Shown: piece after piece, positions 1 through 64,000 of the stretch
Layout of the letters: each line of letters starts with the position of its first letter
Position numbering within the stretch: the stretch's first letter is position 1
From: Mycobacteroides immunogenum
GTDB taxonomy: Bacteria; Actinomycetota; Actinomycetes; Mycobacteriales; Mycobacteriaceae
Length of the DNA stretch: 64,000 bases
Assembly (NCBI RefSeq): GCF_001605725.1
Contig: NZ_CP011530.1
Coordinates: 2,294,001-2,358,000 of the forward strand
Direction: 5' to 3'
Notes under the pieces: generated by a model
Database searches by the model: none
What the model was told of the DNA's origin: nothing
Seen by the model: only the letters and a program-made list of their open reading frames with translations
Program-made: the position numbers and the translations under genes

Positions 1-2
1 GG

Positions 3-353
3 GCTCCGGTGCTGGGCATCGTGTTCGCGCTGTTCTTGCTTGCGTTCGCGGGCATCCCGTTGACGAGTGGATTCGTCAGCAAGTTCGCGGTCTTCGAGGC
101 GGCGGCCTCCGGCGGCGCCGTGCCGCTGGTGGTCGTGGGCGTGCTCTGCAGCGCCATCGCCGCGTACTTCTATGTGCGCGTCATCGTGGTGATGTTTTTC
201 GCCGACCCGGTCGAGGACTCCGGGGTGCTTCGCATTCCCGGACCGGCGGTGACGATATCGATCGGAGTCAGCGCGCTGGTGACTGTCTTGCTCGGTGTGG
301 TACCCCAGCCGCTGCTGGATCTTGTCGGGAATCTCGCCACTTTTGCCAAGTGA
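3..353 (+). CDS. nuoN: NADH-quinone oxidoreductase subunit N, C-terminal part (cut by window edge)
   Basis: The last ~117 codons of a hydrophobic protein whose start lies left of the window. The visible part has three transmembrane stretches and the conserved segment FLLAFAGIPLTSGFVSKFAVF, which is typical of the antiporter-like NuoN subunit. NuoN is one of the proton-pumping membrane subunits of respiratory complex I. It usually closes the nuoA-N operon, which fits the strand change in style and the non-coding DNA that follows. NuoM or NuoL are less likely because the C-terminus is short and ends soon after the last helix. Confidence 0.85.
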   Translation, partial: APVLGIVFALFLLAFAGIPLTSGFVSKFAVFEAAASGGAVPLVVVGVLCSAIAAYFYVRVIVVMFFADPVEDSGVLRIPGPAVTISIGVSALVTVLLGVVPQPLLDLVGNLATFAK

Positions 354-377
354 GTCCAGTCACCACCCACTGATGTT

Positions 378-435
378 CGACACGCCGTATTGGGTATCCG
401 ACACGCCTTCGATCCGCCCAGAAAACGGCGTGTCG
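378..435. repeat. inverted and direct repeats after nuoN
   Basis: CGACACGCC occurs at 378-386 and again at 399-407. Its reverse complement lies at 427-435, so either upstream copy can pair with the downstream arm. The outer pair is 11 bp (CGACACGCCGT / ACGGCGTGTCG). There is no U-tract. It may be a terminator for the nuo operon or a regulatory fold; only the repeats themselves are directly visible. Confidence 0.45.
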
Positions 436-489
436 GCGCGTACCGTGGCCTGGTTGTCACCGCCTGTGGCGTGTCCATTTACCAGCGAG

Positions 490-511
490 TAACCTACGGG
501 ACCGTAGGGTG
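490..511. promoter_or_regulatory. palindromic operator upstream of membrane desaturase
   Basis: A 22-bp imperfect palindrome whose core CCTACGG-GA-CCGTAGG is perfect over its 7-bp arms. It lies 29 bp before the desaturase start codon. A near-identical palindrome precedes the acyl-ACP desaturase gene at 11170-11191. The form and location fit a TetR-family operator. The binding protein is not encoded next to either site. Confidence 0.7.
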
Positions 512-539
512 AAGGTATCGTGGGCGCGAAAGGAGGCCG

Positions 540-1784
540 ATGGCAATCACGGACATCTCGGCATTCGCGCATCTCACTAGCGAGGACGTCGAGAACCTGG
601 CCGTCGAGCTCGATGGGCTGCGACGTGAGATCGAGGAGTCGCGCGGTGCGCGTGACGCCCGGTATATCCGCCGCACCATTGCCGCGCAGCGTGCCCTTGA
701 ATTGACGGGCCGTGTGCTGCTGGCCGCGAGCAAGAAGCGCTCCGCGTGGTGGGCCGGAACTCTGACCTTGGCGGTCGCCAAGATCATCGAGAACATGGAG
801 ATCGGTCACAACGTTCTGCACGGTCAGTGGGACTGGATGAACGATCCGGAGATTCACTCCTCGACCTGGGAGTGGGACATGGCCGGTGCGGCCAAACACT
901 GGCGCATCACGCATAACGTCGAGCATCACAAGTTCACCAACATCCTGGATCTGGACGATGATGTCGGTTACGGGATCCTGCGGGTCACTCGCGATGAGCC
1001 CTGGAAGGTGCGCAACCTTCTGAACATGCCGCTCAACTTCATCCTGGCGGCGGGATTTGAGTGGGGAATCGCCCTGCAGCACCTGGAATTCCGGAAGATC
1101 TGGACCAAGGAAACGCGCGAGGCGACCAAGCAGCGGACGCGTGAATTGCTGACGTCGGCCGGTTCGCAGGTCTTCAAGGACTATGTCGCGTTCCCGGCAA
1201 TCACCGCGGTATCGCCCGGCGCCACCTACCGGTCGACGCTCACCGCCAACGCGACGGCCAATTTGCTGCGGAACTTTTGGTCCAACGCCGTGATCTTCTG
1301 CGGGCATTTCCCGGACGGCGCCGAGAAGTTCACCGTGACGGACATGGAGAACGAGACGCGCGGTCAGTGGTACCTGCGCCAGCTGCTCGGCAGCGCGAAC
1401 TTCAATGCCGGACCGACGATGCGGCTGATGAGTGGCAACCTGTGTCATCAGATCGAGCACCATATTTACCCGGATCTGCCGAGCAACCGGCTGCACGAGA
1501 TCTCGGTGCGGGTGCGGGAGATCTGTGAGCGCTACGATCTGCCGTACACCACCGGATCGATGCTGTTCCAGTACGCGAAGACCTGGCGCACCATTGCCAA
1601 ACTCTCACTGCCGGACCGGTTCCTGCACGCCACCGCGGATAACGCACCAGAAACCCGTAGTGAGCGGATGTTCGTGGTCCTGGAACAACCGCCGGCACCG
1701 GAGTTGGATTCGGCTCCGCGGCGCGGACTCAAGACCGCGATCGCCATGGTTCGGGAACGCCGTCGCAACAAGGTTGCGGTCTAG
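540..1784 (+). CDS. membrane fatty acid desaturase (DesA3-like)
   Basis: A 414-residue membrane-bound acyl desaturase of the linoleoyl-CoA/DesA3 type, which inserts a cis double bond using a di-iron centre. The three histidine boxes are visible: HNVLH (residues 90-94), HNVEHH (125-130) and QIEHH (304-308, followed by IYPDLP). The start is the ATG with AAAGGAGG just upstream (529-536). The palindrome at 490-511 probably controls it, and the soluble-type desaturase at 11226 carries the same kind of site, so unsaturated fatty acid synthesis by both may respond to one regulator. The redox partner is not adjacent; in M. tuberculosis DesA3 works with the Rv3230c oxidoreductase. The exact regiospecificity cannot be read from the sequence. 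Confidence 0.85.
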   Translation: MAITDISAFAHLTSEDVENLAVELDGLRREIEESRGARDARYIRRTIAAQRALELTGRVLLAASKKRSAWWAGTLTLAVAKIIENMEIGHNVLHGQWDWMNDPEIHSSTWEWDMAGAAKHWRITHNVEHHKFTNILDLDDDVGYGILRVTRDEPWKVRNLLNMPLNFILAAGFEWGIALQHLEFRKIWTKETREATKQRTRELLTSAGSQVFKDYVAFPAITAVSPGATYRSTLTANATANLLRNFWSNAVIFCGHFPDGAEKFTVTDMENETRGQWYLRQLLGSANFNAGPTMRLMSGNLCHQIEHHIYPDLPSNRLHEISVRVREICERYDLPYTTGSMLFQYAKTWRTIAKLSLPDRFLHATADNAPETRSERMFVVLEQPPAPELDSAPRRGLKTAIAMVRERRRNKVAV

Positions 1785-1894
1785 TCGCAGGCCTGCTGCG
1801 GTAGGGATCCCAGCTAAAACCGCCGGTCCCGGGGTCCTTGGCGATCTTGAGCATTCTGCCGCGCAGATGAGCAGAACGCGATATGTAGAGATGT

Positions 1895-2560
1895 GTGACC
1901 ACGTATGTAGATGCCCCGGCAATGACGCACGCGGGCCCGGGGGATGACCTGATTCTGAGCCCCACCGAGAGGCCCACGCGCTCACTGACCGGCTTCCTGG
2001 CGATGACGCGGGATGTGCTCGTTGCCGCGCTGACTCGGCCGCCCGCCGTGCGCGAGTTCTTCCGGCAGGCGGGCGCGATAGCCAGAGTCTCGGTGCTGCC
2101 GATGTGCATGGTGGCGATACCGCTGGCTGTGGTGATCGTGCTTGTTCTGGAGGCTTTGGTGTTCGGCCCGACGGGATTCCCCGCGCACGCAGTCCTGGTG
2201 GCCGCGGCCGCCGGCGCGACAGTGGTGTTCGCCGAAGCAGATTCTGCGCGGATCCAAGAGCAGATTGGCGCCATGCGTAGCAGGGGCATCGACATCACAC
2301 ATGGGTACGTCGTCCCGCGGGTGCTCGCCACCGCTGTCGCGTCGGTGCCGTTGGCCTTCATAGCCGCTGGAGCAGCGGGCGTCTATTTCTTCTCGGCCTT
2401 CGGTAGGCACACCCCGATGAGTCTGTTCATCGGGAACCTCATGCAGCTGATGAGTCCGGTGAATGTGCTGATTGTGATCATCGAGGCCGCGGCGCTTGGG
2501 CTCATCGCGGGACTCATCGCCTGCTACCGAGGTGCCACCGCCGTCGCCGATCCGGCCTGA
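1895..2560 (+). CDS. orphan MlaE/YrbE-family ABC permease-like protein
   Basis: A 221-residue membrane protein with the MlaE/YrbE permease core. It has helices at about 68-95 and 97-118, the conserved stretch around ARIQEQIGAMRSRGID followed by VVPRVLA (about residues 115-145), then three more hydrophobic segments. YrbE proteins form the channel of Mce lipid importers and normally occur as YrbEA-YrbEB pairs ahead of mce genes. Here there is one copy, somewhat shorter than usual (family about 250-290), with no mce gene, second permease or ATPase beside it. The GTG at 1895 is used; ATG 1922 is an alternative. Function is inferred from the family only. Confidence 0.75.
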   Translation: MTTYVDAPAMTHAGPGDDLILSPTERPTRSLTGFLAMTRDVLVAALTRPPAVREFFRQAGAIARVSVLPMCMVAIPLAVVIVLVLEALVFGPTGFPAHAVLVAAAAGATVVFAEADSARIQEQIGAMRSRGIDITHGYVVPRVLATAVASVPLAFIAAGAAGVYFFSAFGRHTPMSLFIGNLMQLMSPVNVLIVIIEAAALGLIAGLIACYRGATAVADPA

Positions 2561-2563
2561 GAT

Positions 2564-5500
2564 TCAAAGATCCAGTACGACATCGCCCATCGGTAGAGAT
2601 TGGCATGTGAGGCAATAGGATCCGTCGAGGTATTCGTCATTGACGTCGACGAGATGTCTTACGTTGCCCCGCACTAGTCCGGTCGCGCAGCTCTCACACT
2701 GCCCGACCCGGCACCCACTCGGAGCGGGAATGCCGTTGCGCTCGGCGAGGGCCAGCAGGGTCAGTCGCTCGGCCGCAACCCATTTCGCGGTGCGTCCAGA
2801 TCGCGCGAAGCGCACGGTGGCATCGGTGGTTGGGACATGGCCTGTCGATGCGGGCAGGTGAAATGATTCGTTGAAGAACCGGTGAGCACCCACGCCGTGG
2901 ACGGTCAGATACTGCTTGATCTCTCGCGCAGCCTCGGTGGGGCCGCAGTAATAGACTCGCCCGCCTGCGTCCAGGAGCGGATCAGGAATATCGGCGGGTG
3001 TGAACCGTCGGTGTATCACGGTGTGTTCGCCGGGGTTTTCATGGGCTTCTGTTGCGCGAGTGATAAATGTCGTCATCCGGAATCGATCGCCGAGGATTTG
3101 GCCGATCTGTGCCAATTCGTCGGCGTAGGCCATCTCGGCGAAGGTCCGGCTCGAGTAGAGAAGGGTGATGTGTGCTCGCCTATCGGCTGGCGTGCAATAG
3201 GCCGCGGTGCGAAGTGCGCTGATGAACGGCGTGATGCCAACACCGATCGCGACGAAGACCAAGGGCGACGGGTTGTCGGCGTGCGGAATAGTGAATGAGC
3301 CTGCCGGGGAAGTGCATTCAACCTCGTCGCCAATGCCCATCTGATGTATCAACGGGGAGATCTCGCCGCCGTCGATCCGCTTCACGGAGATTTCGTAACT
3401 CGAACCGACATCGACAGACTGGCATGTCATGGAATAGCGCCGACTATGGTCGGATCGCTCTGGCATGGATAGTTCTAGGTATTGACCGGAGATGAATCCG
3501 GGTAGCGCCAGCCCGTCGATCGGGCTGAGCGTGACCGTAGCGATATCACTGGTCTGCATTCGCAGCCCCGTCACGGCGAAGCGCCGCCTACCTTCCCATA
3601 TCGATGAGGAGGCTGCGGATGTGATGGTGCACGGGACGGAACGAAACGGAATTGAACCGCTGACGGGGTCTGCGACGGCGGTCGTGATGATGGTGTTGTA
3701 GTTGCTCCCCGTCGCGGAAAAGGCGTCGAGCGCCGGAAGACCGAGATCGGGGTTGCCCTCCCACCAGCCGAACTCCGCAATGAGTACGTCGTCCGACAGC
3801 GACGGGTCGACTTCGACCGTCATGGTGATGGCTCCAGTGCTGGTGCGGATCTCCGCGGCCATGCCAGGGCTCAATCGATGCTTGGCGGCGACATGTTCGG
3901 AGACATACACATTCGGATGTGGTGCCCGCTTGCGCAGCGAGTTGATGGCGCGATGCTGGCTGTGACAGTAGTAGCCGTTTTTGACGCAGGAAAGCAGGTA
4001 GGGCAGCACTTCATCACCATCGGGTGCGGCGGCAAAGTTCGGGACGGGATCTTGTCCTGCGTCGTGCAAGCGCTCGGAGTACAGCTCTACCCGTCGTGAC
4101 GGTGTGTTGAAGCCATGAGAGCGGTACTTCTCGGAACCGGTGGGCAGCGGGACCTTGACAACCAGTTGTTCCTTGAGCTCCGCGAGCGTGATGCTCAGGG
4201 GCTCAAGCACTCTGTCACGTGCCGCGTCGAGCCCGAGTGAAAAGTATTCGTCGTCATCATGTCCCAGTGCTCGTGCGAGCAGAAACGCGATTTCGGCGTC
4301 GCTACGGGTGTCGCCTCTGCGGGAGATGAGCTGAGGTCGATACTGAAGCCTCTCGGCTCCCTCGTGGGTGAGTTCCCAGCCCAGGCGCACCGAGTCGTTC
4401 TCATACGGACTCGATGACGGGAGTAGAACGTCGGCGTACTCGTTGGTGGGGTTGTGGAATAGGTCGACGTGCACATAGAAATCGAGTTTGGACAGGGCTT
4501 CGGCGGTGCGCTTGGAGTCGGGTTGGGTGAGGATCGGGTTGGCCCCGAATGAGAGAAGAGCCTTTACGGGATAGGGGTCGTCGTTCAGAACCGCATTTTG
4601 AAAGTCGGCTCCGGTGATGTACCCCATTTGGGAGACACCCAAAGGATGACTTTGTTGCCCAAGCCCTTTGGCGATGTTCTCGGTGGGAATGGATACCGCG
4701 GTGCTGCGGGCCGGCAGGAGCGGGAGCTGAAGGTTCCCTCCTCGGCGGTCGAACCCGCCGAGTAACGCATAGAGGCACGCTATGGCTCGCTCTGTCTGCG
4801 TGGCATGTGCATGCTGGGCGATTCCGGTCCAGGCGTGATAGCCGATCTCGGGCATTGACTCGGCGAGTAGATCGACGAATTTCCGCAGATCGTGCGTTGA
4901 AATTCCGGTACGTGCACTAGTGGTTGGATAGTCCCATGGGGCGGCGGCCTCCCAGAGATGACTCAGTGCGGTGCGGGCTTGTACCGGCCCCTGCGCTGTC
5001 GCGACGATGCCGTGGTAGCGCAGTGACCAGTCCATCCAGTTGGAGTCCGTGGATTCGGTATTCGTTATTTCGGGATGTCCATGTCGGGTGTTCCACACCA
5101 CGAACTGTGCGGAGCAGGGTTCCGGTCGCAGGAAACGGCCCGTTCGATCCTCTACGAGGAACGGTGCGTTGGACCAGCGCCCGATGAATTCTTTGTCGTA
5201 TCTTTGTGTTTCGATGAGGTGCCGGATAGCGCATAGCGCCAGCGCCGCATCGGTTCCAGGTCTCACGCGTAGCCACAGATCGGCATCGAGGGCGCTGGTT
5301 GATCGGCGTGGATCGATCACCACCAGCTTCATGCCCAGCGACCGTGCTCTGGAAACGAGCGAGGCCTGTGCTAGCCAGGTCTTGGCTGGGTTATGTCCCC
5401 AGAGTATTCCGAGCTTGGCGTCAAGCCAGTTGGCCGGGGGAGTTCTGGCGCCGAAAGTGAAGGTGTGGGTGAAATCCTTGTGCCAGTTGCAGTTTTCTGT

Positions 5501-5941
5501 GCTGCTGAGGATGTTCGCACTTCCGATGAGGCGGAACAATCTGTCGATCCACTCCATGGAGTCGGATAGGGCAGTACCGCTCGGAGACGTGTGCTGAAGC
5601 GCAATTGCGTTCGCACCGTTAAGATTTTTGACCGTGGTGAGCGCTTCGCGGGTCACCCGAATCGCTTCGTCCCAAGATATTGGTTCCCAGCGTGCGGGGA
5701 GCTCACCCTTGGGGCTTACCCTACGTAACGGTGTGCGGAGCCGGGCGGGATGATCGGCGATCTCGGGAGCCGCACGCCCTTTTGCGCACAGTGCATCGCC
5801 ATTTGGGTGCGAAAAATCAGGTTCCACATTCACGATGTGGTCGTCTCGCACCGTGAACAGTGCGCCGCACCGCGATTTGCACAGTGCGCAGAACCCGGGA
5901 ATCACTCGTGCTGTGCTTGGTCCATCACCTGCGGCGACCAT
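2564..5941 (-). CDS. fused molybdopterin oxidoreductase / FAD-NAD reductase / 2Fe-2S ferredoxin
   Basis: An 1125-residue multidomain redox enzyme. The N-terminus has a [4Fe-4S] motif with Cys18, Cys21, Cys25 and Cys52. A bis-MGD molybdopterin domain of the nitrate-reductase/DMSO-reductase superfamily follows to about residue 740; Cys151 is a likely Mo ligand, by position. A ferredoxin-reductase module follows (about 770-1000), with the flavin motif RRYS and the nucleotide motif GVGITP. The protein ends in a plant-type 2Fe-2S domain with CxxxxCxxC plus a fourth Cys near the end. Electrons could pass from NAD(P)H through FAD and 2Fe-2S to Mo without a separate partner. The substrate is unknown. 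No twin-arginine signal is seen, so it is probably cytoplasmic. It is divergent from a TetR regulator across a double palindrome. Confidence 0.85.
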   Translation of the reverse strand: MVAAGDGPSTARVIPGFCALCKSRCGALFTVRDDHIVNVEPDFSHPNGDALCAKGRAAPEIADHPARLRTPLRRVSPKGELPARWEPISWDEAIRVTREALTTVKNLNGANAIALQHTSPSGTALSDSMEWIDRLFRLIGSANILSSTENCNWHKDFTHTFTFGARTPPANWLDAKLGILWGHNPAKTWLAQASLVSRARSLGMKLVVIDPRRSTSALDADLWLRVRPGTDAALALCAIRHLIETQRYDKEFIGRWSNAPFLVEDRTGRFLRPEPCSAQFVVWNTRHGHPEITNTESTDSNWMDWSLRYHGIVATAQGPVQARTALSHLWEAAAPWDYPTTSARTGISTHDLRKFVDLLAESMPEIGYHAWTGIAQHAHATQTERAIACLYALLGGFDRRGGNLQLPLLPARSTAVSIPTENIAKGLGQQSHPLGVSQMGYITGADFQNAVLNDDPYPVKALLSFGANPILTQPDSKRTAEALSKLDFYVHVDLFHNPTNEYADVLLPSSSPYENDSVRLGWELTHEGAERLQYRPQLISRRGDTRSDAEIAFLLARALGHDDDEYFSLGLDAARDRVLEPLSITLAELKEQLVVKVPLPTGSEKYRSHGFNTPSRRVELYSERLHDAGQDPVPNFAAAPDGDEVLPYLLSCVKNGYYCHSQHRAINSLRKRAPHPNVYVSEHVAAKHRLSPGMAAEIRTSTGAITMTVEVDPSLSDDVLIAEFGWWEGNPDLGLPALDAFSATGSNYNTIITTAVADPVSGSIPFRSVPCTITSAASSSIWEGRRRFAVTGLRMQTSDIATVTLSPIDGLALPGFISGQYLELSMPERSDHSRRYSMTCQSVDVGSSYEISVKRIDGGEISPLIHQMGIGDEVECTSPAGSFTIPHADNPSPLVFVAIGVGITPFISALRTAAYCTPADRRAHITLLYSSRTFAEMAYADELAQIGQILGDRFRMTTFITRATEAHENPGEHTVIHRRFTPADIPDPLLDAGGRVYYCGPTEAAREIKQYLTVHGVGAHRFFNESFHLPASTGHVPTTDATVRFARSGRTAKWVAAERLTLLALAERNGIPAPSGCRVGQCESCATGLVRGNVRHLVDVNDEYLDGSYCLTCQSLPMGDVVLDL

Positions 5942-5956
5942 GGCTGATACCTCACT

Positions 5957-5998
5957 ACTTGGTCAGTGACCAAGAGTATAGTTGGTCACTGACCAAGT
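5957..5998. promoter_or_regulatory. double palindromic TetR operator
   Basis: Two palindromes lie between the divergent oxidoreductase and TetR genes: CTTGGTCA-G-TGACCAAG (5958-5974) and TTGGTCA-C-TGACCAA (5982-5996). Their centres are 23 bp apart. The two copies are also reverse complements of each other, giving 17-bp arms around an 8-bp spacer. This is the classic layout for a TetR repressor controlling itself and its divergent target. Confidence 0.85.
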
Positions 5999-6024
5999 TG
6001 GCTACCTCGGAGAATGGCATTGCG

Positions 6025-6618
6025 ATGACCAAGCGTCGACACACCCTCGGCGACGTTGTTGGCACTGCTCTTGACTTGCTTGACGAGGGTGGGCGAGACG
6101 CTGTGGCGCTGCGCGCCGTGGCCGCCCGGATGGGCGTGCACCTCAATACCGTGTCGTTTCAGGTGAAGACGAAGGCGCGACTGTTCGAGTTGATGGCGGA
6201 CGCGATCTTGGCGGATCTGTCCCTCGAGGGTCTTCCTGAAGAGCCGTTGCAACGCGTCAAAGAGATAACTCGACGACAATGGGCAGTCCTGCTGGCCCGT
6301 CGAGACGGTGCTCGAGTGGTATTGGGAACCAACGTATTCGAGCGCAACACCATGAATGTCACTGAAGCGACGGTGTCAGCGCTCCTGGAAGCGGGCTTCG
6401 GTGGTCGAGCGGCGGCGCGTATCAGCTCGTGCCTGCACTATTTCCTGCTAGGTCTGGTCCAAGAGGAGCAGGACACCGGATCGGTGTGGTCGCCTCCGTT
6501 GGGCGAGCACACCGATGATTACCCTGCACTTGCCCGGTCGGCGGACGCGTTTGCTTCGGACACCTTTACCGGCAGGCTTGAGTTCGCGATGGACGCCTTC
6601 CTGAGTGTGGGGAAGTGA
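6025..6618 (+). CDS. TetR-family transcriptional regulator
   Basis: A 197-residue regulator. Residues 1-50 form the TetR helix-turn-helix (LRAVAARMGVHLNTVSFQVKTKARL). The rest is helical and resembles the tetracycline-repressor type C-terminal ligand domain (GFGGRAAARISSCLHYFLLG). The frame is open upstream, but that part runs over the divergent gene and its operator, so ATG 6025 is chosen. It very probably binds the double palindrome at 5957-5998 and represses the adjacent molybdoenzyme and itself until an inducer binds. The inducer is unknown but is likely to be the enzyme's substrate or a relative. Confidence 0.85.
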   Translation: MTKRRHTLGDVVGTALDLLDEGGRDAVALRAVAARMGVHLNTVSFQVKTKARLFELMADAILADLSLEGLPEEPLQRVKEITRRQWAVLLARRDGARVVLGTNVFERNTMNVTEATVSALLEAGFGGRAAARISSCLHYFLLGLVQEEQDTGSVWSPPLGEHTDDYPALARSADAFASDTFTGRLEFAMDAFLSVGK

Positions 6619-6648
6619 GCCCAGAACCGGGATTCGTATCCTGTACAA

Positions 6649-7299
6649 GTGGCATCAGTGTTGACGGTGAATGTGGGGGATCTGCGGGCCAATCCGACGG
6701 GTGGGCCGGTGCCTACCGGGATCGACAAGCGGCCAACGAATTCGGCGATTGCGGTACGCGCACCCGTCGAGGGGGCGGGCAGTGGGCTGGTGGGTGACGC
6801 CATCGGCGATCACAGCGTGCACGGCGGCGATGATCAAGCCGTATACGCGTACGCCCGCGAAGACCTCGATTGGTGGCAAGGGGAGCTGGGCCGCGATCTG
6901 GATAACGGACAGTTCGGCGAGAACCTCACGACCCGCGACATCGATGTGACCGGGGCGCGGATCGGCGAGCACTGGCATGTCGGCGCCGATGGACTGGTGT
7001 TGGAGGTGTCTGCGCCGCGGATACCGTGCCGCACCTTCGCGGCCTGGCTGGAACAGCGAGGCTGGGTGAAAACCTTTACCGTCGAGGCGGTTCCGGGCGC
7101 TTACCTACGGGTGATCTCTCCGGGTGCGGTGCGCCAGGGTGACCTCATCACCGTTCGCAATGTTCCGGATCATGAGGTGAGCATCGGACTGGCGTTCCGG
7201 GCGCTGACCCGTGAACCCGAGCTGCTTCCGCAACTCTTGCACGCACCCGCGCTCCCTGAGCACATCAAGGAAACCGTACGGCGCAGGGCCAGCGCCTAA
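6649..7299 (+). CDS. MOSC domain protein (YiiM-like)
   Basis: A 216-residue protein with the MOSC (molybdenum cofactor sulfurase C-terminal) fold seen in YiiM and mARC-type enzymes. Typical segments are GDHSVHGGDDQAVYAYAREDLDWW, the FGENLT motif and the conserved cysteine in PRIPCRTF, a probable cofactor-contacting residue. Such proteins carry or transfer Mo-cofactor sulfur or reduce N-hydroxylated compounds. Its place just after a molybdoenzyme locus may be chance or may reflect Mo-cofactor use. It begins at a GTG with no strong ribosome site and overlaps the convergent thioesterase gene by 4 bp. Confidence 0.8.
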   Translation: MASVLTVNVGDLRANPTGGPVPTGIDKRPTNSAIAVRAPVEGAGSGLVGDAIGDHSVHGGDDQAVYAYAREDLDWWQGELGRDLDNGQFGENLTTRDIDVTGARIGEHWHVGADGLVLEVSAPRIPCRTFAAWLEQRGWVKTFTVEAVPGAYLRVISPGAVRQGDLITVRNVPDHEVSIGLAFRALTREPELLPQLLHAPALPEHIKETVRRRASA

Positions 7300-8105
7300 C
7301 GCCGCTGGACCAGCACGGTCTGGGCGCTGGTGCCGATGTAGCCCCGGCGATCGAAGATCTCCGCGGTGGTCACGCCCACCCCGTCGGGGCCGACCGACAT
7401 GCGGGCGCGCACTCCGAATTCGTCACCGTGGGGGATTCGATGCACGTGCATCACGGTGTCGGTGTTCATGTACACAAATCGCAGGGGGTTCAGCACCGCG
7501 CCGATGCCGTTGGCCGAGTCGATGACAGATGCCAGGCGCTGCCACGGTGTGGTCACTTCGGTATCGACTATGTGTACATGCGGCCGCATCCAAGCTACTT
7601 GTGCCTCGCCATCCGGCACCGAAAACCATTGGAAATCAACCGACTTTGAGTAATTGGAGCCTTCGAAGCCGAAGGCCGACGGCGTCGGGCCCGCCGGGTA
7701 TTCGGGTAGCGCGGGGTATCGGTCGCTTGCCTTGTCGGCCGTCACCGACGTTGCCAGTAACCAGGCGCTGGCCCGCGCGACCGCGCGGTATCCGCCATTG
7801 GCACGCGCCTCCATCTCGGCGACGGCCAGCGCGATCCGGCGGCCCGGCCGCTCGATCCAGGCGCGCACCCGCACCGGCTCCAGCGGTACCGGACCCAAGA
7901 TGTCGAGCGCGACGCGGCCAATTCGCAGGTTCTCGCGTGGCTCGGGCAGCTCCTCGATGGCCTTGAGTAGCAGAGCCATCGGGGGCGAGCCATGCTGCAG
8001 GTTGGGGCCCCATCCGCTGGCGGTGAGTTCGGTGGACTCGAACACCTGGAACTCGCCATCGGTGTCCAAGCGCCGGTAGTAACAGCCCGTCGGCTCCAAT
8101 GTCAT
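7296..8105 (-). CDS. acyl-CoA thioesterase-like (double hotdog) protein
   Basis: A 269-residue protein resembling the TesB-like/thioesterase-family proteins common in mycobacteria, with two hotdog halves. Recognisable parts are GWGPNLQHGSPPMALLLKAIE near the N-terminus and the second half around residues 165-265 (VTTPWQRLASVIDSANG). It is expected to hydrolyse acyl-CoA esters in the cytoplasm; the chain length is unknown. Its ATG overlaps the stop of the upstream nuclease gene (ATGA at 8102-8105), so the two are co-transcribed and probably translationally coupled. Confidence 0.75.
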   Translation of the reverse strand: MTLEPTGCYYRRLDTDGEFQVFESTELTASGWGPNLQHGSPPMALLLKAIEELPEPRENLRIGRVALDILGPVPLEPVRVRAWIERPGRRIALAVAEMEARANGGYRAVARASAWLLATSVTADKASDRYPALPEYPAGPTPSAFGFEGSNYSKSVDFQWFSVPDGEAQVAWMRPHVHIVDTEVTTPWQRLASVIDSANGIGAVLNPLRFVYMNTDTVMHVHRIPHGDEFGVRARMSVGPDGVGVTTAEIFDRRGYIGTSAQTVLVQRR

Positions 8106-8992
8106 GCGGCATCTCCCGGAATAGCGGTCGCGGAGGATTCGGCGTCTCCGATATCCGCGTCAGAGACACCGTAATCTGCGGGCCATCCCGGGTAGGGCGG
8201 CGGTGTGCCGCCGAACGCCGGGCACAGCGACTGGTGGGCGCACCAATCGCACAGCCGGGATGGATTGGGGCGGAAATCGCCTGTGGTGCCGATATTTTGA
8301 ATTGTCCGCCAGATGGCCATCAGCGTCTTCTCGAACTTGAGCAGCTCGGCTTCGTCGGGGGAGTAGTCGAGAACTTCGCCGTCAGACAGGTACAGCAGAC
8401 GCAACCGCCGGGGCACCACGCCACGGGTGCGATACAGCGCGACGGCGTAGAACTTCATCTGAAAGAGCGCCTTGGCTTCGAACAAGGCGCGTGGTGCGCG
8501 CCCGGTCTTGTAGTCGACGAGTCGCATCGCACCGCCGGGGGCGATGTCGATCCGGTCGATGAATCCGCGCAGCATCGTCCCGTCGGCCAATTCCACCTCG
8601 ACGCGTTCTTCGCAACTATCGGGATCGAATCGAGTCGGATCTTCGAGGCGGTAGTAGCCGGACAACAGGTCCCGTGCCTCGTCGAAGAACTTGGGAAGGC
8701 GCTCCGCCTCGACTACCTCGGCCAGCTCGGGATTCGATTCCACGAGGCGGTCCCATGCGGGCTCCACCAGACCGGCCGCGGTGGCGTATTCGCGTTCGGC
8801 GGCGGGCCGCGCGTACAAATCCTCCAGTGCGGCGTGCACGAGGCTGCCGCGGACCTGGGCGGTCGACGGAGGTTCGGGGAGCCGGTCGATCGCCCGGAAC
8901 CGGTACAGCAGCGGGCACTGTTTGAAGTCGCTGGCACGTGAAGGAGACAGCGCGGGCCGGCGCACCGGCCGATCCTGCGCAATCTCGCTCAT
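8102..8992 (-). CDS. RecB-family PD-(D/E)XK nuclease with Fe-S cysteines
   Basis: A 296-residue protein related to the exonuclease domain of RecB/AddB and to Cas4 (Rv2119-like in M. tuberculosis). Catalytic residues are visible in GFIDRIDI and LVDYKTG. One cysteine lies near the N-terminus (FKQCPLLYRFR) and three near the C-terminus (LCDWCAHQSLCPAF), the usual iron-sulfur staple of this group. The frame is open for another 116 codons upstream, but that part lies over the divergent hydrolase gene, so ATG 8992 (MSEIAQDRP) is taken. A role in DNA repair is likely; no helicase partner is adjacent. Confidence 0.85.
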   Translation of the reverse strand: MSEIAQDRPVRRPALSPSRASDFKQCPLLYRFRAIDRLPEPPSTAQVRGSLVHAALEDLYARPAAEREYATAAGLVEPAWDRLVESNPELAEVVEAERLPKFFDEARDLLSGYYRLEDPTRFDPDSCEERVEVELADGTMLRGFIDRIDIAPGGAMRLVDYKTGRAPRALFEAKALFQMKFYAVALYRTRGVVPRRLRLLYLSDGEVLDYSPDEAELLKFEKTLMAIWRTIQNIGTTGDFRPNPSRLCDWCAHQSLCPAFGGTPPPYPGWPADYGVSDADIGDAESSATAIPGDAA

Positions 8993-9164
8993 GGCTGGCA
9001 GCCTAGGCAGCGAGTCCGACAGGTGACGGCGCCACGCCGGACACAAAGTCGGCCCGCGTTGTTCAACACTTGTCACAAGTCGTCCCCAAAATATCCGTAC
9101 TGCAAGTAACGTGAATCTCCGGGTAAGCGCGGGCAACGACGCCCCGACCTGGGAGGAGTTCGTA

Positions 9165-11132
9165 GTGACCACGGCAAAGCAGCGAAGCGTCCCGGTTGCG
9201 GTACCGGCCGCTGACACCTCACTGGCCGGGGCGGACCTGGCTGAACAGTGGACCGCGGTGGCCGATGGTCCCAGCCGATATCTCCGTGTCTCCTTCACTC
9301 CGAACGTGTCGATACCGCTGGCCGACGGCACCGTGCTCAAGGCACAGGTGTTTCGGCCGGCTCATGCGGACGGCACTCCGGTATCCGACCGGCTGCCGGT
9401 GCTGTTGAACCTGACCCCGTACAACAAATCGGTTACCCATCTGGCCGCGTGGCTGCTGCGGGGACTGCGGAGATTCGGTATCACCGTGCCGGCCGCCCCG
9501 CCGAAGAATCCCCGGCTGTTCGAGCTCGCGGAACTTGCGCGTGCCGTCCCGGGTGGCGGCCTCGCCACCTTCGGGGTCAACGACGCACTGATCCGCAGCG
9601 GATACACACAGGTGGTGGTCGACGTGCGCGGCACCGGGGCGTCCACCGGAGACTGGGGGATGTTCAACGACGTCGAACAGCGGGACACCGCGGAGGTGGT
9701 CGCGTGGGCGCAGGCGCAGCCATGGTGCGACGGCGCGGTCGGGATGTACGGCATTTCCTATTGCTCGATCAACTCGTTGCAGGCGGCGGGCAATCGGGTG
9801 CCCGGTCTTGGCGCGGTGTTCGCCGTCGAGCCGGTGAGCGATATTTCCCGAGACCTCATGAAAACCGGTGGAGCACAGACCTTTTTCATGCCGTTCTGGA
9901 TGCTTGCGGTGGCCCTTGGCAAGTGGCTGCCGTCGCCCTCGGATGTGGCGCGCGGCGGCATCGGGCCGGGCTGGCTCGTGGGGCGGTTGCGGGCGCCACT
10001 GAACCGCGTGATCCGTTACATCTTCGAGGGGCTGCGCGGCCGTGGTGTGCTGATCGACAACGATGAGTTCTTCCAGCAGATCAGTCCCCGATTCGAGAAC
10101 ATCGAGATTCCGACCTTCGTCTATGGGGCCTGGGACGACATCTTCGGGCCGGCGGCATTGCGTATCCATCGTCGAACCGCGGTGCCCGGAGGCAAATTCC
10201 AGGTGCTCATCAATGAGGGGTACCACGGCTCCCCGGGCGCCCAACTGGGACGGCCGGGCGGGCCTCCCCGGCTCGATGTATTGCAGCGCGCGTGGTTTGA
10301 CAAGTGGCTCAAGGGCATTGACAACGGCGTGGAGCGCTACGGTCCCGTCACCTTGCAGCAGCAAGGCGGTGACTGGCACTCTCTGGAGGCTTATCCGCGG
10401 CCGGACGCCGTCCCGCACCGGTTTTACCTGGATGCCGAGCCTTCAGGGTTCGCGGCGCACACCACCTTCGACGGGTCGCTGCGCGGCGCGGCGCCCCTCA
10501 ATCGAACTGAGCATCTGCTGCGCCGGCGGTTGGGGCTGCTGAAATCGCCCACGACCTCCCGGCTGACGGCCGGCATGACGGCGGCGCTGGGCACTGCGGG
10601 GCTCAAGGACTCGCGGTACTTCGAGCGTGGCGCGCTTACCTTCACCGGGGCCCCTGCCGCGGAACCATGGGTCATCTCCGGGGCGCTTAATCTTCACCTG
10701 AACACCAAAGCAATGGGCGCAGAGGCGTTCTGGGTCGTTTCGGTGACCGATGTGGCCCCCGACGGCTTTTCCCGGATGCTGGCCGAGGGGGCGTTACTGG
10801 CGTCGCGCCGCGCGGTGGATGAGGGTAGGAGTCTGTGCACCGTCGATGGTGACTATCTATCGCCCTGGCATCCGACCGGCAAGGGGCAGAAGACTCCGGT
10901 GGAGCCCGGGGTGCCGACAATTCTCGACATCGACCTCACCGAGGTTGACGCGGTGATCGAGACAGGTCATCGGCTGCGAGTGGTCGTCTCGGCCGCCAGT
11001 CTGCCCCGTTACATTCCGTCGATTCCCGAGCTGTGGGCCAGCCGCCACGGCCAGTCGCTGGTGCTTGACCCTGGCGCGCCGAGTTACTTGGTGGCGCCGG
11101 TGCTTGATGGCACGCCTTCGGGAGCCGCGTAG
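9165..11132 (+). CDS. CocE/NonD-family (X-Pro dipeptidyl-peptidase-like) hydrolase
   Basis: A roughly 655-residue alpha/beta hydrolase of the S15/CocE family. It shows the family segments VVVDVRGTGASTGDW and the nucleophile region GMYGISYCS, with Ser in the G-x-S-Y position. A C-terminal jelly-roll domain starts around residue 400 (PEVPTILDIDLTEVDAVIETGHRLRV-type end). Family members hydrolyse esters or amides; this substrate is not known. The frame opens at GTG 9111, but GTG 9165 has a good GGGAGGAG ribosome site 8-10 nt upstream and is preferred. Confidence 0.8.
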   Translation: MTTAKQRSVPVAVPAADTSLAGADLAEQWTAVADGPSRYLRVSFTPNVSIPLADGTVLKAQVFRPAHADGTPVSDRLPVLLNLTPYNKSVTHLAAWLLRGLRRFGITVPAAPPKNPRLFELAELARAVPGGGLATFGVNDALIRSGYTQVVVDVRGTGASTGDWGMFNDVEQRDTAEVVAWAQAQPWCDGAVGMYGISYCSINSLQAAGNRVPGLGAVFAVEPVSDISRDLMKTGGAQTFFMPFWMLAVALGKWLPSPSDVARGGIGPGWLVGRLRAPLNRVIRYIFEGLRGRGVLIDNDEFFQQISPRFENIEIPTFVYGAWDDIFGPAALRIHRRTAVPGGKFQVLINEGYHGSPGAQLGRPGGPPRLDVLQRAWFDKWLKGIDNGVERYGPVTLQQQGGDWHSLEAYPRPDAVPHRFYLDAEPSGFAAHTTFDGSLRGAAPLNRTEHLLRRRLGLLKSPTTSRLTAGMTAALGTAGLKDSRYFERGALTFTGAPAAEPWVISGALNLHLNTKAMGAEAFWVVSVTDVAPDGFSRMLAEGALLASRRAVDEGRSLCTVDGDYLSPWHPTGKGQKTPVEPGVPTILDIDLTEVDAVIETGHRLRVVVSAASLPRYIPSIPELWASRHGQSLVLDPGAPSYLVAPVLDGTPSGAA

Positions 11133-11169
11133 TCCCGACAAGTTCACCTATCTCTAACCTACTTCTGCG

Positions 11170-11191
11170 TAACTTACGGTACCGTAGGTTA
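11170..11191. promoter_or_regulatory. palindromic operator upstream of acyl-ACP desaturase
   Basis: A 22-bp palindrome with one mismatched pair: half-site TAACTTACGGT followed by ACCGTAGGTTA. It matches the site at 490-511 in front of the other desaturase gene. It lies 34 bp before the desA start codon, where a repressor would block transcription. In M. smegmatis the TetR protein MadR controls desA1 and desA2; assigning this site to a MadR-like protein is inference. Confidence 0.75.
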
Positions 11192-11225
11192 GGCATTGGT
11201 CAGGCCGGACAGAGAGGTGGACGAG

Positions 11226-12146
11226 ATGGTGACTGGACTGCAAACGCGACTACTCACCGAGTTGGAGCCCGTTGTCGAGGAGAATCTCGAACGGCATCTG
11301 CGTATCGCAAAACCATGGGCCCCACACGATTACGTGCCCTGGAGTCGGGGCAGAGACTTTGCGTTCCTGGGCGGCGAGGATTGGCGGCCAGAGGACAGCC
11401 CGCTCGACCCGGTGGCTCAGGCTGCGCTGGTGGTGAACTTGCTCACCGAGGACAACCTGCCGTCATATCACCGGGAAATCGCCACGCGGTTCGGCCGGGA
11501 CGGAGCCTGGGGAACCTGGGTGGGCCAATGGACCGCCGAGGAGGGGCGGCACAGCATCGCCCTTCGCGACTATCTGGTTGTGACCCGGGGCGTCGATCCG
11601 GGCAACCTCGAAACAATGCGCATGGCACACACGGTCGCCGGCTACGACTCGGGCGACAAGACTCCCCTTGAGGCCTTGGCATACGTATCGTTCCAGGAGT
11701 TGGCCACGCGAATCTCCCATCGCAACACCGGAAAGGCCTCTGGCTGTCCGATCGCCGATCAGCTGCTGGCCCGGGTCGCGCTGGATGAGAACCTGCACAT
11801 GGTCTTCTACCGCAACCTCATGGCGGCCGCATTCGATATCGAGCCCGATGCGGCGATGCAGGCGATCTGCAAGGAAATCATCGGCTTCGCGATGCCGGGT
11901 ATGGGAATGGAAGGTTTCGCGCAGAACGCGATAGCCATTGCCAAGGCCGGAATCTACGACCTGCGCATCCATCACGACGACGTCCTACAGCCCATCCTGC
12001 GTTTTTGGCGTGTGTTCGAACGTGACGATTTCGGTCCCGAGGGCGAGCAGGCTCGCCAGAACCTCGCGAAATTCCTTGCCGCCGTGGATGAGCGAGCAAA
12101 GTACTACGAGGAGAAGGCGGCGATGCGTGCCGCCGCAGCGGTGTAG
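11226..12146 (+). CDS. acyl-[ACP] desaturase (DesA1/DesA2 family)
   Basis: A 306-residue soluble di-iron desaturase that introduces double bonds into ACP-bound acyl chains, including mycolic acid precursors in mycobacteria. Family hallmarks are LLTEDNLPSYHREIA, WTAEEGRHSIALRDYLVVTR (EExxH-type iron ligands) and LDENLHMVFYR (DExxH), with SFQELATRISHRNTGKA between them. ATG 11226 follows AGAGGTGG; an upstream TTG in frame at 11196 is unlikely. The product is slightly shorter than DesA1 (338) and longer than DesA2 (275). The palindrome at 11170-11191 places it under the same control as the membrane desaturase at 540. Confidence 0.9.
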   Translation: MVTGLQTRLLTELEPVVEENLERHLRIAKPWAPHDYVPWSRGRDFAFLGGEDWRPEDSPLDPVAQAALVVNLLTEDNLPSYHREIATRFGRDGAWGTWVGQWTAEEGRHSIALRDYLVVTRGVDPGNLETMRMAHTVAGYDSGDKTPLEALAYVSFQELATRISHRNTGKASGCPIADQLLARVALDENLHMVFYRNLMAAAFDIEPDAAMQAICKEIIGFAMPGMGMEGFAQNAIAIAKAGIYDLRIHHDDVLQPILRFWRVFERDDFGPEGEQARQNLAKFLAAVDERAKYYEEKAAMRAAAAV

Positions 12147-12168
12147 GTGATCAGCCGCGCCGGCCGGT

Positions 12169-13542
12169 TTACCGGGAGGCGCCGTTGCCGGCCCTGCGGG
12201 CGGATCGCTGGCCCTGGCCCTGACGTCCCTGACTCTGACCCTGGCGACCTTGGCCCTGCCCGCCGCGCCGTGGCGTACGGGCCGGGCGTCCCTCGGCGCC
12301 GCCGCGGGGCCGCTGCGACCGCTGGCCGTTCGCCGTGGAGGAGCCGTTGGGCTTTTGCGCCGGAGCGGGTTTCACGTACGGAGCGATCTCACCCACCAAG
12401 TTGCTGACCTCGGGGGAGTCTGCGGTTACCTGGCGTGGAGTGGCCTTGATGGCGGCCTTGCGCAGCAGCGCGTCGACGTCGCGGCGCTGTTCGGGCAGGA
12501 CCAGTGTCACGACATCGCCGGAGCCACCGGCACGCGCGGTCCGGCCGGACCGGTGCAGGTAGGCCTTGTGCTCGGCGGGCGGATCGACATGTACGACCAA
12601 CGCCACATCGTCGACGTGGACCCCGCGCGCGGCGACGTCGGTAGCCACCAGGACTCGTGCGTCGCCGTTGGAGAACGCCGCCAGGTTGCGATCGCGGGCG
12701 CCCTGGGACAGGTTGCCGTGCAAGTCAACTGACGGAATGCCCGACTGGGTGAGCTGATGCGCCAGCCGCTTTGCGTGATGTTTGGTGCGCATGAACAAGA
12801 TCCGGCGTCCGGATCCCGAAGCCAGCGTGTTGATGAGCTCACGCTTGGCGTCAGGTCCCGCGACGGTGAAGACGTGGTGCGTCATCGCCGCGACGGGGGA
12901 GTCGGCGGAGTCGACCGAGTGCTCGGCGGGGGAGTACAGGAATCGCTTGACCAACTTATCGACATCGTTGTCCAGCGTCGCCGAGAACAGCAGGCGCTGA
13001 CCGGAATTCGGTGTCGCGGCCAATAGGCGGGTAACGACCGGCAGGAATCCGAGATCGGCCATGTGATCGGCTTCGTCCAGCACGGTGATCTCGATACCGT
13101 CGAGCGTCAGGTGACGCTGCTTGAGCAGGTCGTCCAGCCGGCCGGGGCAGGCGACGACGATGTCCACGCCGCTCTTCAGGGCCTGGACCTGCCGGTGCTG
13201 CGAGACGCCGCCGAAGATCGTGGTGACCTTCATCCGGTACGCGGCTGCCAACGGCTCGATGACGGCACTGATCTGGGTGGCCAGTTCGCGGGTCGGTGCC
13301 AGCACCAGTGCCCGGGGCCGGCCCGGCACCCGGGTGCCTTCGGCGATACGTGCGACAACGGGGATGGAGAAACCAAGGGTCTTACCGCTGCCGGTCTTGC
13401 CCCGGGCCAGTACGTCGCGGCCGCTAAGCGTATCCGGCAAGGTGGCGGACTGGATGGGGAAAGGTGCGTCGATACCGCCCTGGGCAAGGACGGTGACGAG
13501 GCGTGCGGGCACGCCGAGGGACGCGAATGTTGTTGAAGACAT
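12169..13542 (-). CDS. DEAD-box RNA helicase (RhlE/DeaD type)
   Basis: A 457-residue ATP-dependent RNA helicase. Visible motifs are the Q motif near residue 30, GKTGSGKT (I), PTREL (Ia), DEAD (II), SAT (III) and HRSGRTARAG (VI). After about residue 390 the protein becomes a low-complexity basic tail rich in R, G and Q, with repeats of QGRQGQ, which usually binds RNA. It probably remodels structured RNA or assists ribosome assembly and mRNA decay, especially in the cold. The gene is monocistronic and has about 270 bp of non-coding DNA upstream, so a long 5' leader is possible. Confidence 0.9.
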   Translation of the reverse strand: MSSTTFASLGVPARLVTVLAQGGIDAPFPIQSATLPDTLSGRDVLARGKTGSGKTLGFSIPVVARIAEGTRVPGRPRALVLAPTRELATQISAVIEPLAAAYRMKVTTIFGGVSQHRQVQALKSGVDIVVACPGRLDDLLKQRHLTLDGIEITVLDEADHMADLGFLPVVTRLLAATPNSGQRLLFSATLDNDVDKLVKRFLYSPAEHSVDSADSPVAAMTHHVFTVAGPDAKRELINTLASGSGRRILFMRTKHHAKRLAHQLTQSGIPSVDLHGNLSQGARDRNLAAFSNGDARVLVATDVAARGVHVDDVALVVHVDPPAEHKAYLHRSGRTARAGGSGDVVTLVLPEQRRDVDALLRKAAIKATPRQVTADSPEVSNLVGEIAPYVKPAPAQKPNGSSTANGQRSQRPRGGAEGRPARTPRRGGQGQGRQGQSQGRQGQGQRSARRAGNGASR

Positions 13543-13710
13543 GAAGAATTGACGCCTTTCAAGGCTCTGGAATGGCGAGATTGCCAGTGGGCAAAATCGA
13601 TCGCCGTGAGAAAAGCCTGAGATCAGCGAAGCTGACGAAAGAATGATCTACGACGCGGCGCACAGTGGCGCTTACCTACGACAGTACGGGGAGAGCCGCC
13701 CAAGAGCTAA

Positions 13711-14652
<942 letters not shown>

Positions 14653-14663
14653 GACTTCTTTAG

Positions 14664-15266
14664 CTACGGGGTGGGTGTCGGGACCTGCGGAGCGGGGGCT
14701 CCGGCGGGAGGTGCCTCGTGCGGTGTGCCGGTACCCGCGAGTGACGTCCCGGTCTTCAACAGCAGATCGGAAGTCCGCTTCGACAACTTCCAGCCCTCGC
14801 CCTCGGGCGAGAACGACATCGGAACAGCGAACCCGCCCATCTTCGGGCTGGGGCTGTTGATGGTGACGACGGCCTCGACATCGCCGGGGGTCTCGGAGGA
14901 CCACTTGGGGTCCTTCACCGTGAACGACAGCGGCGAGAAGCCGGCATCGCCGATTGCCTTGGTGAACTTGTCGAGTTGCTCGGGAGTGGCGCCCTGCACC
15001 GCGGTGACCTTCTCGGTGCCCGGCAGGTTCGGATCCGCGAGCTTGTTGAGAACATCGTTGAGCGCTGCTGGGTCTGGCAGCGGATGATCCGGGGCGGATG
15101 CGGCAGCGGCGGAAGTAGCCGCGGGCTGCGCCGCCGACGAGCTGGTCGGGCTGGCCTTATCGCCCGAGCCGCTGCAGGCACTCAGGGTGAGAACGGCTGC
15201 ACCGGCGGCGAGCACGACAAGGCGGGCGACGAGGCGGTGGCGGACCATGATCGAGGTGACTCCCAT
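14664..15266 (-). CDS. lppK: MTB12-type lipoprotein, LppK-like
   Basis: A 200-residue exported protein with a lipoprotein signal: a basic N-terminus, a hydrophobic core (VVLAAGAAVLTLSAC) and a lipobox LSAC. A Ser/Ala-rich linker leads to a domain of the low-molecular-weight antigen MTB12 (CFP-2) family (about residues 60-175, with DPNLPGTEKVTAVQGATPEQ) and a Pro-rich tail. The location between trmI and mpa is where M. tuberculosis has lppK (Rv2116), hence the symbol. The second Met (15248) has GGAG 11 nt upstream and may be the true start. Function is unknown; it is surface-exposed and anchored in the membrane. Confidence 0.75.
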   Translation of the reverse strand: MGVTSIMVRHRLVARLVVLAAGAAVLTLSACSGSGDKASPTSSSAAQPAATSAAAASAPDHPLPDPAALNDVLNKLADPNLPGTEKVTAVQGATPEQLDKFTKAIGDAGFSPLSFTVKDPKWSSETPGDVEAVVTINSPSPKMGGFAVPMSFSPEGEGWKLSKRTSDLLLKTGTSLAGTGTPHEAPPAGAPAPQVPTPTP

Positions 15267-15352
15267 TCGGCGTTTCGGCTAAGTCATTCCGTCAGTGCGG
15301 TGACGATATCGGCGCGTGAGGTCCTGGAGATCGTCCGGCCCTCCTCTCACGT

Positions 15353-15898
15353 CTACCTTCCAGACTTACCGGATGCTGCCTGAATCAGCGAAATGGCCGA
15401 TGCCTTGCTGATCTTCCAGCCGTCCTGGTTCACGAAATTGACCTGTGTGGTGTAGGCCTGGGTTTTCGGGCCGGTGATGGTGACGGCCGCGGCGGCGAGG
15501 CCAGGGCCGGTGGGCTTGACGTTGGACACCGAGAAGGCCAGTGGCAGGAAACCATCACGGTTGGCGTTCTTGAAGGCGCGGTCTGCGTAGATGGCCTCCC
15601 CGGCGCCGATGCCACCCTCCACCAGTCCGCCCTTGGCAAGGGCCGACACGCCCGGATCGGCGAGCGAGTACAGCAAACCGCTCAACTCGTCCGAGGTGGG
15701 TGTCGTGTCAGCGGGGTCGGCGGGCACATCCGAGGGCACATCCCACGATGCGGGGACCACTGTGAAGGACATCACGGCCGTTGCTGTCGGGCTAGCAGAG
15801 CTGGCTGTCAGCCCGCCCATCGGCACCGCCGCACCGACCGCCGCGGCCACGAGTAAACCCAGCATGGCGGCCCCCGGCACACCGGTTCGTGAGCTCAC
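15353..15898 (-). CDS. secreted MTB12/CFP-2-family protein
   Basis: A 181-residue protein starting at GTG 15898, with AAAGGA upstream. A signal peptide (about residues 1-35, GLLVAAAVGAAVPMGGLTASSA) without a lipobox cysteine indicates secretion. The mature part is an MTB12-family domain (SGLLYSLADPGVSALAKGGLVEGG ... DGWKISKASAISLIQ), similar in plan to the LppK-like neighbour but distinct in sequence. Longer in-frame starts exist but would cross the divergent mpa promoter region. The pair looks like an old tandem duplication in which one copy kept a lipid anchor and the other is released. Confidence 0.8.
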   Translation of the reverse strand: MSSRTGVPGAAMLGLLVAAAVGAAVPMGGLTASSASPTATAVMSFTVVPASWDVPSDVPADPADTTPTSDELSGLLYSLADPGVSALAKGGLVEGGIGAGEAIYADRAFKNANRDGFLPLAFSVSNVKPTGPGLAAAAVTITGPKTQAYTTQVNFVNQDGWKISKASAISLIQAASGKSGR

Positions 15899-16043
15899 GG
15901 TTGTCCTTTCGATCGACCTGAATGTGACGAACGCTAACAGCGTAGACGTGCTGGGCAACGGGTAGACCCCGCACGGCTTGCCAATCGCCGGTAGCGTTGA
16001 AGCATCCACCGCACCAACTCTCGGTGTGGGAGAGGAGGACATC

Positions 16044-17852
16044 ATGAGTGAGTCGGAGCGTTCAGAGGCGTTCGGCACACCGGATGCCGCCGAAGTGGAG
16101 CGGCTACGCCGAGAGGTTGCGGCCCTTCGGGAACAGCTGGAAGGCAGCGCTGCTCGCGGGTCGGGAGATGCGGGTCGCTTGCGCGACCTGAATCAGCTTG
16201 AGGCCCGTATCGACTCCCTGAACGCGCGCAATGCCAAGTTGATGGACACCCTCAAGGAGGCCCGTCAGCAGCTGTTGGCGCTGCGCGAGGAGGTCGACCG
16301 GCTGGGACAGCCGCCGAGCGGTTACGGCGTGCTGCTGGCCGTGCAGAGCGACGAGACGGTCGACGTGTTCACCTCGGGCCGCAAGATGCGGGTGACCTGC
16401 TCGCCCAACATCGAGACCAGTGAATTGCGCCGGGGCCAGACCGTGCGCCTCAATGAGGCGCTCACCGTGGTCGAGGCCGGCAACTTTGAATCGGTCGGCG
16501 AGATCAGCACCCTGCGCGAGGTGCTCGACGACGGGCATCGCGCGCTGGTCGTGGGGCACGCTGACGAAGAGCGCATCGTCTGGCTCGCCGATCCGCTGAT
16601 CGCGCCGGACCTCGCGGACAAGACCGATGAGGACAACGCCGACGACCTCAAGCCGCGGAAGCTGCGGCCCGGTGATTCGTTGCTGGTCGACACCAAGGCG
16701 GGATACGCCTTCGAGCGCATTCCCAAGGCCGAGGTCGAGGATCTGGTGCTCGAAGAGGTACCGGATGTCAGCTACAGCGATATCGGCGGTTTGGCGCGGC
16801 AGATCGAGCAGATCCGCGACGCGGTTGAGCTGCCCTTCCTGCATAAGGATCTGTACCAGGAATACGCGTTGCGTCCGCCCAAGGGTGTGCTGCTGTACGG
16901 GCCTCCCGGATGCGGTAAAACGCTCATCGCCAAGGCTGTTGCCAACTCGCTGGCCAAGAAGATGGCCGAGCTGCGCGGCGACGACTCACGCGAGGCCAAG
17001 TCGTACTTCTTGAACATCAAGGGGCCCGAGCTGCTCAACAAGTTCGTCGGTGAGACCGAGCGGCATATCCGGTTGATCTTCCAGCGGGCCCGCGAGAAGG
17101 CTTCCGACGGTACGCCGGTGATTGTGTTCTTCGACGAGATGGACTCGATCTTCCGCACCCGCGGTACCGGTGTCAGTTCCGACGTGGAGACCACCGTGGT
17201 GCCGCAGCTGCTGTCGGAGATCGATGGTGTCGAAGGCCTGGAGAACGTCATCGTCATCGGTGCCTCCAACCGTGAAGACATGATCGACCCCGCGATCCTG
17301 CGGCCCGGCCGCCTCGACGTGAAGATCAAGATCGAGCGGCCGGACGCCGAATCGGCGCAGGACATCTTCTCCAAGTACCTCACCGACAAACTGCCGGTGA
17401 ACACCGACGATCTGGCCGAGTTCGGAGGTGACCGCGGTCTGACCGTCAAGGCGATGATCGAGAAGGTCGTGGACCGGATGTACGCCGAGATCGACGACAA
17501 CCGGTTCCTGGAGGTCACCTATGCCAACGGTGACAAGGAAGTCATGTACTTCAAGGACTTCAACTCCGGCGCCATGATTCAGAACGTCGTCGATCGCGCG
17601 AAGAAGAATGCCATCAAGTCGGTGCTGGAAACGGGGCAGAAGGGTCTGCGTATCCAGCATCTGCTGGATTCGATCGTCGATGAGTTCGCCGAGAACGAAG
17701 ACCTGCCCAACACCACCAATCCCGATGACTGGGCCCGGATCTCGGGCAAGAAGGGTGAGCGGATCGTTTACATCCGCACGCTGGTCACCGGTAAGAGTTC
17801 GAGTGCCAGCCGCGCTATCGACACCGAATCAAGCCTGGGCCAGTACCTGTAA
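16044..17852 (+). CDS. mpa: proteasome-associated AAA ATPase Mpa/ARC
   Basis: A 602-residue hexameric unfoldase that binds Pup-tagged proteins and threads them into the 20S proteasome. It has an N-terminal coiled coil (about 15-90) that binds Pup, tandem OB domains (about 95-235), and an AAA module with Walker A GPPGCGKT (286-293), Walker B FFDEMD (about 362-367) and a sensor region. The C-terminal GQYL tail docks in the proteasome alpha ring. The start is ATG 16044 after GAGGAGG; M. tuberculosis Mpa has 609 residues. It stands apart from dop-pup-prcBA by about 8 kb because sigL and the biosynthetic operon lie between them. Confidence 0.97.
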
Positions 17853-17934
17853 CGCGTCGCGGTTCAGACGGTCTGCGGTTCGTCGACACCGCGCTGGACG
17901 GTGCGGGCGGGCCGAGGCTGGCCGCGCGAATGAA

Positions 17935-19083
17935 CTAGTCGCGCGATGCGGCGAGGTAGGCGTCGCGCCCGGCCAGACTCACCGCGACATCGGCGATCAG
18001 TGGCTCGAAGAACCGGCTGCGGTATTGCGGATCCACGCTGCTGTTCACCGTGAAGTACAGCCCGGAAAGGACCGCGACCAGCAGCGCCATATGAATGAGG
18101 GTTTGTGGCAACCCGATGTGGATGCCGAACCATGTTCCGGCGCACGGAGGCGCTGCCCCTGAGGCGCATGCGGCCTCGTTGGACCACAACACCATCACAT
18201 CATGGGGCACCGCCACGATGCCGAGAAGCAAGAAAAAGGCGAATACGCCGGTGGTGAAGAACACGACCTGGATGGCCTGCGAGACCACCATGACCAGCAG
18301 CACGTTGATGCGTTCCGGCCATCGCAGTGCGGGTCTGGGTACCTCGTCGTCGACGAGGCCGGCCAGCGGCGTACCGGTTAGCAGTGCAGCTGCTCCCACC
18401 GACTCGGCGCGGTTCTCGCGCAGGTTGGCCAGCTCGTCGCGCACGGTCACCACCATGAACATCACCGCGGTGACGGAGAGGAAACCTATTGTCTGCCAGA
18501 GCCTCTCGCGGGTGATGCGCGCGGACAGCTGCCAGAGTTCCCCGGTGAAGAACACCACCACGGTCAACATGAGTAGTGGTAGCGCCCGGGACATCAGTGT
18601 TCCCAAGGCGCCGAATTGTGTTGACGCGTAGCGCAATGCCCACAGGCCGATAGATCCGGCGCCAAGGTACGTGAGCCAGATCAGTATCAGCGCGGCCACG
18701 AGATACGCCGGCATCCGGGCCGCCGTCGCCGACCACGTGCCGGTATCGACGGCAGGTAGGGCGATCACGAAGATCGCGATCACGAGCCACGACAGGGTGC
18801 GGCGCACTGCATCGGCGCGGATGGTTCCCACGCGTTGCAGCGCGGTGAGCACCAAGGGTTGCGCCGCCATCAGCAGCGCCACCACCCCAAGCAGGACCAT
18901 CAGTGCCACGGACCGTGTCGCGTTGTCGGTGGAGAGGAGCTCGTAGAGTGCCGCGCCCGCGCCCGCGATTCCGATCATGGGTGCGGCGCGATCAAGGAGC
19001 TCGCGTGCGCGCACCCGGCGGTCCAGGACGACGGGTAGCCCTCGCATCAGGAACCATTCGTGGACGTCCTCGAGATTGCGCAC
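17935..19083 (-). CDS. conserved multi-pass membrane protein of unknown function
   Basis: A roughly 382-residue integral membrane protein with about 8-9 hydrophobic segments. A short charged N-terminus (EDVHEWFLMRGLPVVLDRRVRARELL) resembles the start of an uncharacterised actinobacterial membrane family. No catalytic motif was recognised. The frame stays open to 19185, but that would overlap sigL and run through its promoter, so GTG 19083 is proposed; ATG 19047 is another choice. It is divergent from sigL and might share regulation with it, though no SigL-type promoter is seen on this strand. Confidence 0.65.
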   Translation of the reverse strand: MRNLEDVHEWFLMRGLPVVLDRRVRARELLDRAAPMIGIAGAGAALYELLSTDNATRSVALMVLLGVVALLMAAQPLVLTALQRVGTIRADAVRRTLSWLVIAIFVIALPAVDTGTWSATAARMPAYLVAALILIWLTYLGAGSIGLWALRYASTQFGALGTLMSRALPLLMLTVVVFFTGELWQLSARITRERLWQTIGFLSVTAVMFMVVTVRDELANLRENRAESVGAAALLTGTPLAGLVDDEVPRPALRWPERINVLLVMVVSQAIQVVFFTTGVFAFFLLLGIVAVPHDVMVLWSNEAACASGAAPPCAGTWFGIHIGLPQTLIHMALLVAVLSGLYFTVNSSVDPQYRSRFFEPLIADVAVSLAGRDAYLAASRD

Positions 19084-19138
19084 CAGGTCATGATGACGTC
19101 CGCCGGGGTGGTGCCAAAGGACCGAAACGCGCGTATCT

Positions 19139-19166
19139 TGAACCAATCGGGCGGTTGGATCGTGTA
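19139..19166 (+). promoter_or_regulatory. SigL-type promoter of sigL-rslA
   Basis: TGAACC (19139-19144), a 16-bp spacer, then CGTGTA (19161-19166). This agrees with the published M. tuberculosis SigL promoter consensus (TGAACC, 16-18 bp, CGTgtr) and predicts autoregulation. The sigL ribosome site and ATG 19184 follow directly. Confidence 0.88.
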
Positions 19167-19183
19167 ACCGTCGGAGGTGTTCC

Positions 19184-19789
19184 ATGACGGATGGGCAGGC
19201 CGGGCCTGACCGGGTGAGCCTAGAGGGCTCGCCGCAGGGCGATGGCGCGCGCGCAACCGGCTCATCTGAGTCCGGCGCTCTTCGCGCGAGCGGCTCATCA
19301 TCCCTGATGAGGGCGTTTTACGACGAATACGCGGGTCCGTTGCACCGCTACGTCATGCATCTGACACACGACTCGGCGCTCGCGGAAGACATCGTGCAGG
19401 AGGTGCTGTTGCGTGCCTGGCGGCATCCGACGCTGGTGAACCAGACCGAAGGGTCGGCCCGCGCCTGGCTGTTCACCGTTGCCCACAATCTGGTCCGCGA
19501 TAACGCGCGGAGTTCGCGCTTCCGCAGTGAGATCGCCACCGCGGAAACGCCAGAGTTCGCCTCGCCGGACCAGGTGGACGCGACGCTGGACGCCTGGCTG
19601 GTCGCCGAGGCGCTGCGCACCCTGTCCACCGATCACCGCGCCGTCATCCTGCGGGCGTACTACCGCGGGAGTTCGGTCGCGGACATATCCGCCGAGCTGG
19701 GAGTGCCCGAGGGTACCGTCAAGTCACGCCTTCACTATGGTGTGCGCGCACTTCGGTTGTCGCTGCAGGAAATGGGGGTCACGCGATGA
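19184..19789 (+). CDS. sigL: ECF RNA polymerase sigma factor SigL
   Basis: A 201-residue ECF sigma factor. Region 2 covers about residues 42-110 (LMRAFYDEYAGPLHRY ... AEDIVQEVLLRAWRHP) and region 4 about 140-195 (VADISAELGVPEGTVKSRLHYGVRALRLSLQE). It closely resembles M. tuberculosis SigL (Rv0735), which directs polyketide and envelope genes. GGAGG sits 6 nt before ATG 19184. The 40-residue N-terminal extension is unusual: it carries a tandem 33-nt repeat encoding ALRASGSS, also found at the start of the gene at 63424. It overlaps rslA by 4 bp and has its own SigL-type promoter. Confidence 0.93.
   Translation: MTDGQAGPDRVSLEGSPQGDGARATGSSESGALRASGSSSLMRAFYDEYAGPLHRYVMHLTHDSALAEDIVQEVLLRAWRHPTLVNQTEGSARAWLFTVAHNLVRDNARSSRFRSEIATAETPEFASPDQVDATLDAWLVAEALRTLSTDHRAVILRAYYRGSSVADISAELGVPEGTVKSRLHYGVRALRLSLQEMGVTR
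19244..19299 (+). repeat. 33-nt-period in-frame repeat inside sigL 5' end
   Basis: Unit 2 (19277-19299, beginning GCTCTTCGCGCGAGCG) is 23/23 identical to 63463-63485 and is read in the same frame in both genes (ALRASGSS). A degenerate unit 1 at 19244-19266 matches at about 16 of 23 bases, exactly 33 nt earlier, as at the other locus. Confidence 0.8.
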
Positions 19790-20532
19790 CTATCGAACAT
19801 GTCTACGCCGACTGGGATGCCGCCTATGTGTTGGGCGCGCTGTCCTCGACCGAACGGCGCGAATATGAGCAACACCTGGTGGATTGCGCCAGCTGCCAGC
19901 GTGCGCTTTCCGAGGTGACGGCGATGCCCGGCCTGCTGTCCAAGGTGGATCGCGGCTATGCCGAAAAGATGGAACTGGAAGACCCTCCCGCGCTCGCGAA
20001 GCCGGCCACCAGCTGCCCGGTGCAGGCGCTGTGGCCCAAGTTGCAGGCTCGATGGCGGCGGCAGAGCGCGGTGCGCCGGCTGGCCTATGTCGGCGCGGTC
20101 GCGGTCGCCGCGACGGTAGCGCTGACTGTTTCACTGGTGCCGCCGCCGTGGTACCACCGGCCCGCACCGATGAGTGTGGCGGCGGGCTCGTTGCCTTCGG
20201 GTGAGCACTGGCAACCGATGCGTCAGGTGACGCCCTCGCCGATGAGCGCACAGGTCGCCCTGGTGCGGGACGGCACCGGCACCCGCATCGAAATGTGGTG
20301 CAGCTATCCGGCCTATGGCGACGACGCAGACGACTCGGCAGCGCCGTACGCGCTGCGTATCGGTACTCGCTCCGGGCAGAGCATCATCGCTAGCTCGTGG
20401 ACCGCCAAGCCTGGTTCGACGATGATGACGTCGACGACCGTTCCCATGGCGCAGGATCAGATCGAGAGCGTCCAGGTGATCGACAACCACGGTGACGCCT
20501 CACCGCTGGTATTCCTCGAATTGCGCAACTGA
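19786..20532 (+). CDS. rslA: anti-sigma factor RslA (zinc-associated, membrane)
   Basis: A 248-residue anti-sigma factor. The cytoplasmic N-terminus has a ZAS motif with His30, Cys34 and Cys37 (HLVDCASC), which in RslA binds zinc and senses oxidation. A transmembrane helix follows at about 99-118 (YVGAVAVAATVALTVSLV), then an extracytoplasmic domain of about 130 residues. It should hold SigL inactive until the zinc site is oxidised or otherwise released. The 4-bp overlap with sigL (ATGA) keeps the pair balanced. A hairpin followed by TTT lies just after the stop codon. Confidence 0.92.
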   Translation: MTIEHVYADWDAAYVLGALSSTERREYEQHLVDCASCQRALSEVTAMPGLLSKVDRGYAEKMELEDPPALAKPATSCPVQALWPKLQARWRRQSAVRRLAYVGAVAVAATVALTVSLVPPPWYHRPAPMSVAAGSLPSGEHWQPMRQVTPSPMSAQVALVRDGTGTRIEMWCSYPAYGDDADDSAAPYALRIGTRSGQSIIASSWTAKPGSTMMTSTTVPMAQDQIESVQVIDNHGDASPLVFLELRN

Positions 20533-20541
20533 GCTCCTTGG

Positions 20542-20562
20542 GCACCGCGCTCGCGGTGCTTT
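20542..20562 (+). terminator. terminator after rslA
   Basis: GCACCGC (20542-20548), loop GCTC, GCGGTGC (20553-20559), then TTT. The perfect 7-bp GC stem lies 10 bp after the rslA stop. It implies that the following operon depends on its own promoter. Confidence 0.6.
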
Positions 20563-20652
20563 GACGTGCGCATCTTCAGGTAATCTGAAACTCGATTCAT
20601 GTTGTGCCATCACATGATTGAGATAACTCGATCACTTTTTCTCTGAGATTGT

Positions 20653-20680
20653 TGAACCCGTCACGTGTGACAGTCGTGTA
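20653..20680 (+). promoter_or_regulatory. SigL-type promoter of the ThDP/SRPBCC/KASIII/aminotransferase operon
   Basis: TGAACC (20653-20658), 16 bp, CGTGTA (20675-20680). The hexamers and spacer length are identical to the sigL promoter at 19139-19166. Only 6 nt separate the -10 element from ATG 20687, so the transcript would be leaderless. The spacer contains the palindrome TCACGTGTGA, an imperfect dyad. Confidence 0.85.
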
Positions 20681-20686
20681 CTAGTC

Positions 20687-22438
20687 ATGACCAGCCCGAC
20701 ATGTGCCCGGAGCCGCGCGGACGGTGACCTGCCGTTCCGGGAGGGGAACCCAAGGGTTGTCGACTGGCTCGTCTCGGAGCTACGCAGGCACGCCGTCGAC
20801 TTTGTGTTCGGTGTCGACGGTGCCAACATCGAGGATCTCTACGATGCCGTGCACTACACGCCAGGTATCGAAGCCGTCGTCGCCAAGCACGAATTCTCGG
20901 CGGGGACGATGGCCGATGGCTATGCGCGTGGAACCTCGCGGCTGAGTGTGGTGGCCACGACATCTGGCGGCGGCGCAGTCAATCTCGTTCCAGCGCTGGC
21001 TGAATCATATGCGAGTCGGGTGCCCGTGCTGGCGATCGTGGGTCAGCCGCCCCGGCCGCTGGAGGGCAACGGCGCATTTCAGGACGGCAGCGGGCGCGCG
21101 GGAAGTATGGATTTACAGGCGGTGTTCCGGCCCATATCCGGATACTGCGCGCGGGTGGAAAGCCCGGAAGAAATTGACGAGGCTCTCGGTCAGGCCTTGG
21201 CGGCTGTTCACGACGGGCTGCCTGCGGTTCTGTTGATCCCCAAGGATGTTCAGCAGGCGCGGTTGACGGCCGTACCGCAGCCGCGAGAGCCGCATCCCCC
21301 TTTGGGGGCGGCGCCTGCGCAGCTGGCCGACATCGCCGGGCAGCTGGCCGAAACGGCGGGCAGGATCTTGGTGGTGGCGGGCCCCGAGGTGGCCCGGCAT
21401 AACGCGCGCGACGAATTATCCGATCTCCTGGACCGCCTTGACGCCTTTGTGGCTGTCTCTCCCGATGCTAAAGACGTTGTGGATAGCGAGAATCCGCGAT
21501 TGCTCGGAGTCGTTGGGGTGATGGGTCACCCGGCCGTGGAACAGGTCTTGCGTCACGGTGTCACGTGCGTATGCGTCGGCACCAACATGCCCGTGATGAC
21601 CCGGGGTGCAACTGACTTCTCGGCAATCCCGGTGCTCTCCATCGGCTCCACGCCGCCGTACATCGCGTCGCGGCACCTGCAGACCCACGATCTGGCGTCT
21701 ACATTGACGGGCCTCGTAGCAGCTCTGGTGCCACGTTCGGATGTTGCCGACAGTGAAACACTCTATGCCCCGGCCCATCTGGAACCTCCTGTGTATGACG
21801 GTGACGGCGTGCGATACCGCGACGCCATGCAGGTCTTGGACCAGGCCATTCCCGTGGGTGCCGACATCTTCGTGGACGCGGGCAATACCGGTGCCGCGGC
21901 CGTGCATTACCTGGGTGCGCGGCCGCGTGGGCGCTACGTCGTCGCACTCGGCATGGGGGGTATGGGATATGCCTTCGGTGCGGGCATCGGTTGCGCCTTC
22001 GCGCGCGCCGGACGCACCGTGGTGATTGCCGGTGATGGCGCATTCTTCATGCACGGCATGGAGATTCATACGGCCATCGAGCATCGGCTGCCGGTGACGT
22101 TCGTCATCGTCAACAACAACGCACACGCTATGTGCGTCACGCGCGAACAGCTGTACTACGGAGGGAGCTACAGCTTCAACAGATTCGCGCCGTCACACAT
22201 CGCATCCGGACTGGCCGCGATGTTCCCGGGCCTGGTGTGCCATTCGGCAGATACGGCGGCCGACTTCGGTGCCGCCATACATGCGGCAATGACTCACAAC
22301 GGGCCGTCCGTGGTGGAGGTCGTGTGCGCCACCGACGAGGTACCACCGTTCGCCCCATTCCTGTCATCCGAAACCGCTAAGGAGAATACGAATGACCGAC
22401 ACGATTACCCAAACCGCGAAAGCCTTGCCCGCGCTTAG
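20687..22438 (+). CDS. thiamine-diphosphate-dependent enzyme (acetolactate synthase-like)
   Basis: A 583-residue three-domain ThDP enzyme. The catalytic glutamate is Glu69 (AKHEFSAGTMADGYAR). The middle domain is around 190-350. The cofactor motif is GDG at 449-451, with the paired Asn in NNN (476-478). It resembles acetolactate synthase and decarboxylases; the family decarboxylates or activates a 2-oxo acid and passes the acyl anion to an acceptor. It is the first gene of a four-gene operon with a SigL-type promoter directly upstream. The last 47 nt overlap the next gene, so the C-terminal tail may be an extension. It is unlikely to serve branched-chain amino acid synthesis, since no small subunit or ilvC is near. 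Confidence 0.8.
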   Translation: MTSPTCARSRADGDLPFREGNPRVVDWLVSELRRHAVDFVFGVDGANIEDLYDAVHYTPGIEAVVAKHEFSAGTMADGYARGTSRLSVVATTSGGGAVNLVPALAESYASRVPVLAIVGQPPRPLEGNGAFQDGSGRAGSMDLQAVFRPISGYCARVESPEEIDEALGQALAAVHDGLPAVLLIPKDVQQARLTAVPQPREPHPPLGAAPAQLADIAGQLAETAGRILVVAGPEVARHNARDELSDLLDRLDAFVAVSPDAKDVVDSENPRLLGVVGVMGHPAVEQVLRHGVTCVCVGTNMPVMTRGATDFSAIPVLSIGSTPPYIASRHLQTHDLASTLTGLVAALVPRSDVADSETLYAPAHLEPPVYDGDGVRYRDAMQVLDQAIPVGADIFVDAGNTGAAAVHYLGARPRGRYVVALGMGGMGYAFGAGIGCAFARAGRTVVIAGDGAFFMHGMEIHTAIEHRLPVTFVIVNNNAHAMCVTREQLYYGGSYSFNRFAPSHIASGLAAMFPGLVCHSADTAADFGAAIHAAMTHNGPSVVEVVCATDEVPPFAPFLSSETAKENTNDRHDYPNRESLARA

Positions 22439-23084
22439 TGATATCACCGCGGATGCCGGCACCGAGACCGCGCTTCCCGGAGTGCACCGCATCGAGACCT
22501 CTCCACGGGAAAAGGCCACGCCGATCATCATGGACATGATGCGGTCGGTGTACCCGCACGATCAGGTTTTCGGCCCGTTCTGCACCGTCCAGGAGTACGT
22601 CGATTGCCCACCCGATGAACTGCACCGCTATCTGTCCGACACGCGGTGCCTGGAGGAGTGGACCTACAGCCTGCGCGGCTTCGAAGAGACCGATGAACCC
22701 GGGCTGTGGGTTGCGCATGATCGCCTGGGGTCTGACACGCTGATCTACACCCGTACCGAGTCGAACGCCGAATCCGGAACCGTCGACTACCACTGTGCGT
22801 GGGATCAGGGCGACCACCTGTGGATGATCTACCTCATGCGGGTGGTTGACGCGCAGGTCGTACTCAACAAGCCGGGCTCCGTGGTGCTGTGGACAAACTG
22901 TCACCATCCGTTCTACGACGACAATCCCTATCCGGAAACAGCTCCACCACAACGCAAGCCGTGGGTGGGCGACTTCTGGGACATGTTCGGCGCGGGGCAC
23001 ATGTTGGAGCTGCTCAACCTCAAGGCCATTGCTGAATACCGCCACAGCCATGGGCTGCCGATTGTTCCGGAGTGGATGAAATGA
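22392..23084 (+). CDS. SRPBCC-family (START-like) protein
   Basis: A 230-residue soluble protein. Residues about 65-180 look like an SRPBCC/polyketide-cyclase-type lipid-binding fold (TVQEYVDCPPDELHRYLSDTRCLEEWTYSLRGFEE). Such proteins act as cyclases, hydrolases or carriers for hydrophobic intermediates. The start ATG 22392 has AAGGAG upstream and lies inside the end of the ThDP gene. It is followed by an ATGA overlap with the KASIII gene, so all four genes should be translated from one message. No catalytic residues can be assigned. Confidence 0.65.
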   Translation: MTDTITQTAKALPALSDITADAGTETALPGVHRIETSPREKATPIIMDMMRSVYPHDQVFGPFCTVQEYVDCPPDELHRYLSDTRCLEEWTYSLRGFEETDEPGLWVAHDRLGSDTLIYTRTESNAESGTVDYHCAWDQGDHLWMIYLMRVVDAQVVLNKPGSVVLWTNCHHPFYDDNPYPETAPPQRKPWVGDFWDMFGAGHMLELLNLKAIAEYRHSHGLPIVPEWMK

Positions 23085-24094
23085 CCGTCAGCATCTTTGA
23101 TGTATCCAGCTACCTTCCGCAGAATCGGGTCGGCGCAGACTACTTCGCGCAGTACGCCAAGGATGACGATCTGGCCGAGAATGTGATGTTCCGCAGCCCG
23201 GCATACCGGCATCATGTGGCGCACGACGAGACCGCGGTCGACATGGCCGAGCGCGCCGTCGCCGGGCTCAAGGAGCGCCATGGAGAAGCTGTGCTCGATG
23301 ACGTCGACATCCTGCTGACGCATACCCAATTGCCTGATCTGCCGTTCGTGGGCTGCGGTGGGGAAGTGGCGAACCGGTTGCAGATTCGTCCCGAGTGGAT
23401 TCTGGATGTGCACAACGGTGGTTGCGTGTCATTTGTGTTGATGCTCAAGCTGGTTCAACAGATGATGGACTCCTCGAACGCGCGCTCGGCACTGATCATG
23501 AACATGCAGAACGCGGCAGGGCAGATCTTTGTGCAAGAGCAAGTGCGCTCTACCGCCCAGGCATCGATCCCGGGAGACGGCGCCACTGCGACACTGATCA
23601 CCCGGGACGGGGGATCGCCGGTCCTAGGCATCGAGACCCGGAACTTCGGCGAATACGCCGGCGACATGACCTACGCGGTAACGCCGCATCGCAAATACTG
23701 GGAATCAGGCTCCGGGCAGGGGCGAGTGGCCTTCACCGAACACAAGATCAGCAAGGTGTTGGCGCGGGGCAACCGCATGGTGCCGGAGGTGGCGCTGGCC
23801 GTCTGCGATCGAATTGGAGTTCCCTCAACAGATCTCGATGTTCTGGTGACCAATCAGCCCAACCGGATATTTCTGCGCAACTGGCGTGACGCCTTGCAGC
23901 TGCCCAAGGACAAGCACCCCGACACCTTTGATGAGTGTGGGAATCTCTTCGGAGTGGGTATCCCACATACACTCGATGCGGCGATTTCCGAGGGCCAGGT
24001 GCGAGCAGGCGACACCGTGATGCTGGCCGGATTCGCCCACGCCGGCGACTACGCGGCCGCGGCGGCGGTCCGCTGGGGAGGCCGAGGTCAATGA
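23081..24094 (+). CDS. KASIII-like (FabH/CerJ family) enzyme lacking the usual His
   Basis: A 337-residue thiolase-fold enzyme. The active-site cysteine is Cys115 (HNGGCVS) and the Asn of the triad is Asn288 (CGNLFGVGIP). The position of the catalytic His in FabH (HQAN) is Asn258 here (TNQPN). FabH needs His and Asn for decarboxylative condensation, so this protein may instead be an acyltransferase, as some KASIII-like enzymes of secondary metabolism are. ATG 23081 is preferred over GTG 23072 because of GGAG at 23069 and the ATGA overlap. It overlaps the following aminotransferase in the same way. Confidence 0.8.
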   Translation: MTVSIFDVSSYLPQNRVGADYFAQYAKDDDLAENVMFRSPAYRHHVAHDETAVDMAERAVAGLKERHGEAVLDDVDILLTHTQLPDLPFVGCGGEVANRLQIRPEWILDVHNGGCVSFVLMLKLVQQMMDSSNARSALIMNMQNAAGQIFVQEQVRSTAQASIPGDGATATLITRDGGSPVLGIETRNFGEYAGDMTYAVTPHRKYWESGSGQGRVAFTEHKISKVLARGNRMVPEVALAVCDRIGVPSTDLDVLVTNQPNRIFLRNWRDALQLPKDKHPDTFDECGNLFGVGIPHTLDAAISEGQVRAGDTVMLAGFAHAGDYAAAAAVRWGGRGQ

Positions 24095-25131
24095 CAGTGA
24101 GCCCGCTTCGGTTGGCGTTGAACGAAAACCCCTACCGTCCACTGCCCTCGGTTCGCGACGCGCTCCGGCATGACATCGCGGAGGTGAATCGCTACCCCGA
24201 GTTTCTGCCGGTGGTGCTTCCGAGACTGATCGCGGAACGGGTGGGTATGACGCCGGAGGAAGTGGTGGTGGGCGTCGGTGCCACCGGGGTTGCGCTTCAG
24301 GTTCTGCAGGCGCTGTGCCGGCCGGGAGATTCGCTGGTCTTCGCGCACCCAACATTTGACGGCTATCCGATACTGGCCGATATCGCCGGGCTCATTCAAG
24401 TACCGATTCCACTGGCGGACAACGGTATGACCGACCTTGACGAACTGCTCGGGGCGGCGTACGACGCCGATGCCGCCGCAGTGGTGCTGTGCCGGCCGCA
24501 CAATCCGACAGGAACGTTGATACCCGCCGAACAGGTCTATGAGTTTGTGCGCCAGGCGCCACCGACCAGCGTCGTCATTCTGGACGAGGCCTATATCGAA
24601 TTCGTGGATCCTGATGAGCATCTGGATATCCCCCGCCTGCTGCGGGCGCACTCGAACCTGGTGGTACTGCGTACCTTTTCGAAGGCGTATGGGCTGGCCG
24701 GGCTGCGTATCGGATATGGGCTGGCCGCACCCACGGTCTGTGGTGTCATCCGCCGGTACCAACTCCCGTTCGGCATGAATCGTGCGGCCGCGGTGGCTGT
24801 GGCAGCGTCGTACGCGGCGGAAGACGAGCTGCGATTGCGGGTCGATTCGATTGTCTACGAACGTGATCAGCTGCGGGAGCGGCTCGCGCAGATGGGCGCA
24901 CATATCCCGGAGTCGCATGCCAACTTCGTGTACTTGCCGGCCCGCGGCGACGGCGAGCCCTGGATGTCGAAATTGGGAACCGGCGATGTCGTGGCCAAGG
25001 AATACCCCGATGGCGGAGTCCGTCTTACCGTCGGCGACCCGCGCGAAATGGCAATAGTCGCGCGACGTTTGTTGGACGTCGGCGAGATAGGTGAAAGCGC
25101 AGCGTCTCAGTTGAGTAGACCTGCGTCATAG
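24091..25131 (+). CDS. PLP-dependent aminotransferase (HisC-like, fold type I)
   Basis: A roughly 346-residue class I/II aminotransferase close to histidinol-phosphate aminotransferases. It has the N-terminal LALNENPY motif, HNPTG (about 138-142), DEAYIEF (165-171) and the PLP lysine Lys198 in RTFSKAYGLAGLRIGY. No his gene is nearby and it sits last in the SigL-type operon, so it more probably aminates a ketone made by the ThDP and KASIII-like enzymes than acts in histidine synthesis. It overlaps the KASIII gene by 4 bp. A bidirectional hairpin terminator follows. Confidence 0.8.
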   Translation: MTVSPLRLALNENPYRPLPSVRDALRHDIAEVNRYPEFLPVVLPRLIAERVGMTPEEVVVGVGATGVALQVLQALCRPGDSLVFAHPTFDGYPILADIAGLIQVPIPLADNGMTDLDELLGAAYDADAAAVVLCRPHNPTGTLIPAEQVYEFVRQAPPTSVVILDEAYIEFVDPDEHLDIPRLLRAHSNLVVLRTFSKAYGLAGLRIGYGLAAPTVCGVIRRYQLPFGMNRAAAVAVAASYAAEDELRLRVDSIVYERDQLRERLAQMGAHIPESHANFVYLPARGDGEPWMSKLGTGDVVAKEYPDGGVRLTVGDPREMAIVARRLLDVGEIGESAASQLSRPAS

Positions 25132-25134
25132 ACA

Positions 25135-25201
25135 GGTTGGCCGCGGCGATCCGTCCCCCCGATTGCCGGCCCCGAAACGGCAAGGACCGCCGCGGCCAAC
25201 C
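25135..25201. terminator. bidirectional hairpin between convergent genes
   Basis: Perfect 14-bp arms GGTTGGCCGCGGCG (25135-25148) and its complement (25188-25201) enclose a 39-nt loop. The loop contains a smaller hairpin, TTGCCG/CGGCAA. It lies between the aminotransferase stop and the methyltransferase stop. There is no strong U-tract, which is common in mycobacteria. Confidence 0.65.
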
Positions 25202-25209
25202 CCCACTTC

Positions 25210-26034
25210 TCAGAACGCGTAGCGGTGATACTGGGCCATGTAGCGGAGGGTCGCCGACAGCGACATCGCCTTGGCCAGAAGTCGATACGCGGTCTTGGTC
25301 TGTTGGAAGGACTCCGCGTCGAACGGTGACTCCCATTCGAGCAGTTGCAGCTTCGGTATGGCGTGAATGAGGTCCTCGGGGCTGTCTATGCCCCAGTACA
25401 GCGTCGCTCCCGAACGCCGGACCACAGCATTGGACCACTGTGTCTTGATGCCGAATTTGTTGAACGCGTCGAATTGCAATTCCCCATAGGGAAAGTGATC
25501 GACGATTCGGCGAAACAGCGCGATTCCGTCGTCCTGCTTGAGATACATCGTGAGTCCTTCACCGATCGCTAGCACCGGGCGGCCGTCGGCGATGTTCGCG
25601 AGCCACCCGGGATCGGTGACCGACGCGGAAACCACGTGATAGTGATCGTGTGTCGGGTAAAGCTGACTGCGGAGTGCGGCCACGTCGGGGTAATCGACGT
25701 CGTACCACTCGACCCCGGGACCGGGATTCAACCGGAAGTAGCGACCGTCCAGACCGCAACCCAGATGCAGCACAACGGCCTCGGCGTGCCTGGTCAAAAA
25801 CGCGCGGGCCCAATCGTCGAAATGCGCGGAGCGGGTGGTGACAGCTGGGGACCTGCCGGCGGTGATGGTGGTCTTGGACCAGTCATAGTCGATGCGACGG
25901 GCGATGTCGCGGGCCATCTGATCGCCCAGGATCGGTTCAGGCAACTCGGCGTCGAGCGCCTTGGCGTAGAACGTCGCCAACATGGTCTGCGGTGCTCCGC
26001 TGAGGTCGACATGAATCTTCTCGGGGTGGCTCAT
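25210..26034 (-). CDS. SAM-dependent methyltransferase (PPM/TcmP-like)
   Basis: A 274-residue class I methyltransferase of the leucine-carboxyl/TcmP-like O-methyltransferase group. The SAM site is VVLHLGCGLDGRYFRL (about 92-107), followed by WYDVDYPDVAALR, and IGEGLTMYL is the usual post-motif. These enzymes O-methylate carboxylates or small metabolites; the substrate is unknown. It is convergent to the SigL-type operon and separated by a terminator, so membership in that pathway is possible but not shown. It is divergent from dop, sharing an intergenic region with CTGAACA repeats. Confidence 0.75.
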   Translation of the reverse strand: MSHPEKIHVDLSGAPQTMLATFYAKALDAELPEPILGDQMARDIARRIDYDWSKTTITAGRSPAVTTRSAHFDDWARAFLTRHAEAVVLHLGCGLDGRYFRLNPGPGVEWYDVDYPDVAALRSQLYPTHDHYHVVSASVTDPGWLANIADGRPVLAIGEGLTMYLKQDDGIALFRRIVDHFPYGELQFDAFNKFGIKTQWSNAVVRRSGATLYWGIDSPEDLIHAIPKLQLLEWESPFDAESFQQTKTAYRLLAKAMSLSATLRYMAQYHRYAF

Positions 26035-26093
26035 AAACGCGACGCTAACGCCGATTTCGGGGCACGCAGAGCACTCTGAACAGTCCCCGGCGT

Positions 26094-26126
26094 GGTGTTC
26101 AGCACCGCCTCTCTAGGCTGAACACC
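26094..26126. promoter_or_regulatory. dop: inverted repeat and -10 element abutting dop
   Basis: GGTGTTCAGC (26094-26103) and GCTGAACACC (26117-26126) are perfect 10-bp arms with a 13-bp spacer, ending one base before ATG 26127. The downstream arm overlaps a TAGGCT -10 box (26114-26119), whose position predicts a leaderless dop mRNA. A third CTGAACA half-site lies at 26076-26082. The 11-mer TAGGCTGAACA recurs in front of pup. Confidence 0.6.
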
Positions 26127-27623
26127 ATGCAACGGATCATCGGTACCGAGGTTGAATACGGCATTTCGTCGCCCACGGACCCTTCCGCCAACCCGATCCT
26201 CACGTCGACGCAGGCGGTGCTGGCGTATGCCGCGGCATCAGGGATCCAGCGCGCCAAGCGCACCCGCTGGGACTATGAGGTGGAGTCGCCGCTGCGCGAT
26301 GCCCGCGGATTCGATCTGGGACGCACCACCGGCCCGGCACCGATCGTCGACGCCGACGAGGTCGGGGCGGCCAACATGATCCTCACCAACGGGGCCCGGT
26401 TGTACGTCGATCACGCCCACCCGGAGTACTCGGCACCCGAGTGCACCAATCCCTTGGACGCCGTCATCTGGGACAAGGCCGGTGAGCGCGTCATGGAGGC
26501 GGCCGCCCGCCACGTCGCCAGCGTGCCTGGGGCGGCACGTTTGCAGCTGTACAAGAACAATATCGACGGCAAGGGCGCCTCGTACGGCACCCACGAGAAC
26601 TACCTGATGGACCGGCAGACACCGTTCTCGTCGATCATCAGCGGACTGACCCCGTTCTTCGTATCGCGTCAGGTGGTCACCGGTTCCGGCCGGGTGGGCA
26701 TCGGACCCTCCGGCGACGATTCGGGCTTCCAACTTTCGCAGCGTGCGGACTACATCGAGGTCGAGGTCGGACTGGAGACCACGCTCAAGCGGGGCATCAT
26801 CAACACTCGCGACGAGCCGCACGCGGACGCCGACAAGTATCGCCGGCTACACGTCATCATCGGCGACGCCAACCTCGCCGAGACCTCGACGTTCCTGAAG
26901 GTCGGCACCACCTCGCTGGTGCTCGACCTGATCGAGTCCGGCGCTGACCTGTCGGACCTGGCGCTGGCCCGCCCTGTGCATGCGGTGCACGTGATCAGCC
27001 GGGACCCCTCGCTGCGGGCCACCGTCGCGCTCGCCGACGGTCGCGAGCTGACCGGTCTTGCGCTGCAACGGATTTACCTGGATCGGGTGGCCGAGCTGGT
27101 GGCGTCTCGCGACCCGGATCCGCAGGCCGACCAGGTGTTGCAGGTGTGGGCCAAGGTGCTCGACCTGTTGGAGCGCGACCCGATGGAATGCGCGGACCTG
27201 CTGGACTGGCCTGCCAAGCTGCGATTGCTGGAGGGTTTCCGGCAGCGCGAAAACCTGAGCTGGTCGGCGCCGCGCCTGCACCTGGTCGACCTGCAGTACT
27301 CCGATGTCCGCCTGGACAAGGGGCTCTACAACCGGCTTGTCGCCCGCGGTTCCATGCAGCGGATGGTGACCGAGCAGCAGGTGCTGGACGCGGTGACCCG
27401 GCCTCCGTCGGACACCCGGGCCTACTTCCGCGGCGAGTGCCTGCGCAAGTTCGGTGCGGATATAGCCGCCGCGAGCTGGGACTCGGTGATCTTCGACCTG
27501 GGTGGGGATTCGCTTGTCAGGATTCCAACCCTGGAGCCGCTGCGCGGAAGCCGCAGTCATGTGGGCGCGCTGCTCGATTCCGTCGATTCGGCCGCTGAAC
27601 TGGTCGATCAGCTCACCACATAA
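26127..27623 (+). CDS. dop: Pup deamidase/depupylase Dop
   Basis: A 498-residue member of the carboxylate-amine/glutamine-synthetase-like fold, paralogous to PafA. Dop deamidates the C-terminal Gln of Pup to Glu, which makes Pup ligatable, and also removes Pup from substrates. Conserved elements are the N-terminal [13 protein letters not shown] (metal/ATP binding), [38 protein letters not shown] and the [18 protein letters not shown] segment shared with PafA. It starts the dop-pup-prcB-prcA group. Length and start agree with M. tuberculosis Rv2112c. Confidence 0.97.
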
Positions 27624-27674
27624 CCCGACGGGCGACGCACACGCGTGAAACGTCACCGCGTCGGCGTTGCCCGG

Positions 27675-27680
27675 TAGGCT
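27675..27680 (+). promoter_or_regulatory. pup: predicted -10 element of pup
   Basis: TAGGCT, 33 bp before the pup ATG and within the 11-mer TAGGCTGAACA, which is also present at dop (26114-26124). The expected start point leaves a leader of about 27 nt containing AGGAGG (27703-27708). Confidence 0.5.
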
Positions 27681-27713
27681 GAACAGAACCGACCTATGAG
27701 TCAGGAGGCAGCG

Positions 27714-27908
27714 ATGGCGCAGGAACAGACCAAGCGCGGTGGTGGCGGAGACGATGACGACGTCACCGATCTAGGGGGACCCGCCGGGCAGGAGCGCCGC
27801 GAAAAGCTGGCGGAGGACACTGACGATCTGCTCGATGAGATCGACGACGTGCTGGAAGAGAACGCCGAGGACTTCGTGCGGGCATACGTCCAAAAGGGCG
27901 GCCAGTGA
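27714..27908 (+). CDS. pup: prokaryotic ubiquitin-like protein Pup
   Basis: A 64-residue, largely disordered acidic modifier ending in Gly-Gly-Gln. Dop converts the final Gln to Glu before PafA joins it to substrate lysines. The C-terminal half ([18 protein letters not shown]) forms the helix that binds Mpa and is nearly identical to M. tuberculosis Pup; only the loop around residues 16-25 differs. ATG 27714, after AGGAGG, gives the standard 64 residues; the ATG at 27696 would add six. The stop overlaps the prcB start (GTGA), coupling tag and protease. Confidence 0.98.
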
Positions 27909-28783
27909 TCTGGCGCGACGACTCGATCGCACGTCAGCCCGCCGGACAGCACTTCCGCAATTCGCACCTTTCCTCGTTCTCGGAATACCTGAGGGTCCAG
28001 GCCCCAGAACTGCTTCCGGCGCTCGGAAAGGCGTCCAGTGACGTGATTGGGAATCTGCCGCATGGGACCACCATCGTCGCGCTGAACTACCGTGGCGGAG
28101 TCCTGATCGCCGGTGACCGACGTGCGACGCAGGGCAATTACATCGCCAACCGCGATATCGACAAGGTGCAGATCACCGATAACTATTCGGCCACCGGGAT
28201 TGCCGGGACCGCGGCGATTGCCGTGGAGTTCGCCCGGCTGTACGCCGTAGAGCTGGAGCATTACGAGAAGCTCGAGGGCGTGCCGCTGACGTTCAACGGT
28301 AAGGCCAACAGGCTTTCGGCGCTGGTACGCGGCAACCTGGCCGCGGCCATGCAGGGTCTGGTGGCAGTGCCGCTGTTGGTGGGTTACGACATCGATGACC
28401 CCAACGGCGAAACCGCCGGACGCATCGTGTCTTTCGACGTGGCCGGCGGCTGGCACGTGGAGAGCGACGGCTACCAGGCGGTGGGCTCGGGCTCGATGTT
28501 CGCCAAGTCATCCATCAAGAAGCTGTACAAGCCCGGTGGGAACGCACTCAACGCATTGTCGGTGGCGGTGGAGTCGCTCTACGACGCCGCTGACGACGAT
28601 TCGGCAACGGGCGGACCGGATTTGGTGCGCCGGGTGTTCCCAACAGCTGTCCGGATCGATTCCGGGGGAGCGGTTCGCGTCCCGGAGGCCGACATCGAAC
28701 GTATCGCGCGCGAGGTCATCGAGAAGCGCACCGAGGCTGCACGTGCCGAATCAGAATTGCGTGAATCGGGAGGTGACTCATGA
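27905..28783 (+). CDS. prcB: 20S proteasome beta subunit
   Basis: A 292-residue catalytic subunit. A propeptide of 54 residues is expected to be cut at HG-TT, exposing Thr55 as nucleophile ([10 protein letters not shown]). Residues after it include the GDRRAT segment and the conserved Lys of the active site (NRDIDKVQ). Seven copies form each inner ring of the 20S core. The GTG start overlaps the pup stop, and the end overlaps prcA by ATGA, so the order pup-prcB-prcA is one translation unit. Confidence 0.97.
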
Positions 28784-29562
28784 CCTTTCCGTACTACGCC
28801 TCGGTCGAGCAGCTCATGCGCGACCGTTCGGAGCTGGCGCGCAAGGGAATCAGCCGCGGTCGTTCGGTGGTGGCGCTGACGTACGTCGACGGCGTGCTGT
28901 TCGTCGCCGAGAACCCGTCGAACTCACTGCAGAAAGTCAGCGAGGTCTACGACCGGGTGGGTTTCGCGGCCGTTGGCAAGTTCAACGAGTTCGACAGGCT
29001 GCGGCGAGGCGGCATTCAGTGGGCCGATATGCGCGGCTACGCGTACGACCGCCGCGACGTGAGCGGGCGGCAGCTGGCCAACATCTACGCTGAAGCGCTC
29101 GGCACCATCTTCAACGAGCAGGCCAAGCCCTACGAGGTGGAGCTGTGCGTCGGCGAGGTGGCCCATTACGGCCGCGACACCGAGCCGGTGCTCTATCGGA
29201 TCACCTATGACGGGTCGATCGCCGATGAGCCGCACTGGGTGGTCATGGGCGGTAACACCGAGCCCGTGATCAACTCGCTGAAGGAAAGCTACGTCGAGAG
29301 CGCCACGCTCAGGGATGCGGTCGGCTTCGCGGTGAAGGCTTTGCAGGCCGGTACGGCCGGCACCAACGGCTCCGAAGGCCGGGCTCTGGGCGGACTCGAG
29401 ATCGCGGTACTGGAGCAGAGCCGGCCGCGCCGGGCGTTCCGGCGGATCAAGGGTGCCGCGCTGGACGCGTTGTTGCCCGACGACTTCTCACCGGGGCAGA
29501 CCGAGGGTGGCGGCGATCCCGCGCCCGAACCGGGTGATCCTAAGGACTCCAAGGACAGCTAG
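28780..29562 (+). CDS. prcA: 20S proteasome alpha subunit
   Basis: A 260-residue non-catalytic outer-ring subunit with an N-terminal gate segment ([30 protein letters not shown]), the region that blocks the pore until Mpa docks. The alpha-type proteasome fold runs to about 225, with a Gly/Pro/Asp-rich tail. It assembles with PrcB as alpha7-beta7-beta7-alpha7. The gene begins inside the prcB stop. The next gene, a PAP2 phosphatase, follows after 5 bp and may be co-transcribed. Confidence 0.97.
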
Positions 29563-29567
29563 CGTTC

Positions 29568-30212
29568 GTGCTGTCGGTTCGGCAATGGCCGGTGATCACC
29601 GGCGCGTTTCTCACGGTCCTTTTTGTGGTGCTCGCGTGCGTCGCGCATGCCGCACACGCCGGTACGGCCGTTGATCACTCGGTACTGAATTTCATGCTGA
29701 GCCAGCGCCGGGAGTGGCTGACGCCCGTCGCTGTGTTCATCACGGACGTGGTGGGACCCGACGGCATGTGGCCGCTCGGATTGATCGCCGGGGCAGTGCT
29801 GTGGTGGCGGTGGCGTCGACCGCTACCCGCGCTGGTGATTTTCGGAACCCTGATGACCACCAGAATCGCGATCTCGCTGACCAAACACCTCGTGGGCACC
29901 GAGCGCCCACCGCATGGCGTCCGGTTGGTGGCCGAACAGTCGCCGTCGTATCCATCCGGGCATTCGGTGACGACGATCTCGGTGCTGGGGGTGCTCGCGG
30001 TGATCCTCGGACACGGCCGCAGCCGGACCGTTCGGATCTGGTTGTGGGTGGCGGCAGCGGTCGGCACGGTTGCGGTCGCGCTCACGCGGCTGTATCTGGG
30101 TGTGCATTGGCTCTCCGATGTGACCGGGGGTGCACTGCTGGGTGGCCTGATCGTGGTGGTGGCGGGGTGGTGGTACGTGCGATACACCGCCCCACCGTTA
30201 TCCACAGCCTGA
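29568..30212 (+). CDS. PAP2-family membrane phosphatase
   Basis: A 214-residue membrane protein with five to six helices and the three phosphatase motifs of the PAP2 superfamily: KHLVGTERP (about 104-112), YPSGHS (about 129-134) and RLYLGVHWLSDVTGG (about 177-191). It probably removes phosphate from a lipid such as phosphatidic acid or a polyprenyl phosphate at the outer membrane face. The GTG start lies five bases after prcA, which suggests transcription together with the proteasome genes without implying a shared function. Confidence 0.85.
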   Translation: MLSVRQWPVITGAFLTVLFVVLACVAHAAHAGTAVDHSVLNFMLSQRREWLTPVAVFITDVVGPDGMWPLGLIAGAVLWWRWRRPLPALVIFGTLMTTRIAISLTKHLVGTERPPHGVRLVAEQSPSYPSGHSVTTISVLGVLAVILGHGRSRTVRIWLWVAAAVGTVAVALTRLYLGVHWLSDVTGGALLGGLIVVVAGWWYVRYTAPPLSTA

Positions 30213-30286
30213 AATCGGCGGAACCGGATGCGTGTGGATGTGGTCCTACCTGCTAACAAACCCGTTTAGCCCAGGTAGGAGCCGTC

Positions 30287-30646
30287 ATGCCCGATGCGGA
30301 ACCGGACACGTATATCGATCTCGCGACGCTGCGGCTCGCCGACGGCACGTGCGAAGAGCTGGCCACGCGCTGCGAGCTGTTGCGCAGCGCATTCGCGGGG
30401 ATGATCGCGCACCTGGGCACCTTCGCGCCCGTCAATCACGCCATCTTCGGCGATTGCGAGGAAGGCCGAGGGTGGCGCCGGGTCGTTCACGATGCCGTCC
30501 ACGCGCCGTCGGGATCACTTGTCGCCGTCCTCGAACAGCACCGATCGGTGCTGACCGAGTTCGCCGAGACCTTTCGCCGCATCGGCGACGCCTACGTGGA
30601 AGCCGATGCGTGCGCCGCGGACAACTCGCAGGAGGCGATGAGATGA
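30287..30646 (+). CDS. small type VII secretion-like protein (EspC/ESX-1-associated type)
   Basis: A 119-residue, mostly helical protein. The segment YVEAD (residues 103-107) fits the YxxxD/E general secretion signal of type VII substrates, placed after the last helix as in EspC-like proteins. The size, the helix-turn-helix plan and the partner gene immediately downstream, which has a WxG-like turn, suggest a co-secreted heterodimer. GGTAGGAG precedes the ATG. The ATGA overlap couples it to the partner. No ESX core component is in the window, so the secretion system used is unknown. Confidence 0.65.
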   Translation: MPDAEPDTYIDLATLRLADGTCEELATRCELLRSAFAGMIAHLGTFAPVNHAIFGDCEEGRGWRRVVHDAVHAPSGSLVAVLEQHRSVLTEFAETFRRIGDAYVEADACAADNSQEAMR

Positions 30647-31851
30647 CCGCGACCGTACGTCCCGATGAGTGGCACAGCGACAAGTGGAGCCACGAGTCGA
30701 TCATGGATATGCAGGCACGACTGGCGCCACAGGACATCAAACGCCTCGCCGGGGAATGGAAAGACACTCTCGGGACACTGGATTCGTTATTCGCGACCTT
30801 TCTTGCGGATGTGACGGTCACGATCGAGGACGGTTGGAGCGGTCCCGGCGCACGGGCGGCGCTGGGCACCATGCGTGCCTACGTCGAAAACTCACGCGCG
30901 GCCCTAGACAAGGCCTACACGCTGTCTTCCGGCCTCGATGTGCTGGCCCAGGCCACGGGCGAACTGCAAGAACAGATCTCACCCCCGCCCGTGCCGGTCC
31001 TGGCCCACAAATTGGGCGACATCCCGCGCTGGGGTACTCCGTTCGCCGAGCAGTTGAGCCTGTGGCAGCAGGCCCAGGCGCAGGTGCAAACCGTATACAG
31101 CACCCCGGCCATACAGGCCGGCAACGCGGTTGCCGAGCTGACGGGTCCCCGAGAACGGCTCCGCTTCGGCGCCGGGCCTGAGGCGATCGCGGCCGAGTCG
31201 GAGCCAGAGCGACATCCCGACGAACAAGCCGAGCGGGCCGGGGAATTTCTGGCGCGCTGGGGACTGGGCGAGCAAGAGCCGAATCCACAGACGGCGCCCC
31301 AGGGCGCTGCGGCTATACCGTCGTCGATACCGCTCACCGTGACGGGAATTCCGGGGAAACCGTTCCCGGGCATGGGTTCTGGGATGGGATCAGCGCCCGT
31401 CGCAGGGTACGGCGACCTCGGTGAAGACGACGTCTACGCCGACCAGAACTGGATGCGTGATCCGCTTTGGCGTGAGGGGCCCACCCATAGCGCCGGGTAC
31501 GAATCGGCACCGCCCACCCCACGGGGGACGTTGTCACCCGATCGATTGCCGGCGTTTGGTCCCGGACAAGCCGGACAAGCCGTGACAAGCGTGGGAGGTC
31601 TGGGCGGTGGGGTGGGGAGTCGGTCGCTGGGCGCCCTGATGCCGATGATGGGTGCGTATCCGCCGCAGGCAACCCAGCGGCGGGGCGATGAGAACGAGCA
31701 CTTCAGCCCGCCGTATCTGGTGAATGCCGACAACACCCGAGAACTGCTCGGCGACCTGCCCAAGGCGTCGGCCCCGGTCATCGGCCTGTGGGACAGCGAC
31801 TGCGCGGACGAGTTCGACCCACCACCGCGGCGGGGGTTTCGTTCGCGCTGA
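30643..31851 (+). CDS. WxG/PPE-like type VII secretion-associated protein
   Basis: A 402-residue protein. The N-terminal roughly 110 residues are helical with WSG at 65-67 (EDGWSGPGARAALGTMRAY), the turn typical of WXG100 and PPE-type partners. A long Ala/Pro/Gly-rich region follows. Near the C-terminus is a segment of the type YLVNADNTRELLGDLPK...VIG, which I recall from alanine/proline-rich proteins encoded near ESX loci. It is probably paired with the preceding YxxxD protein. There is no signal peptide. Function is unknown. Confidence 0.65.
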   Translation: MTATVRPDEWHSDKWSHESIMDMQARLAPQDIKRLAGEWKDTLGTLDSLFATFLADVTVTIEDGWSGPGARAALGTMRAYVENSRAALDKAYTLSSGLDVLAQATGELQEQISPPPVPVLAHKLGDIPRWGTPFAEQLSLWQQAQAQVQTVYSTPAIQAGNAVAELTGPRERLRFGAGPEAIAAESEPERHPDEQAERAGEFLARWGLGEQEPNPQTAPQGAAAIPSSIPLTVTGIPGKPFPGMGSGMGSAPVAGYGDLGEDDVYADQNWMRDPLWREGPTHSAGYESAPPTPRGTLSPDRLPAFGPGQAGQAVTSVGGLGGGVGSRSLGALMPMMGAYPPQATQRRGDENEHFSPPYLVNADNTRELLGDLPKASAPVIGLWDSDCADEFDPPPRRGFRSR

Positions 31852-31976
31852 GCCGGACCCTTGAGACGGTGGGTTTGCGCGGGTATCAATACCAGGTGCC
31901 TTCGACACTATCTGCTGATTGCTGCTGTTATCTGACGCCGTTCCCTAGCGCCTAGTCACAGAAAGTTCTCCGCATA

Positions 31977-32834
31977 GTGTCTGTTTTCGTCGACATCGTC
32001 CCCGACGAGTCACCCGCCCCAGAAGCCGCTGCTAGTCCGTCGCAGTGGCGCATCCGGTTGACGCGGGCCGCCCTCCCGCTGCTTTCCGTGATCGTGTTCA
32101 TCGGCATCTGGCAGCTGGCGGCCGCCAGTGGGATCTGGAACCAGACCTTCGTGCCGTACCCGAGCAGCGTGTGGCACGCGTTTATCGAGGTATCCACCAA
32201 TCACGACGGCGTGCATGGGTACGGCGGCTATCTTTTGGCCGAGCACCTGTATATGACATTGCGGCGCTTGCTGTTCGGCGTTCTGATCGGCGTCACCGCC
32301 GGCGTGCTGCTCGGCCTGCTGATGGGATCGGTCGGTTGGGTGCGCAGCGTCCTGGAGCCGTGGCTGACTTTCCTGCGCACGTTGCCACCGCTGGCCTACT
32401 TCTTCCTGTTGGTGATCTGGCTGGGCATCGACGAGGCCCCCAAGATCACCCTGCTCGCGCTGGCAGCACTGCCGCCCGCAGCCGTCGCGACCACGGCGGC
32501 AGTGGTGGCGGCACCGGTTGGGCTGGTGGAGGCGGCCCGCGCGCTGGGTGCGTCGCGGTGGCAGGTGACCCGTGACGTGGTGATCCCCGCAGCACTGCCC
32601 GAGACGTTCACCGGGGTGCGGCTCGCGGTGGGCATGGCCTACTCGTCGGTGGTCGCCGCGGAACTCTTCAACGGCATACCCGGCGTCGGTGGGCTGGTCA
32701 AGGATGCTAGTAACTACAACAACACGCCCGTGGTGCTGGTCGGGATCTTCTCCATCGGGATCTCAGGACTGGTCATCGATGCCGCCCTGCGCGCGGTCGA
32801 GCGCCGCGCGGTGCCGTGGCGGGGAAAGATATGA
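31977..32834 (+). CDS. ABC importer permease (SsuC/TauC type)
   Basis: A 285-residue inner-membrane permease with about six helices. The coupling segment EAARALGASRWQVTRDVVIPAALPETFTGVRLAVG is the EAA loop of nitrate/sulfonate/taurine-type importers. It is the first gene of a permease, binding lipoprotein, ATPase set joined by overlaps. The GTG start follows CGCATA with no clear ribosome site, so a leaderless message is possible. The imported compound cannot be read from sequence; aliphatic sulfonates or taurine are the commonest substrates of this family. Confidence 0.85.
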   Translation: MSVFVDIVPDESPAPEAAASPSQWRIRLTRAALPLLSVIVFIGIWQLAAASGIWNQTFVPYPSSVWHAFIEVSTNHDGVHGYGGYLLAEHLYMTLRRLLFGVLIGVTAGVLLGLLMGSVGWVRSVLEPWLTFLRTLPPLAYFFLLVIWLGIDEAPKITLLALAALPPAAVATTAAVVAAPVGLVEAARALGASRWQVTRDVVIPAALPETFTGVRLAVGMAYSSVVAAELFNGIPGVGGLVKDASNYNNTPVVLVGIFSIGISGLVIDAALRAVERRAVPWRGKI

Positions 32835-33859
32835 GGTTGGGTCGCCTCGCGGCCACGCTCGCGGTGGCGATCGTGGCGTTGTCGGGCTGCGCGATCGATC
32901 ACTCCGGTCTGGACAGCAGTAAGCCGACCATCCGGATCGGTTACCAGAACTTCCCCAGCGGTGACCTTGTGGTCAAGCAAAACCGTTGGCTGGAAACGGC
33001 GTTGCCGGAATACAACATCAAGTGGACCCGGTTCGACTCGGGTGCCGACATCAACACCGCCTTCATCGCCCGGGAGCTCGATTTCGGGGCGCTGGGATCG
33101 AGCCCCTTCGCGCGGGGGCTCTCGGCGCCCCTGAACATTCCGTACCGGGTGGCCTTCGTCCTTGACGTGGCCGGTGACAATGAGGCGCTGGTGGCCAGCA
33201 ATCACAGTGGCGTGACGACGATCGCGGGGCTCAAGGGTAAACGTGTCGGGACCCCATTCGCCTCCACCGCGCACTACAGTCTGCTGTCCGCGCTGGCCCA
33301 GAACGGCTTGTCGGCGAACGATGTTCGTCTCGTAGACCTGCAACCGCAGGCCGCGCTGGCCGCCTTCGACCGCGGCGACGTGGATGCCGTCTACACCTGG
33401 CTACCTACTGTCGACCAGGTGCGGAAGAACGGCAAGGATCTGATCACCAGCCGCCAGCTGGCGGCCGACGGCAGACCCACCCTGGATCTGGCCGTGGTGG
33501 CCAATGCGTTCGCCGATACGCGTCCCGATGTGGTCGATGCGTGGCGCAGGCAGCAGGCGCGGGCAGTCCGGCTCATCCACGATGATCCGAGCACGGCGGC
33601 CAAGGCGATCGCCGCCGAAAACGGGCTCACCCCGCAGGAGGTGGCCGATCAGCTCAAGCAGGGTATCTACCTGACTCCGGAGGAGATCGGGTCGGCGAAA
33701 TGGCTTGGTGAACAAGGTAAGCCGGGGCACATCGCGGTAGATCTGCAGAGCGCTTCGCAGTTCCTGGCCGATCAGAAACAGATACCGGCTGCGGCGCCGC
33801 TTTCGACATTCGAGAATGCTGTCTACACGAAGGGTCTACCCGATGTCATTGGTCGATGA
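32831..33859 (+). CDS. ABC importer substrate-binding lipoprotein (TauA/SsuA type)
   Basis: A 342-residue lipoprotein with a short signal and the lipobox LSGC around residue 21. The mature part is a two-lobed periplasmic-binding-protein fold of the NMT1/TauA class (IRIGYQNFPSGDLVVKQNRWLE at the start of lobe 1; GKRVGTPFASTAHYSLLSAL; DAVYTWLP). It would capture the ligand outside the membrane and hand it to the permease encoded by the preceding gene, with which it overlaps by ATGA. The next ATPase gene starts inside its last codons. Confidence 0.85.
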   Translation: MRLGRLAATLAVAIVALSGCAIDHSGLDSSKPTIRIGYQNFPSGDLVVKQNRWLETALPEYNIKWTRFDSGADINTAFIARELDFGALGSSPFARGLSAPLNIPYRVAFVLDVAGDNEALVASNHSGVTTIAGLKGKRVGTPFASTAHYSLLSALAQNGLSANDVRLVDLQPQAALAAFDRGDVDAVYTWLPTVDQVRKNGKDLITSRQLAADGRPTLDLAVVANAFADTRPDVVDAWRRQQARAVRLIHDDPSTAAKAIAAENGLTPQEVADQLKQGIYLTPEEIGSAKWLGEQGKPGHIAVDLQSASQFLADQKQIPAAAPLSTFENAVYTKGLPDVIGR

Positions 33860-34652
33860 AGTGGACTCCGCCGTCCAGGCACGCGATACCGGATCGATTC
33901 GGATCAGCGGGGTCACCCACAGCTATGGCAGCGGCGCGGCCAAGACCACAGCACTGGGCCCGGTGGACCTGACCGTCGAGCCGGGCACATTCCTCGTCCT
34001 GGTGGGAGCCTCCGGCTGCGGCAAGAGCACCTTGCTGCGGCTGTTGGCCGGGTTCGAATCGCCCAGCGAAGGGGCCGTGCACGTGGCCGGTGGGGTGCCG
34101 ACACCGGGCATCACCTCCGGTGTGGTGTTCCAGCAGCCCCGGCTGTTTCCGTGGCGCACCGTGGGAGGCAATGTCGAGCTCGCGTTGAAGTACGCAAAGG
34201 TTCCGCGCGAGCGGTGGGCACAGCGGCGGGATCAGTTGCTCGCCCGTGTCGGTCTGGAAGGTACTGCGGGGCGCCGTATCTGGGAGATCAGCGGTGGCCA
34301 ACAGCAACGGGTCGCGATTGCTCGTGCGCTCGCCGCGGAGACGCCGCTGTTTCTTCTGGACGAGCCGTTCGCCGCGCTTGACGCCCTTACCCGTGAGCGT
34401 CTGCAAGAGGATGTCCGCCAGGTCAGCGCCGAGTCGGGCCGCACGACGGTATTCGTCACGCATAGCGCCGACGAAGCCGCCTTTCTCGGATCGCGCATCG
34501 TGGTACTGACCCGCCGGCCGGGGCAGGTCGCACTGGACATTCCCGTGGAACTGCCCAGGACCGGCATCGATCCCGACGATCTACGGCGTTCCCCCGAATA
34601 CGCCGAACTGCGTACCGAAGTGGGTCGTGCGGTGAAGGCCGCGGCTGCCTAG
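33843..34652 (+). CDS. ABC importer ATP-binding protein (SsuB/TauB type)
   Basis: A 269-residue ATPase with Walker A GASGCGKST (about 59-67), Q-loop FQQPRLFPWRTV, signature ISGGQQQRVAIARAL and Walker B LFLLDEPFAALDA followed by the His switch FVTHSADEA. It energises the importer formed with the two preceding gene products. ATG 33843 (MSLVDEV) is preferred over the upstream in-frame GTG because AAGGG precedes it; it overlaps the binding-protein gene by 17 bp. Confidence 0.9.
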   Translation: MSLVDEVDSAVQARDTGSIRISGVTHSYGSGAAKTTALGPVDLTVEPGTFLVLVGASGCGKSTLLRLLAGFESPSEGAVHVAGGVPTPGITSGVVFQQPRLFPWRTVGGNVELALKYAKVPRERWAQRRDQLLARVGLEGTAGRRIWEISGGQQQRVAIARALAAETPLFLLDEPFAALDALTRERLQEDVRQVSAESGRTTVFVTHSADEAAFLGSRIVVLTRRPGQVALDIPVELPRTGIDPDDLRRSPEYAELRTEVGRAVKAAAA

Positions 34653-34661
34653 AGTTGCCCC

Positions 34662-35810
34662 ATGGGTAGCGATTCCACACTCGCCGAACGGCTTGACGAG
34701 GTCTTCGGGGCCGCACTGCGGGAGCGCCGGGTCGTGGGCGCTGTGGCGGTTGTCGCCCGAGACGGCGAGATCCAGTACCGCCGCGCCCATGGGCTCGCGG
34801 ATCGTGAGGAATCCGTGCCGATGCGGGCGGACACGCTGTTCCGGCTCGCCTCGGTGACCAAGCCGATCGTCACTCTCGCGGTTCTGCGGCTGGTCGGTGA
34901 TGAGGTCATCCGGCTCGATGATCCCGTCACGCGCTGGCTGCCCGACTTCACACCGAGTCTTGCGGACGGCACCACGCCGGACCTGACCATTCATCACTTG
35001 CTCACCCACACAGCAGGTTTGAGTTATGGATTGCTGGAAGAGCCCGAATCGCCATTCCACGCACTGGGCATATCTGACGGTATCGATGTGGTCGATTTCG
35101 ATCTGCGGGAGAACCTGCGGCGACTGGCAGCGGCACCGCTGCAGTTCCCGCCGGGCAGTGCCTGGCGGTACTCCTTGGCACTCGACGTGCTGGGTGCGGT
35201 GGTGGAGAACGCGACCGGTCTGCCCCTGGACCGGGCCGTCGAGAAGCTGGTCGCCTCCCCGCTCGGCATGCGTGAATCGGGTTTCGTGGCCCGCGATCTG
35301 ACCCGCTTTGCGGTGCCCTACGCCAATGGCGAACCCGAACCGTTCCGGATCGCCGAAAACGCCAGTGTGCCTCTGCCGGAGGGGATCGGTGTCGCGGTGC
35401 GTTTCGGTCCATCGCGGGTGGTGCGCCCGGAGGCGTATCCCTCGGGTGGCGCCGGGATGTACGGCACCGCTGATGATGTACTGCTCCTGCTGGAAGCGAT
35501 CCGTGCCGGAGACGGCTTCCTGGCAGACGGCCTGCGCACGTTGATGCGGACCGATCATGTGGGACCACAGGCTCAAACCCGAGGACCGGGTTGGGGATTC
35601 GGCTACGGCGGCGCCGTATTGTCCGATCCGGACGCTGCCGACAGCCCCCAGGGCGCGGGCACAATCGGCTGGGGTGGAGTTTATGGGCACAGCTGGTTTG
35701 TGGATGCCGCCCACGGATTGTCCGTGCTGCTCCTGACGAACACGGCCTACGAGGGCATGACGGGTGCGCTGACCGTCGAGGTACGGGACGCGGTGTACGC
35801 CGCGGACTAG
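34662..35810 (+). CDS. serine beta-lactamase-like / class C esterase-type hydrolase
   Basis: A 382-residue protein of the beta-lactamase/transpeptidase-like family. SxxK is Ser64-Val-Thr-Lys67, and the Tyr motif is Tyr170-Ser-Leu rather than YxN. No signal peptide is seen, so it is probably a cytoplasmic esterase or peptidase rather than an antibiotic-resistance enzyme. It follows the ABC ATPase gene by 9 bp and could belong to the same transcript. The stop shares CTAG with the convergent ankyrin gene. Confidence 0.8.
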   Translation: MGSDSTLAERLDEVFGAALRERRVVGAVAVVARDGEIQYRRAHGLADREESVPMRADTLFRLASVTKPIVTLAVLRLVGDEVIRLDDPVTRWLPDFTPSLADGTTPDLTIHHLLTHTAGLSYGLLEEPESPFHALGISDGIDVVDFDLRENLRRLAAAPLQFPPGSAWRYSLALDVLGAVVENATGLPLDRAVEKLVASPLGMRESGFVARDLTRFAVPYANGEPEPFRIAENASVPLPEGIGVAVRFGPSRVVRPEAYPSGGAGMYGTADDVLLLLEAIRAGDGFLADGLRTLMRTDHVGPQAQTRGPGWGFGYGGAVLSDPDAADSPQGAGTIGWGGVYGHSWFVDAAHGLSVLLLTNTAYEGMTGALTVEVRDAVYAAD

Positions 35811-37030
35811 CCGCCGGTACGGCTGCGCAGTAGTTCCGCAGCCGCGAGCTGATAGGCGTGCTCGGCCCATTCCAGTGGTGTTGACCCATAACGTAAATCG
35901 GTGACCGTGGGATCGGCCCCGGCGTCCAGCAGCCGACCGATCAGTGCCAGGTCGCCCGCCCAGGCGGCCTCGTGCAGCGCAGTAGCTCCGTCCTCGTCGC
36001 GGGCGTTGACGTCGACGGGAAAGGTGCGGGGCACCAGAGTCGCTCCTGCGGTGTCGATCCCGTGGCGAGCGAGCAGATCCAGCCGCTCGGCGAATCCGTG
36101 GGCGGCGGCCCAGTCGATCTGCCGCTGCCACATCTGCTGGCGGCTCTCCATGGCCTCACCCAGGCGGCGCTCCCATGGGCTCGGGCCGGCATCGGCCAAG
36201 CCGTGGGCGAAGAGCAGCTCGAGATGAGAATTGTCGGGCCGGAACATCCGGTTGTAGAGGGTCTGCTGATCCACCGGGTGGGCACCGTGTCGCAGCAACA
36301 AGGTGGCCAGTTCCTCGGCGAACGGGTGACGTGGCTGGCGTCCTGGCCCCTGCTCGCCCTCGCCGAACACTCCGGTCAGCGCTGTGAAGGGAGTGGACAT
36401 CCCACACCAGAGGTATCCCGAATTGGGGTCGGCACCGGCATCCAGCAGTATGCGTGCCGCAGCCAATGTGTCACTCAGGGTGCGGCCCAACGGTGCGCGG
36501 CTGTAGCACAGGTACATCAGTGGAAGCCATTGGTACGGACCACCGGCGGTCGCCGCGAGGTGCGGGTGGACGGCGAGGTGCCGTGCGAGCGCGGCTGGGT
36601 CGGCCGCGGCAGCGGCCGCCCAGATGTGTCCTTGCACCAGCGCCGGATCCGCGGTGACGAGGTCTGCCGCCGCCTGCCAGCGTGGTGGTGCGTCGTCCTC
36701 GCGGTACCGCAATGAGGAAAGGGCACAGAATCGATCGGCCGCGGCCAGGCCGGATTCAGGTACCGCGCCCGGATCGGTGCTCAGCTCGGCGGCCAGGTTC
36801 AGATAGTGCACAAGCGCGGGCCAGCCGGTGAATCCGTAGCGCCTGGCCATCGTCAACTGGGCATCGTGCAATGCGAACCGCTGACCCGCCAAGGCGAGAT
36901 CGGGACGCGGATGGTGTTGGCGCACCGTCTCGAATGCTTCGGGACGGGCCGCGCGCACCGCGCGCTGCAGGGCGCGCGCGTCATCGCGAATGCGATCCAA
37001 CGACGGATTGGTGGGAAGGGTGCTGGCCAT
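35807..37030 (-). CDS. ankyrin-repeat protein
   Basis: A 407-residue protein. The N-terminal part (about 20-75) includes ALHDAQLTMARRYGFTGWPALVHY, a segment common in bacterial ankyrin proteins. Ankyrin repeats are spread through the rest, clearest near the end (DEDGATALHEAAWAGDLALIGRLLDAGADPTVTD). Such proteins mediate protein contacts; the partner is unknown. ATG 37030 follows GGAGG, and longer in-frame starts reach into non-coding DNA. It lies opposite the hydrolase gene, with the stops overlapping. Confidence 0.75.
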   Translation of the reverse strand: MASTLPTNPSLDRIRDDARALQRAVRAARPEAFETVRQHHPRPDLALAGQRFALHDAQLTMARRYGFTGWPALVHYLNLAAELSTDPGAVPESGLAAADRFCALSSLRYREDDAPPRWQAAADLVTADPALVQGHIWAAAAAADPAALARHLAVHPHLAATAGGPYQWLPLMYLCYSRAPLGRTLSDTLAAARILLDAGADPNSGYLWCGMSTPFTALTGVFGEGEQGPGRQPRHPFAEELATLLLRHGAHPVDQQTLYNRMFRPDNSHLELLFAHGLADAGPSPWERRLGEAMESRQQMWQRQIDWAAAHGFAERLDLLARHGIDTAGATLVPRTFPVDVNARDEDGATALHEAAWAGDLALIGRLLDAGADPTVTDLRYGSTPLEWAEHAYQLAAAELLRSRTGG

Positions 37031-37169
37031 GACGGCCTCCTCTCGTGAACCCGATGTCCGCGAGGCCGGGCGAGAAGAGGTCGGTAACCAGTTCAAGGAA
37101 GGCAGGGAGGCTGAGCCTCTTCGGGCGGACACCGGGCGCTCCTGCACGCCCGGCGTCCAGACTACCGCG

Positions 37170-38645
37170 CTAGAGGGTGGGGCGCCGGTGTGCCCATGGC
37201 TCGGTCGCCTCGAGCTGAGCGGCCAGCCGAATGAGCAGCGATTCGCCGCCGAGCGGGGCGACAAACTGCACGCCGAGCGGCAGGCCCTTCGGGGTCTGAT
37301 ACAACGGCAGTGAAATCGCGGGGCGTCCAGTGAGATTCGCTAACTGGGTATAGGGAACCCAGCCGAGGTTGTCGTTGATCATGCTGTCGACGATGTTCGC
37401 GTACTTGAGCACCCGGGCGGTCTTGGTGCGCAGCAGCAGATCCGACACGGCGGCCACCGGCGCCGGCAGGTCGAACTCGCCGATCCGCGGTGGAGCCTTG
37501 GCGAGGGTCGGGGTGAGCAGCAGGTCGTAGCTGTCGAAGAACGTCGCCAGCTCTCGCACATAGTCATGCCGGCGCTCCACTGCCGCAACATAATCGGGAC
37601 CACTTGTGGTACGTCCCAGTGCCGCGATGAGTAGTGTGTCGCGCTCGAATCCCTCGTCGCCGGCACCGGTCAGCTTCTTGGTGTAGTCCACCTCGTAGGC
37701 GGCGTTCACGAACCACGTCAGCAGAAAATCGCGGGCGAGTTGGCCGTCGTCGTATGGGGCGCTCACCTCCTCCACCTCGTGGCCCAGGTGGGTCAACAGG
37801 CGGACCGCCGACTCCACAGCGGCCACCGCGGCCGGATCGGGGTTCGGGGTGATCACCGTCGGGATGCGTACTCCGATCCTGAGCTTGCCCGGATCGCGGC
37901 CGACCTGCGACGCATACGAATCCTTGGGAATCGCAGGCAGATACGGCGATGTGGACTCGGGTCCGGCGATGACGTCGAGCATGGCCGCGGTATCGCGGAC
38001 GGTACGCGAGACGGTGCCGTTGACCGCCGCGCCGTGCATGGGCTCGCCTGCCGTTGGGCCCATGGGCGTGATACCCCGGCCAGGCTTGAGACCGACCAAA
38101 CCGCAACATCCGGCGGGGATCCGGATCGAGCCACCGCCATCGCTGGCGCCGGCCACCGGCACGATCCCGGCGGCGACCGCGGCGGCGGAGCCGCCCGAGG
38201 AGCCGCCCGGTGTGCGACTCACATCCCACGGATTACGGCTCGCCCCAAAGAGTTCCGGCTCGGTGATGCCTTTGGAGCCGAACTCGGGGGTGTTGGTCTT
38301 GCCGAAGATGACCAGGCCGGCGTCGAGCCAGCGCCGCACGATGGTGGAGTGCTCCGGCGCGGGCAGGGCGGACAGCGCCCGGCATCCACCCGACGTCGGG
38401 TGGCCCTGGTAGTCCTGGCCCAGATCCTTGATGAGGAACGGCACACCGGCGAATGGCCCCGTCAGATCACCCTCGGCCTGCTGGTCGGCTTCGGGGATGG
38501 TTCGGACTATCGCGTTGATCTCGCTATTGACCTCTGCCGCGCGAGCGCGGGCGGCGGCGAGCAGCTCGGCGGGGGTGACCTGCTTGGTGGCGACCAGTTC
38601 GGCTAGGCCGGTGGCGTCGTATTGGGAGTAGTCGGAGAAATCCAC
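37170..38645 (-). CDS. amidase-signature-family amidase
   Basis: A 491-residue enzyme with the Ser-cisSer-Lys triad of the amidase signature family. The Lys is in PFLIKDLG (about residue 73), and the Gly/Ser-rich core TPGGSSGGSAAAVAAG supplies the cis-Ser, followed by the nucleophile region GASDGGGSIRIPAGCCGLVGLKP. It hydrolyses amides to acid and ammonia; M. tuberculosis has several such Ami proteins, and GatA is excluded because gatC/gatB are absent. The GTG start lies 6 nt after a TAGGCT box, suggesting leaderless transcription. Confidence 0.85.
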   Translation of the reverse strand: MDFSDYSQYDATGLAELVATKQVTPAELLAAARARAAEVNSEINAIVRTIPEADQQAEGDLTGPFAGVPFLIKDLGQDYQGHPTSGGCRALSALPAPEHSTIVRRWLDAGLVIFGKTNTPEFGSKGITEPELFGASRNPWDVSRTPGGSSGGSAAAVAAGIVPVAGASDGGGSIRIPAGCCGLVGLKPGRGITPMGPTAGEPMHGAAVNGTVSRTVRDTAAMLDVIAGPESTSPYLPAIPKDSYASQVGRDPGKLRIGVRIPTVITPNPDPAAVAAVESAVRLLTHLGHEVEEVSAPYDDGQLARDFLLTWFVNAAYEVDYTKKLTGAGDEGFERDTLLIAALGRTTSGPDYVAAVERRHDYVRELATFFDSYDLLLTPTLAKAPPRIGEFDLPAPVAAVSDLLLRTKTARVLKYANIVDSMINDNLGWVPYTQLANLTGRPAISLPLYQTPKGLPLGVQFVAPLGGESLLIRLAAQLEATEPWAHRRPTL

Positions 38646-38651
38646 CCGACC

Positions 38652-38657
38652 AGCCTA
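38652..38657 (-). promoter_or_regulatory. predicted -10 element of amidase gene
   Basis: TAGGCT on the minus strand, separated from the GTG start (38645) by 6 nt. The same hexamer occurs at dop, pup and pafA. Confidence 0.5.
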
Positions 38658-38672
38658 TGCGGCTCTACCGGG

Positions 38673-39917
38673 TCAAGCGTTGGCCTTCTGCAACACATCG
38701 TTGTAGATGGCGACGATCTTCTCGGTCTGCAGTGATTGCCGGGGCTCATCCTGATGTGCGGCCACCACCTCCGTCATCTGCCGCAGTTTGGCGCGGTCAT
38801 CGGCCAGGACGCGGATGGCCTTCGCGATCGCCTCGACGGATTCGTTCTCGGTAACCAGCCCGCCGCCCTCGGGCACCGATTCGCCGAGGATCTCGTCGCA
38901 GAAGATGACCGGAGTCGACATCGAAATCGCCTCCAGCAGAACCAGTCCCTGGGTGTCGAAACCGTACGAGGTGAACAGCAGCGCGCTGCTCGCTCCCATC
39001 GCCGCCAGGCAGCTGTCCTGACTGACCCGCCCGCGTAGCCGGATGCGGTTGGAGGCGCCGTGCGAATCGACGTACTTCTTGATGGCGCCTTCAAGGTGGC
39101 CGTCGCCGTAGATGTCCATGACACAGTTCGTGACCTGGGTGGCGGCCTGTACGGCCTCCAACACGCGCTTCTCGGGAGAGAGTCGTCCGCACCAGATCAA
39201 CCGCAGCGGCTCGTCATCGGTGGGCTTGTCGTCCGCGGCCTCGCGGGCGATGTCCACTAGCTCGTCGTCAACGCCGTTGGACACCACCGAAACGGGCCGG
39301 CGCAGACCGCGGTCGGTGAGGGCCTGCGCGAAATGCGTCGTCGGGGTGATCTCGTGGTCCACCGCCTGCGCCTGCGCCATCATCAGCTGCCAGGCCCGCC
39401 GCGATGCCGCGGATTCCTGCACCGTCGTCAGGTGGAAATCCTTGGGCAGGTGGCGCTCCTGCATCTGGCTGAAAATCCAGGCCAGCAACAGCGGATTGGG
39501 GCTGGCCTTTTCGAAGTACACGTCGTACCGGGTGTGCTTGGTCTGTACCACCGGGATGCCGTTGCGGCGCGCGGCCTCCACGCCGGCGATGCAGACACCC
39601 AAGTCGCCCTGGCTGTGGATGATGTCGATGGGCCCACGGGCACGCAGCTCCCGATCGATCAGTTCGCGGTTCGCCGCTCCCGGCCACACGAAGGTGAAGT
39701 CGTCGTGCTTGCCCAGTTTGCGCATGGCCTCGGCGACGAACGGCACCGGCTTGACCTCGACCACGTTCGGGTCCGGGTCGACGGTGTGCGCCAGCGGTGC
39801 GGTGAACACCGTCACCTTGTGTCCCAGCCGTTCCAGCCCGTGACGTTGCCGGGCCACCGAGATCTGCGCCCCGCCCAGGCTCTCGGGGTGAAGATCGGTG
39901 AACAGCGCTATATGCAT
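38673..39917 (-). CDS. GT4-family glycosyltransferase
   Basis: A 414-residue GT-B glycosyltransferase. The N-terminal acceptor domain begins HIALFTDLHPESLGGAQ. The donor domain shows LRLIWCGRLSPEKRVLEAVQA and the terminal EX7E-type region SYGFDTQGLVLLEAISMSTPVI. It uses a nucleotide- or lipid-linked sugar to glycosylate a lipid or small molecule; the family includes PimB, PimC and MshA, but this protein matches none specifically enough to name. ATG 39917 is chosen (MHIALFTD); the open frame upstream lies in the divergent promoter region of pafA. Confidence 0.8.
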   Translation of the reverse strand: MHIALFTDLHPESLGGAQISVARQRHGLERLGHKVTVFTAPLAHTVDPDPNVVEVKPVPFVAEAMRKLGKHDDFTFVWPGAANRELIDRELRARGPIDIIHSQGDLGVCIAGVEAARRNGIPVVQTKHTRYDVYFEKASPNPLLLAWIFSQMQERHLPKDFHLTTVQESAASRRAWQLMMAQAQAVDHEITPTTHFAQALTDRGLRRPVSVVSNGVDDELVDIAREAADDKPTDDEPLRLIWCGRLSPEKRVLEAVQAATQVTNCVMDIYGDGHLEGAIKKYVDSHGASNRIRLRGRVSQDSCLAAMGASSALLFTSYGFDTQGLVLLEAISMSTPVIFCDEILGESVPEGGGLVTENESVEAIAKAIRVLADDRAKLRQMTEVVAAHQDEPRQSLQTEKIVAIYNDVLQKANA

Positions 39918-40070
39918 CGTCGAAACCTGTCGTTGTGTGCCAATACGGCGCGGACGGAACCGGGCCCAACCCGTTCCGAACCGTATCGGATCGCCGCTGA
40001 TGCTGCTGAGATACCCAGACAGAAGGGGCCGAGAAAGGCCAGCCTCCCCGCTGTAGGTGGCGTCACCCAG

Positions 40071-40076
40071 TAGGCT
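40071..40076 (+). promoter_or_regulatory. pafA: predicted -10 element of pafA
   Basis: TAGGCT, 7 nt before the GTG start at 40084. The position predicts a leaderless message. The same hexamer precedes dop and pup. Confidence 0.6.
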
Positions 40077-40083
40077 CGATGGT

Positions 40084-41442
40084 GTGCAACGTCGAATTAT
40101 GGGGATCGAGACGGAGTTCGGCGTTACGTGCACATTCCACGGCCACCGGCGACTGAGTCCCGACGAGGTCGCCCGCTACCTGTTCCGCCGTGTGGTGTCC
40201 TGGGGCCGCAGCTCCAACGTCTTTCTGCGTAATGGCGCCCGGCTCTACCTCGACGTGGGCAGTCACCCCGAATACGCCACCGCCGAATGCGACAGCCTGG
40301 TGCAGCTGGTCACGCACGACCGCGCCGGGGAGCGCGTTTTGGAAGACCTGCTCATCGACGCCGAGCAACGCCTGTCCGACGAGGGCATCGGCGGTGACAT
40401 CTACCTGTTCAAGAACAACACCGACTCCGCGGGCAATTCGTACGGCTGCCACGAGAACTACCTGATCGTGCGAGCGGGGGAGTTCTCCCGGATCTCCGAC
40501 GTGCTGCTGCCGTTCCTGGTCACGCGCCAGCTGATCTGTGGCGCGGGCAAGGTGTTGCAAACCCCCAAGGCGGCGACGTACTGCTTATCGCAACGTGCCG
40601 AACACATTTGGGAAGGCGTGTCCTCGGCGACCACCCGCAGCCGTCCCATCATCAACACACGTGACGAACCACATGCCGACGCCGAGAAGTACCGGCGTCT
40701 GCACGTCATCGTCGGTGACTCCAACATGTCGGAGGCAACCACCATGCTCAAGGTGGGTACCGCGGCGCTGGTGCTGGAGATGATCGAGTCGGGGGTCGCG
40801 TTCCGCGACTTCTCGTTGGACAATCCGATCAGGGCGATCCGCGAGGTCAGCCACGATCTCACCGGTCGCCGTCCCGTCCGGCTCGCCGGTGGCCGTCAGG
40901 CCAGCGCCCTGGACATCCAGCGCGAGTACCACGCGCGGGCCGTGGAACACCTCAACACCAGGGAGCCCAACGAGCAGATCGAGCAGGTCGTCGAGCTCTG
41001 GGGCCGCACGCTTGATGCCGTTGAAAGCCAAGATTTCTCGAAGGTCGACACCGAGATCGACTGGGTGATCAAGCGCAAGCTGTTCCAGCGCTACCAGGAC
41101 CGCTACAACATGGAGCTGTCCGATCCCAAGATCGCCCAGCTGGACCTGGCCTATCACGACATCAAGCGGGGCCGGGGCGTCTTCGATCTGCTGCAGCGCA
41201 AAGGCCTGGCCGCCCGCGTCACCACCGACGAGGAGATCAAGGCCGCTGTCGATCAGCCGCCGCAGACCACCCGGGCCAAACTGCGCGGTGACTTCATCAC
41301 CGCCGCCCAAGAGGCCGGCCGCGATTTCACGGTGGACTGGGTGCACCTCAAGCTCAACGACCAGGCGCAGCGCACGGTGTTGTGCAAGGACCCGTTCCGG
41401 TCCGTCGACGAGCGGGTGGAACGCCTCATCGCCAGCATGTAG
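40084..41442 (+). CDS. pafA: Pup-protein ligase PafA
   Basis: A 452-residue glutamine-synthetase-like ligase that phosphorylates the C-terminal Glu of Pup and joins it to a lysine of the target protein. The N-terminus [16 protein letters not shown] includes the metal-binding Glu. The segments [38 protein letters not shown] and [18 protein letters not shown] are shared with Dop. It is nearly colinear with M. tuberculosis PafA (452 residues). GTG 40084 is taken because of length and the -10 spacing. In M. tuberculosis pafB follows directly; here 776 bp with a broken gene intervene. Confidence 0.97.
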
Positions 41443-41473
41443 TCCGCCCCACCGCCCGTCGAGAGCTGCTTTT

Positions 41474-41518
41474 TGCAGGCATCTACCCGTACTTTCGCTG
41501 CGAAACGTCGATCTCGAG
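41474..41518 (+). repeat. left direct repeat flanking the DUF559 pseudogene
   Basis: 45 bp that match 42124-42168 at about 35 positions; both contain TGCAG, ATCTAC, CTTTCGCTGCG, AACG and TCTCG in the same order and spacing. This copy includes the perfect 13-bp palindrome TTTCGCTGCGAAA (41493-41505) and ends three bases before an ATG. Confidence 0.65.
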
Positions 41519-41520
41519 TT

Positions 41521-42155
41521 ATGTCGGTGCCGCCGTGCAGCATGCACACATGCAGCGCTTTTATCGGCCCATCTTTCGTGGCGTCTATCTCCCGAAATCC
41601 GCCGAACCGACCCTGCGGGACAGGACCGTGGCGGCGTGGCTGGCCTTGGGACGCCGGGGAGTGGTCGCGGGCTTGGCGGCCTCGAGTCTGCATGGCGCTA
41701 GCTGGGTCGATCCCGACGTGCCGATCGAATTGGTCAGTGTGAAATGCCGCAGGCAAGAGGGCCTCATCGCCCGGCATGAGCGCATCGGCGCCGATGAGGT
41801 CACCCGCATGCGGGTGTACCGGTGACAAACCGGGTGCGCACCGCGTTCGATCTGGGCCGCTATCAGCCGCGTGCCCGGGCCATGGGGTGTCTGGACGCGC
41901 TGATGCGAAACCAGGTTTTCGCGCTCGACGGGGTTGCCGGACTGTCGGAGCGTTATCCGAAGGTGCGCGGTGTGCGGCGTCAAAGACCTGGCACGACTGC
42001 GCATGCTCGAGGAGCGTGGCTGGATCGTCATCCGCGTCATCGCCGAAGAATTGCCCGGTGCATGGATCGCGCGGACGATCGCTGCGCTGCGGAGCCGGGG
42101 CTGTCGCATCGAGATCGACGAAATGCAGCGATCTACTCGACCTTTCGCTGCGTAA
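41521..42155 (+). pseudogene. degenerate DUF559 / AbiEi-type gene
   Basis: The remains of a gene for the mycobacterial family that joins an AbiEi-type N-terminus to a DUF559 (Vsr-like) nuclease domain. Frame 3 encodes FYRPIFRGVYLPKSAEPTL...DEVTRMRVYR, stopping at 41825. The homologous text continues one frame over as TNRVRTAFDLGRYQPRARA...YPKVRGVR up to about 41980. It then jumps to VKDLARLRMLEERGWIVIRVIAE in frame 3, ending at 42155. There is thus a single-base frameshift near 41815-41822 and an internal deletion removing the nuclease core (about 80 residues). The 5' end is also damaged. Family assignment is from recalled family sequences. Confidence 0.75.
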
Positions 42156-42168
42156 CGCAGCTCTCGGT
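42124..42168 (+). repeat. right direct repeat flanking the DUF559 pseudogene
   Basis: The partner of 41474-41518, at the 3' end of the broken gene and partly inside its last codons. The palindrome is decayed (TTTCGCTGCGTAA). The spacing between copies is 650 bp. Confidence 0.65.
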
Positions 42169-42205
42169 GTTCGCGCGTCCTCTCGAACAAACTTTCGCCG
42201 TCCTC

Positions 42206-42211
42206 TAAGCT
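42206..42211 (+). promoter_or_regulatory. pafB: predicted -10 element of pafB
   Basis: TAAGCT, 7 nt before the GTG at 42219. It gives pafBC its own leaderless transcript, which would be needed because a pseudogene separates it from pafA. Confidence 0.55.
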
Positions 42212-42218
42212 TTCCGCC

Positions 42219-43211
42219 GTGGCGATCTCCAAAGTCGAGCGGTTGATGAACCTGGTGATCTGCCTGCTGTCCACCCGCACCTACGTCACCGCTGAACGAA
42301 TCCGCACCTCGGTCGCCGGTTACTCGGACTCGCCGAGCGACGAGGCGTTCAGCCGGATGTTCGAGCGCGACAAGAACGAGCTGCGCGACCTGGGCATCCC
42401 GCTGGAGACGGGAAAGGTGTCCTCTTTCGACGCGACCGAGGGCTACCGGATTCGCCGGGACGCCTACGAACTGTCCGATATCACCCTGACCGCCGACGAG
42501 TCCGCCGCCGTCGCCGTGGCCACCCAGTTGTGGCAGTCACCCGAACTGGTCACCGCCGCACAGGGCGCACTGATGAAACTGCGTGCCGCGGGCGTCGACG
42601 TCGATCCCGCCGCCGAGAATGTTTCGGTGGCCGCCCCGGCTGCCATGCCGGGTGGCCGGGGTTCGGAATCGGTGTTGCGGGTTCTGTTGTCCGCCATCGA
42701 CTCCGGTCAGGCGGTGCGGTTCGGGCATCGGCCTTCGCGTACCGAGCCCTACGTCACCCGCACCGTCGAGCCGTGGGGTGTGGTTACCGATCGTGGCCGC
42801 TGGTATCTGGTCGGACACGATCGGGATCGGGGCGCCACCCGGACCTTTCGGTTGTCGCGCATCGGGGAGGACGTCACCAAACTCGATAAACCGGGGACGG
42901 TCCGCCGCCCGGACGGCGCCGATCTGCGTGCCATCGTCGCCGCGGCGGTGGGCGACGGTCCGGTGCGGATCACCGCGCGGGTGTGGATCGCCGAGGGCCG
43001 TGCCCAGGAGCTGCGCCGCATGGGTGCCGTCGTCGAACCCCGCCGATTGGGAGAACGTGACGGGGATGTCGTAGAGATCGAGGTCGCTTCACCGGATCGG
43101 CTGGTTCGGTCCATTGCCTCCCACGGTGCCGACGCGGTGGCGCTGGAACCGGCGCAGGTGCGTGACGAGGTAGTGGCCCGACTTCAGGAGCAGGCAGGAG
43201 TCATCGCATGA
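42219..43211 (+). CDS. pafB: transcriptional activator subunit PafB (WYL domain)
   Basis: A 330-residue protein. A winged helix-turn-helix (about 1-60) is followed by a WYL domain (about 150-230, with GRWYLVGHDRDRGATRTFRLSRIG) and a C-terminal extension. With PafC it forms the activator of the LexA-independent DNA-damage response in mycobacteria; the WYL domain is thought to sense single-stranded DNA. Despite the name it is not needed for pupylation. It overlaps pafC by ATGA. GTG 42219 matches the -10 spacing and family length. Confidence 0.95.
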   Translation: MAISKVERLMNLVICLLSTRTYVTAERIRTSVAGYSDSPSDEAFSRMFERDKNELRDLGIPLETGKVSSFDATEGYRIRRDAYELSDITLTADESAAVAVATQLWQSPELVTAAQGALMKLRAAGVDVDPAAENVSVAAPAAMPGGRGSESVLRVLLSAIDSGQAVRFGHRPSRTEPYVTRTVEPWGVVTDRGRWYLVGHDRDRGATRTFRLSRIGEDVTKLDKPGTVRRPDGADLRAIVAAAVGDGPVRITARVWIAEGRAQELRRMGAVVEPRRLGERDGDVVEIEVASPDRLVRSIASHGADAVALEPAQVRDEVVARLQEQAGVIA

Positions 43212-44164
43212 CGGAGCTGTCGAACAGGCTCACGCGGCTGCTGAACATGGTTCCGTACTTCCAGGCCAATCCCGGCATCAGTGCCGCCGAGGCCGCCGCG
43301 GATCTGGGCGTGACCACCAAACAACTGATGGCTGACCTGAACCAGCTGTGGATGTGCGGACTGCCCGGCTACGGTCCCGGAGATCTCATCGATCTTTCCT
43401 TTTCCGAGGAGAGCATCGAGGTCACCTTCTCGGCGGGCATCGACCGTCCGCTGCGCCTGACCTCGCCCGAGGCGACCGCATTGTTGGTCGCGTTGCGTGC
43501 GCTGCTGGACATGCCCGGCACCGTGGACCCCGAGGCCGCGCGCAGTGCCATCGCCAAGATCGAGGACGCTGTGGGTGCGGCCCCGACCGACGGCGCACCC
43601 GCACCGCTATCGGCCCCCGTCGAATCTGAGGCGGTGACCGCGGTGCGCTCGGCGGTGCGCAAGGGGCAGGCGCTGCGCATCGAGTACTACTCGGCGTCGC
43701 GAGACACGTTGTCGGAGCGGATCGTCGACCCGATCCGGATCGCCGTGGTGGGGGACCACAGCTATCTGGAGGCCTGGTGCCGCGCCTCGGAGGGCGTGCG
43801 GCTGTTCCGATTCGACCGGATCGAGCAGGCCGAGGTTCTCGACCAGCGTGCGGCGCCTCCGGAGCCCGCGGTCCAGACCGCCACCGACACCGGTCTCTTC
43901 GAGGCGGACCCCTCGCTGCCGGCGGCAACCGTGCTCGTCGGTCCGAGCGCGTCCTGGGTTTTCGATTATTTCCCGATGCGTCCGACCGGGGTTCAGCATC
44001 CCGATGGATCGCTGGAGGCCGCCATGACCTACGCCTCCGAAGACTGGATGGCCCGTCTGGTCCTCGGTTTCGGATCGGCCATCCGGGTGCTGGCACCGGA
44101 ATCGCTGGCGCTGCGGGTACGCGCCGATGCGGTCGCGGCGCTGGCGGCGTATCAGGCCAGCTGA
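43208..44164 (+). CDS. pafC: transcriptional activator subunit PafC (WYL domain)
   Basis: A 318-residue partner of PafB with the same plan: an N-terminal HTH (NPGISAAEAAADLGVTTKQLMADLNQL), a WYL-type domain at about 145-220 (LRIEYYSASRDTLSERIVDPIRI...YLEAWCRASEGVRLFRFDRI) and a C-terminal WCX-like part. PafB and PafC bind each other and DNA upstream of damage-inducible genes such as recA. Translation is coupled to pafB by a 4-bp overlap; tatA follows after 57 bp. Confidence 0.95.
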   Translation: MTELSNRLTRLLNMVPYFQANPGISAAEAAADLGVTTKQLMADLNQLWMCGLPGYGPGDLIDLSFSEESIEVTFSAGIDRPLRLTSPEATALLVALRALLDMPGTVDPEAARSAIAKIEDAVGAAPTDGAPAPLSAPVESEAVTAVRSAVRKGQALRIEYYSASRDTLSERIVDPIRIAVVGDHSYLEAWCRASEGVRLFRFDRIEQAEVLDQRAAPPEPAVQTATDTGLFEADPSLPAATVLVGPSASWVFDYFPMRPTGVQHPDGSLEAAMTYASEDWMARLVLGFGSAIRVLAPESLALRVRADAVAALAAYQAS

Positions 44165-44221
44165 CCGCAACCAGCCCTGGGGTAGCATTCAGGGCATACA
44201 CGACGTCTGGAGGTGACCACA

Positions 44222-44482
44222 TTGGGCGGTCTACAACCCATGCACTGGGTAATCGTAATCGTCGTATTCGCGCTGCTCTTCGGAGCTAAGAAGCTGCCCG
44301 ACCTCGCGCGTTCGCTGGGTAAGTCGCTGCGGATCTTCAAGTCGGAAGTCAAGGAACTGCAAAACGACGGGAAGAGCGCCGAGAGTGCCCCGCAAGCCGT
44401 GGAGCAGCAACAAGTGCCTCCTACTGTCGCGGTGGAAGCACCCCCGATCGAGTCGACTCCCGGTCACAAGCCCACCGCCTAG
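44222..44482 (+). CDS. tatA: Sec-independent translocase subunit TatA
   Basis: An 86-residue protein with one N-terminal transmembrane helix (about 7-22), a FGAKKLPD hinge and an amphipathic helix ([20 protein letters not shown]), then a polar tail. Many copies form the pore that exports folded twin-arginine substrates. TTG 44222 is chosen: GGAGG (44209-44213) is 8 nt upstream and the resulting start MGGLQPMHW aligns with M. tuberculosis MGSLSPWHW. The GTG at 44213 lies inside the ribosome site. Confidence 0.95.
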
Positions 44483-44526
44483 CCGCGTCTGCCCGCGAGA
44501 TAGGCCGGCCGGACAGGTCATGGTTT

Positions 44527-45468
44527 ATGAATAAGGTTCTGGGTGCTCTTCGGCTGCCTGGACGTCCTCGACAACCCAAGAATCCCGACGGCACCATGTC
44601 GCTCGTCGAGCATCTGCAGGAGCTGCGCACGCGCCTGTTGATTTCGGTGGCGGCTGTCCTGCTGACCACCATCATCGGTTTCGTCTGGTACGAGCACACC
44701 ATGTTCGGCCTCGAGAGCCTGGGCGAGTGGCTGCGTGAACCGTATTGCTCGCTGCCGGCCAGCGCGCGGGCCAATCTCAGTGCCGACGGCGCCTGTCGGC
44801 TGCTGGCCACGGCGCCGTTCGAACAGTTCATGCTGCGCCTCAAGGTTGGCCTGACGGCGGGCGTGGTGCTGGCCTGTCCGGTATGGCTGTACCAGATCTG
44901 GCGGTTCATCACCCCGGGCCTGTACCGCAATGAGCGCAGGTTCGCGATCATCTTCGTCACGGCGGCGGCGGTGTTGTTCGTCGCGGGCGCGCTGCTGGCC
45001 TACCTGGTGTTGGCCAAGGCGCTGCACTTCTTGCTGACCGTGGGCAGCGATGTTCAGGTCACCGGCCTCAAGGGCGACGAGTACTTCAGCTTTCTGATCA
45101 ACCTCTTGCTGGTCTTCGGGGTCAGCTTCGAATTCCCCTTACTGATCGTCATGCTGAATTTCGTCGGGATCATCTCCTACGACAAGCTCAAGAGCTGGCG
45201 CCGCGGTCTGATCTTCGGCCTGTTCGTGTTCGCCGCGTTCGCGACCCCGGGATCGGATCCGTTCTCCATGACGGCATTGGGGCTCGCGCTCACGCTGCTC
45301 TTGGAGTTCTCCATCCAGGTCGCTCGGGTACACGACAAGCGCAAGGCAAGACGTGAGGCCGCGCAGCAGCTCAACGACGACGAGGCCTCCGCGCTGGATG
45401 CCCCCGAAGCCATTGCCGCACCCGAACCGATCGGTCCTCCCGAGCGGTTCGACAACAGGGGTAAATGA
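44527..45468 (+). CDS. tatC: Sec-independent translocase subunit TatC
   Basis: A 313-residue protein with six transmembrane helices that recognises the RR signal of Tat substrates. Conserved features are [14 protein letters not shown] near the N-terminus, FIKL-like [35 protein letters not shown], and [14 protein letters not shown] with the Glu used in signal binding. The C-terminal 50 residues are an actinobacterial polar tail. It works with TatA and TatB; tatB is not in the window. Confidence 0.95.
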
Positions 45469-45490
45469 TGAGCCTCTCGGGTGAAGAACG

Positions 45491-48226
45491 TTGACCACAG
45501 TCCCCACGCCGCAACTGAGCGCGTTCTCGCAAGGGCTGAGTTTCGCGCTCGACCCATTTCAGGTGCGCGCCTGCACCGCACTGGAGAACGGGCACGGCGT
45601 GCTGGTCTGTGCGCCCACCGGCGCGGGCAAGACCATTGTCGGTGAGTTCGCAGTGCACCTGGCGCTGGCCGCCGGGCGTAAGTGCTTCTACACCACCCCG
45701 ATCAAGGCGCTGAGTAACCAGAAACACAACGATCTGGTGTCCGTGTACGGACCCGAAAAGGTCGGTCTGCTCACCGGCGACTCGTCGATCAACTCCGACG
45801 CGCCGGTGGTGGTGATGACCACCGAGGTGCTGCGCAACATGCTGTACGCGGATTCACCAGCGCTGCATGGTCTTTCCTATGTCGTCATGGACGAGGTGCA
45901 CTTCCTCGCCGACCGGTTCCGCGGTGCGGTGTGGGAAGAGGTGATCCTGCACCTGCCCGAGGACGTCGCGCTGGCCAGCCTTTCGGCCACGGTGAGCAAC
46001 GCTGAGGAGTTCGGCGGCTGGATCAAGACGGTGCGCGGCGATACCACCGTGGTGGTCGACGAGACGCGCCCGGTTCCGTTGTGGCAGCACGTCATGGTGG
46101 GACGGCGGCTGTTCGACCTGTTCGATTACGACGGCAAGAAAACCGAGGTCGATCCGGAACTCACGCGCTACATCGCCCAGCGCCGGCAGGCCGATCGCTT
46201 CGCGGACTTCGACCGCCCGCGCCGCCGGGGGCCGCACGATCGCAGTGGGCGCCCACCCACCCTGTACCGTCCGCCGTCGCGGCCCGAGGTCATCACGCGG
46301 CTCGACGAGGACGGCCTGCTCCCGGCGATCACCTTCATCTTCTCCCGCGCCGGATGCGATGGTGCTGTGTCGCAATGTCTTCGGTCCCGCTTGCGGCTTA
46401 CCACGGAGCAGGAGCGGCACGAGATCGTCGCCATCATCGACCGGCGCACCGAAGGGCTGCCCGAGGCCGATCTGGATGTGCTCGGGTATTGGCAGTGGCG
46501 TGAGGGGCTGCTGCGCGGTATCGCCGCGCACCATGCGGGGATGCTCCCGGTGTTCCGCCACACCGTCGAGGAGCTGTTCACCAAGGGATTGGTGAAGGCG
46601 GTGTTCGCCACCGAGACACTGGCATTGGGAATCAACATGCCCGCGCGCACAGTGGTGCTGGAACGGCTGGTCAAATTCAACGGCGAGCAGCATGCCGCGC
46701 TGACCCCTGGGGAGTACACCCAGCTGACGGGCCGGGCGGGCCGCCGCGGAATCGACGTCGAGGGACACGCCGTCGTGCTGTGGACGCCCGAGCTGGAGCC
46801 CAGCGAGATAGCCGGTCTGGCCTCCACCCGTACCTTCCCGCTGCGCAGTTCCTTTGCGCCGTCCTACAACATGACGATCAACCTGGTGCACCGGATGGGA
46901 CCGGATCCGGCTCGGGAACTGCTGGAGCGATCGTTCGCGCAATACCAGGCCGACCGCTCCGTCGTGGGCCTGGTACGCGGCATCGAGCGCGGTCAGAAGA
47001 TGCTCGACGAGATCGCCAATGAGGTTGACGGGCATGATGGTTCGGTCTTGCAGTATGTCCGGCTGCGAGCCGGCCTCGCCGAACGTGAGCGGGCCGCCGC
47101 GCGGGCGTCCCGGCTGGAACGCCGCGGGGCGGCCAATGAGGCTCTGGCCGCCCTCAAGCGGGGTGACGTCATTGCGATCCCGCACGGCAGGCGCAATGGG
47201 GTGGCCGTGGTGCTGGAGCCCGCCCACGACGAGGACGACCCGAGGCCGTTGGTTCTCACCGAACATCGTTGGGCCGGCAGGATTTCATCGGCTGACTATT
47301 CCGGTGGGGCCGAACCACTGGGATCCCTGACGCTGCCCAAGCGCGTCGAGCATCGTCAGCCCAAGGTGCGCCGCGATGTGGCGTCGGCATTGCGCTCGGC
47401 ACTCGACGAGGGCCGGGTCCGCAGGCCGGCGGTGGGTAAGCGGCGCGCGGATGGTTCTCCTGGAGACGCCGACGCCGATGTGGAACGGCTACGGCGCGAA
47501 ATTCGGGAACACTCAGTGCATCACGCCCCCAAGCGCGAGGAATTGGCGCGTATCGGCGAGCGCTATCTGCGGATCGAACGCGACAACGCCCAATTACAGA
47601 AGAAGGTGGCGGCCGCGACCAATTCACTGGCCCGCACCTTCGACCGCATTCTGACGCTGCTCACCGAACGTGGGTATGTCGAGGCCAGCTCCGAGCTCGG
47701 CATGAAGGTCACCGAGGACGGCATGCTGCTGGCGCGTATCTACAGCGAGAGCGATCTGCTGGTGGCCGAATGCCTGCGGCGCGGACTGTGGGCGGGGCTC
47801 AAACCCGCGGAGCTGGCGGCGGTGGCATCGGCGGTCTTGTACGAGTCCCGCGGTGACACGGTGTCGCCGACCGGAGAGGCGCCGACGGCCGCGCTGCGTG
47901 GCGCGCTCGCCGAGACTCATCGGGCGCTGGCTCGGCTGCGGCGCGACGAACAGCTGCACCATCTCGCGCCGACGCGCGAGATCGATGAGGGCTTCGTGGC
48001 CGCGGTCTACCGGTGGGCCACCACGGGAGATTTGGCGGCGTCGTTGGCGGCGGCCGGTGACACAGGTACCGCGCTGCCGGCAGGCGATTTCGTGCGGTGG
48101 TGCCGGCAAGTGGTGGATCTGCTGGACCAGATTCACAAGGCTGCGCCCGACGCCGCATTGCGTTCCACGGCGAAGACGGCGGTCGGCGACGTGCGGCGTG
48201 GCGTCGTTGCCGTTGATGGCACATAA
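45491..48226 (+). CDS. helY: DExH-box helicase HelY (Ski2/Mtr4-like)
   Basis: A 911-residue superfamily 2 helicase with motif I CAPTGAGKT (about 40-48), motif II DEVH, motif III SAT, and GRAGRRG in motif VI. A Ski2-type DSHCT region fills the C-terminal third. It is near-identical in plan to M. tuberculosis HelY (906 residues) and probably unwinds RNA or RNA-DNA structures. TTG 45491 gives the expected N-terminus, with no strong ribosome site. It follows tatC by 22 bp and is likely co-transcribed. Confidence 0.93.
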   Translation: MTTVPTPQLSAFSQGLSFALDPFQVRACTALENGHGVLVCAPTGAGKTIVGEFAVHLALAAGRKCFYTTPIKALSNQKHNDLVSVYGPEKVGLLTGDSSINSDAPVVVMTTEVLRNMLYADSPALHGLSYVVMDEVHFLADRFRGAVWEEVILHLPEDVALASLSATVSNAEEFGGWIKTVRGDTTVVVDETRPVPLWQHVMVGRRLFDLFDYDGKKTEVDPELTRYIAQRRQADRFADFDRPRRRGPHDRSGRPPTLYRPPSRPEVITRLDEDGLLPAITFIFSRAGCDGAVSQCLRSRLRLTTEQERHEIVAIIDRRTEGLPEADLDVLGYWQWREGLLRGIAAHHAGMLPVFRHTVEELFTKGLVKAVFATETLALGINMPARTVVLERLVKFNGEQHAALTPGEYTQLTGRAGRRGIDVEGHAVVLWTPELEPSEIAGLASTRTFPLRSSFAPSYNMTINLVHRMGPDPARELLERSFAQYQADRSVVGLVRGIERGQKMLDEIANEVDGHDGSVLQYVRLRAGLAERERAAARASRLERRGAANEALAALKRGDVIAIPHGRRNGVAVVLEPAHDEDDPRPLVLTEHRWAGRISSADYSGGAEPLGSLTLPKRVEHRQPKVRRDVASALRSALDEGRVRRPAVGKRRADGSPGDADADVERLRREIREHSVHHAPKREELARIGERYLRIERDNAQLQKKVAAATNSLARTFDRILTLLTERGYVEASSELGMKVTEDGMLLARIYSESDLLVAECLRRGLWAGLKPAELAAVASAVLYESRGDTVSPTGEAPTAALRGALAETHRALARLRRDEQLHHLAPTREIDEGFVAAVYRWATTGDLAASLAAAGDTGTALPAGDFVRWCRQVVDLLDQIHKAAPDAALRSTAKTAVGDVRRGVVAVDGT

Positions 48227-48307
48227 GGTCGAGCAAACGCTAAGGTGGAGCGTCAGCACGCTCTTACACACCGGTAAGAAACATAAGGTCGCGACACGGG
48301 AGGAACG

Positions 48308-49015
48308 ATGAGCGGTCCACAGGGAACGGAACCCGGCGGACAGTGGGCGCCGCAACCTGGGCAAGGCCAAGAGCCCTGGCAGACACCGCAATCCTCAGAT
48401 CCGGCGCAGCAGGGCGAGCCGAGTTGGCAGCAGCCCGCCTACGGTCAGGGACAGCAGTATCCGCAGTACCAGCAGCCTGGTTTCCCGGGCGGTGGTTTCG
48501 GCGATCCGAGCCAGTTCGGTCAGCAGCCCGGCCAGGGATTCGGTGAGCCGAGTCAGTTCGGGCAGCCCGGCGCCTACGGCCAGCAGGGCCAGTACGGACA
48601 GCAGGGTGCATACCCCGGCCAGTACGGACAGCAGCAGGGGCAGCCGTTCCCACAGTTCGGCGCCGGTAAGCCGCAGCGGTCCACCAAGACCATCGCGATC
48701 ATCGGCGGCATCGTCGCGGCCGCGGTCATCCTGATCGTGGTGCTGGTCACCGCGTTCCTGGCTCCCGGTTGGGCGATGACCACGACCCTGGATGTCAACA
48801 AGGCCCAGGACGGCGTGACGAAGATCCTGACCGATGAGACCAACGGGTACGGCGCCAAGAACGTCAAGGACGTCAAGTGCAATGACGGCAACAACCCCGA
48901 GGTGAAGAAGGGCGCCACCTTCACCTGCGATGTGAGCATCGACGGCACCAAGCGTCAGGTCACCGTGACCTTCCAGAACGACAAGGGCACCTACGAGGTA
49001 GGCCGTCCCAAGTAG
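48308..49015 (+). CDS. DUF4333 membrane protein with Gly/Gln-rich N-terminus (Rv2091c-like)
   Basis: A 235-residue protein. Residues 1-120 are low complexity and rich in Gln, Gly, Pro and Tyr, with repeated GQYGQQG-type units. One transmembrane helix lies at about 127-150 ([22 protein letters not shown]). The extracytoplasmic C-terminal domain is of the DUF4333 type, with two cysteines (VKCNDGNN and FTCDVSIDG) that could form a disulfide. Its place after helY matches Rv2091c. Function is unknown; a strong terminator follows. Confidence 0.85.
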
Positions 49016-49026
49016 CCGGTTTCGCG

Positions 49027-49065
49027 AAAACGCCGAGTGTGCAGATCCGCACACTCGGCGTTTTT
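49027..49065. terminator. strong intrinsic terminator after the DUF4333 gene
   Basis: Arms AAAACGCCGAGTGTGC (49027-49042) and the exact complement (49049-49064) with a 6-nt loop, followed by T. The A and T runs on either side let it act in both directions, between the DUF4333 gene and the convergent exonuclease gene. Confidence 0.92.
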
Positions 49066-49071
49066 GTATCG

Positions 49072-50037
49072 CTAGGGCAGACCGTCGAGCGCTTTCTGTA
49101 GACGGGTGACCGCCGACCCGATGCCCAGTTCGGTAGCCAGTTCGGCGACGCGCTGCGGGTCGCGCGCGGTCAGCGGCAGCGTGTCGCTGTCGCGGTCGAT
49201 TGTCACCGGTGCGTCCACCGCGACCCGTACCACCGGCTCGGCAGCACATATGTAGTCGGTTGCCGCCTGCAGCTTGGCGCGGACCGCCTTGGCCAGACCG
49301 GATTTCGGATCATCGGCAGCGGCGAGGATGCCGTCCAGCGAGCCGTACTCGGCGAGCAGTTTGGCCGCTGTCTTCTCACCGACGCCCGCGACACCGGGCA
49401 GGCCGTCGGATGGGTCGCCGCGCAGCAGGGCCAGCTCCGCGTAGGCCGCGCCGGCACGCTCGACGGGCACGCCGTACTGCTCGGAGACTTCGTCGGGGCC
49501 GAACAAGGTGGCCTTGGCGAATCCTCGCCCCATGTAGAAGACGCGGACGGGCACCGGGGCGTCGGTGACGACCTGCAACAGGTCGCGGTCACCGCTGACC
49601 ACGATGACGGGGTCGCGGCGCTCGGTGGCGGCGAGGGTGCCCAGTACGTCGTCGGCTTCGAAACCAGGGGCCCCGGCCGAGGCGATACCGAACGCGTCCA
49701 GCATGGCGGCGATCATGTCGACCTGGGGTGTCAGTTCGTCGGGCACCTCCTCGACGTCGACGACACCGTCGGGCTCTTCTTCCACCACCCGGTGCGCCTT
49801 GTACGACGGAATCGCGGCAACCCGCCAGGCAGGTCGCCAATCCAGATCCAGGCACACCACCAGCCGATGCGGCCGATGCAGCGTGATGAGCTGGGAGATG
49901 GTGTCGAGGAAGCCGCGGACCGCGTTGACGGGTCTGCCATCAGGGGACTTGATGGAGTCCGGGACCCCGAAGTAGGAACGGAACCACAGGCTGGCGCCAT
50001 CGAGGAGCAGGACTGGTCGGTGGAGGTCTTCTGACAC
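49072..50037 (-). CDS. stand-alone 5'-3' exonuclease (PolA N-terminal domain type)
   Basis: A 321-residue nuclease homologous to the 5'-3' exonuclease domain of DNA polymerase I, without a polymerase domain (Rv2090-like). Acidic metal ligands are in [25 protein letters not shown] and SGDRDLLQ. The helix-three-turn-helix segment is [21 protein letters not shown]. It probably removes RNA primers or flaps. GTG 50037 ([14 protein letters not shown]) is preferred because the longer frame crosses the pepE promoter. Confidence 0.88.
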
Positions 50038-50057
50038 GGCTCTCAACCTATGCCAGA

Positions 50058-50063
50058 TAGCCT
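50058..50063 (+). promoter_or_regulatory. pepE: predicted -10 element of pepE
   Basis: TAGCCT, 7 nt before ATG 50071. The spacing predicts a leaderless message and supports 50071 rather than 50050 as the start. Confidence 0.55.
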
Positions 50064-50070
50064 GGACCGT

Positions 50071-51195
50071 ATGGCAGCCCAGCGTTTCGAATCCGATGTC
50101 TACGCCAACCGTCTGCGGCGCGCCGCGCAAGAGGCGGTGAAGGCAGGGGTCAGTGGACTGGTCATCACGCCCGGCTACGACCTGAGATACCTCACCGGGT
50201 CGCGGGCGCAGACCTTCGAGCGGCTCACGGCGCTGGTGGTGCCGGCCTCGGGGCGGCCCACCGTGGTCGCCCCCCGAATGGAGCTTGCGGCGCTGCGGGA
50301 TTCAGCCATCGGAGACTTGGATATCCCCATCAGTGACTGGGTCGACGGCGAGAACCCCTATGAGCTGGTGCGCGCGGCGTTGGGGTCCTCGGGAACGGTG
50401 GCCGTCACCGAATCCATGCCGGCATTGCATCTGCTCCCGTTGACGGACCTGATCGGGACGGTGCCGGTGCTGGCCACCGGGGTGCTGCGCCGACTGCGGA
50501 TGGTCAAGGATGCCTCCGAGATCGATGCGCTGCGTAAGGCGGGCGCCGCGATTGACCGGGTGCATGCGCTGGTGCCCGAACTGCTGGCTCCGGGACGTAC
50601 GGAGGCGCAGGTGGCCGCGGATATCGCCGAAGCCATTGTGGCCGAGGGCCATTCGGAGGTGGCTTTCATCATCGTCGGTTCGGGACCCCACGGGGCCGAC
50701 CCGCACCACGAGTGCTCGGACCGGGAGCTGCGGGCCGGGGACATCGTGGTGGTTGATATCGGCGGTAGCTATGAGCCGGGCTATAACTCGGACAGCACCC
50801 GGACCTACAGCATTGGTGATCCTGATCCCGATGTTGCTCAACGGATTTCCATTCTTGAACAGGCGCAGCAAGCCGCGGTTCACGCCGCCCGCCCGGGTGC
50901 GACAGCCGAATCCGTGGATGCCGCCGCGCGCCGGGTGCTCACCGAGGCAGGGATGGGGGAGGCCTTTGTCCATCGCACCGGGCACGGCATTGGGCTATCG
51001 GTGCATGAGGAGCCCTACATCGTGGAGGGCAACGACCTGGTCTTGGAGCCCGGCATGGCCTTCAGTATCGAGCCCGGCGTCTACTTCCCCGGTCAATGGG
51101 GCGCACGCATCGAGGACATTGTGGTTGTCACCGAAAGTGGTTGTGAATCTGTAAATTTGCGGCCCCACGGCCTGACCGTGGTACCTATTCGCTAG
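50071..51195 (+). CDS. pepE: M24-family aminopeptidase / Xaa-Pro dipeptidase PepE
   Basis: A 374-residue peptidase. The N-terminal creatinase-like domain runs to about 130 ([30 protein letters not shown]). The pita-bread catalytic domain carries metal ligands in [27 protein letters not shown] and RIEDI. It cleaves N-terminal residues ahead of proline, probably in the cytoplasm. The location and length match M. tuberculosis PepE (Rv2089c, about 372). Its end overlaps the convergent biliverdin-reductase-like gene by 11 bp. Confidence 0.92.
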
Positions 51196-51610
51196 GGCTG
51201 TCGGTCCGGTTCAGTAGATCGGAGGAGCCCAGCACCCGCTGGATCTTGACCTCGATGACCACTCGCTTGGGGTTCACGCGTGGCGTGCGGTAACGCTGCG
51301 CGTAACGCAACTCGGCGTCACGCACCGCTTCCTTTTCCGTGACAACGGTGGCCGCGCCCTCCAGGGAGAGCCAGCGGGCTCCGTCGACCTGGCTGAGTAC
51401 GGCGAGGCCGCCGCGTTCGGCGTTGATGGCCTTCTGCGAGCCGCCCGTGGTGATCACCCGCGCGATGTGGGTAGTGGGGTCAAAAGTGAAGCCGACGGCC
51501 ACCACATGGGGGCTGTTGTCTTGACGCAGTGTGGTCAGCATGGCCAGATGGCGCTCGGACAGAAAGGCCAGCGCGTCATCGGTAAGTCGGGTGGTAGGGG
51601 TGTTCGGCAT
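51185..51610 (-). CDS. F420-dependent biliverdin reductase-like PPOX enzyme (Rv2074-like)
   Basis: A 141-residue split-beta-barrel protein nearly identical in pattern to Rv2074 ([55 protein letters not shown] and WLSLEG). In M. tuberculosis Rv2074 reduces biliverdin to bilirubin with F420H2. The conserved phosphate-contacting Lys and Arg region ([12 protein letters not shown]) is present. ATG 51610 is taken; the codon before it would be TTG. It ends inside the 3' end of pepE on the other strand. Confidence 0.88.
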
Positions 51611-51645
51611 CAACTCTCACGCTAGCGCAGGTCATAATCGCTGAC

Positions 51646-52437
51646 GTGACCGACACGGTGCGACACTCCGGCCAGCTTGGGGATGAGCCGCGTGCGCGAA
51701 GGCCGTCGACGGTGGTGATCTTCGGCGGCCGCAGTGAGATCGGGCTCGAGGTGGCAATTCGATTGGCGCCGGGTAACACCGTGGTGCTGGCCGCACGCCG
51801 GGCCGATGACCTGGGCGATGAGGAACGGCGGGTGCTGGAGGCGGGCGCGGCGGGTGTCGATCGCATCGAATTCGACGCGGGTCGGCTCGAATCCCATGAA
51901 TCGGTGCTGGCTTCCATCATCGAACGGCACGGGACCATCGACGTGGCCGTTCTCGCGTTCGGGCTGCTGGGTGATCAGGCGCGGGCGGAGACCGATGCCG
52001 AACACGCCACCGCGATCGTGCACATCGACTACGTGGCGCAGATCGCGTTGCTGACCAGTCTGGCCGTGCGCATGCGAGGTGCCGGGCGCGGTGCTCTGGT
52101 GGTGTTCTCCTCGATCGCCGGATGGCGGGTGCGCCGGGCCAACTATGTGTACGGATCGGCCAAGGCGGGGTTGGACGGATTCGCGAACGGACTCGCCGAC
52201 GCGCTGCACGGATCCGGGGTCCACCTGCTGCTGGCGCGCCCTGGTTTCGTGATCGGCCGGATGTCCGCCGGAATGTCGCCGGCGCCGTTGTCGAGCACGC
52301 CGCCCCAGGTGGCCGAAGCGACGGTGCGGGCATTGCGCAGCGGAAAACGGACGGTGTGGATCCCGCGGGCATTGGGTGCGCTGGCGTTCGTGATGCGATG
52401 GGTACCGTCATCGGTATGGCGCAGGATGCCGCGGTGA
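51646..52437 (+). CDS. short-chain dehydrogenase/reductase (Rv2073c-like)
   Basis: A 263-residue Rossmann enzyme. The dinucleotide loop VVIFGGRSEIGLEVA deviates from the usual TGxxxGIG. AFGLLGD matches the NNAG position. The catalytic Ser is in VVFSSIAGWRVRR, with YxxxK in YVYGSAKAG. This form resembles the DprE2-type SDRs of mycobacteria, including Rv2073c, which in M. tuberculosis lies beside the cobL region. Cofactor and substrate are unknown. A CATAAT -10 box sits 7 nt before the GTG start. cobL begins within its last codons. Confidence 0.82.
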   Translation: MTDTVRHSGQLGDEPRARRPSTVVIFGGRSEIGLEVAIRLAPGNTVVLAARRADDLGDEERRVLEAGAAGVDRIEFDAGRLESHESVLASIIERHGTIDVAVLAFGLLGDQARAETDAEHATAIVHIDYVAQIALLTSLAVRMRGAGRGALVVFSSIAGWRVRRANYVYGSAKAGLDGFANGLADALHGSGVHLLLARPGFVIGRMSAGMSPAPLSSTPPQVAEATVRALRSGKRTVWIPRALGALAFVMRWVPSSVWRRMPR

Positions 52438-53618
52438 TTACCGTGATCGGGATAGGTGCGGACGGTGTCGACGGACTGTCCACGCGTTCCCGTCGTGAAT
52501 TGCAGCGCGCATCAGTTATTTTCGGTTCGCTTCGCCAGCTGGAGCTGCTGGCCGAGGAATCGTTGGCGGCCGAATGCCGGGTGTGGCCCTCACCGCTGCT
52601 GCCCGCGCTGCCCACCATGTTCGACGGTCTCGGCGATGTCCACGTGCTGGCCAGCGGCGACCCCATGTTGCACGGCATCGGCACCACACTGACCCGGCTG
52701 TTCGGCGCGCGGCGGGTGCGCGTCTATCCGCATGTGTCCAGCGTGTCACTGGCCTGCGCGCGGATGGGTTGGCCGGTAAACGGCGTGGAGATCATCAGTC
52801 TGGTGAATTCCCCCGTCGATTCGGCCCGGCGATACAGTGGTCGTGCGGTGGTGTTGAGCCGCAATGCCAACACCCCGGGGGCGCTGGCGCAGACGCTGTC
52901 GGATGCCGGGCTGGGCGCATCACGGCTGACGGTGTGGGAGCAGTTGGGCGCGGCGGCCGAGCGCTCGTTCGGCGCAGTCGCCCACGATTGGCGCCACCTA
53001 CCTGGTGATGCGCTCAATGTCATTGCCGTCGAATATATTCCGGCGGACGAGAGAGTAATCCTGCCTTTGGTCACGGGGCTACCAGAGGACGCTTTCGAGC
53101 ATGACGGGCAGATCACCAAGCGTGAAATCCGCACGATCACCCTGGCGTCGTTGGCGCCACGGCCCGGTCAGCGGCTGTGGGATGTCGGCGCGGGGTCGGG
53201 AAGCGTTGCGGTGGAATGGTCCCGTAGTGGCACCGGCTGTAGTGCCTCGGCCTTCGAGGTCGAGCCATCGCGGCGGGCCTCCATTTCCGCCAATGCCAGG
53301 AAGTTCGGCGTCGATATCGAGGTTCTAGGCGCGGCCCCAGATGATTTCGGGCAGGCCACCGCGCCCGACGCGATTTTCGTCGGCGGCGGCGTGACCCAAC
53401 CGGGCCTGCTGGAAGCGTGTTGGGCGCAGCTCCCCAGCGGAGGCCGAATGGTCGTCAACGCGGTCACGGCGGAGTCCGAAGCGCTTTTGTTGCAATGGTA
53501 TTCACGCCACAGGGGAGACCTGCGCAGATATCGCGTCGAGGATGCCGCCCCGCTCGGGGGCTTCACCAGCTGGAGGTCTCGTCTGCCCGTCGTTCAATGG
53601 AGCACCGAAAAGTCATGA
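52434..53618 (+). CDS. cobL: precorrin-6Y C5,15-methyltransferase (decarboxylating)
   Basis: A roughly 394-residue bifunctional enzyme of aerobic cobalamin synthesis. The N-terminal CbiE domain methylates C5 (ITVIGIGADGVDGLS; ASGDPMLHGIG). The C-terminal CbiT domain methylates C15 and decarboxylates (AFEHDGQITKREIRTITLASLAPRPGQRLWDVGAGSGSVAVEW). GTG 52434 overlaps the SDR stop (GTGA) and gives an N-terminus like M. tuberculosis CobL; ATG 52416 is an alternative. The gene overlaps cobM by 4 bp. Confidence 0.93.
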   Translation: MITVIGIGADGVDGLSTRSRRELQRASVIFGSLRQLELLAEESLAAECRVWPSPLLPALPTMFDGLGDVHVLASGDPMLHGIGTTLTRLFGARRVRVYPHVSSVSLACARMGWPVNGVEIISLVNSPVDSARRYSGRAVVLSRNANTPGALAQTLSDAGLGASRLTVWEQLGAAAERSFGAVAHDWRHLPGDALNVIAVEYIPADERVILPLVTGLPEDAFEHDGQITKREIRTITLASLAPRPGQRLWDVGAGSGSVAVEWSRSGTGCSASAFEVEPSRRASISANARKFGVDIEVLGAAPDDFGQATAPDAIFVGGGVTQPGLLEACWAQLPSGGRMVVNAVTAESEALLLQWYSRHRGDLRRYRVEDAAPLGGFTSWRSRLPVVQWSTEKS

Positions 53619-54370
53619 CCGTCTACTTCATCGGCGCCGGTCCCGGAGCGGCCGACCTCATTACGGTGCGCGGCCAGCGGATCCTGCGGCGATGCCCCGT
53701 CTGCCTGTATGCGGGATCGATCATGCCGCGTGACCTACTGGACGAGTGCCCGCCGGGGGCCCGGATCATCGATACCGGTCCGCTGACTCTGGACGCCATC
53801 ATCGACGAGATCTCCGCGGCCGACGCACAGGGATGGGACGTCGCCAGACTGCATTCGGGCGATCCCTCGCTGTACAGCGCGGTTGCCGAGCAGCGGCGCC
53901 GGCTCGATGCGCTGGGTATCGGCCACGAAATTGTGCCGGGGGTCCCGGCATTCGCGGCCGCGGCCGCCGCACTGGGCACCGAACTCACTGTTCCGGGTGT
54001 CGCGCAGACCGTCACCATCACCCGGGTTTCGACGTTGTCCACCGCGATGCCGCCGGGTGAAGATCTGCGCAGCCTGGCTGCCCCAGGGGCGACGCTGGCA
54101 CTGCACCTGGCGGCAGCCCAGATCGACAGTGTGGTGGGCGACCTCGTCGCGGGGGGATATTCACCGGATACCCCGGCCGCAGTGGTGGCATACGCCAGTT
54201 GGCCCTCCGAGATCGTCCTGCGCGGCACCCTCGCCGACATAGCGTCAAAAATGACGGCGTCCGGTGTGACTAAGACAGCGGTCATCTTTGTCGGCAAGGT
54301 GCTTGCGGCGGAGGGCTTCAGTGACAGTTATCTGTATTCGGCGGGACGTCGGAGAGGGGCCTCGCACTAG
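53615..54370 (+). CDS. cobM: precorrin-4 C11-methyltransferase
   Basis: A 251-residue SAM-dependent tetrapyrrole methylase. The N-terminal glycine-rich loop is VYFIGAGPGAADLITVRGQ, followed by CLYAGSIMP and LHSGDPSLYSAVAEQ, the hallmark CobM/CbiF segments. It methylates C11 of precorrin-4 to give precorrin-5. It is coupled to cobL by ATGA and to cobK by TAGTG. Length is normal for the family. Confidence 0.94.
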   Translation: MTVYFIGAGPGAADLITVRGQRILRRCPVCLYAGSIMPRDLLDECPPGARIIDTGPLTLDAIIDEISAADAQGWDVARLHSGDPSLYSAVAEQRRRLDALGIGHEIVPGVPAFAAAAAALGTELTVPGVAQTVTITRVSTLSTAMPPGEDLRSLAAPGATLALHLAAAQIDSVVGDLVAGGYSPDTPAAVVAYASWPSEIVLRGTLADIASKMTASGVTKTAVIFVGKVLAAEGFSDSYLYSAGRRRGASH

Positions 54371-55119
54371 TGGCAGCGCTACGGAAGATCTTGATCCTCG
54401 GGGGTTCGGCGGAGGCGCGTGAGCTGGCCGGGCGACTCGCGCCCCGATTCGAAGTCACCACCTCGCTCGCCGGGCGCGTGAACAACCCCGCGGTACCCGC
54501 GGGGGCGCTGCGTATCGGCGGCTTTGGCGGCGAAGTAGGCCTGCGAAAATGGTTGGTGGACAACTCCATCGACGCGGTGTTGGACGCCACGCACCCGTTC
54601 GCGGCGACGATCACCGAGAACGCGGTCGCCGCGTGCGACCGGCTGGGCATCCCGCATCTGGTTCTGCGGCGCCCACCCTGGCCCGCGGGCGATGCCACCG
54701 TGGTGTCTTCCGCGGCCGAGGCCAAGGACGCGGTGACAGCACAGGGCTTCTCTCGGGTGTTCTTGACGTCGGGGCGGTCCAGTATCGGGGCGTTTCTGTT
54801 CTCGGACGCCTGGTTCCTGATCCGCGTGGTGGAACCCATGTCCGCCGATGAACTACCCGAACGGCACCATCTGCTGTTGTCCCGTGGCCCGTACACGGTT
54901 GCCGCGGAAACCGAGCTGATGCGCCAATACGAGATCGAGGTGCTGGTCACCAAGAACAGCGGTGGCTCCATGACCTCGGCCAAGTTGGAAGCAGCTGCGG
55001 CGCTGAACATTCCCGTCGTCATGATCGACAGACCGGCGCTACCGGAGAATGTGTCCACGGTGGCGACCGTGGATGAGGCGCAGCAGTGGGTTATCGAGCG
55101 GGATACCGCCGGGGTGTGA
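54370..55119 (+). CDS. cobK: precorrin-6A reductase
   Basis: A 249-residue CobK/CbiJ-type enzyme that reduces precorrin-6A to precorrin-6B with NADPH. It shows the N-terminal ILILGGSAEARELAGRL loop, the conserved LDATHPFAATITENAV segment (about 74-90) and VTKNSGG(S)MTSAKLEAA near the end. GTG 54370 shares a base with the cobM stop. The last 29 bp overlap the convergent cobIJ gene. Confidence 0.93.
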   Translation: MAALRKILILGGSAEARELAGRLAPRFEVTTSLAGRVNNPAVPAGALRIGGFGGEVGLRKWLVDNSIDAVLDATHPFAATITENAVAACDRLGIPHLVLRRPPWPAGDATVVSSAAEAKDAVTAQGFSRVFLTSGRSSIGAFLFSDAWFLIRVVEPMSADELPERHHLLLSRGPYTVAAETELMRQYEIEVLVTKNSGGSMTSAKLEAAAALNIPVVMIDRPALPENVSTVATVDEAQQWVIERDTAGV

Positions 55120-56569
55120 ACACCTGCGGCCCGGATTCGGTGTCCTGACGCTGGGTCTGTGACGATCCGACGATCACCAGGGTGCGCATGTCCACCACGG
55201 CGGGGTCGAGTTCGCCGAGCGTGGTCACGCGCACGGACTCTTCCGGGCCGCCGACATCGCGTCCCAGTACCACCGGGGTGGCCGGATCGCGGTGCTCCAA
55301 CAGCACCTCGCGCATCGATGCGACCTGCCAGGTCCGGGACTTCGACGCCGGGTTGTACACGGCCAGTACGAGATCGGCCGCCGCGGCGGCCCGCAGGCGA
55401 GACTCGATGATCTCCCACGGCTTGAGGCGATCGGAGAGGGAGATCACCGCGTAGTCGTGACCGAGAGGAGCGCCCACCCGGCTGGCGACAGCCTGCGCGG
55501 CGGTCATCGCGGGGAGGACTCGAACCGTGACATCAGGCCAGGCCCGGGCCTCCTCAAGTACGGCCGCGGCCATCGCGAACACACCGGGATCGCCCGACGA
55601 TACGACGGCCACCCGCCGGCCACCCGCCGCCAGCTTGAACGCCAGCTCGGCGCGGGCGGGTTCATCACGGTTATCGCTGGCATGCCGAATCTGGCCGTCC
55701 CGGGCCGGGATTCGGTCCAGATAGGGGCCATAGCCGATGAGGTCGGTGGCTCGCGCCAGCTCCTGACGCACCTCGGTGGTGGTCCAATCGTGATGCCCCG
55801 GGCCCAAACCGAGGACTGTCACCATGCCGTCGGGTTCGATGTCCGCGACGGATTGGGCGCCAGGGACCAGAATCAGCGAGAAGTACGGCACCGAGGCGGG
55901 ATCGACCTCGGCCGCGGGAAGCACTTTTTGACCCGCGGTGCTGGCCCGTTCCACGTAGTACGCGCGCTCCAGCAGGCCGGCGGTGTCCAATGCCTGTCGC
56001 ACGGCGCCGTAGGAACGGCCCAATTTCATGATGACCGCGGCACTGGAATCGCGGAGTCTGCGGGCGATCTCATCGGCGGGCAGGGTGCCGGGTATGACGG
56101 TAAGGATCTCGTCGCCCTCGACCAGGGGGGTGCCGGTGGCGGCCGAAGCGGCGCTGAACGATGTCACGCCGGGGATGATCACCGCATCGAATCTGTCGGT
56201 CAGGCGGCGGTGCATATGCATGTAGGAGCTGTAGAACAGTGGATCGCCCTCGGCCAGCAACGCCACGTTCCGCCCGGAATCCAGATGGGCGGCAATGCGG
56301 TTCGCGGACTCCTCGTAGAAGTCGTCGATCGCGCCGCGGTAACCGCCCGGATGATCGGTGGTTTCGGTGGTGACCGGGTACACCAGGTGTTCTTCGATCT
56401 GGCCCGGTCGCAGATACGGCTGCGCGATCGAGCGGGCGATGCTGCGGCCGTGCCGCGCACTGTGGAAGGCCACCACGTCGGCCTCGCCGATCACCCGTGC
56501 CGCCTTGACGGTCACCAGGTCGGGATCACCGGGGCCCAGGCCCACACCCCACAGCGTTCCTCTGCTCAT
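55091..56569 (-). CDS. cobIJ: fused precorrin-2 C20-methyltransferase / precorrin-3B C17-methyltransferase
   Basis: A 492-residue fusion. The first half (about 1-245) is CobI ([38 protein letters not shown]). The second half (about 250-492) is CobJ ([41 protein letters not shown]). The C20 methylation precedes CobG and the C17 methylation with ring contraction follows it. The fusion is typical of mycobacteria. It is transcribed with cobG and cobH upstream; ATGA joins it to cobH. Confidence 0.94.
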
Positions 56570-57192
56570 TCTTGTTCGCTCGCAATCGCGTTCACCGCGG
56601 CGGCGGCCATCGCACTGCCGCCGCGCCGGCCTCGCACCAGCAGGTAATCCATGCCGCGCGGGCGGTCGATCAGCTCCTGCTTGGACTGCGCCGAGCCGAC
56701 GAATCCGACCGGACCGCCCAAGACGGACACCGGGGGAGCAACGCCCTCGTCGACGAGTTCGAGGATGCGGAACAACGCGGTGGGCGCGTTGCCGATGGCG
56801 GCGACACAACCCGGGAGGCGGTCAGACCAAAGATCCACGGCAGCGGACGATCTGGTGGTTCCGGTGCGTGTGGCGAGTTCGGCGGCGCGTGGATCGGAGA
56901 CCAAGGACACCACCTCGTTGTCGGCGGGCAGGCGCAGCCGGGTGATACCCGCCGCCACCATCGAGGAATCGCACAGGATGGGGGCACCGGCATCCAGAGC
57001 CGCGCGGGTGCGCTCGACCACCTCGGGGGTGAAGGCGATCTCGCCGGGCAGATCCACCTGACCGCAGGTGTGAATGAGCCTGACCACCACGCGCGCCACA
57101 TCGTCGGGGAACGCCGACAGGTCGGCCTCGGCCCTGATGGTCGCGAACGACTGCCGATAGATCTCGGCTCCGTCCCGTACGTAGTCCAGCAC
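56566..57192 (-). CDS. cobH: precorrin-8X methylmutase
   Basis: A 208-residue enzyme that moves the C11 methyl group to C12, forming hydrogenobyrinate. Family segments are [19 protein letters not shown] (including the catalytic His, about residue 41), [15 protein letters not shown] and the C-terminal [25 protein letters not shown]. The GTG start lies 9 bp after the cobG stop. It is coupled to cobIJ by a 4-bp overlap. Confidence 0.94.
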
Positions 57193-57201
57193 GCGCTAAC
57201 C

Positions 57202-58362
57202 CTACGGGTGCCGCTCCAGCGGCCGATAACCCAGCTCCGTCGCCACCAGTACCTGTCCCGCGCTGGGCGAGCCGCAGGCCCGCGGGCAGCCCACCCAATG
57301 CCGATGAACCGGCGAATGGATACCGCTGGCGATCTCTTCGGCCACCTCGAGGCGCACGTGGGCGTGCACGTCGGTACGTGAACGCCCACACCCGGGCAGG
57401 CCGGTGCAAGAACTGGCATTGAGCCAGGGAGAGCGTTCATCGAAGATCAGGCCCAGTGGCGCCAACACACGCAGCACCGCGTCGGCGTCCTCGTGGGGGA
57501 GGTCGCAGAGCAGCACGGATCGCCACGGGGTGATGACGACGGGTTTTTCCGCTGCCGCCAGTAGTGCGGCCACCTTGGCCGGCAGCTGCCCCAACGGAAC
57601 CCCGGCACCCAGCGTCACCAGGTCATCCGCGGGATCACCGGAGGAAAGCTGTTCGATCCAGCCCACCGGTGCGCGCGGCGCCGAAGTGGCATCCTGCGGG
57701 GCTTCGGCCACCGCCTCGCCGACAGCCGTCGCGAGCGTGCCCGCACCCTCGGGTAGTTCGGCGACCCGCCAGGCGTTGCCCCGGATCCGCACAAAGGTTC
57801 GGGCGATGGTGAGGACGCGTTCGATCGCGGAATCGGGATCGCTGTCGCACGCCGAGGTGAGGCGCCCGTCCAAGAGCAGCCGCCATCCGTTCGTGCCGTG
57901 GCGCAGCCCCACGTCGGCGCCCATGGCCGACATATCCGCGCGCCCGTCGTCCAGGCTGAACAAGAACCGGCCCGGCAGCTCGGCAAGGGGGGCCGACGCG
58001 ATCAGCCCGCGATCGAGGGCCGACACCAGGGGGCGCACATCGGGGAAATCGCCGACTCGTCCCGACAGTGGGGACGCGACGATATTGCGAACCCGTTCAT
58101 GACTGGGCGACGGCAGCAGCCCGGCCTGCGACAGCAGTGTCTCCACCGCCTCCGCATCGCGTATCGAGCGCAGCTGCATGTTGCCGCGAGAAGTGAGCTC
58201 CAGGACCGGTGCCGCGTAGTCGCCCGCCGCCTCCGCCAGCGCGGCCAGCTGCGCCGACGTGACCATTCCGCCGGGCAGCCGGATACGCGCCAGTGCCCCG
58301 TCGGCCGCCTCGTGTAACCGCAGCGCACCGGGGCACGCGTCGTCTGGGCTGGAGCGGGTCAC
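57202..58362 (-). CDS. cobG: precorrin-3B synthase
   Basis: A 386-residue sulfite/nitrite-reductase-like monooxygenase that makes precorrin-3B, the oxygen-dependent step that marks the aerobic pathway. Two ferredoxin-like half-domains are followed by the siroheme/[4Fe-4S] cysteines in SSCTGLPGCGRS and GCPRACGSP. The leading gene of cobG-cobH-cobIJ, it starts at GTG 58362, six nt after a TACGGT box that forms part of a palindrome shared with the divergent cobN. Confidence 0.93.
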   Translation of the reverse strand: MTRSSPDDACPGALRLHEAADGALARIRLPGGMVTSAQLAALAEAAGDYAAPVLELTSRGNMQLRSIRDAEAVETLLSQAGLLPSPSHERVRNIVASPLSGRVGDFPDVRPLVSALDRGLIASAPLAELPGRFLFSLDDGRADMSAMGADVGLRHGTNGWRLLLDGRLTSACDSDPDSAIERVLTIARTFVRIRGNAWRVAELPEGAGTLATAVGEAVAEAPQDATSAPRAPVGWIEQLSSGDPADDLVTLGAGVPLGQLPAKVAALLAAAEKPVVITPWRSVLLCDLPHEDADAVLRVLAPLGLIFDERSPWLNASSCTGLPGCGRSRTDVHAHVRLEVAEEIASGIHSPVHRHWVGCPRACGSPSAGQVLVATELGYRPLERHP

Positions 58363-58368
58363 CTACTC

Positions 58369-58384
58369 ACCGTAGGACTACGGT
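58369..58384. promoter_or_regulatory. palindrome with divergent -10 boxes between cobG and cobN
   Basis: ACCGTAG-GA-CTACGGT. Each arm, read outward, contains TACGGT. On the minus strand that box lies 6 nt before the cobG GTG. On the plus strand it lies 11 nt before the cobN GTG. It could be a bidirectional promoter or an operator; the half-site resembles that of the desaturase operators but in the opposite order. Confidence 0.5.
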
Positions 58385-58395
58385 ACGAATGTCTT

Positions 58396-61300
58396 GTGAG
58401 CGATGCCCCGATCCTGATTCTGTCGACCTCCGACACCGACCTGTTGAGCGCACGCGCCAGCGGTGCGAACTACCGATGGGCCAACCCTTCTCGTATCCAC
58501 GTCGACGACCTGCCCGGTCTGCTCGACGGGATGGGTGCCGTGGTCGTCCGGCTACTCGGCGGGCGGCGCGGTTGGGAAGAGGGCATCGACGCCGTGATCG
58601 GCTCCGGCGTGCCCGCCGTCGTCGTCTCCGGTGAGCAGGCCCCCGACGCCGAACTCATGGAATGCTCCACCGTCCCGGGTGGTGTCGCGCTGCAGGTGCA
58701 CCGGTACCTGGCCGAGGGCGGGACGGCGAACCTGCGGCAGCTGCACGCATTCCTCTCCGACACGATCCTGATGACCGGTATCGGCTTCGAGCCGCCCGCG
58801 ACCAACCCGGCCTGGGGTGTGTTGGCACGCGACAGCGCGCGCGCCGCCGACTCGGGTCCCACCGTCGCGGTGCTGTACTACCGCGCCCAGCAACTCGCCG
58901 GAAACACCGCGTACATCGATGCCCTGTGCACTGCCATCGAAAACCATGGCGGACGGGCGCTTCCGGTCTTCTGCGCCTCGTTGCGCACCGCTCCTCCGGA
59001 GCTGCTGGAGACACTCTCGGCGGCCGATGCCATGGTGGTCACGGTGCTGGCGGCTGGCGGTGCCACCCCGGCATCGGTGGGTGCCGGGGGATCCGACGAC
59101 GAATGGAACGTCGCCCACCTTGCGGCCCTTGATATCCCGATCTTGCAGGGGCTATGTCTGACCAGCCCGCGAGAGGACTGGGACGCCAACGACGACGGCA
59201 TGAGCCCGCTGGATGTCGCCACCCAGGTGGCCGTTCCCGAGTTCGACGGACGCATCATCACGGTGCCGTTCTCGTTCAAGGAGATCGACAGCGACGGGCT
59301 GATCACCTACGTACCCGACGCGGAGCGATGCGCGCGAGTCGCCGGTATCGCCTTGCGGCACGCGAAGCTTCGATCGATACCTGCGGGGGAGCGACGCGTC
59401 GCCGTGGTGTTCTCCGCGTACCCCACCAAGCACGCGCGCATTGGTAACGCTGTCGGTTTGGATACTCCGGCGAGTGCCGTGGCGCTGCTGACCGCGATGC
59501 GCGATGCGGGCTATGACGTGGGTGCCGACGGCGACATCCCGGGCCTCCCGGTGACCGGTCGGCCCGCGCAGGAGGGCGACGGCGACACCCTGATTCACAC
59601 CCTCATCGAGCGTGGCGGGCAGGACCCCGACTGGCTTACCGCGGATCAGTTGGCGGGCAACCCGATTCGTGTGTCGGCGCGGCAGTACCGGGAGTGGTTC
59701 GCGCGGTTGTCGCCGGGGCTCACCGAACAGGTCGTCGAACATTGGGGCCCGCCGCCCGGGGAGCTGTTCGTCGACACGAGCGTCAATCCTGAGGGCGATA
59801 TCGTGATTGCCGCGCTCCAAGCAGGCAACACGGTGCTATTGGTGCAGCCGCCCCGTGGGTTCGGCGAGAATCCGGTCGCCATCTACCACGATCCCGATCT
59901 GCCGCCGAGTCACCACTACCTCGCCGCATACCGCTGGTTGTCGGCACCCCGTGCGGAGGGCGGTTTCGGTGCCGATGCGTTGGTGCACCTGGGCAAGCAT
60001 GGCAACCTGGAATGGCTTCCCGGGAAAACCGTTGGGCTATCGGCGGATTGTGCCACCGATGCCGCGATCGGTGATCTCCCACTGATCTATCCCTTCCTGG
60101 TCAACGATCCGGGCGAGGGTACGCAGGCCAAACGGCGTGCCCACGCGACCCTTGTCGACCACCTCATTCCGCCCATGGCGCGTGCTGAAACCTACGGAGA
60201 TATCGCCCGTTTGGAGCAGCTGCTGGACGAGCACGCGAACATTTCGGCGCTGGATCCGGCGAAACTGCCGGCCATCCGCCAGCAGATCTGGACGCTGATG
60301 CGGGCGGCCAAGATGGACCATGACCTGGGGCTGGCAGAGCGTCCCGACGAAGAAGTCTTCGATGACATGCTGCTGCATGTCGACGGATGGCTCTGCGAGA
60401 TCAAGGATGTGCAGATCCGCGACGGCCTGCACATCTTGGGCAGTGCTCCCGAGGGCGAGGCGCAGGTCGATCTGGTGCTGGCTATTCTGCGCGCGCGCCA
60501 GATGTGGGCCGGCGAGCAATCGGTGCCCGGACTGCGTCAGGCGCTCGGCCTGGCCGAGGACGGCACCGACGATCGCACCCGGGTGGATGAGATTGATCAG
60601 CAGGCACACTCGTTGCTGACCGCATTGCAGAATGCGTCGTGGAGTCCCGACGCGGTCGGCGATCTCACCGATGACCCGCTGGTGGCGCAGATACTCCGGT
60701 TCGCGGCCACCGAGGTGGTGCCGAGACTGAATGGCACCAACGGTGAGATCGATGCGGTGCTGCGCGCTCTGGACGGACGATTCATCGAGGCTGGCCCCTC
60801 CGGCTCGCCGCTGCGCGGTCTGGTCAATGTGCTGCCGACCGGCCGCAACTTCTACTCGGTGGACCCCAAGGCAGTCCCCTCGAAGTTGGCCTGGGAAACC
60901 GGCCAGGCCATGGCCGATTCGCTGCTGCAGCGGTATCGCACCGACTACGGCGATTGGCCGCGTTCGGTGGGACTCTCCATCTGGGGAACGTCGGCAATGC
61001 GGACCTCCGGTGACGATATCGCCGAAGTGCTTGCACTCCTGGGCGTTCGGCCGGTGTGGGATGACGCGTCACGGCGTGTGGTCAGCCTGGAGGCCATCTC
61101 GTTGGCAGAGCTGGGTCGCCCACGAATCGACGTCACGGTACGCATCTCCGGATTCTTCCGTGACGCCTTCCCGCACGTGGTGACCATGCTCGACGACGCT
61201 GTCGCGCTCGCGGCCGGACTGGACGAACCCGCCGAGCAGAACTATCTGCGTGCCCACGCCGAGGCTGACCGTGCCGAGCACGGGGATTGGCGGCGCGCGA

Positions 61301-62019
61301 CCATGCGCATCTTCGGTTCCAAGCCGGGAACCTATGGCGCGGGGCTGTTGCAACTGATTGACAGCCAAAACTGGCGCAACGACTCCGATTTGGAGCAGGT
61401 GTACACGGCATGGGGCGGGTTTGCCTATGGCCGCGGACTCGACGGTGCCGCTGCGAGTGAGGACATGCGCCACCAGTATCGGCGGATCGCGGTGGCGGCC
61501 AAGAACACCGATACCCGCGAGCACGACATCGCCGATTCCGATGACTACTTCCAGTATCACGGCGGCATGGTCGCCGCCGTACGGGCGCTCACCGGCAAGG
61601 CCCCGGCGGCGTACATCGGTGACAACACCCGACCGGACTCGGTGCGCACCCGAACGCTATCTGAGGAAACCACAAGGGTTTTCCGCGCACGTGTGGTGAA
61701 CCCGCGGTGGCTGGAGGCGATGCGCAGGCACGGCTACAAGGGTGCCTTCGAAATGGCGGCGACCGTCGACTACCTGTTCGGTTACGACGCGACCGCCAAC
61801 GTGATGGCCGACTGGATGTACGAGCAGCTGACCAACAGCTATGTGCTTGACGAGCAGAACCGTAAGTTCATGCAACAGTCAAACCCGTGGGCGCTGCACG
61901 GCATCGCCGAGAGACTGCTGGAAGCGGCGAGCCGAGGGCTGTGGGAGAAGCCGGATCAGCAAGTTCTGGATGATTTGCGCAATGTGTTCCTGGAAACCGA
62001 GGGCGAGCTGGAGTCGTAG
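58396..62019 (+). CDS. cobN: cobaltochelatase subunit CobN
   Basis: A 1207-residue large subunit of the aerobic cobalt chelatase (M. tuberculosis CobN about 1194), related to magnesium chelatase ChlH. Recognisable segments are GLCLTSPREDWDANDDGMSPLDVATQVAVPEFDGRI, LVHLGKHGNLEWLPGKTVGLS and DYFQYHGGMVAAVRALTGK. It binds hydrogenobyrinic acid diamide and inserts cobalt with ATPase subunits of the ChlI/ChlD or CobS/CobT type, which are not in this window. It is divergent from cobG. Confidence 0.95.
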   Translation: MSDAPILILSTSDTDLLSARASGANYRWANPSRIHVDDLPGLLDGMGAVVVRLLGGRRGWEEGIDAVIGSGVPAVVVSGEQAPDAELMECSTVPGGVALQVHRYLAEGGTANLRQLHAFLSDTILMTGIGFEPPATNPAWGVLARDSARAADSGPTVAVLYYRAQQLAGNTAYIDALCTAIENHGGRALPVFCASLRTAPPELLETLSAADAMVVTVLAAGGATPASVGAGGSDDEWNVAHLAALDIPILQGLCLTSPREDWDANDDGMSPLDVATQVAVPEFDGRIITVPFSFKEIDSDGLITYVPDAERCARVAGIALRHAKLRSIPAGERRVAVVFSAYPTKHARIGNAVGLDTPASAVALLTAMRDAGYDVGADGDIPGLPVTGRPAQEGDGDTLIHTLIERGGQDPDWLTADQLAGNPIRVSARQYREWFARLSPGLTEQVVEHWGPPPGELFVDTSVNPEGDIVIAALQAGNTVLLVQPPRGFGENPVAIYHDPDLPPSHHYLAAYRWLSAPRAEGGFGADALVHLGKHGNLEWLPGKTVGLSADCATDAAIGDLPLIYPFLVNDPGEGTQAKRRAHATLVDHLIPPMARAETYGDIARLEQLLDEHANISALDPAKLPAIRQQIWTLMRAAKMDHDLGLAERPDEEVFDDMLLHVDGWLCEIKDVQIRDGLHILGSAPEGEAQVDLVLAILRARQMWAGEQSVPGLRQALGLAEDGTDDRTRVDEIDQQAHSLLTALQNASWSPDAVGDLTDDPLVAQILRFAATEVVPRLNGTNGEIDAVLRALDGRFIEAGPSGSPLRGLVNVLPTGRNFYSVDPKAVPSKLAWETGQAMADSLLQRYRTDYGDWPRSVGLSIWGTSAMRTSGDDIAEVLALLGVRPVWDDASRRVVSLEAISLAELGRPRIDVTVRISGFFRDAFPHVVTMLDDAVALAAGLDEPAEQNYLRAHAEADRAEHGDWRRATMRIFGSKPGTYGAGLLQLIDSQNWRNDSDLEQVYTAWGGFAYGRGLDGAAASEDMRHQYRRIAVAAKNTDTREHDIADSDDYFQYHGGMVAAVRALTGKAPAAYIGDNTRPDSVRTRTLSEETTRVFRARVVNPRWLEAMRRHGYKGAFEMAATVDYLFGYDATANVMADWMYEQLTNSYVLDEQNRKFMQQSNPWALHGIAERLLEAASRGLWEKPDQQVLDDLRNVFLETEGELES

Positions 62020-62022
62020 CAT
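62017..62022 (+). promoter_or_regulatory. predicted -10 element of first PPOX gene
   Basis: TAGCAT, 6 nt before ATG 62029. It overlaps the cobN stop codon. Confidence 0.4.
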
Positions 62023-62028
62023 CGGGTG

Positions 62029-62433
62029 ATGGCCCGGGACAAAGGATTAGACATCGCGACCGTGGCGATGGGCCGATACATCTTGTTGACCACCTTCACG
62101 AAAGCTGGGGTGCCCAAGCCGACTCCCATGTGGTTCGTGACCGAGGGGGACGAGCTGCTGATGACTACCGGAGGCGACTCCTGGAAGATCAAGCGGATCC
62201 GGCGCAGCCCCAAGGTGATGGTGGCCGTGTGTACCCAGCGCGGGAGAGTGATCAGCCCGGCCGCGGAGGCCACGGCCGCGGTGGTCGAGGACCCGGCTTC
62301 CGTTGAACGCATCCGTGCCACGGTGCTGAAGCGCTACGGATTACTGGGCCGGATAGCGTGGGCGTTCAACACGCGCCGCGGCGGGGCCCGCGTCGGAATT
62401 TCGGTGACGCTCGGCGCACCGGAAGATCACTGA
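62029..62433 (+). CDS. PPOX-class F420/FMN-dependent enzyme, copy 1
   Basis: A 134-residue split-barrel protein of the pyridoxamine-phosphate-oxidase-like superfamily (Rv2061c-type). The core runs from RYILLTTFTKAGVPKPTPMWF to SWKIKRIRRSPKVMVAVC. Its downstream neighbour at 62453 has the same pattern, so the two are tandem paralogues. Members use F420 or flavin to reduce small molecules; the cofactor here is inferred from mycobacterial relatives. ATG 62029 fits a leaderless start; GTG 62026 is an alternative. Confidence 0.8.
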   Translation: MARDKGLDIATVAMGRYILLTTFTKAGVPKPTPMWFVTEGDELLMTTGGDSWKIKRIRRSPKVMVAVCTQRGRVISPAAEATAAVVEDPASVERIRATVLKRYGLLGRIAWAFNTRRGGARVGISVTLGAPEDH

Positions 62434-62439
62434 CATACC

Positions 62440-62445
62440 TACGAT
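62440..62445 (+). promoter_or_regulatory. predicted -10 element of second PPOX gene
   Basis: TACGAT, 7 nt before ATG 62453. It gives the second paralogue its own leaderless transcript. Confidence 0.5.
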
Positions 62446-62452
62446 GGTCGGC

Positions 62453-62845
62453 ATGGGTGCGAACCTCCCGGCGCCGACGTTCGATGACATCTGTGCCGCC
62501 AAATATGTCTTGTTGACCACCTACACCAAGGATGGCCGGGCCAAGCCCGCCGCCGTCTGGGCAGCGCCCGAGAACGGCGAGTTGTTGGTGTGGACCGAGA
62601 CGAACTCCTGGAAGGTGCGGCGAATCCGGAACACCTCGCGGGTGACCTTGGCTGTGTGCGATGTACGGGGCAAGGTTCGCAGCGGCGAGATCGAAGGAAC
62701 CGCGCGGGTCCTTGACGCCGACGGCACCGAGCGGGCTCGCGCGGCGATCACCCGCAAGTACGGGCTGGTGGGGTGGGTGTTGGTCAAGGCGAGCATTCTG
62801 CGCCGCGGCAGCAGCGGCACCATCGGGTTGGCTGTCACCGCCTGA
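62453..62845 (+). CDS. PPOX-class F420/FMN-dependent enzyme, copy 2
   Basis: A 130-residue paralogue of the preceding protein (KYVLLTTYTKDGRAKPAAVW and SWKVRRIRNTSRVTLAVCDVRGKV). The shared pattern LLTTxTKxG...KP...W...SWKxxRIR covers the likely phosphate-binding residues. Later parts diverge, suggesting different substrates after duplication. ATG 62453 is preferred over ATG 62444, which lies inside the -10 box. Confidence 0.8.
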   Translation: MGANLPAPTFDDICAAKYVLLTTYTKDGRAKPAAVWAAPENGELLVWTETNSWKVRRIRNTSRVTLAVCDVRGKVRSGEIEGTARVLDADGTERARAAITRKYGLVGWVLVKASILRRGSSGTIGLAVTA

Positions 62846-62884
62846 CCCCGGGAACCCGGCGGCCGGGCGGCTCGTTGAACCCGT

Positions 62885-63394
62885 ATGTGGCCAGGCCTGT
62901 TTCTGCTGTACGTGATCGTCGAGGTGTCCGCGCTCGTGGCGCTGACCTCCGCCGTCGGCATCGGCTGGACCGTTCTCGCCGTTGTGGGAGCCTTCTTCCT
63001 CGGTCTGATATTGGCCGGCTCACAGGCCAGGCGTGCCCTTGACCAGCTGCGGCGCGGTACCAGGTCGCCGGGCGGCGCCGTCGCCGACGGCGCACTGATC
63101 GCGTTGGGCACGGTCGCGGTGGTGATCCCCGGATTGGTTTCCTCGGCCATCGGACTGTTGCTGCTGCTACCACCGACACGTGCGGTACTTCGGCCGGTCC
63201 TGACGCTGGTCGCGGCCCGGCAGCTCAGCCGACGTGCACCGCTGATCACCGTCATTCCCGCGGGGTACGGCGCGTATCAGAGCACGCGCCCCCAGAATGG
63301 CAGGGCCGACTACATCGATGGCGAAGTGGTCGATGTCAGCGATGAACAAGCCGGACCGGCGCGATATCGCCCCGGCCACGACCTGACTGCGTAG
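62885..63394 (+). CDS. FxsA-family membrane protein
   Basis: A 169-residue protein with an FxsA-type N-terminal region: hydrophobic segments at about 3-25 and 28-45, and a third around 72-100 (ALIALGTVAVVIPGLVSSAIGLLLLLPPTRAVLR). The IPG and LLLLPPTR segments are family hallmarks. The C-terminus is polar. E. coli FxsA is known for affecting phage exclusion; the cellular role in mycobacteria is unknown. Confidence 0.82.
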   Translation: MWPGLFLLYVIVEVSALVALTSAVGIGWTVLAVVGAFFLGLILAGSQARRALDQLRRGTRSPGGAVADGALIALGTVAVVIPGLVSSAIGLLLLLPPTRAVLRPVLTLVAARQLSRRAPLITVIPAGYGAYQSTRPQNGRADYIDGEVVDVSDEQAGPARYRPGHDLTA

Positions 63395-63423
63395 ACGTCG
63401 CCCGAACCCGGCAGAATTACCGA

Positions 63424-64000
63424 GTGCAGACTCTTCACGCGGGCGGCTCTTCGGGATCTGATGCTCTTCGCGCGAGCGGCTCATCGCAACTACTCATCAA
63501 CGCACGCGTGCACAGCCCGTCGCATCCGGCGGCGACCGCGATGGCCGTGACCGGCGGTGTCATCAGCTGGATCGGCGACGACGACCTGGGCCGTACCGAG
63601 TTCCCGGACGCCGACATCGTCGACCTGGAGGGCGCCTTCGTCGCGCCGGCCTTCGTCGATGCCCATGTTCACGTCACGGCGCTGGGGTTGTCCATCATCG
63701 GACTGGACCTGTCGGGCATGACCTCCCGCGAACAGTGCCTGGCCCGGCTGACCGCATACGCCGGTGAGCACGACGACACGGTGATCTGGGGGCACGGCTG
63801 GGACGAATCGCAATGGCCGGATCGGCATCCGCTCTTCACGGCCGACCTCGACGCGGCAGTACCCGGCCGAGCCGTCTACCTCTCCCGCATCGACGTGCAC
63901 TCGGCCGCCGTTTCGACGGCACTTCGTCGGCAGGTGCCGGGGCTTGCCGAGGCCTCCGGATTCCATCCCGAACACCCGCTGGCCGGTGCCGCGCACCATG
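63424..64000 (+). CDS. amidohydrolase family protein (YtcJ-like), N-terminal part
   Basis: The first ~192 codons of a metal-dependent amidohydrolase that continues past the window. LLINARVHSP...AMAVTGGVISWIG is the usual N-terminal beta-sandwich, and APAFVDAHVHVTALG gives the HxH metal ligands. GHGWDESQWPD is typical of the YtcJ-like subgroup. The start GTG 63424 places about 21 residues before the conserved domain; these are encoded by the 33-nt-period repeat also present in sigL. The substrate is unknown. Confidence 0.78.
   Translation, partial: MQTLHAGGSSGSDALRASGSSQLLINARVHSPSHPAATAMAVTGGVISWIGDDDLGRTEFPDADIVDLEGAFVAPAFVDAHVHVTALGLSIIGLDLSGMTSREQCLARLTAYAGEHDDTVIWGHGWDESQWPDRHPLFTADLDAAVPGRAVYLSRIDVHSAAVSTALRRQVPGLAEASGFHPEHPLAGAAHH
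63430..63485 (+). repeat. 33-nt-period in-frame repeat at amidohydrolase 5' end
   Basis: Unit 1 (63430-63452) and unit 2 (63463-63485) agree at about 19 of 23 positions and lie 33 nt apart. Unit 2 is identical to 19277-19299 in sigL and is read in the same frame, giving ALRASGSS. Confidence 0.8.

What the first reader, a model, noticed from the sequence alone, without database searches (positions are those of the whole stretch)
19139..25131. SigL-type promoter drives a cryptic four-gene biosynthetic operon next to sigL-rslA
The element before the ThDP-enzyme gene (TGAACC-N16-CGTGTA, 20653-20680) has the same hexamers and spacer as the one before sigL (19139-19166) and matches the known SigL consensus. 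A hairpin terminator after rslA separates the two units. In M. tuberculosis the SigL regulon includes pks10-pks7. Here the adjacent target would be a ThDP enzyme, an SRPBCC protein, a KASIII-like enzyme and an aminotransferase, tightly overlapped. The set could make an acyloin- or amino-ketone-like metabolite; that product guess is speculation. I know of no description of this pathway.
Basis: partly seen in the sequence, partly recalled or inferred. Interest (0 to 1): 0.88.

Follow-up and report, generated by a model that had tools for sequence, protein, structure and literature searches.

The report
SigL-controlled mycobacterial carbazole-synthesis operon
Next to a stress-sensing sigma factor, this mycobacterium carries a four-gene operon whose enzymes match the known set that builds carbazole ring compounds from an amino acid, pyruvate and an acyl chain; the pair recurs in many mycobacteria and relatives, and a number of species lack only the operon.

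Summary
TGAACC-N16-CGTGTA lies 17 nt before sigL and 6 nt before the ThDP gene. The element recurs before the ThDP gene in 68 of 74 related loci (background 0.05 per region) and before sigL in 43 of 46. Of 14 clear genomes, motif and SigL occur together (8 of 8) or are both missing (6 of 6); four more were mixed. SigL control is well supported, but inferred.

The pathway is not unknown. The SRPBCC protein is a homologue of the carbazole synthase CqsB2 (E 4e-46; four of five named residues kept). With a ThDP carboligase, a KASIII-like enzyme and a HisC-like aminotransferase it equals the core carbazole set of Streptomyces. It differs by Glu105→Asp in the cyclase, His→Asn in the KASIII, no dedicated ACP, another gene order and SigL control.

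The cyclase occurs in 37 of 60 genomes of the genus and 16 of 31 genera of the family. Of 15 SigL-positive, cyclase-less genomes, 14 have a MarR gene directly after rslA, where others carry the operon. Best reading: redox-induced synthesis of a carbazole, possibly lipocarbazole-like. No product was shown.

The parts
19139..19166 (+). SigL-type promoter of sigL-rslA (TGAACC-N16-CGTGTA), 17 nt before the sigL ATG
   Evidence: such an element upstream of sigL in 43 of 46 loci
19184..19789 (+). sigL, ECF sigma factor
   Evidence: NF007227 227.7 bits, cut-off 202; best PDB match M. tuberculosis SigL 6dv9, E 3e-59
19786..20532 (+). rslA, zinc anti-sigma factor with HLVDCASC (HxxxCxxC)
   Evidence: PF13490 zf-HC2; motif in 53 of 54 RslA sequences
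20653..20680 (+). SigL-type promoter of the operon; the ATG is 6 nt after the -10, so the mRNA is probably leaderless
   Evidence: element present in 68 of 74 loci
20687..22438 (+). ThDP-dependent carboligase (CqsB3/NzsH role)
   Evidence: PF02776/PF00205/PF02775; 33% identical to the ThDP enzyme of the Embleya CqsB-type cluster
22392..23084 (+). carbazole-synthase-like cyclase (CqsB2/NzsI role)
   Evidence: PDB 6ipv CqsB2 E 3.7e-46; Y147, Y175, H203, E206 kept, CqsB2 E105 is D110
23081..24094 (+). KASIII-like condensing enzyme (CqsB1/NzsJ role) with Cys115-Asn258-Asn288 instead of Cys-His-Asn
   Evidence: PF08541/PF08545
24091..25131 (+). HisC-like aromatic aminotransferase (CqsB7/NzsD role)
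   Evidence: PF00155; best PDB match 4r2n, putative phenylalanine aminotransferase

Best explanation
A self-contained, redox-switched carbazole pathway. (1) Oxidation makes the zinc anti-sigma RslA release SigL (known for M. tuberculosis; inferred here from the kept HxxxCxxC). (2) SigL transcribes sigL-rslA and the operon from two matching promoters (strong comparative evidence, no expression data). (3) The aminotransferase turns an aromatic amino acid, most likely tryptophan, into its 2-oxoacid. [quoted passage not shown] (5) The KASIII-like enzyme condenses this, with loss of CO2, with an acyl group from the cell's own acyl pool, since the operon has no ACP or second KASIII. (6) The CqsB2-like cyclase closes and aromatises ring A to a carbazole. 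Steps 3-6 are inferred from homology. The product would be a membrane-soluble phenolic or quinone carbazole serving as an antioxidant, like lipocarbazoles or carquinostatin.
For: Cyclase: its only PDB sequence hit at E<=0.001 is CqsB2, E 3.7e-46; catalytic residues kept. All four core roles of the published pathway are present; an aminotransferase of such a cluster is also annotated histidinol-phosphate transaminase (PMC10100901 passages). All four genes hit in 77 of 80 loci. The KASIII shares T-x-Q-P-N with the KASIII beside a CqsB2-type cyclase in Embleya, where the aligned FabH-type proteins have HQAN. SigL: element 68 of 74 against 0.049 per region; with the element 8 of 8 genomes have SigL over the cut-off, without it 0 of 6 (four mixed cases set aside); 36 of 37 cyclase genomes have SigL against 15 of 23 without cyclase (p 0.0013); in 30 of those 36 sigL is upstream on the same strand within 10 kb. 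Tsukamurella, source of lipocarbazoles (reference title), has ThDP-cyclase-KASIII.
Against: No expression, metabolite or enzyme data. Cyclase Asp for Glu105 and KASIII Asn for His are fixed differences from CqsB2 and from the Embleya CqsB-type proteins, so substrate or chemistry may differ. The ThDP enzyme is only 33% identical to the Embleya one, and its best PDB hits, BbmA and CsmA, have a role I could not read. The aminotransferase match is to a phenylalanine-type enzyme, so the aryl group need not be indole. The two Tsukamurella-group genomes tested lack both the element at the operon and SigL over the cut-off, so an antioxidant link there would not run through SigL. With the four mixed genomes included the motif-SigL test has p 0.05.
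Confidence: 0.7

Rival explanations
1. Same chemistry, other ring: the aryl 2-oxoacid is phenylpyruvate or 4-hydroxyphenylpyruvate, and the cyclase closes a naphthalene-type instead of a carbazole ring.
For: Aminotransferase closest in PDB to a putative phenylalanine aminotransferase; cyclase Glu105 is Asp in 89 of 90 sequences and the KASIII His is Asn in 90 of 92, so the subfamily is set apart from CqsB2 and the Embleya proteins.
Against: The other four named CqsB2 catalytic residues are kept. A TrpB-like gene sits beside the operon in two of three Tsukamurella loci, which is weak. Tsukamurella is known for carbazoles (reference title); I recall no naphthoquinone of this type from it.
Confidence: 0.2
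2. The operon makes an open-chain acyloin, amino ketone or other signal, with the SRPBCC protein as a binding or chaperone protein and not a ring-forming enzyme.
For: NzsH homologues in Clostridium beijerinckii make the indole acyloin core of sattazolins (PMC9822442, part 1 of 4 read).
Against: Cyclase catalytic residues invariant or nearly so. In the plasmid collection the five records with this KASIII subfamily (54-58% identity) are the same five that hold the cyclase at about 50% or more; the sixth cyclase record, Embleya (40%), has a CqsB-type KASIII instead; the next KASIII listed are at most 28.6% (15 of 38 KASIII records were listed).
Confidence: 0.07
3. The motif belongs to another ECF sigma factor or is chance, and the operon is only a neighbour of sigL.
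For: Promoters of several ECF sigma factors are alike (recalled); 5 to 6 of 74 loci lack the element; G041 has the element but no SigL over the cut-off, in a fragmented 89%-complete assembly.
Against: Element and SigL go together in 14 of 18 genomes tested. The element also stands before sigL in 43 of 46 loci. The block sigL-rslA-operon is found at three or more genome places: mpa/dop side, adk-map/MarR side, and other places in Rhodococcus and Nocardia.
Confidence: 0.05

Closest known systems
Carquinostatin (cqs) and neocarazostatin (nzs) carbazole pathways of Streptomyces
   Same: Aminotransferase, ThDP carboligase, KASIII-like condensing enzyme and CqsB2-type carbazole synthase (PMC7466098, parts 1-2 of 5 and passages).
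   Different: Only four genes, order ThDP-cyclase-KASIII-AT; no room for an ACP, second KASIII, prenyltransferase or P450 in the operon, and no ACP domain in the whole window; cyclase E105D; KASIII His to Asn; SigL control. A cluster in Embleya has the order KASIII-cyclase-ThDP-KASIII.
Lipocarbazoles of Tsukamurella pseudospumae
   Different: I found no paper on lipocarbazole genes in the held library. The three Tsukamurella-type loci show no operon aminotransferase and no SigL element.
M. tuberculosis SigL-RslA
   Same: SigL is homologous and RslA keeps the zinc motif. In many mycobacteria the operon lies between rslA and a MarR gene that I take for the Rv0737 orthologue.
   Different: In M. 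tuberculosis rv0737 lies immediately downstream of sigL-rslA, and the targets named are pks7-pks10, Rv1138c-Rv1139c and others (PMC13002591 passages), not a carbazole operon.

Membership tests
SigL/RslA ECF pair | Sigma factor over the curated SigL-family score | tested here: met
   227.7 bits, cut-off 202; only one of 17 matches in the genome. That NF007227 stands for SigL is my reading; NCBI names it a sigma-70 family subfamily
SigL/RslA ECF pair | Adjacent anti-sigma with HxxxCxxC zinc motif | tested here: met
   HLVDCASC; 53 of 54 sequences
SigL/RslA ECF pair | Autoregulatory promoter of the SigL type | tested here: met
   19139-19166; 43 of 46 loci. The published SigL consensus is recalled; one search listed no paper that gives it
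SigL/RslA ECF pair | Redox release of SigL and transcription of the operon | not testable with these tools
   needs bench work
CqsB/Nzs-type carbazole pathway | Carbazole synthase with Tyr144, Tyr172, His206, Glu209, Glu105 | tested here: inconclusive
   four of five kept; Glu105 is Asp in 89 of 90 sequences
CqsB/Nzs-type carbazole pathway | ThDP carboligase, KASIII-like enzyme and aminotransferase together with it | tested here: met
CqsB/Nzs-type carbazole pathway | Dedicated ACP and second KASIII in the cluster (CqsB6, CqsB5) | tested here: not met
   genes abut from sigL to AT but for 154 nt; none of 52 PF00550 matches in the genome lies in the window. A second KASIII in the rest of the window was not searched for
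CqsB/Nzs-type carbazole pathway | Carbazole product from tryptophan | not testable with these tools
   needs chemistry
Canonical KASIII (FabH) | Cys-His-Asn triad | tested here: not met
   Cys115, Asn258, Asn288; Asn in 90 of 92 sequences, His in Embleya, one gap

The most novel reading that the evidence does not exclude
Carbazole lipids are an ancestral, SigL-induced membrane antioxidant of mycobacteria and their relatives. They are made by a minimal four-enzyme line whose KASIII-like enzyme, with a Cys-Asn-Asn site, takes long acyl chains from general fatty-acid synthesis. The operon was the original main target of SigL and has been deleted repeatedly from between rslA and the MarR gene, apparently also in M. 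tuberculosis, leaving an orphan sigma factor that was put to other use.
Probability: 0.4. Interest if true: 0.9.

Novelty: new variant of a known kind. Interest (0 to 1): 0.8.

Why it matters
If true, a common operon whose cyclase is named only 'SRPBCC family' or 'hypothetical protein' (cyclase in 37 of 60 sampled genomes of the genus) predicts a class of mycobacterial metabolites and gives SigL a clear ancestral function, redox-triggered antioxidant synthesis. It offers one explanation of why the role of SigL in M. tuberculosis is unclear: its neighbouring target operon appears to be missing. It also gives a lead to the genes of lipocarbazoles and a KASIII subfamily with an altered active site.

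Tried and rejected
Chance motif: rejected. Strong intrinsic terminator after rslA: not supported. SigL element left as a scar between rslA and MarR in operon-less genomes: not found in the 15 loci. TrpB-like neighbour as proof of tryptophan use: found in two of three Tsukamurella loci only, so not relied on. The LCM methyltransferase at 25210-26034 as pathway member: opposite strand, and tblastn found it at four of the five Mycobacteroides loci (in one only in pieces) and at none of the other 75. My first wording that some genomes have SigL 'elsewhere' was wrong: on checking, in 7 of the 8 sigL-rslA lies about 5.5 to 8.5 kb upstream of the ThDP gene in the same locus, with other sequence between, and only in G744 is the operon not beside it. 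This does not lower any odds. Structure prediction of KASIII and ThDP enzyme: machine busy at every try, so no pocket analysis and no PDB titles for BbmA/CsmA. Literature: ten searches listed no paper that by title or abstract start links SigL or mycobacteria to this pathway; the lists were capped at 20 of 3,588 and 134, few papers were opened, and the library holds open-licence papers only.
Full report
WHERE IT IS. The window is 64 kb of a single-contig 5.57-Mb genome. The closest named relative of the operon among the loci returned is Mycobacteroides chelonae (KASIII 94% identical). sigL-rslA and the four genes lie between genes I label mpa and dop from recall of the proteasome locus; I ran no family search on those two.

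OBSERVATION. The ThDP ATG starts 6 nt after the -10, so the mRNA is probably leaderless; sigL starts 17 nt after its -10. The four genes overlap by 47, 4 and 4 nt. The terminator is not better than chance.

IS IT SIGL'S PROMOTER? One search kept the best 80 of 185 loci that encode a relative of the KASIII. 74 of the 80 have a ThDP hit with at least 350 nt before it; the other 6 were dropped. The element TGAAC-N16..18-CGT lies between 400 nt upstream and 150 nt downstream of the estimated start in 69 of 74, against 0.09 expected per region, and near the estimated sigL start in 43 of 46. In a tighter 320-nt region it is 68 of 74 (44 of 45 with sigL within the fetched flank, 24 of 29 without), background 0.049. 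The binomial figure ignores relatedness and is not relied on. The spacer is 16 in 66 of 69 operon elements and 43 of 43 sigL elements. I then asked which of 18 chosen genomes have SigL over the cut-off. Of the 8 whose operon has the element but no sigL within the fetched flank, 8 do; in 7 of these sigL-rslA proved to lie 5.5 to 8.5 kb upstream of the ThDP gene in the same locus, and in G744 the operon is elsewhere. Of the 6 whose operon has no element (two Gordonia, Segniliparus, R. aetherivorans, two of the Tsukamurella group), none does (Fisher p 0.0003). Four cases are mixed: G041 (element, no SigL, incomplete assembly), L060 (one-mismatch element, SigL present), L078 (distant element with poor -10, SigL present) and Streptomyces G528 (two SigL-like genes over the cut-off, no element at the ThDP gene). 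With them p is 0.05. The published consensus is recalled; one search listed no paper giving it.

WHAT THE GENES ARE. The second protein has no Pfam or NCBIfam hit, but its only PDB hit at E<=0.001 is CqsB2, the carbazole synthase of carquinostatin (E 3.7e-46). Of the residues named in the review PMC7466098 (parts 1-2 of 5 and passages read), Tyr144, Tyr172, His206 and Glu209 are kept in 90, 89, 90 and 90 of 90 sequences including the window; Glu105 is Asp in 89 and Glu only in Embleya. That review gives the pathway: CqsB7 aminotransferase, CqsB3 ThDP enzyme, CqsB1 KASIII-like enzyme, CqsB2. The operon has one gene for each. In the chlocarbazomycin cluster the aminotransferase is likewise annotated histidinol-phosphate transaminase and the cyclase SRPBCC family protein (PMC10100901, passages). 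The operon's KASIII keeps Cys115 (92 of 92) and Asn288 (91 of 92, one gap), but the catalytic His is Asn258 in 90 of 92; Embleya has His, one row a gap. The Embleya cluster has KASIII-cyclase-ThDP-KASIII at 24, 40, 33 and 25% identity. No ACP domain lies in the window (52 PF00550 matches in the genome, none there).

DISTRIBUTION. The cyclase is in 37 of 60 genomes of the genus, 102 of 301 of the family (16 of 31 genera) and 15 of 396 of the phylum, one of these a short weak match. All four genes are hit in 77 of 80 loci; sigL is within 6.5 kb upstream on the same strand in 44 of 74 with enough flank. 51 of 60 genomes of the genus have SigL over the cut-off; 36 of the 37 cyclase genomes do, against 15 of the other 23 (p 0.0013). 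In 30 of the 36 sigL is on the same contig and strand within 10 kb upstream of the cyclase; in 6 it is not.

REPEATED ABSENCE. In mycobacteria such as L195 the order is secY-adk-map-sigL-rslA-[four genes]-MarR-mmsB-fadE9-mmsA (names outside the operon and sigL-rslA assigned by me from the proteins). I fetched all 15 SigL-positive, cyclase-negative genomes of the 60: in 14 of 15 MarR follows rslA directly (flanks of L178 and L185 incomplete; L180 differs), and no element is left there. On a tree of 44 loci (31 with, 13 without the cyclase) presence needs at least 8 changes, at least 4 forced by well-supported branches. Loss is the simpler reading, because the sigL-rslA-operon block also stands at other places in Mycobacteroides, Rhodococcus and Nocardia; repeated gain at one place is not excluded. 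For M. tuberculosis I read only that rv0737, a MarR gene, is immediately downstream of sigL-rslA (PMC13002591, passages and section 18); I did not examine that genome. Elsewhere, M. abscessus ATCC 19977 has one sigL and M. salmoniphilum-like strains none (PMC6418233, passages), and sigL1 mRNA rises in stationary phase in M. mucogenicum (PMC6917791, passages).

HOW IT PROBABLY WORKS. Shown by others: RslA of M. tuberculosis releases Zn and loses affinity for SigL on oxidation (PMC2877774, passages). Inferred here: the same switch (HxxxCxxC in 53 of 54 RslA) turns on the operon; an aromatic amino acid becomes its 2-oxoacid, is joined to pyruvate, condensed with an acyl group and cyclised to a carbazole. 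With no ACP or second KASIII in the operon the acyl group would come from general metabolism. Tsukamurella, the genus of lipocarbazoles (reference title), has ThDP, cyclase and KASIII genes. A search listing says carbazoquinocins strongly inhibit lipid peroxidation, so an antioxidant is plausible.

LIMITS. No expression, structure or chemistry. Trp as substrate and a long acyl chain are the least certain steps. The held library lacks most subscription papers, so absence of a description is only absence in the listings seen.

Noticed in passing
window 25210-26034 (-): LCM-type methyltransferase (TIGR00027 below its cut-off) convergent with the operon; whole in three Mycobacteroides relatives (L011, L012, L013), in pieces in L009, not found in L010.
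   Followed up: partly
window 17935-19185 (-): Divergent gene with no Pfam or NCBIfam hit; its listed first start overlaps the sigL start, but in L010 and L011 only the later 92-93% matches, so the true start may be further in.
   Followed up: no
window 20615-20644: A+T-rich stem with a T-rich tail just before the operon's -35, terminator-like by the scanner.
   Followed up: no
   Followed up: no
L208-L214: In seven genomes several kb of other sequence separate rslA from the ThDP gene; in L214 (M. shimoidei) a second cyclase copy stands right after rslA.
   Followed up: partly
P0067: A protein labelled Burkholderia is 73% identical to the cyclase: transfer between phyla, or a mislabelled record.
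   Followed up: no
L103:8663-9657: In Rhodococcus oxybenzonivorans plasmid pRB29 the KASIII is hit in two overlapping pieces and is not annotated there, so it may be broken.
   Followed up: no
G000:C1:730746-730772 (+), locus L198: SigL-like site 43 nt before an ORF of 252 aa that starts MTYRETATASG; possible further SigL target.
   Followed up: no
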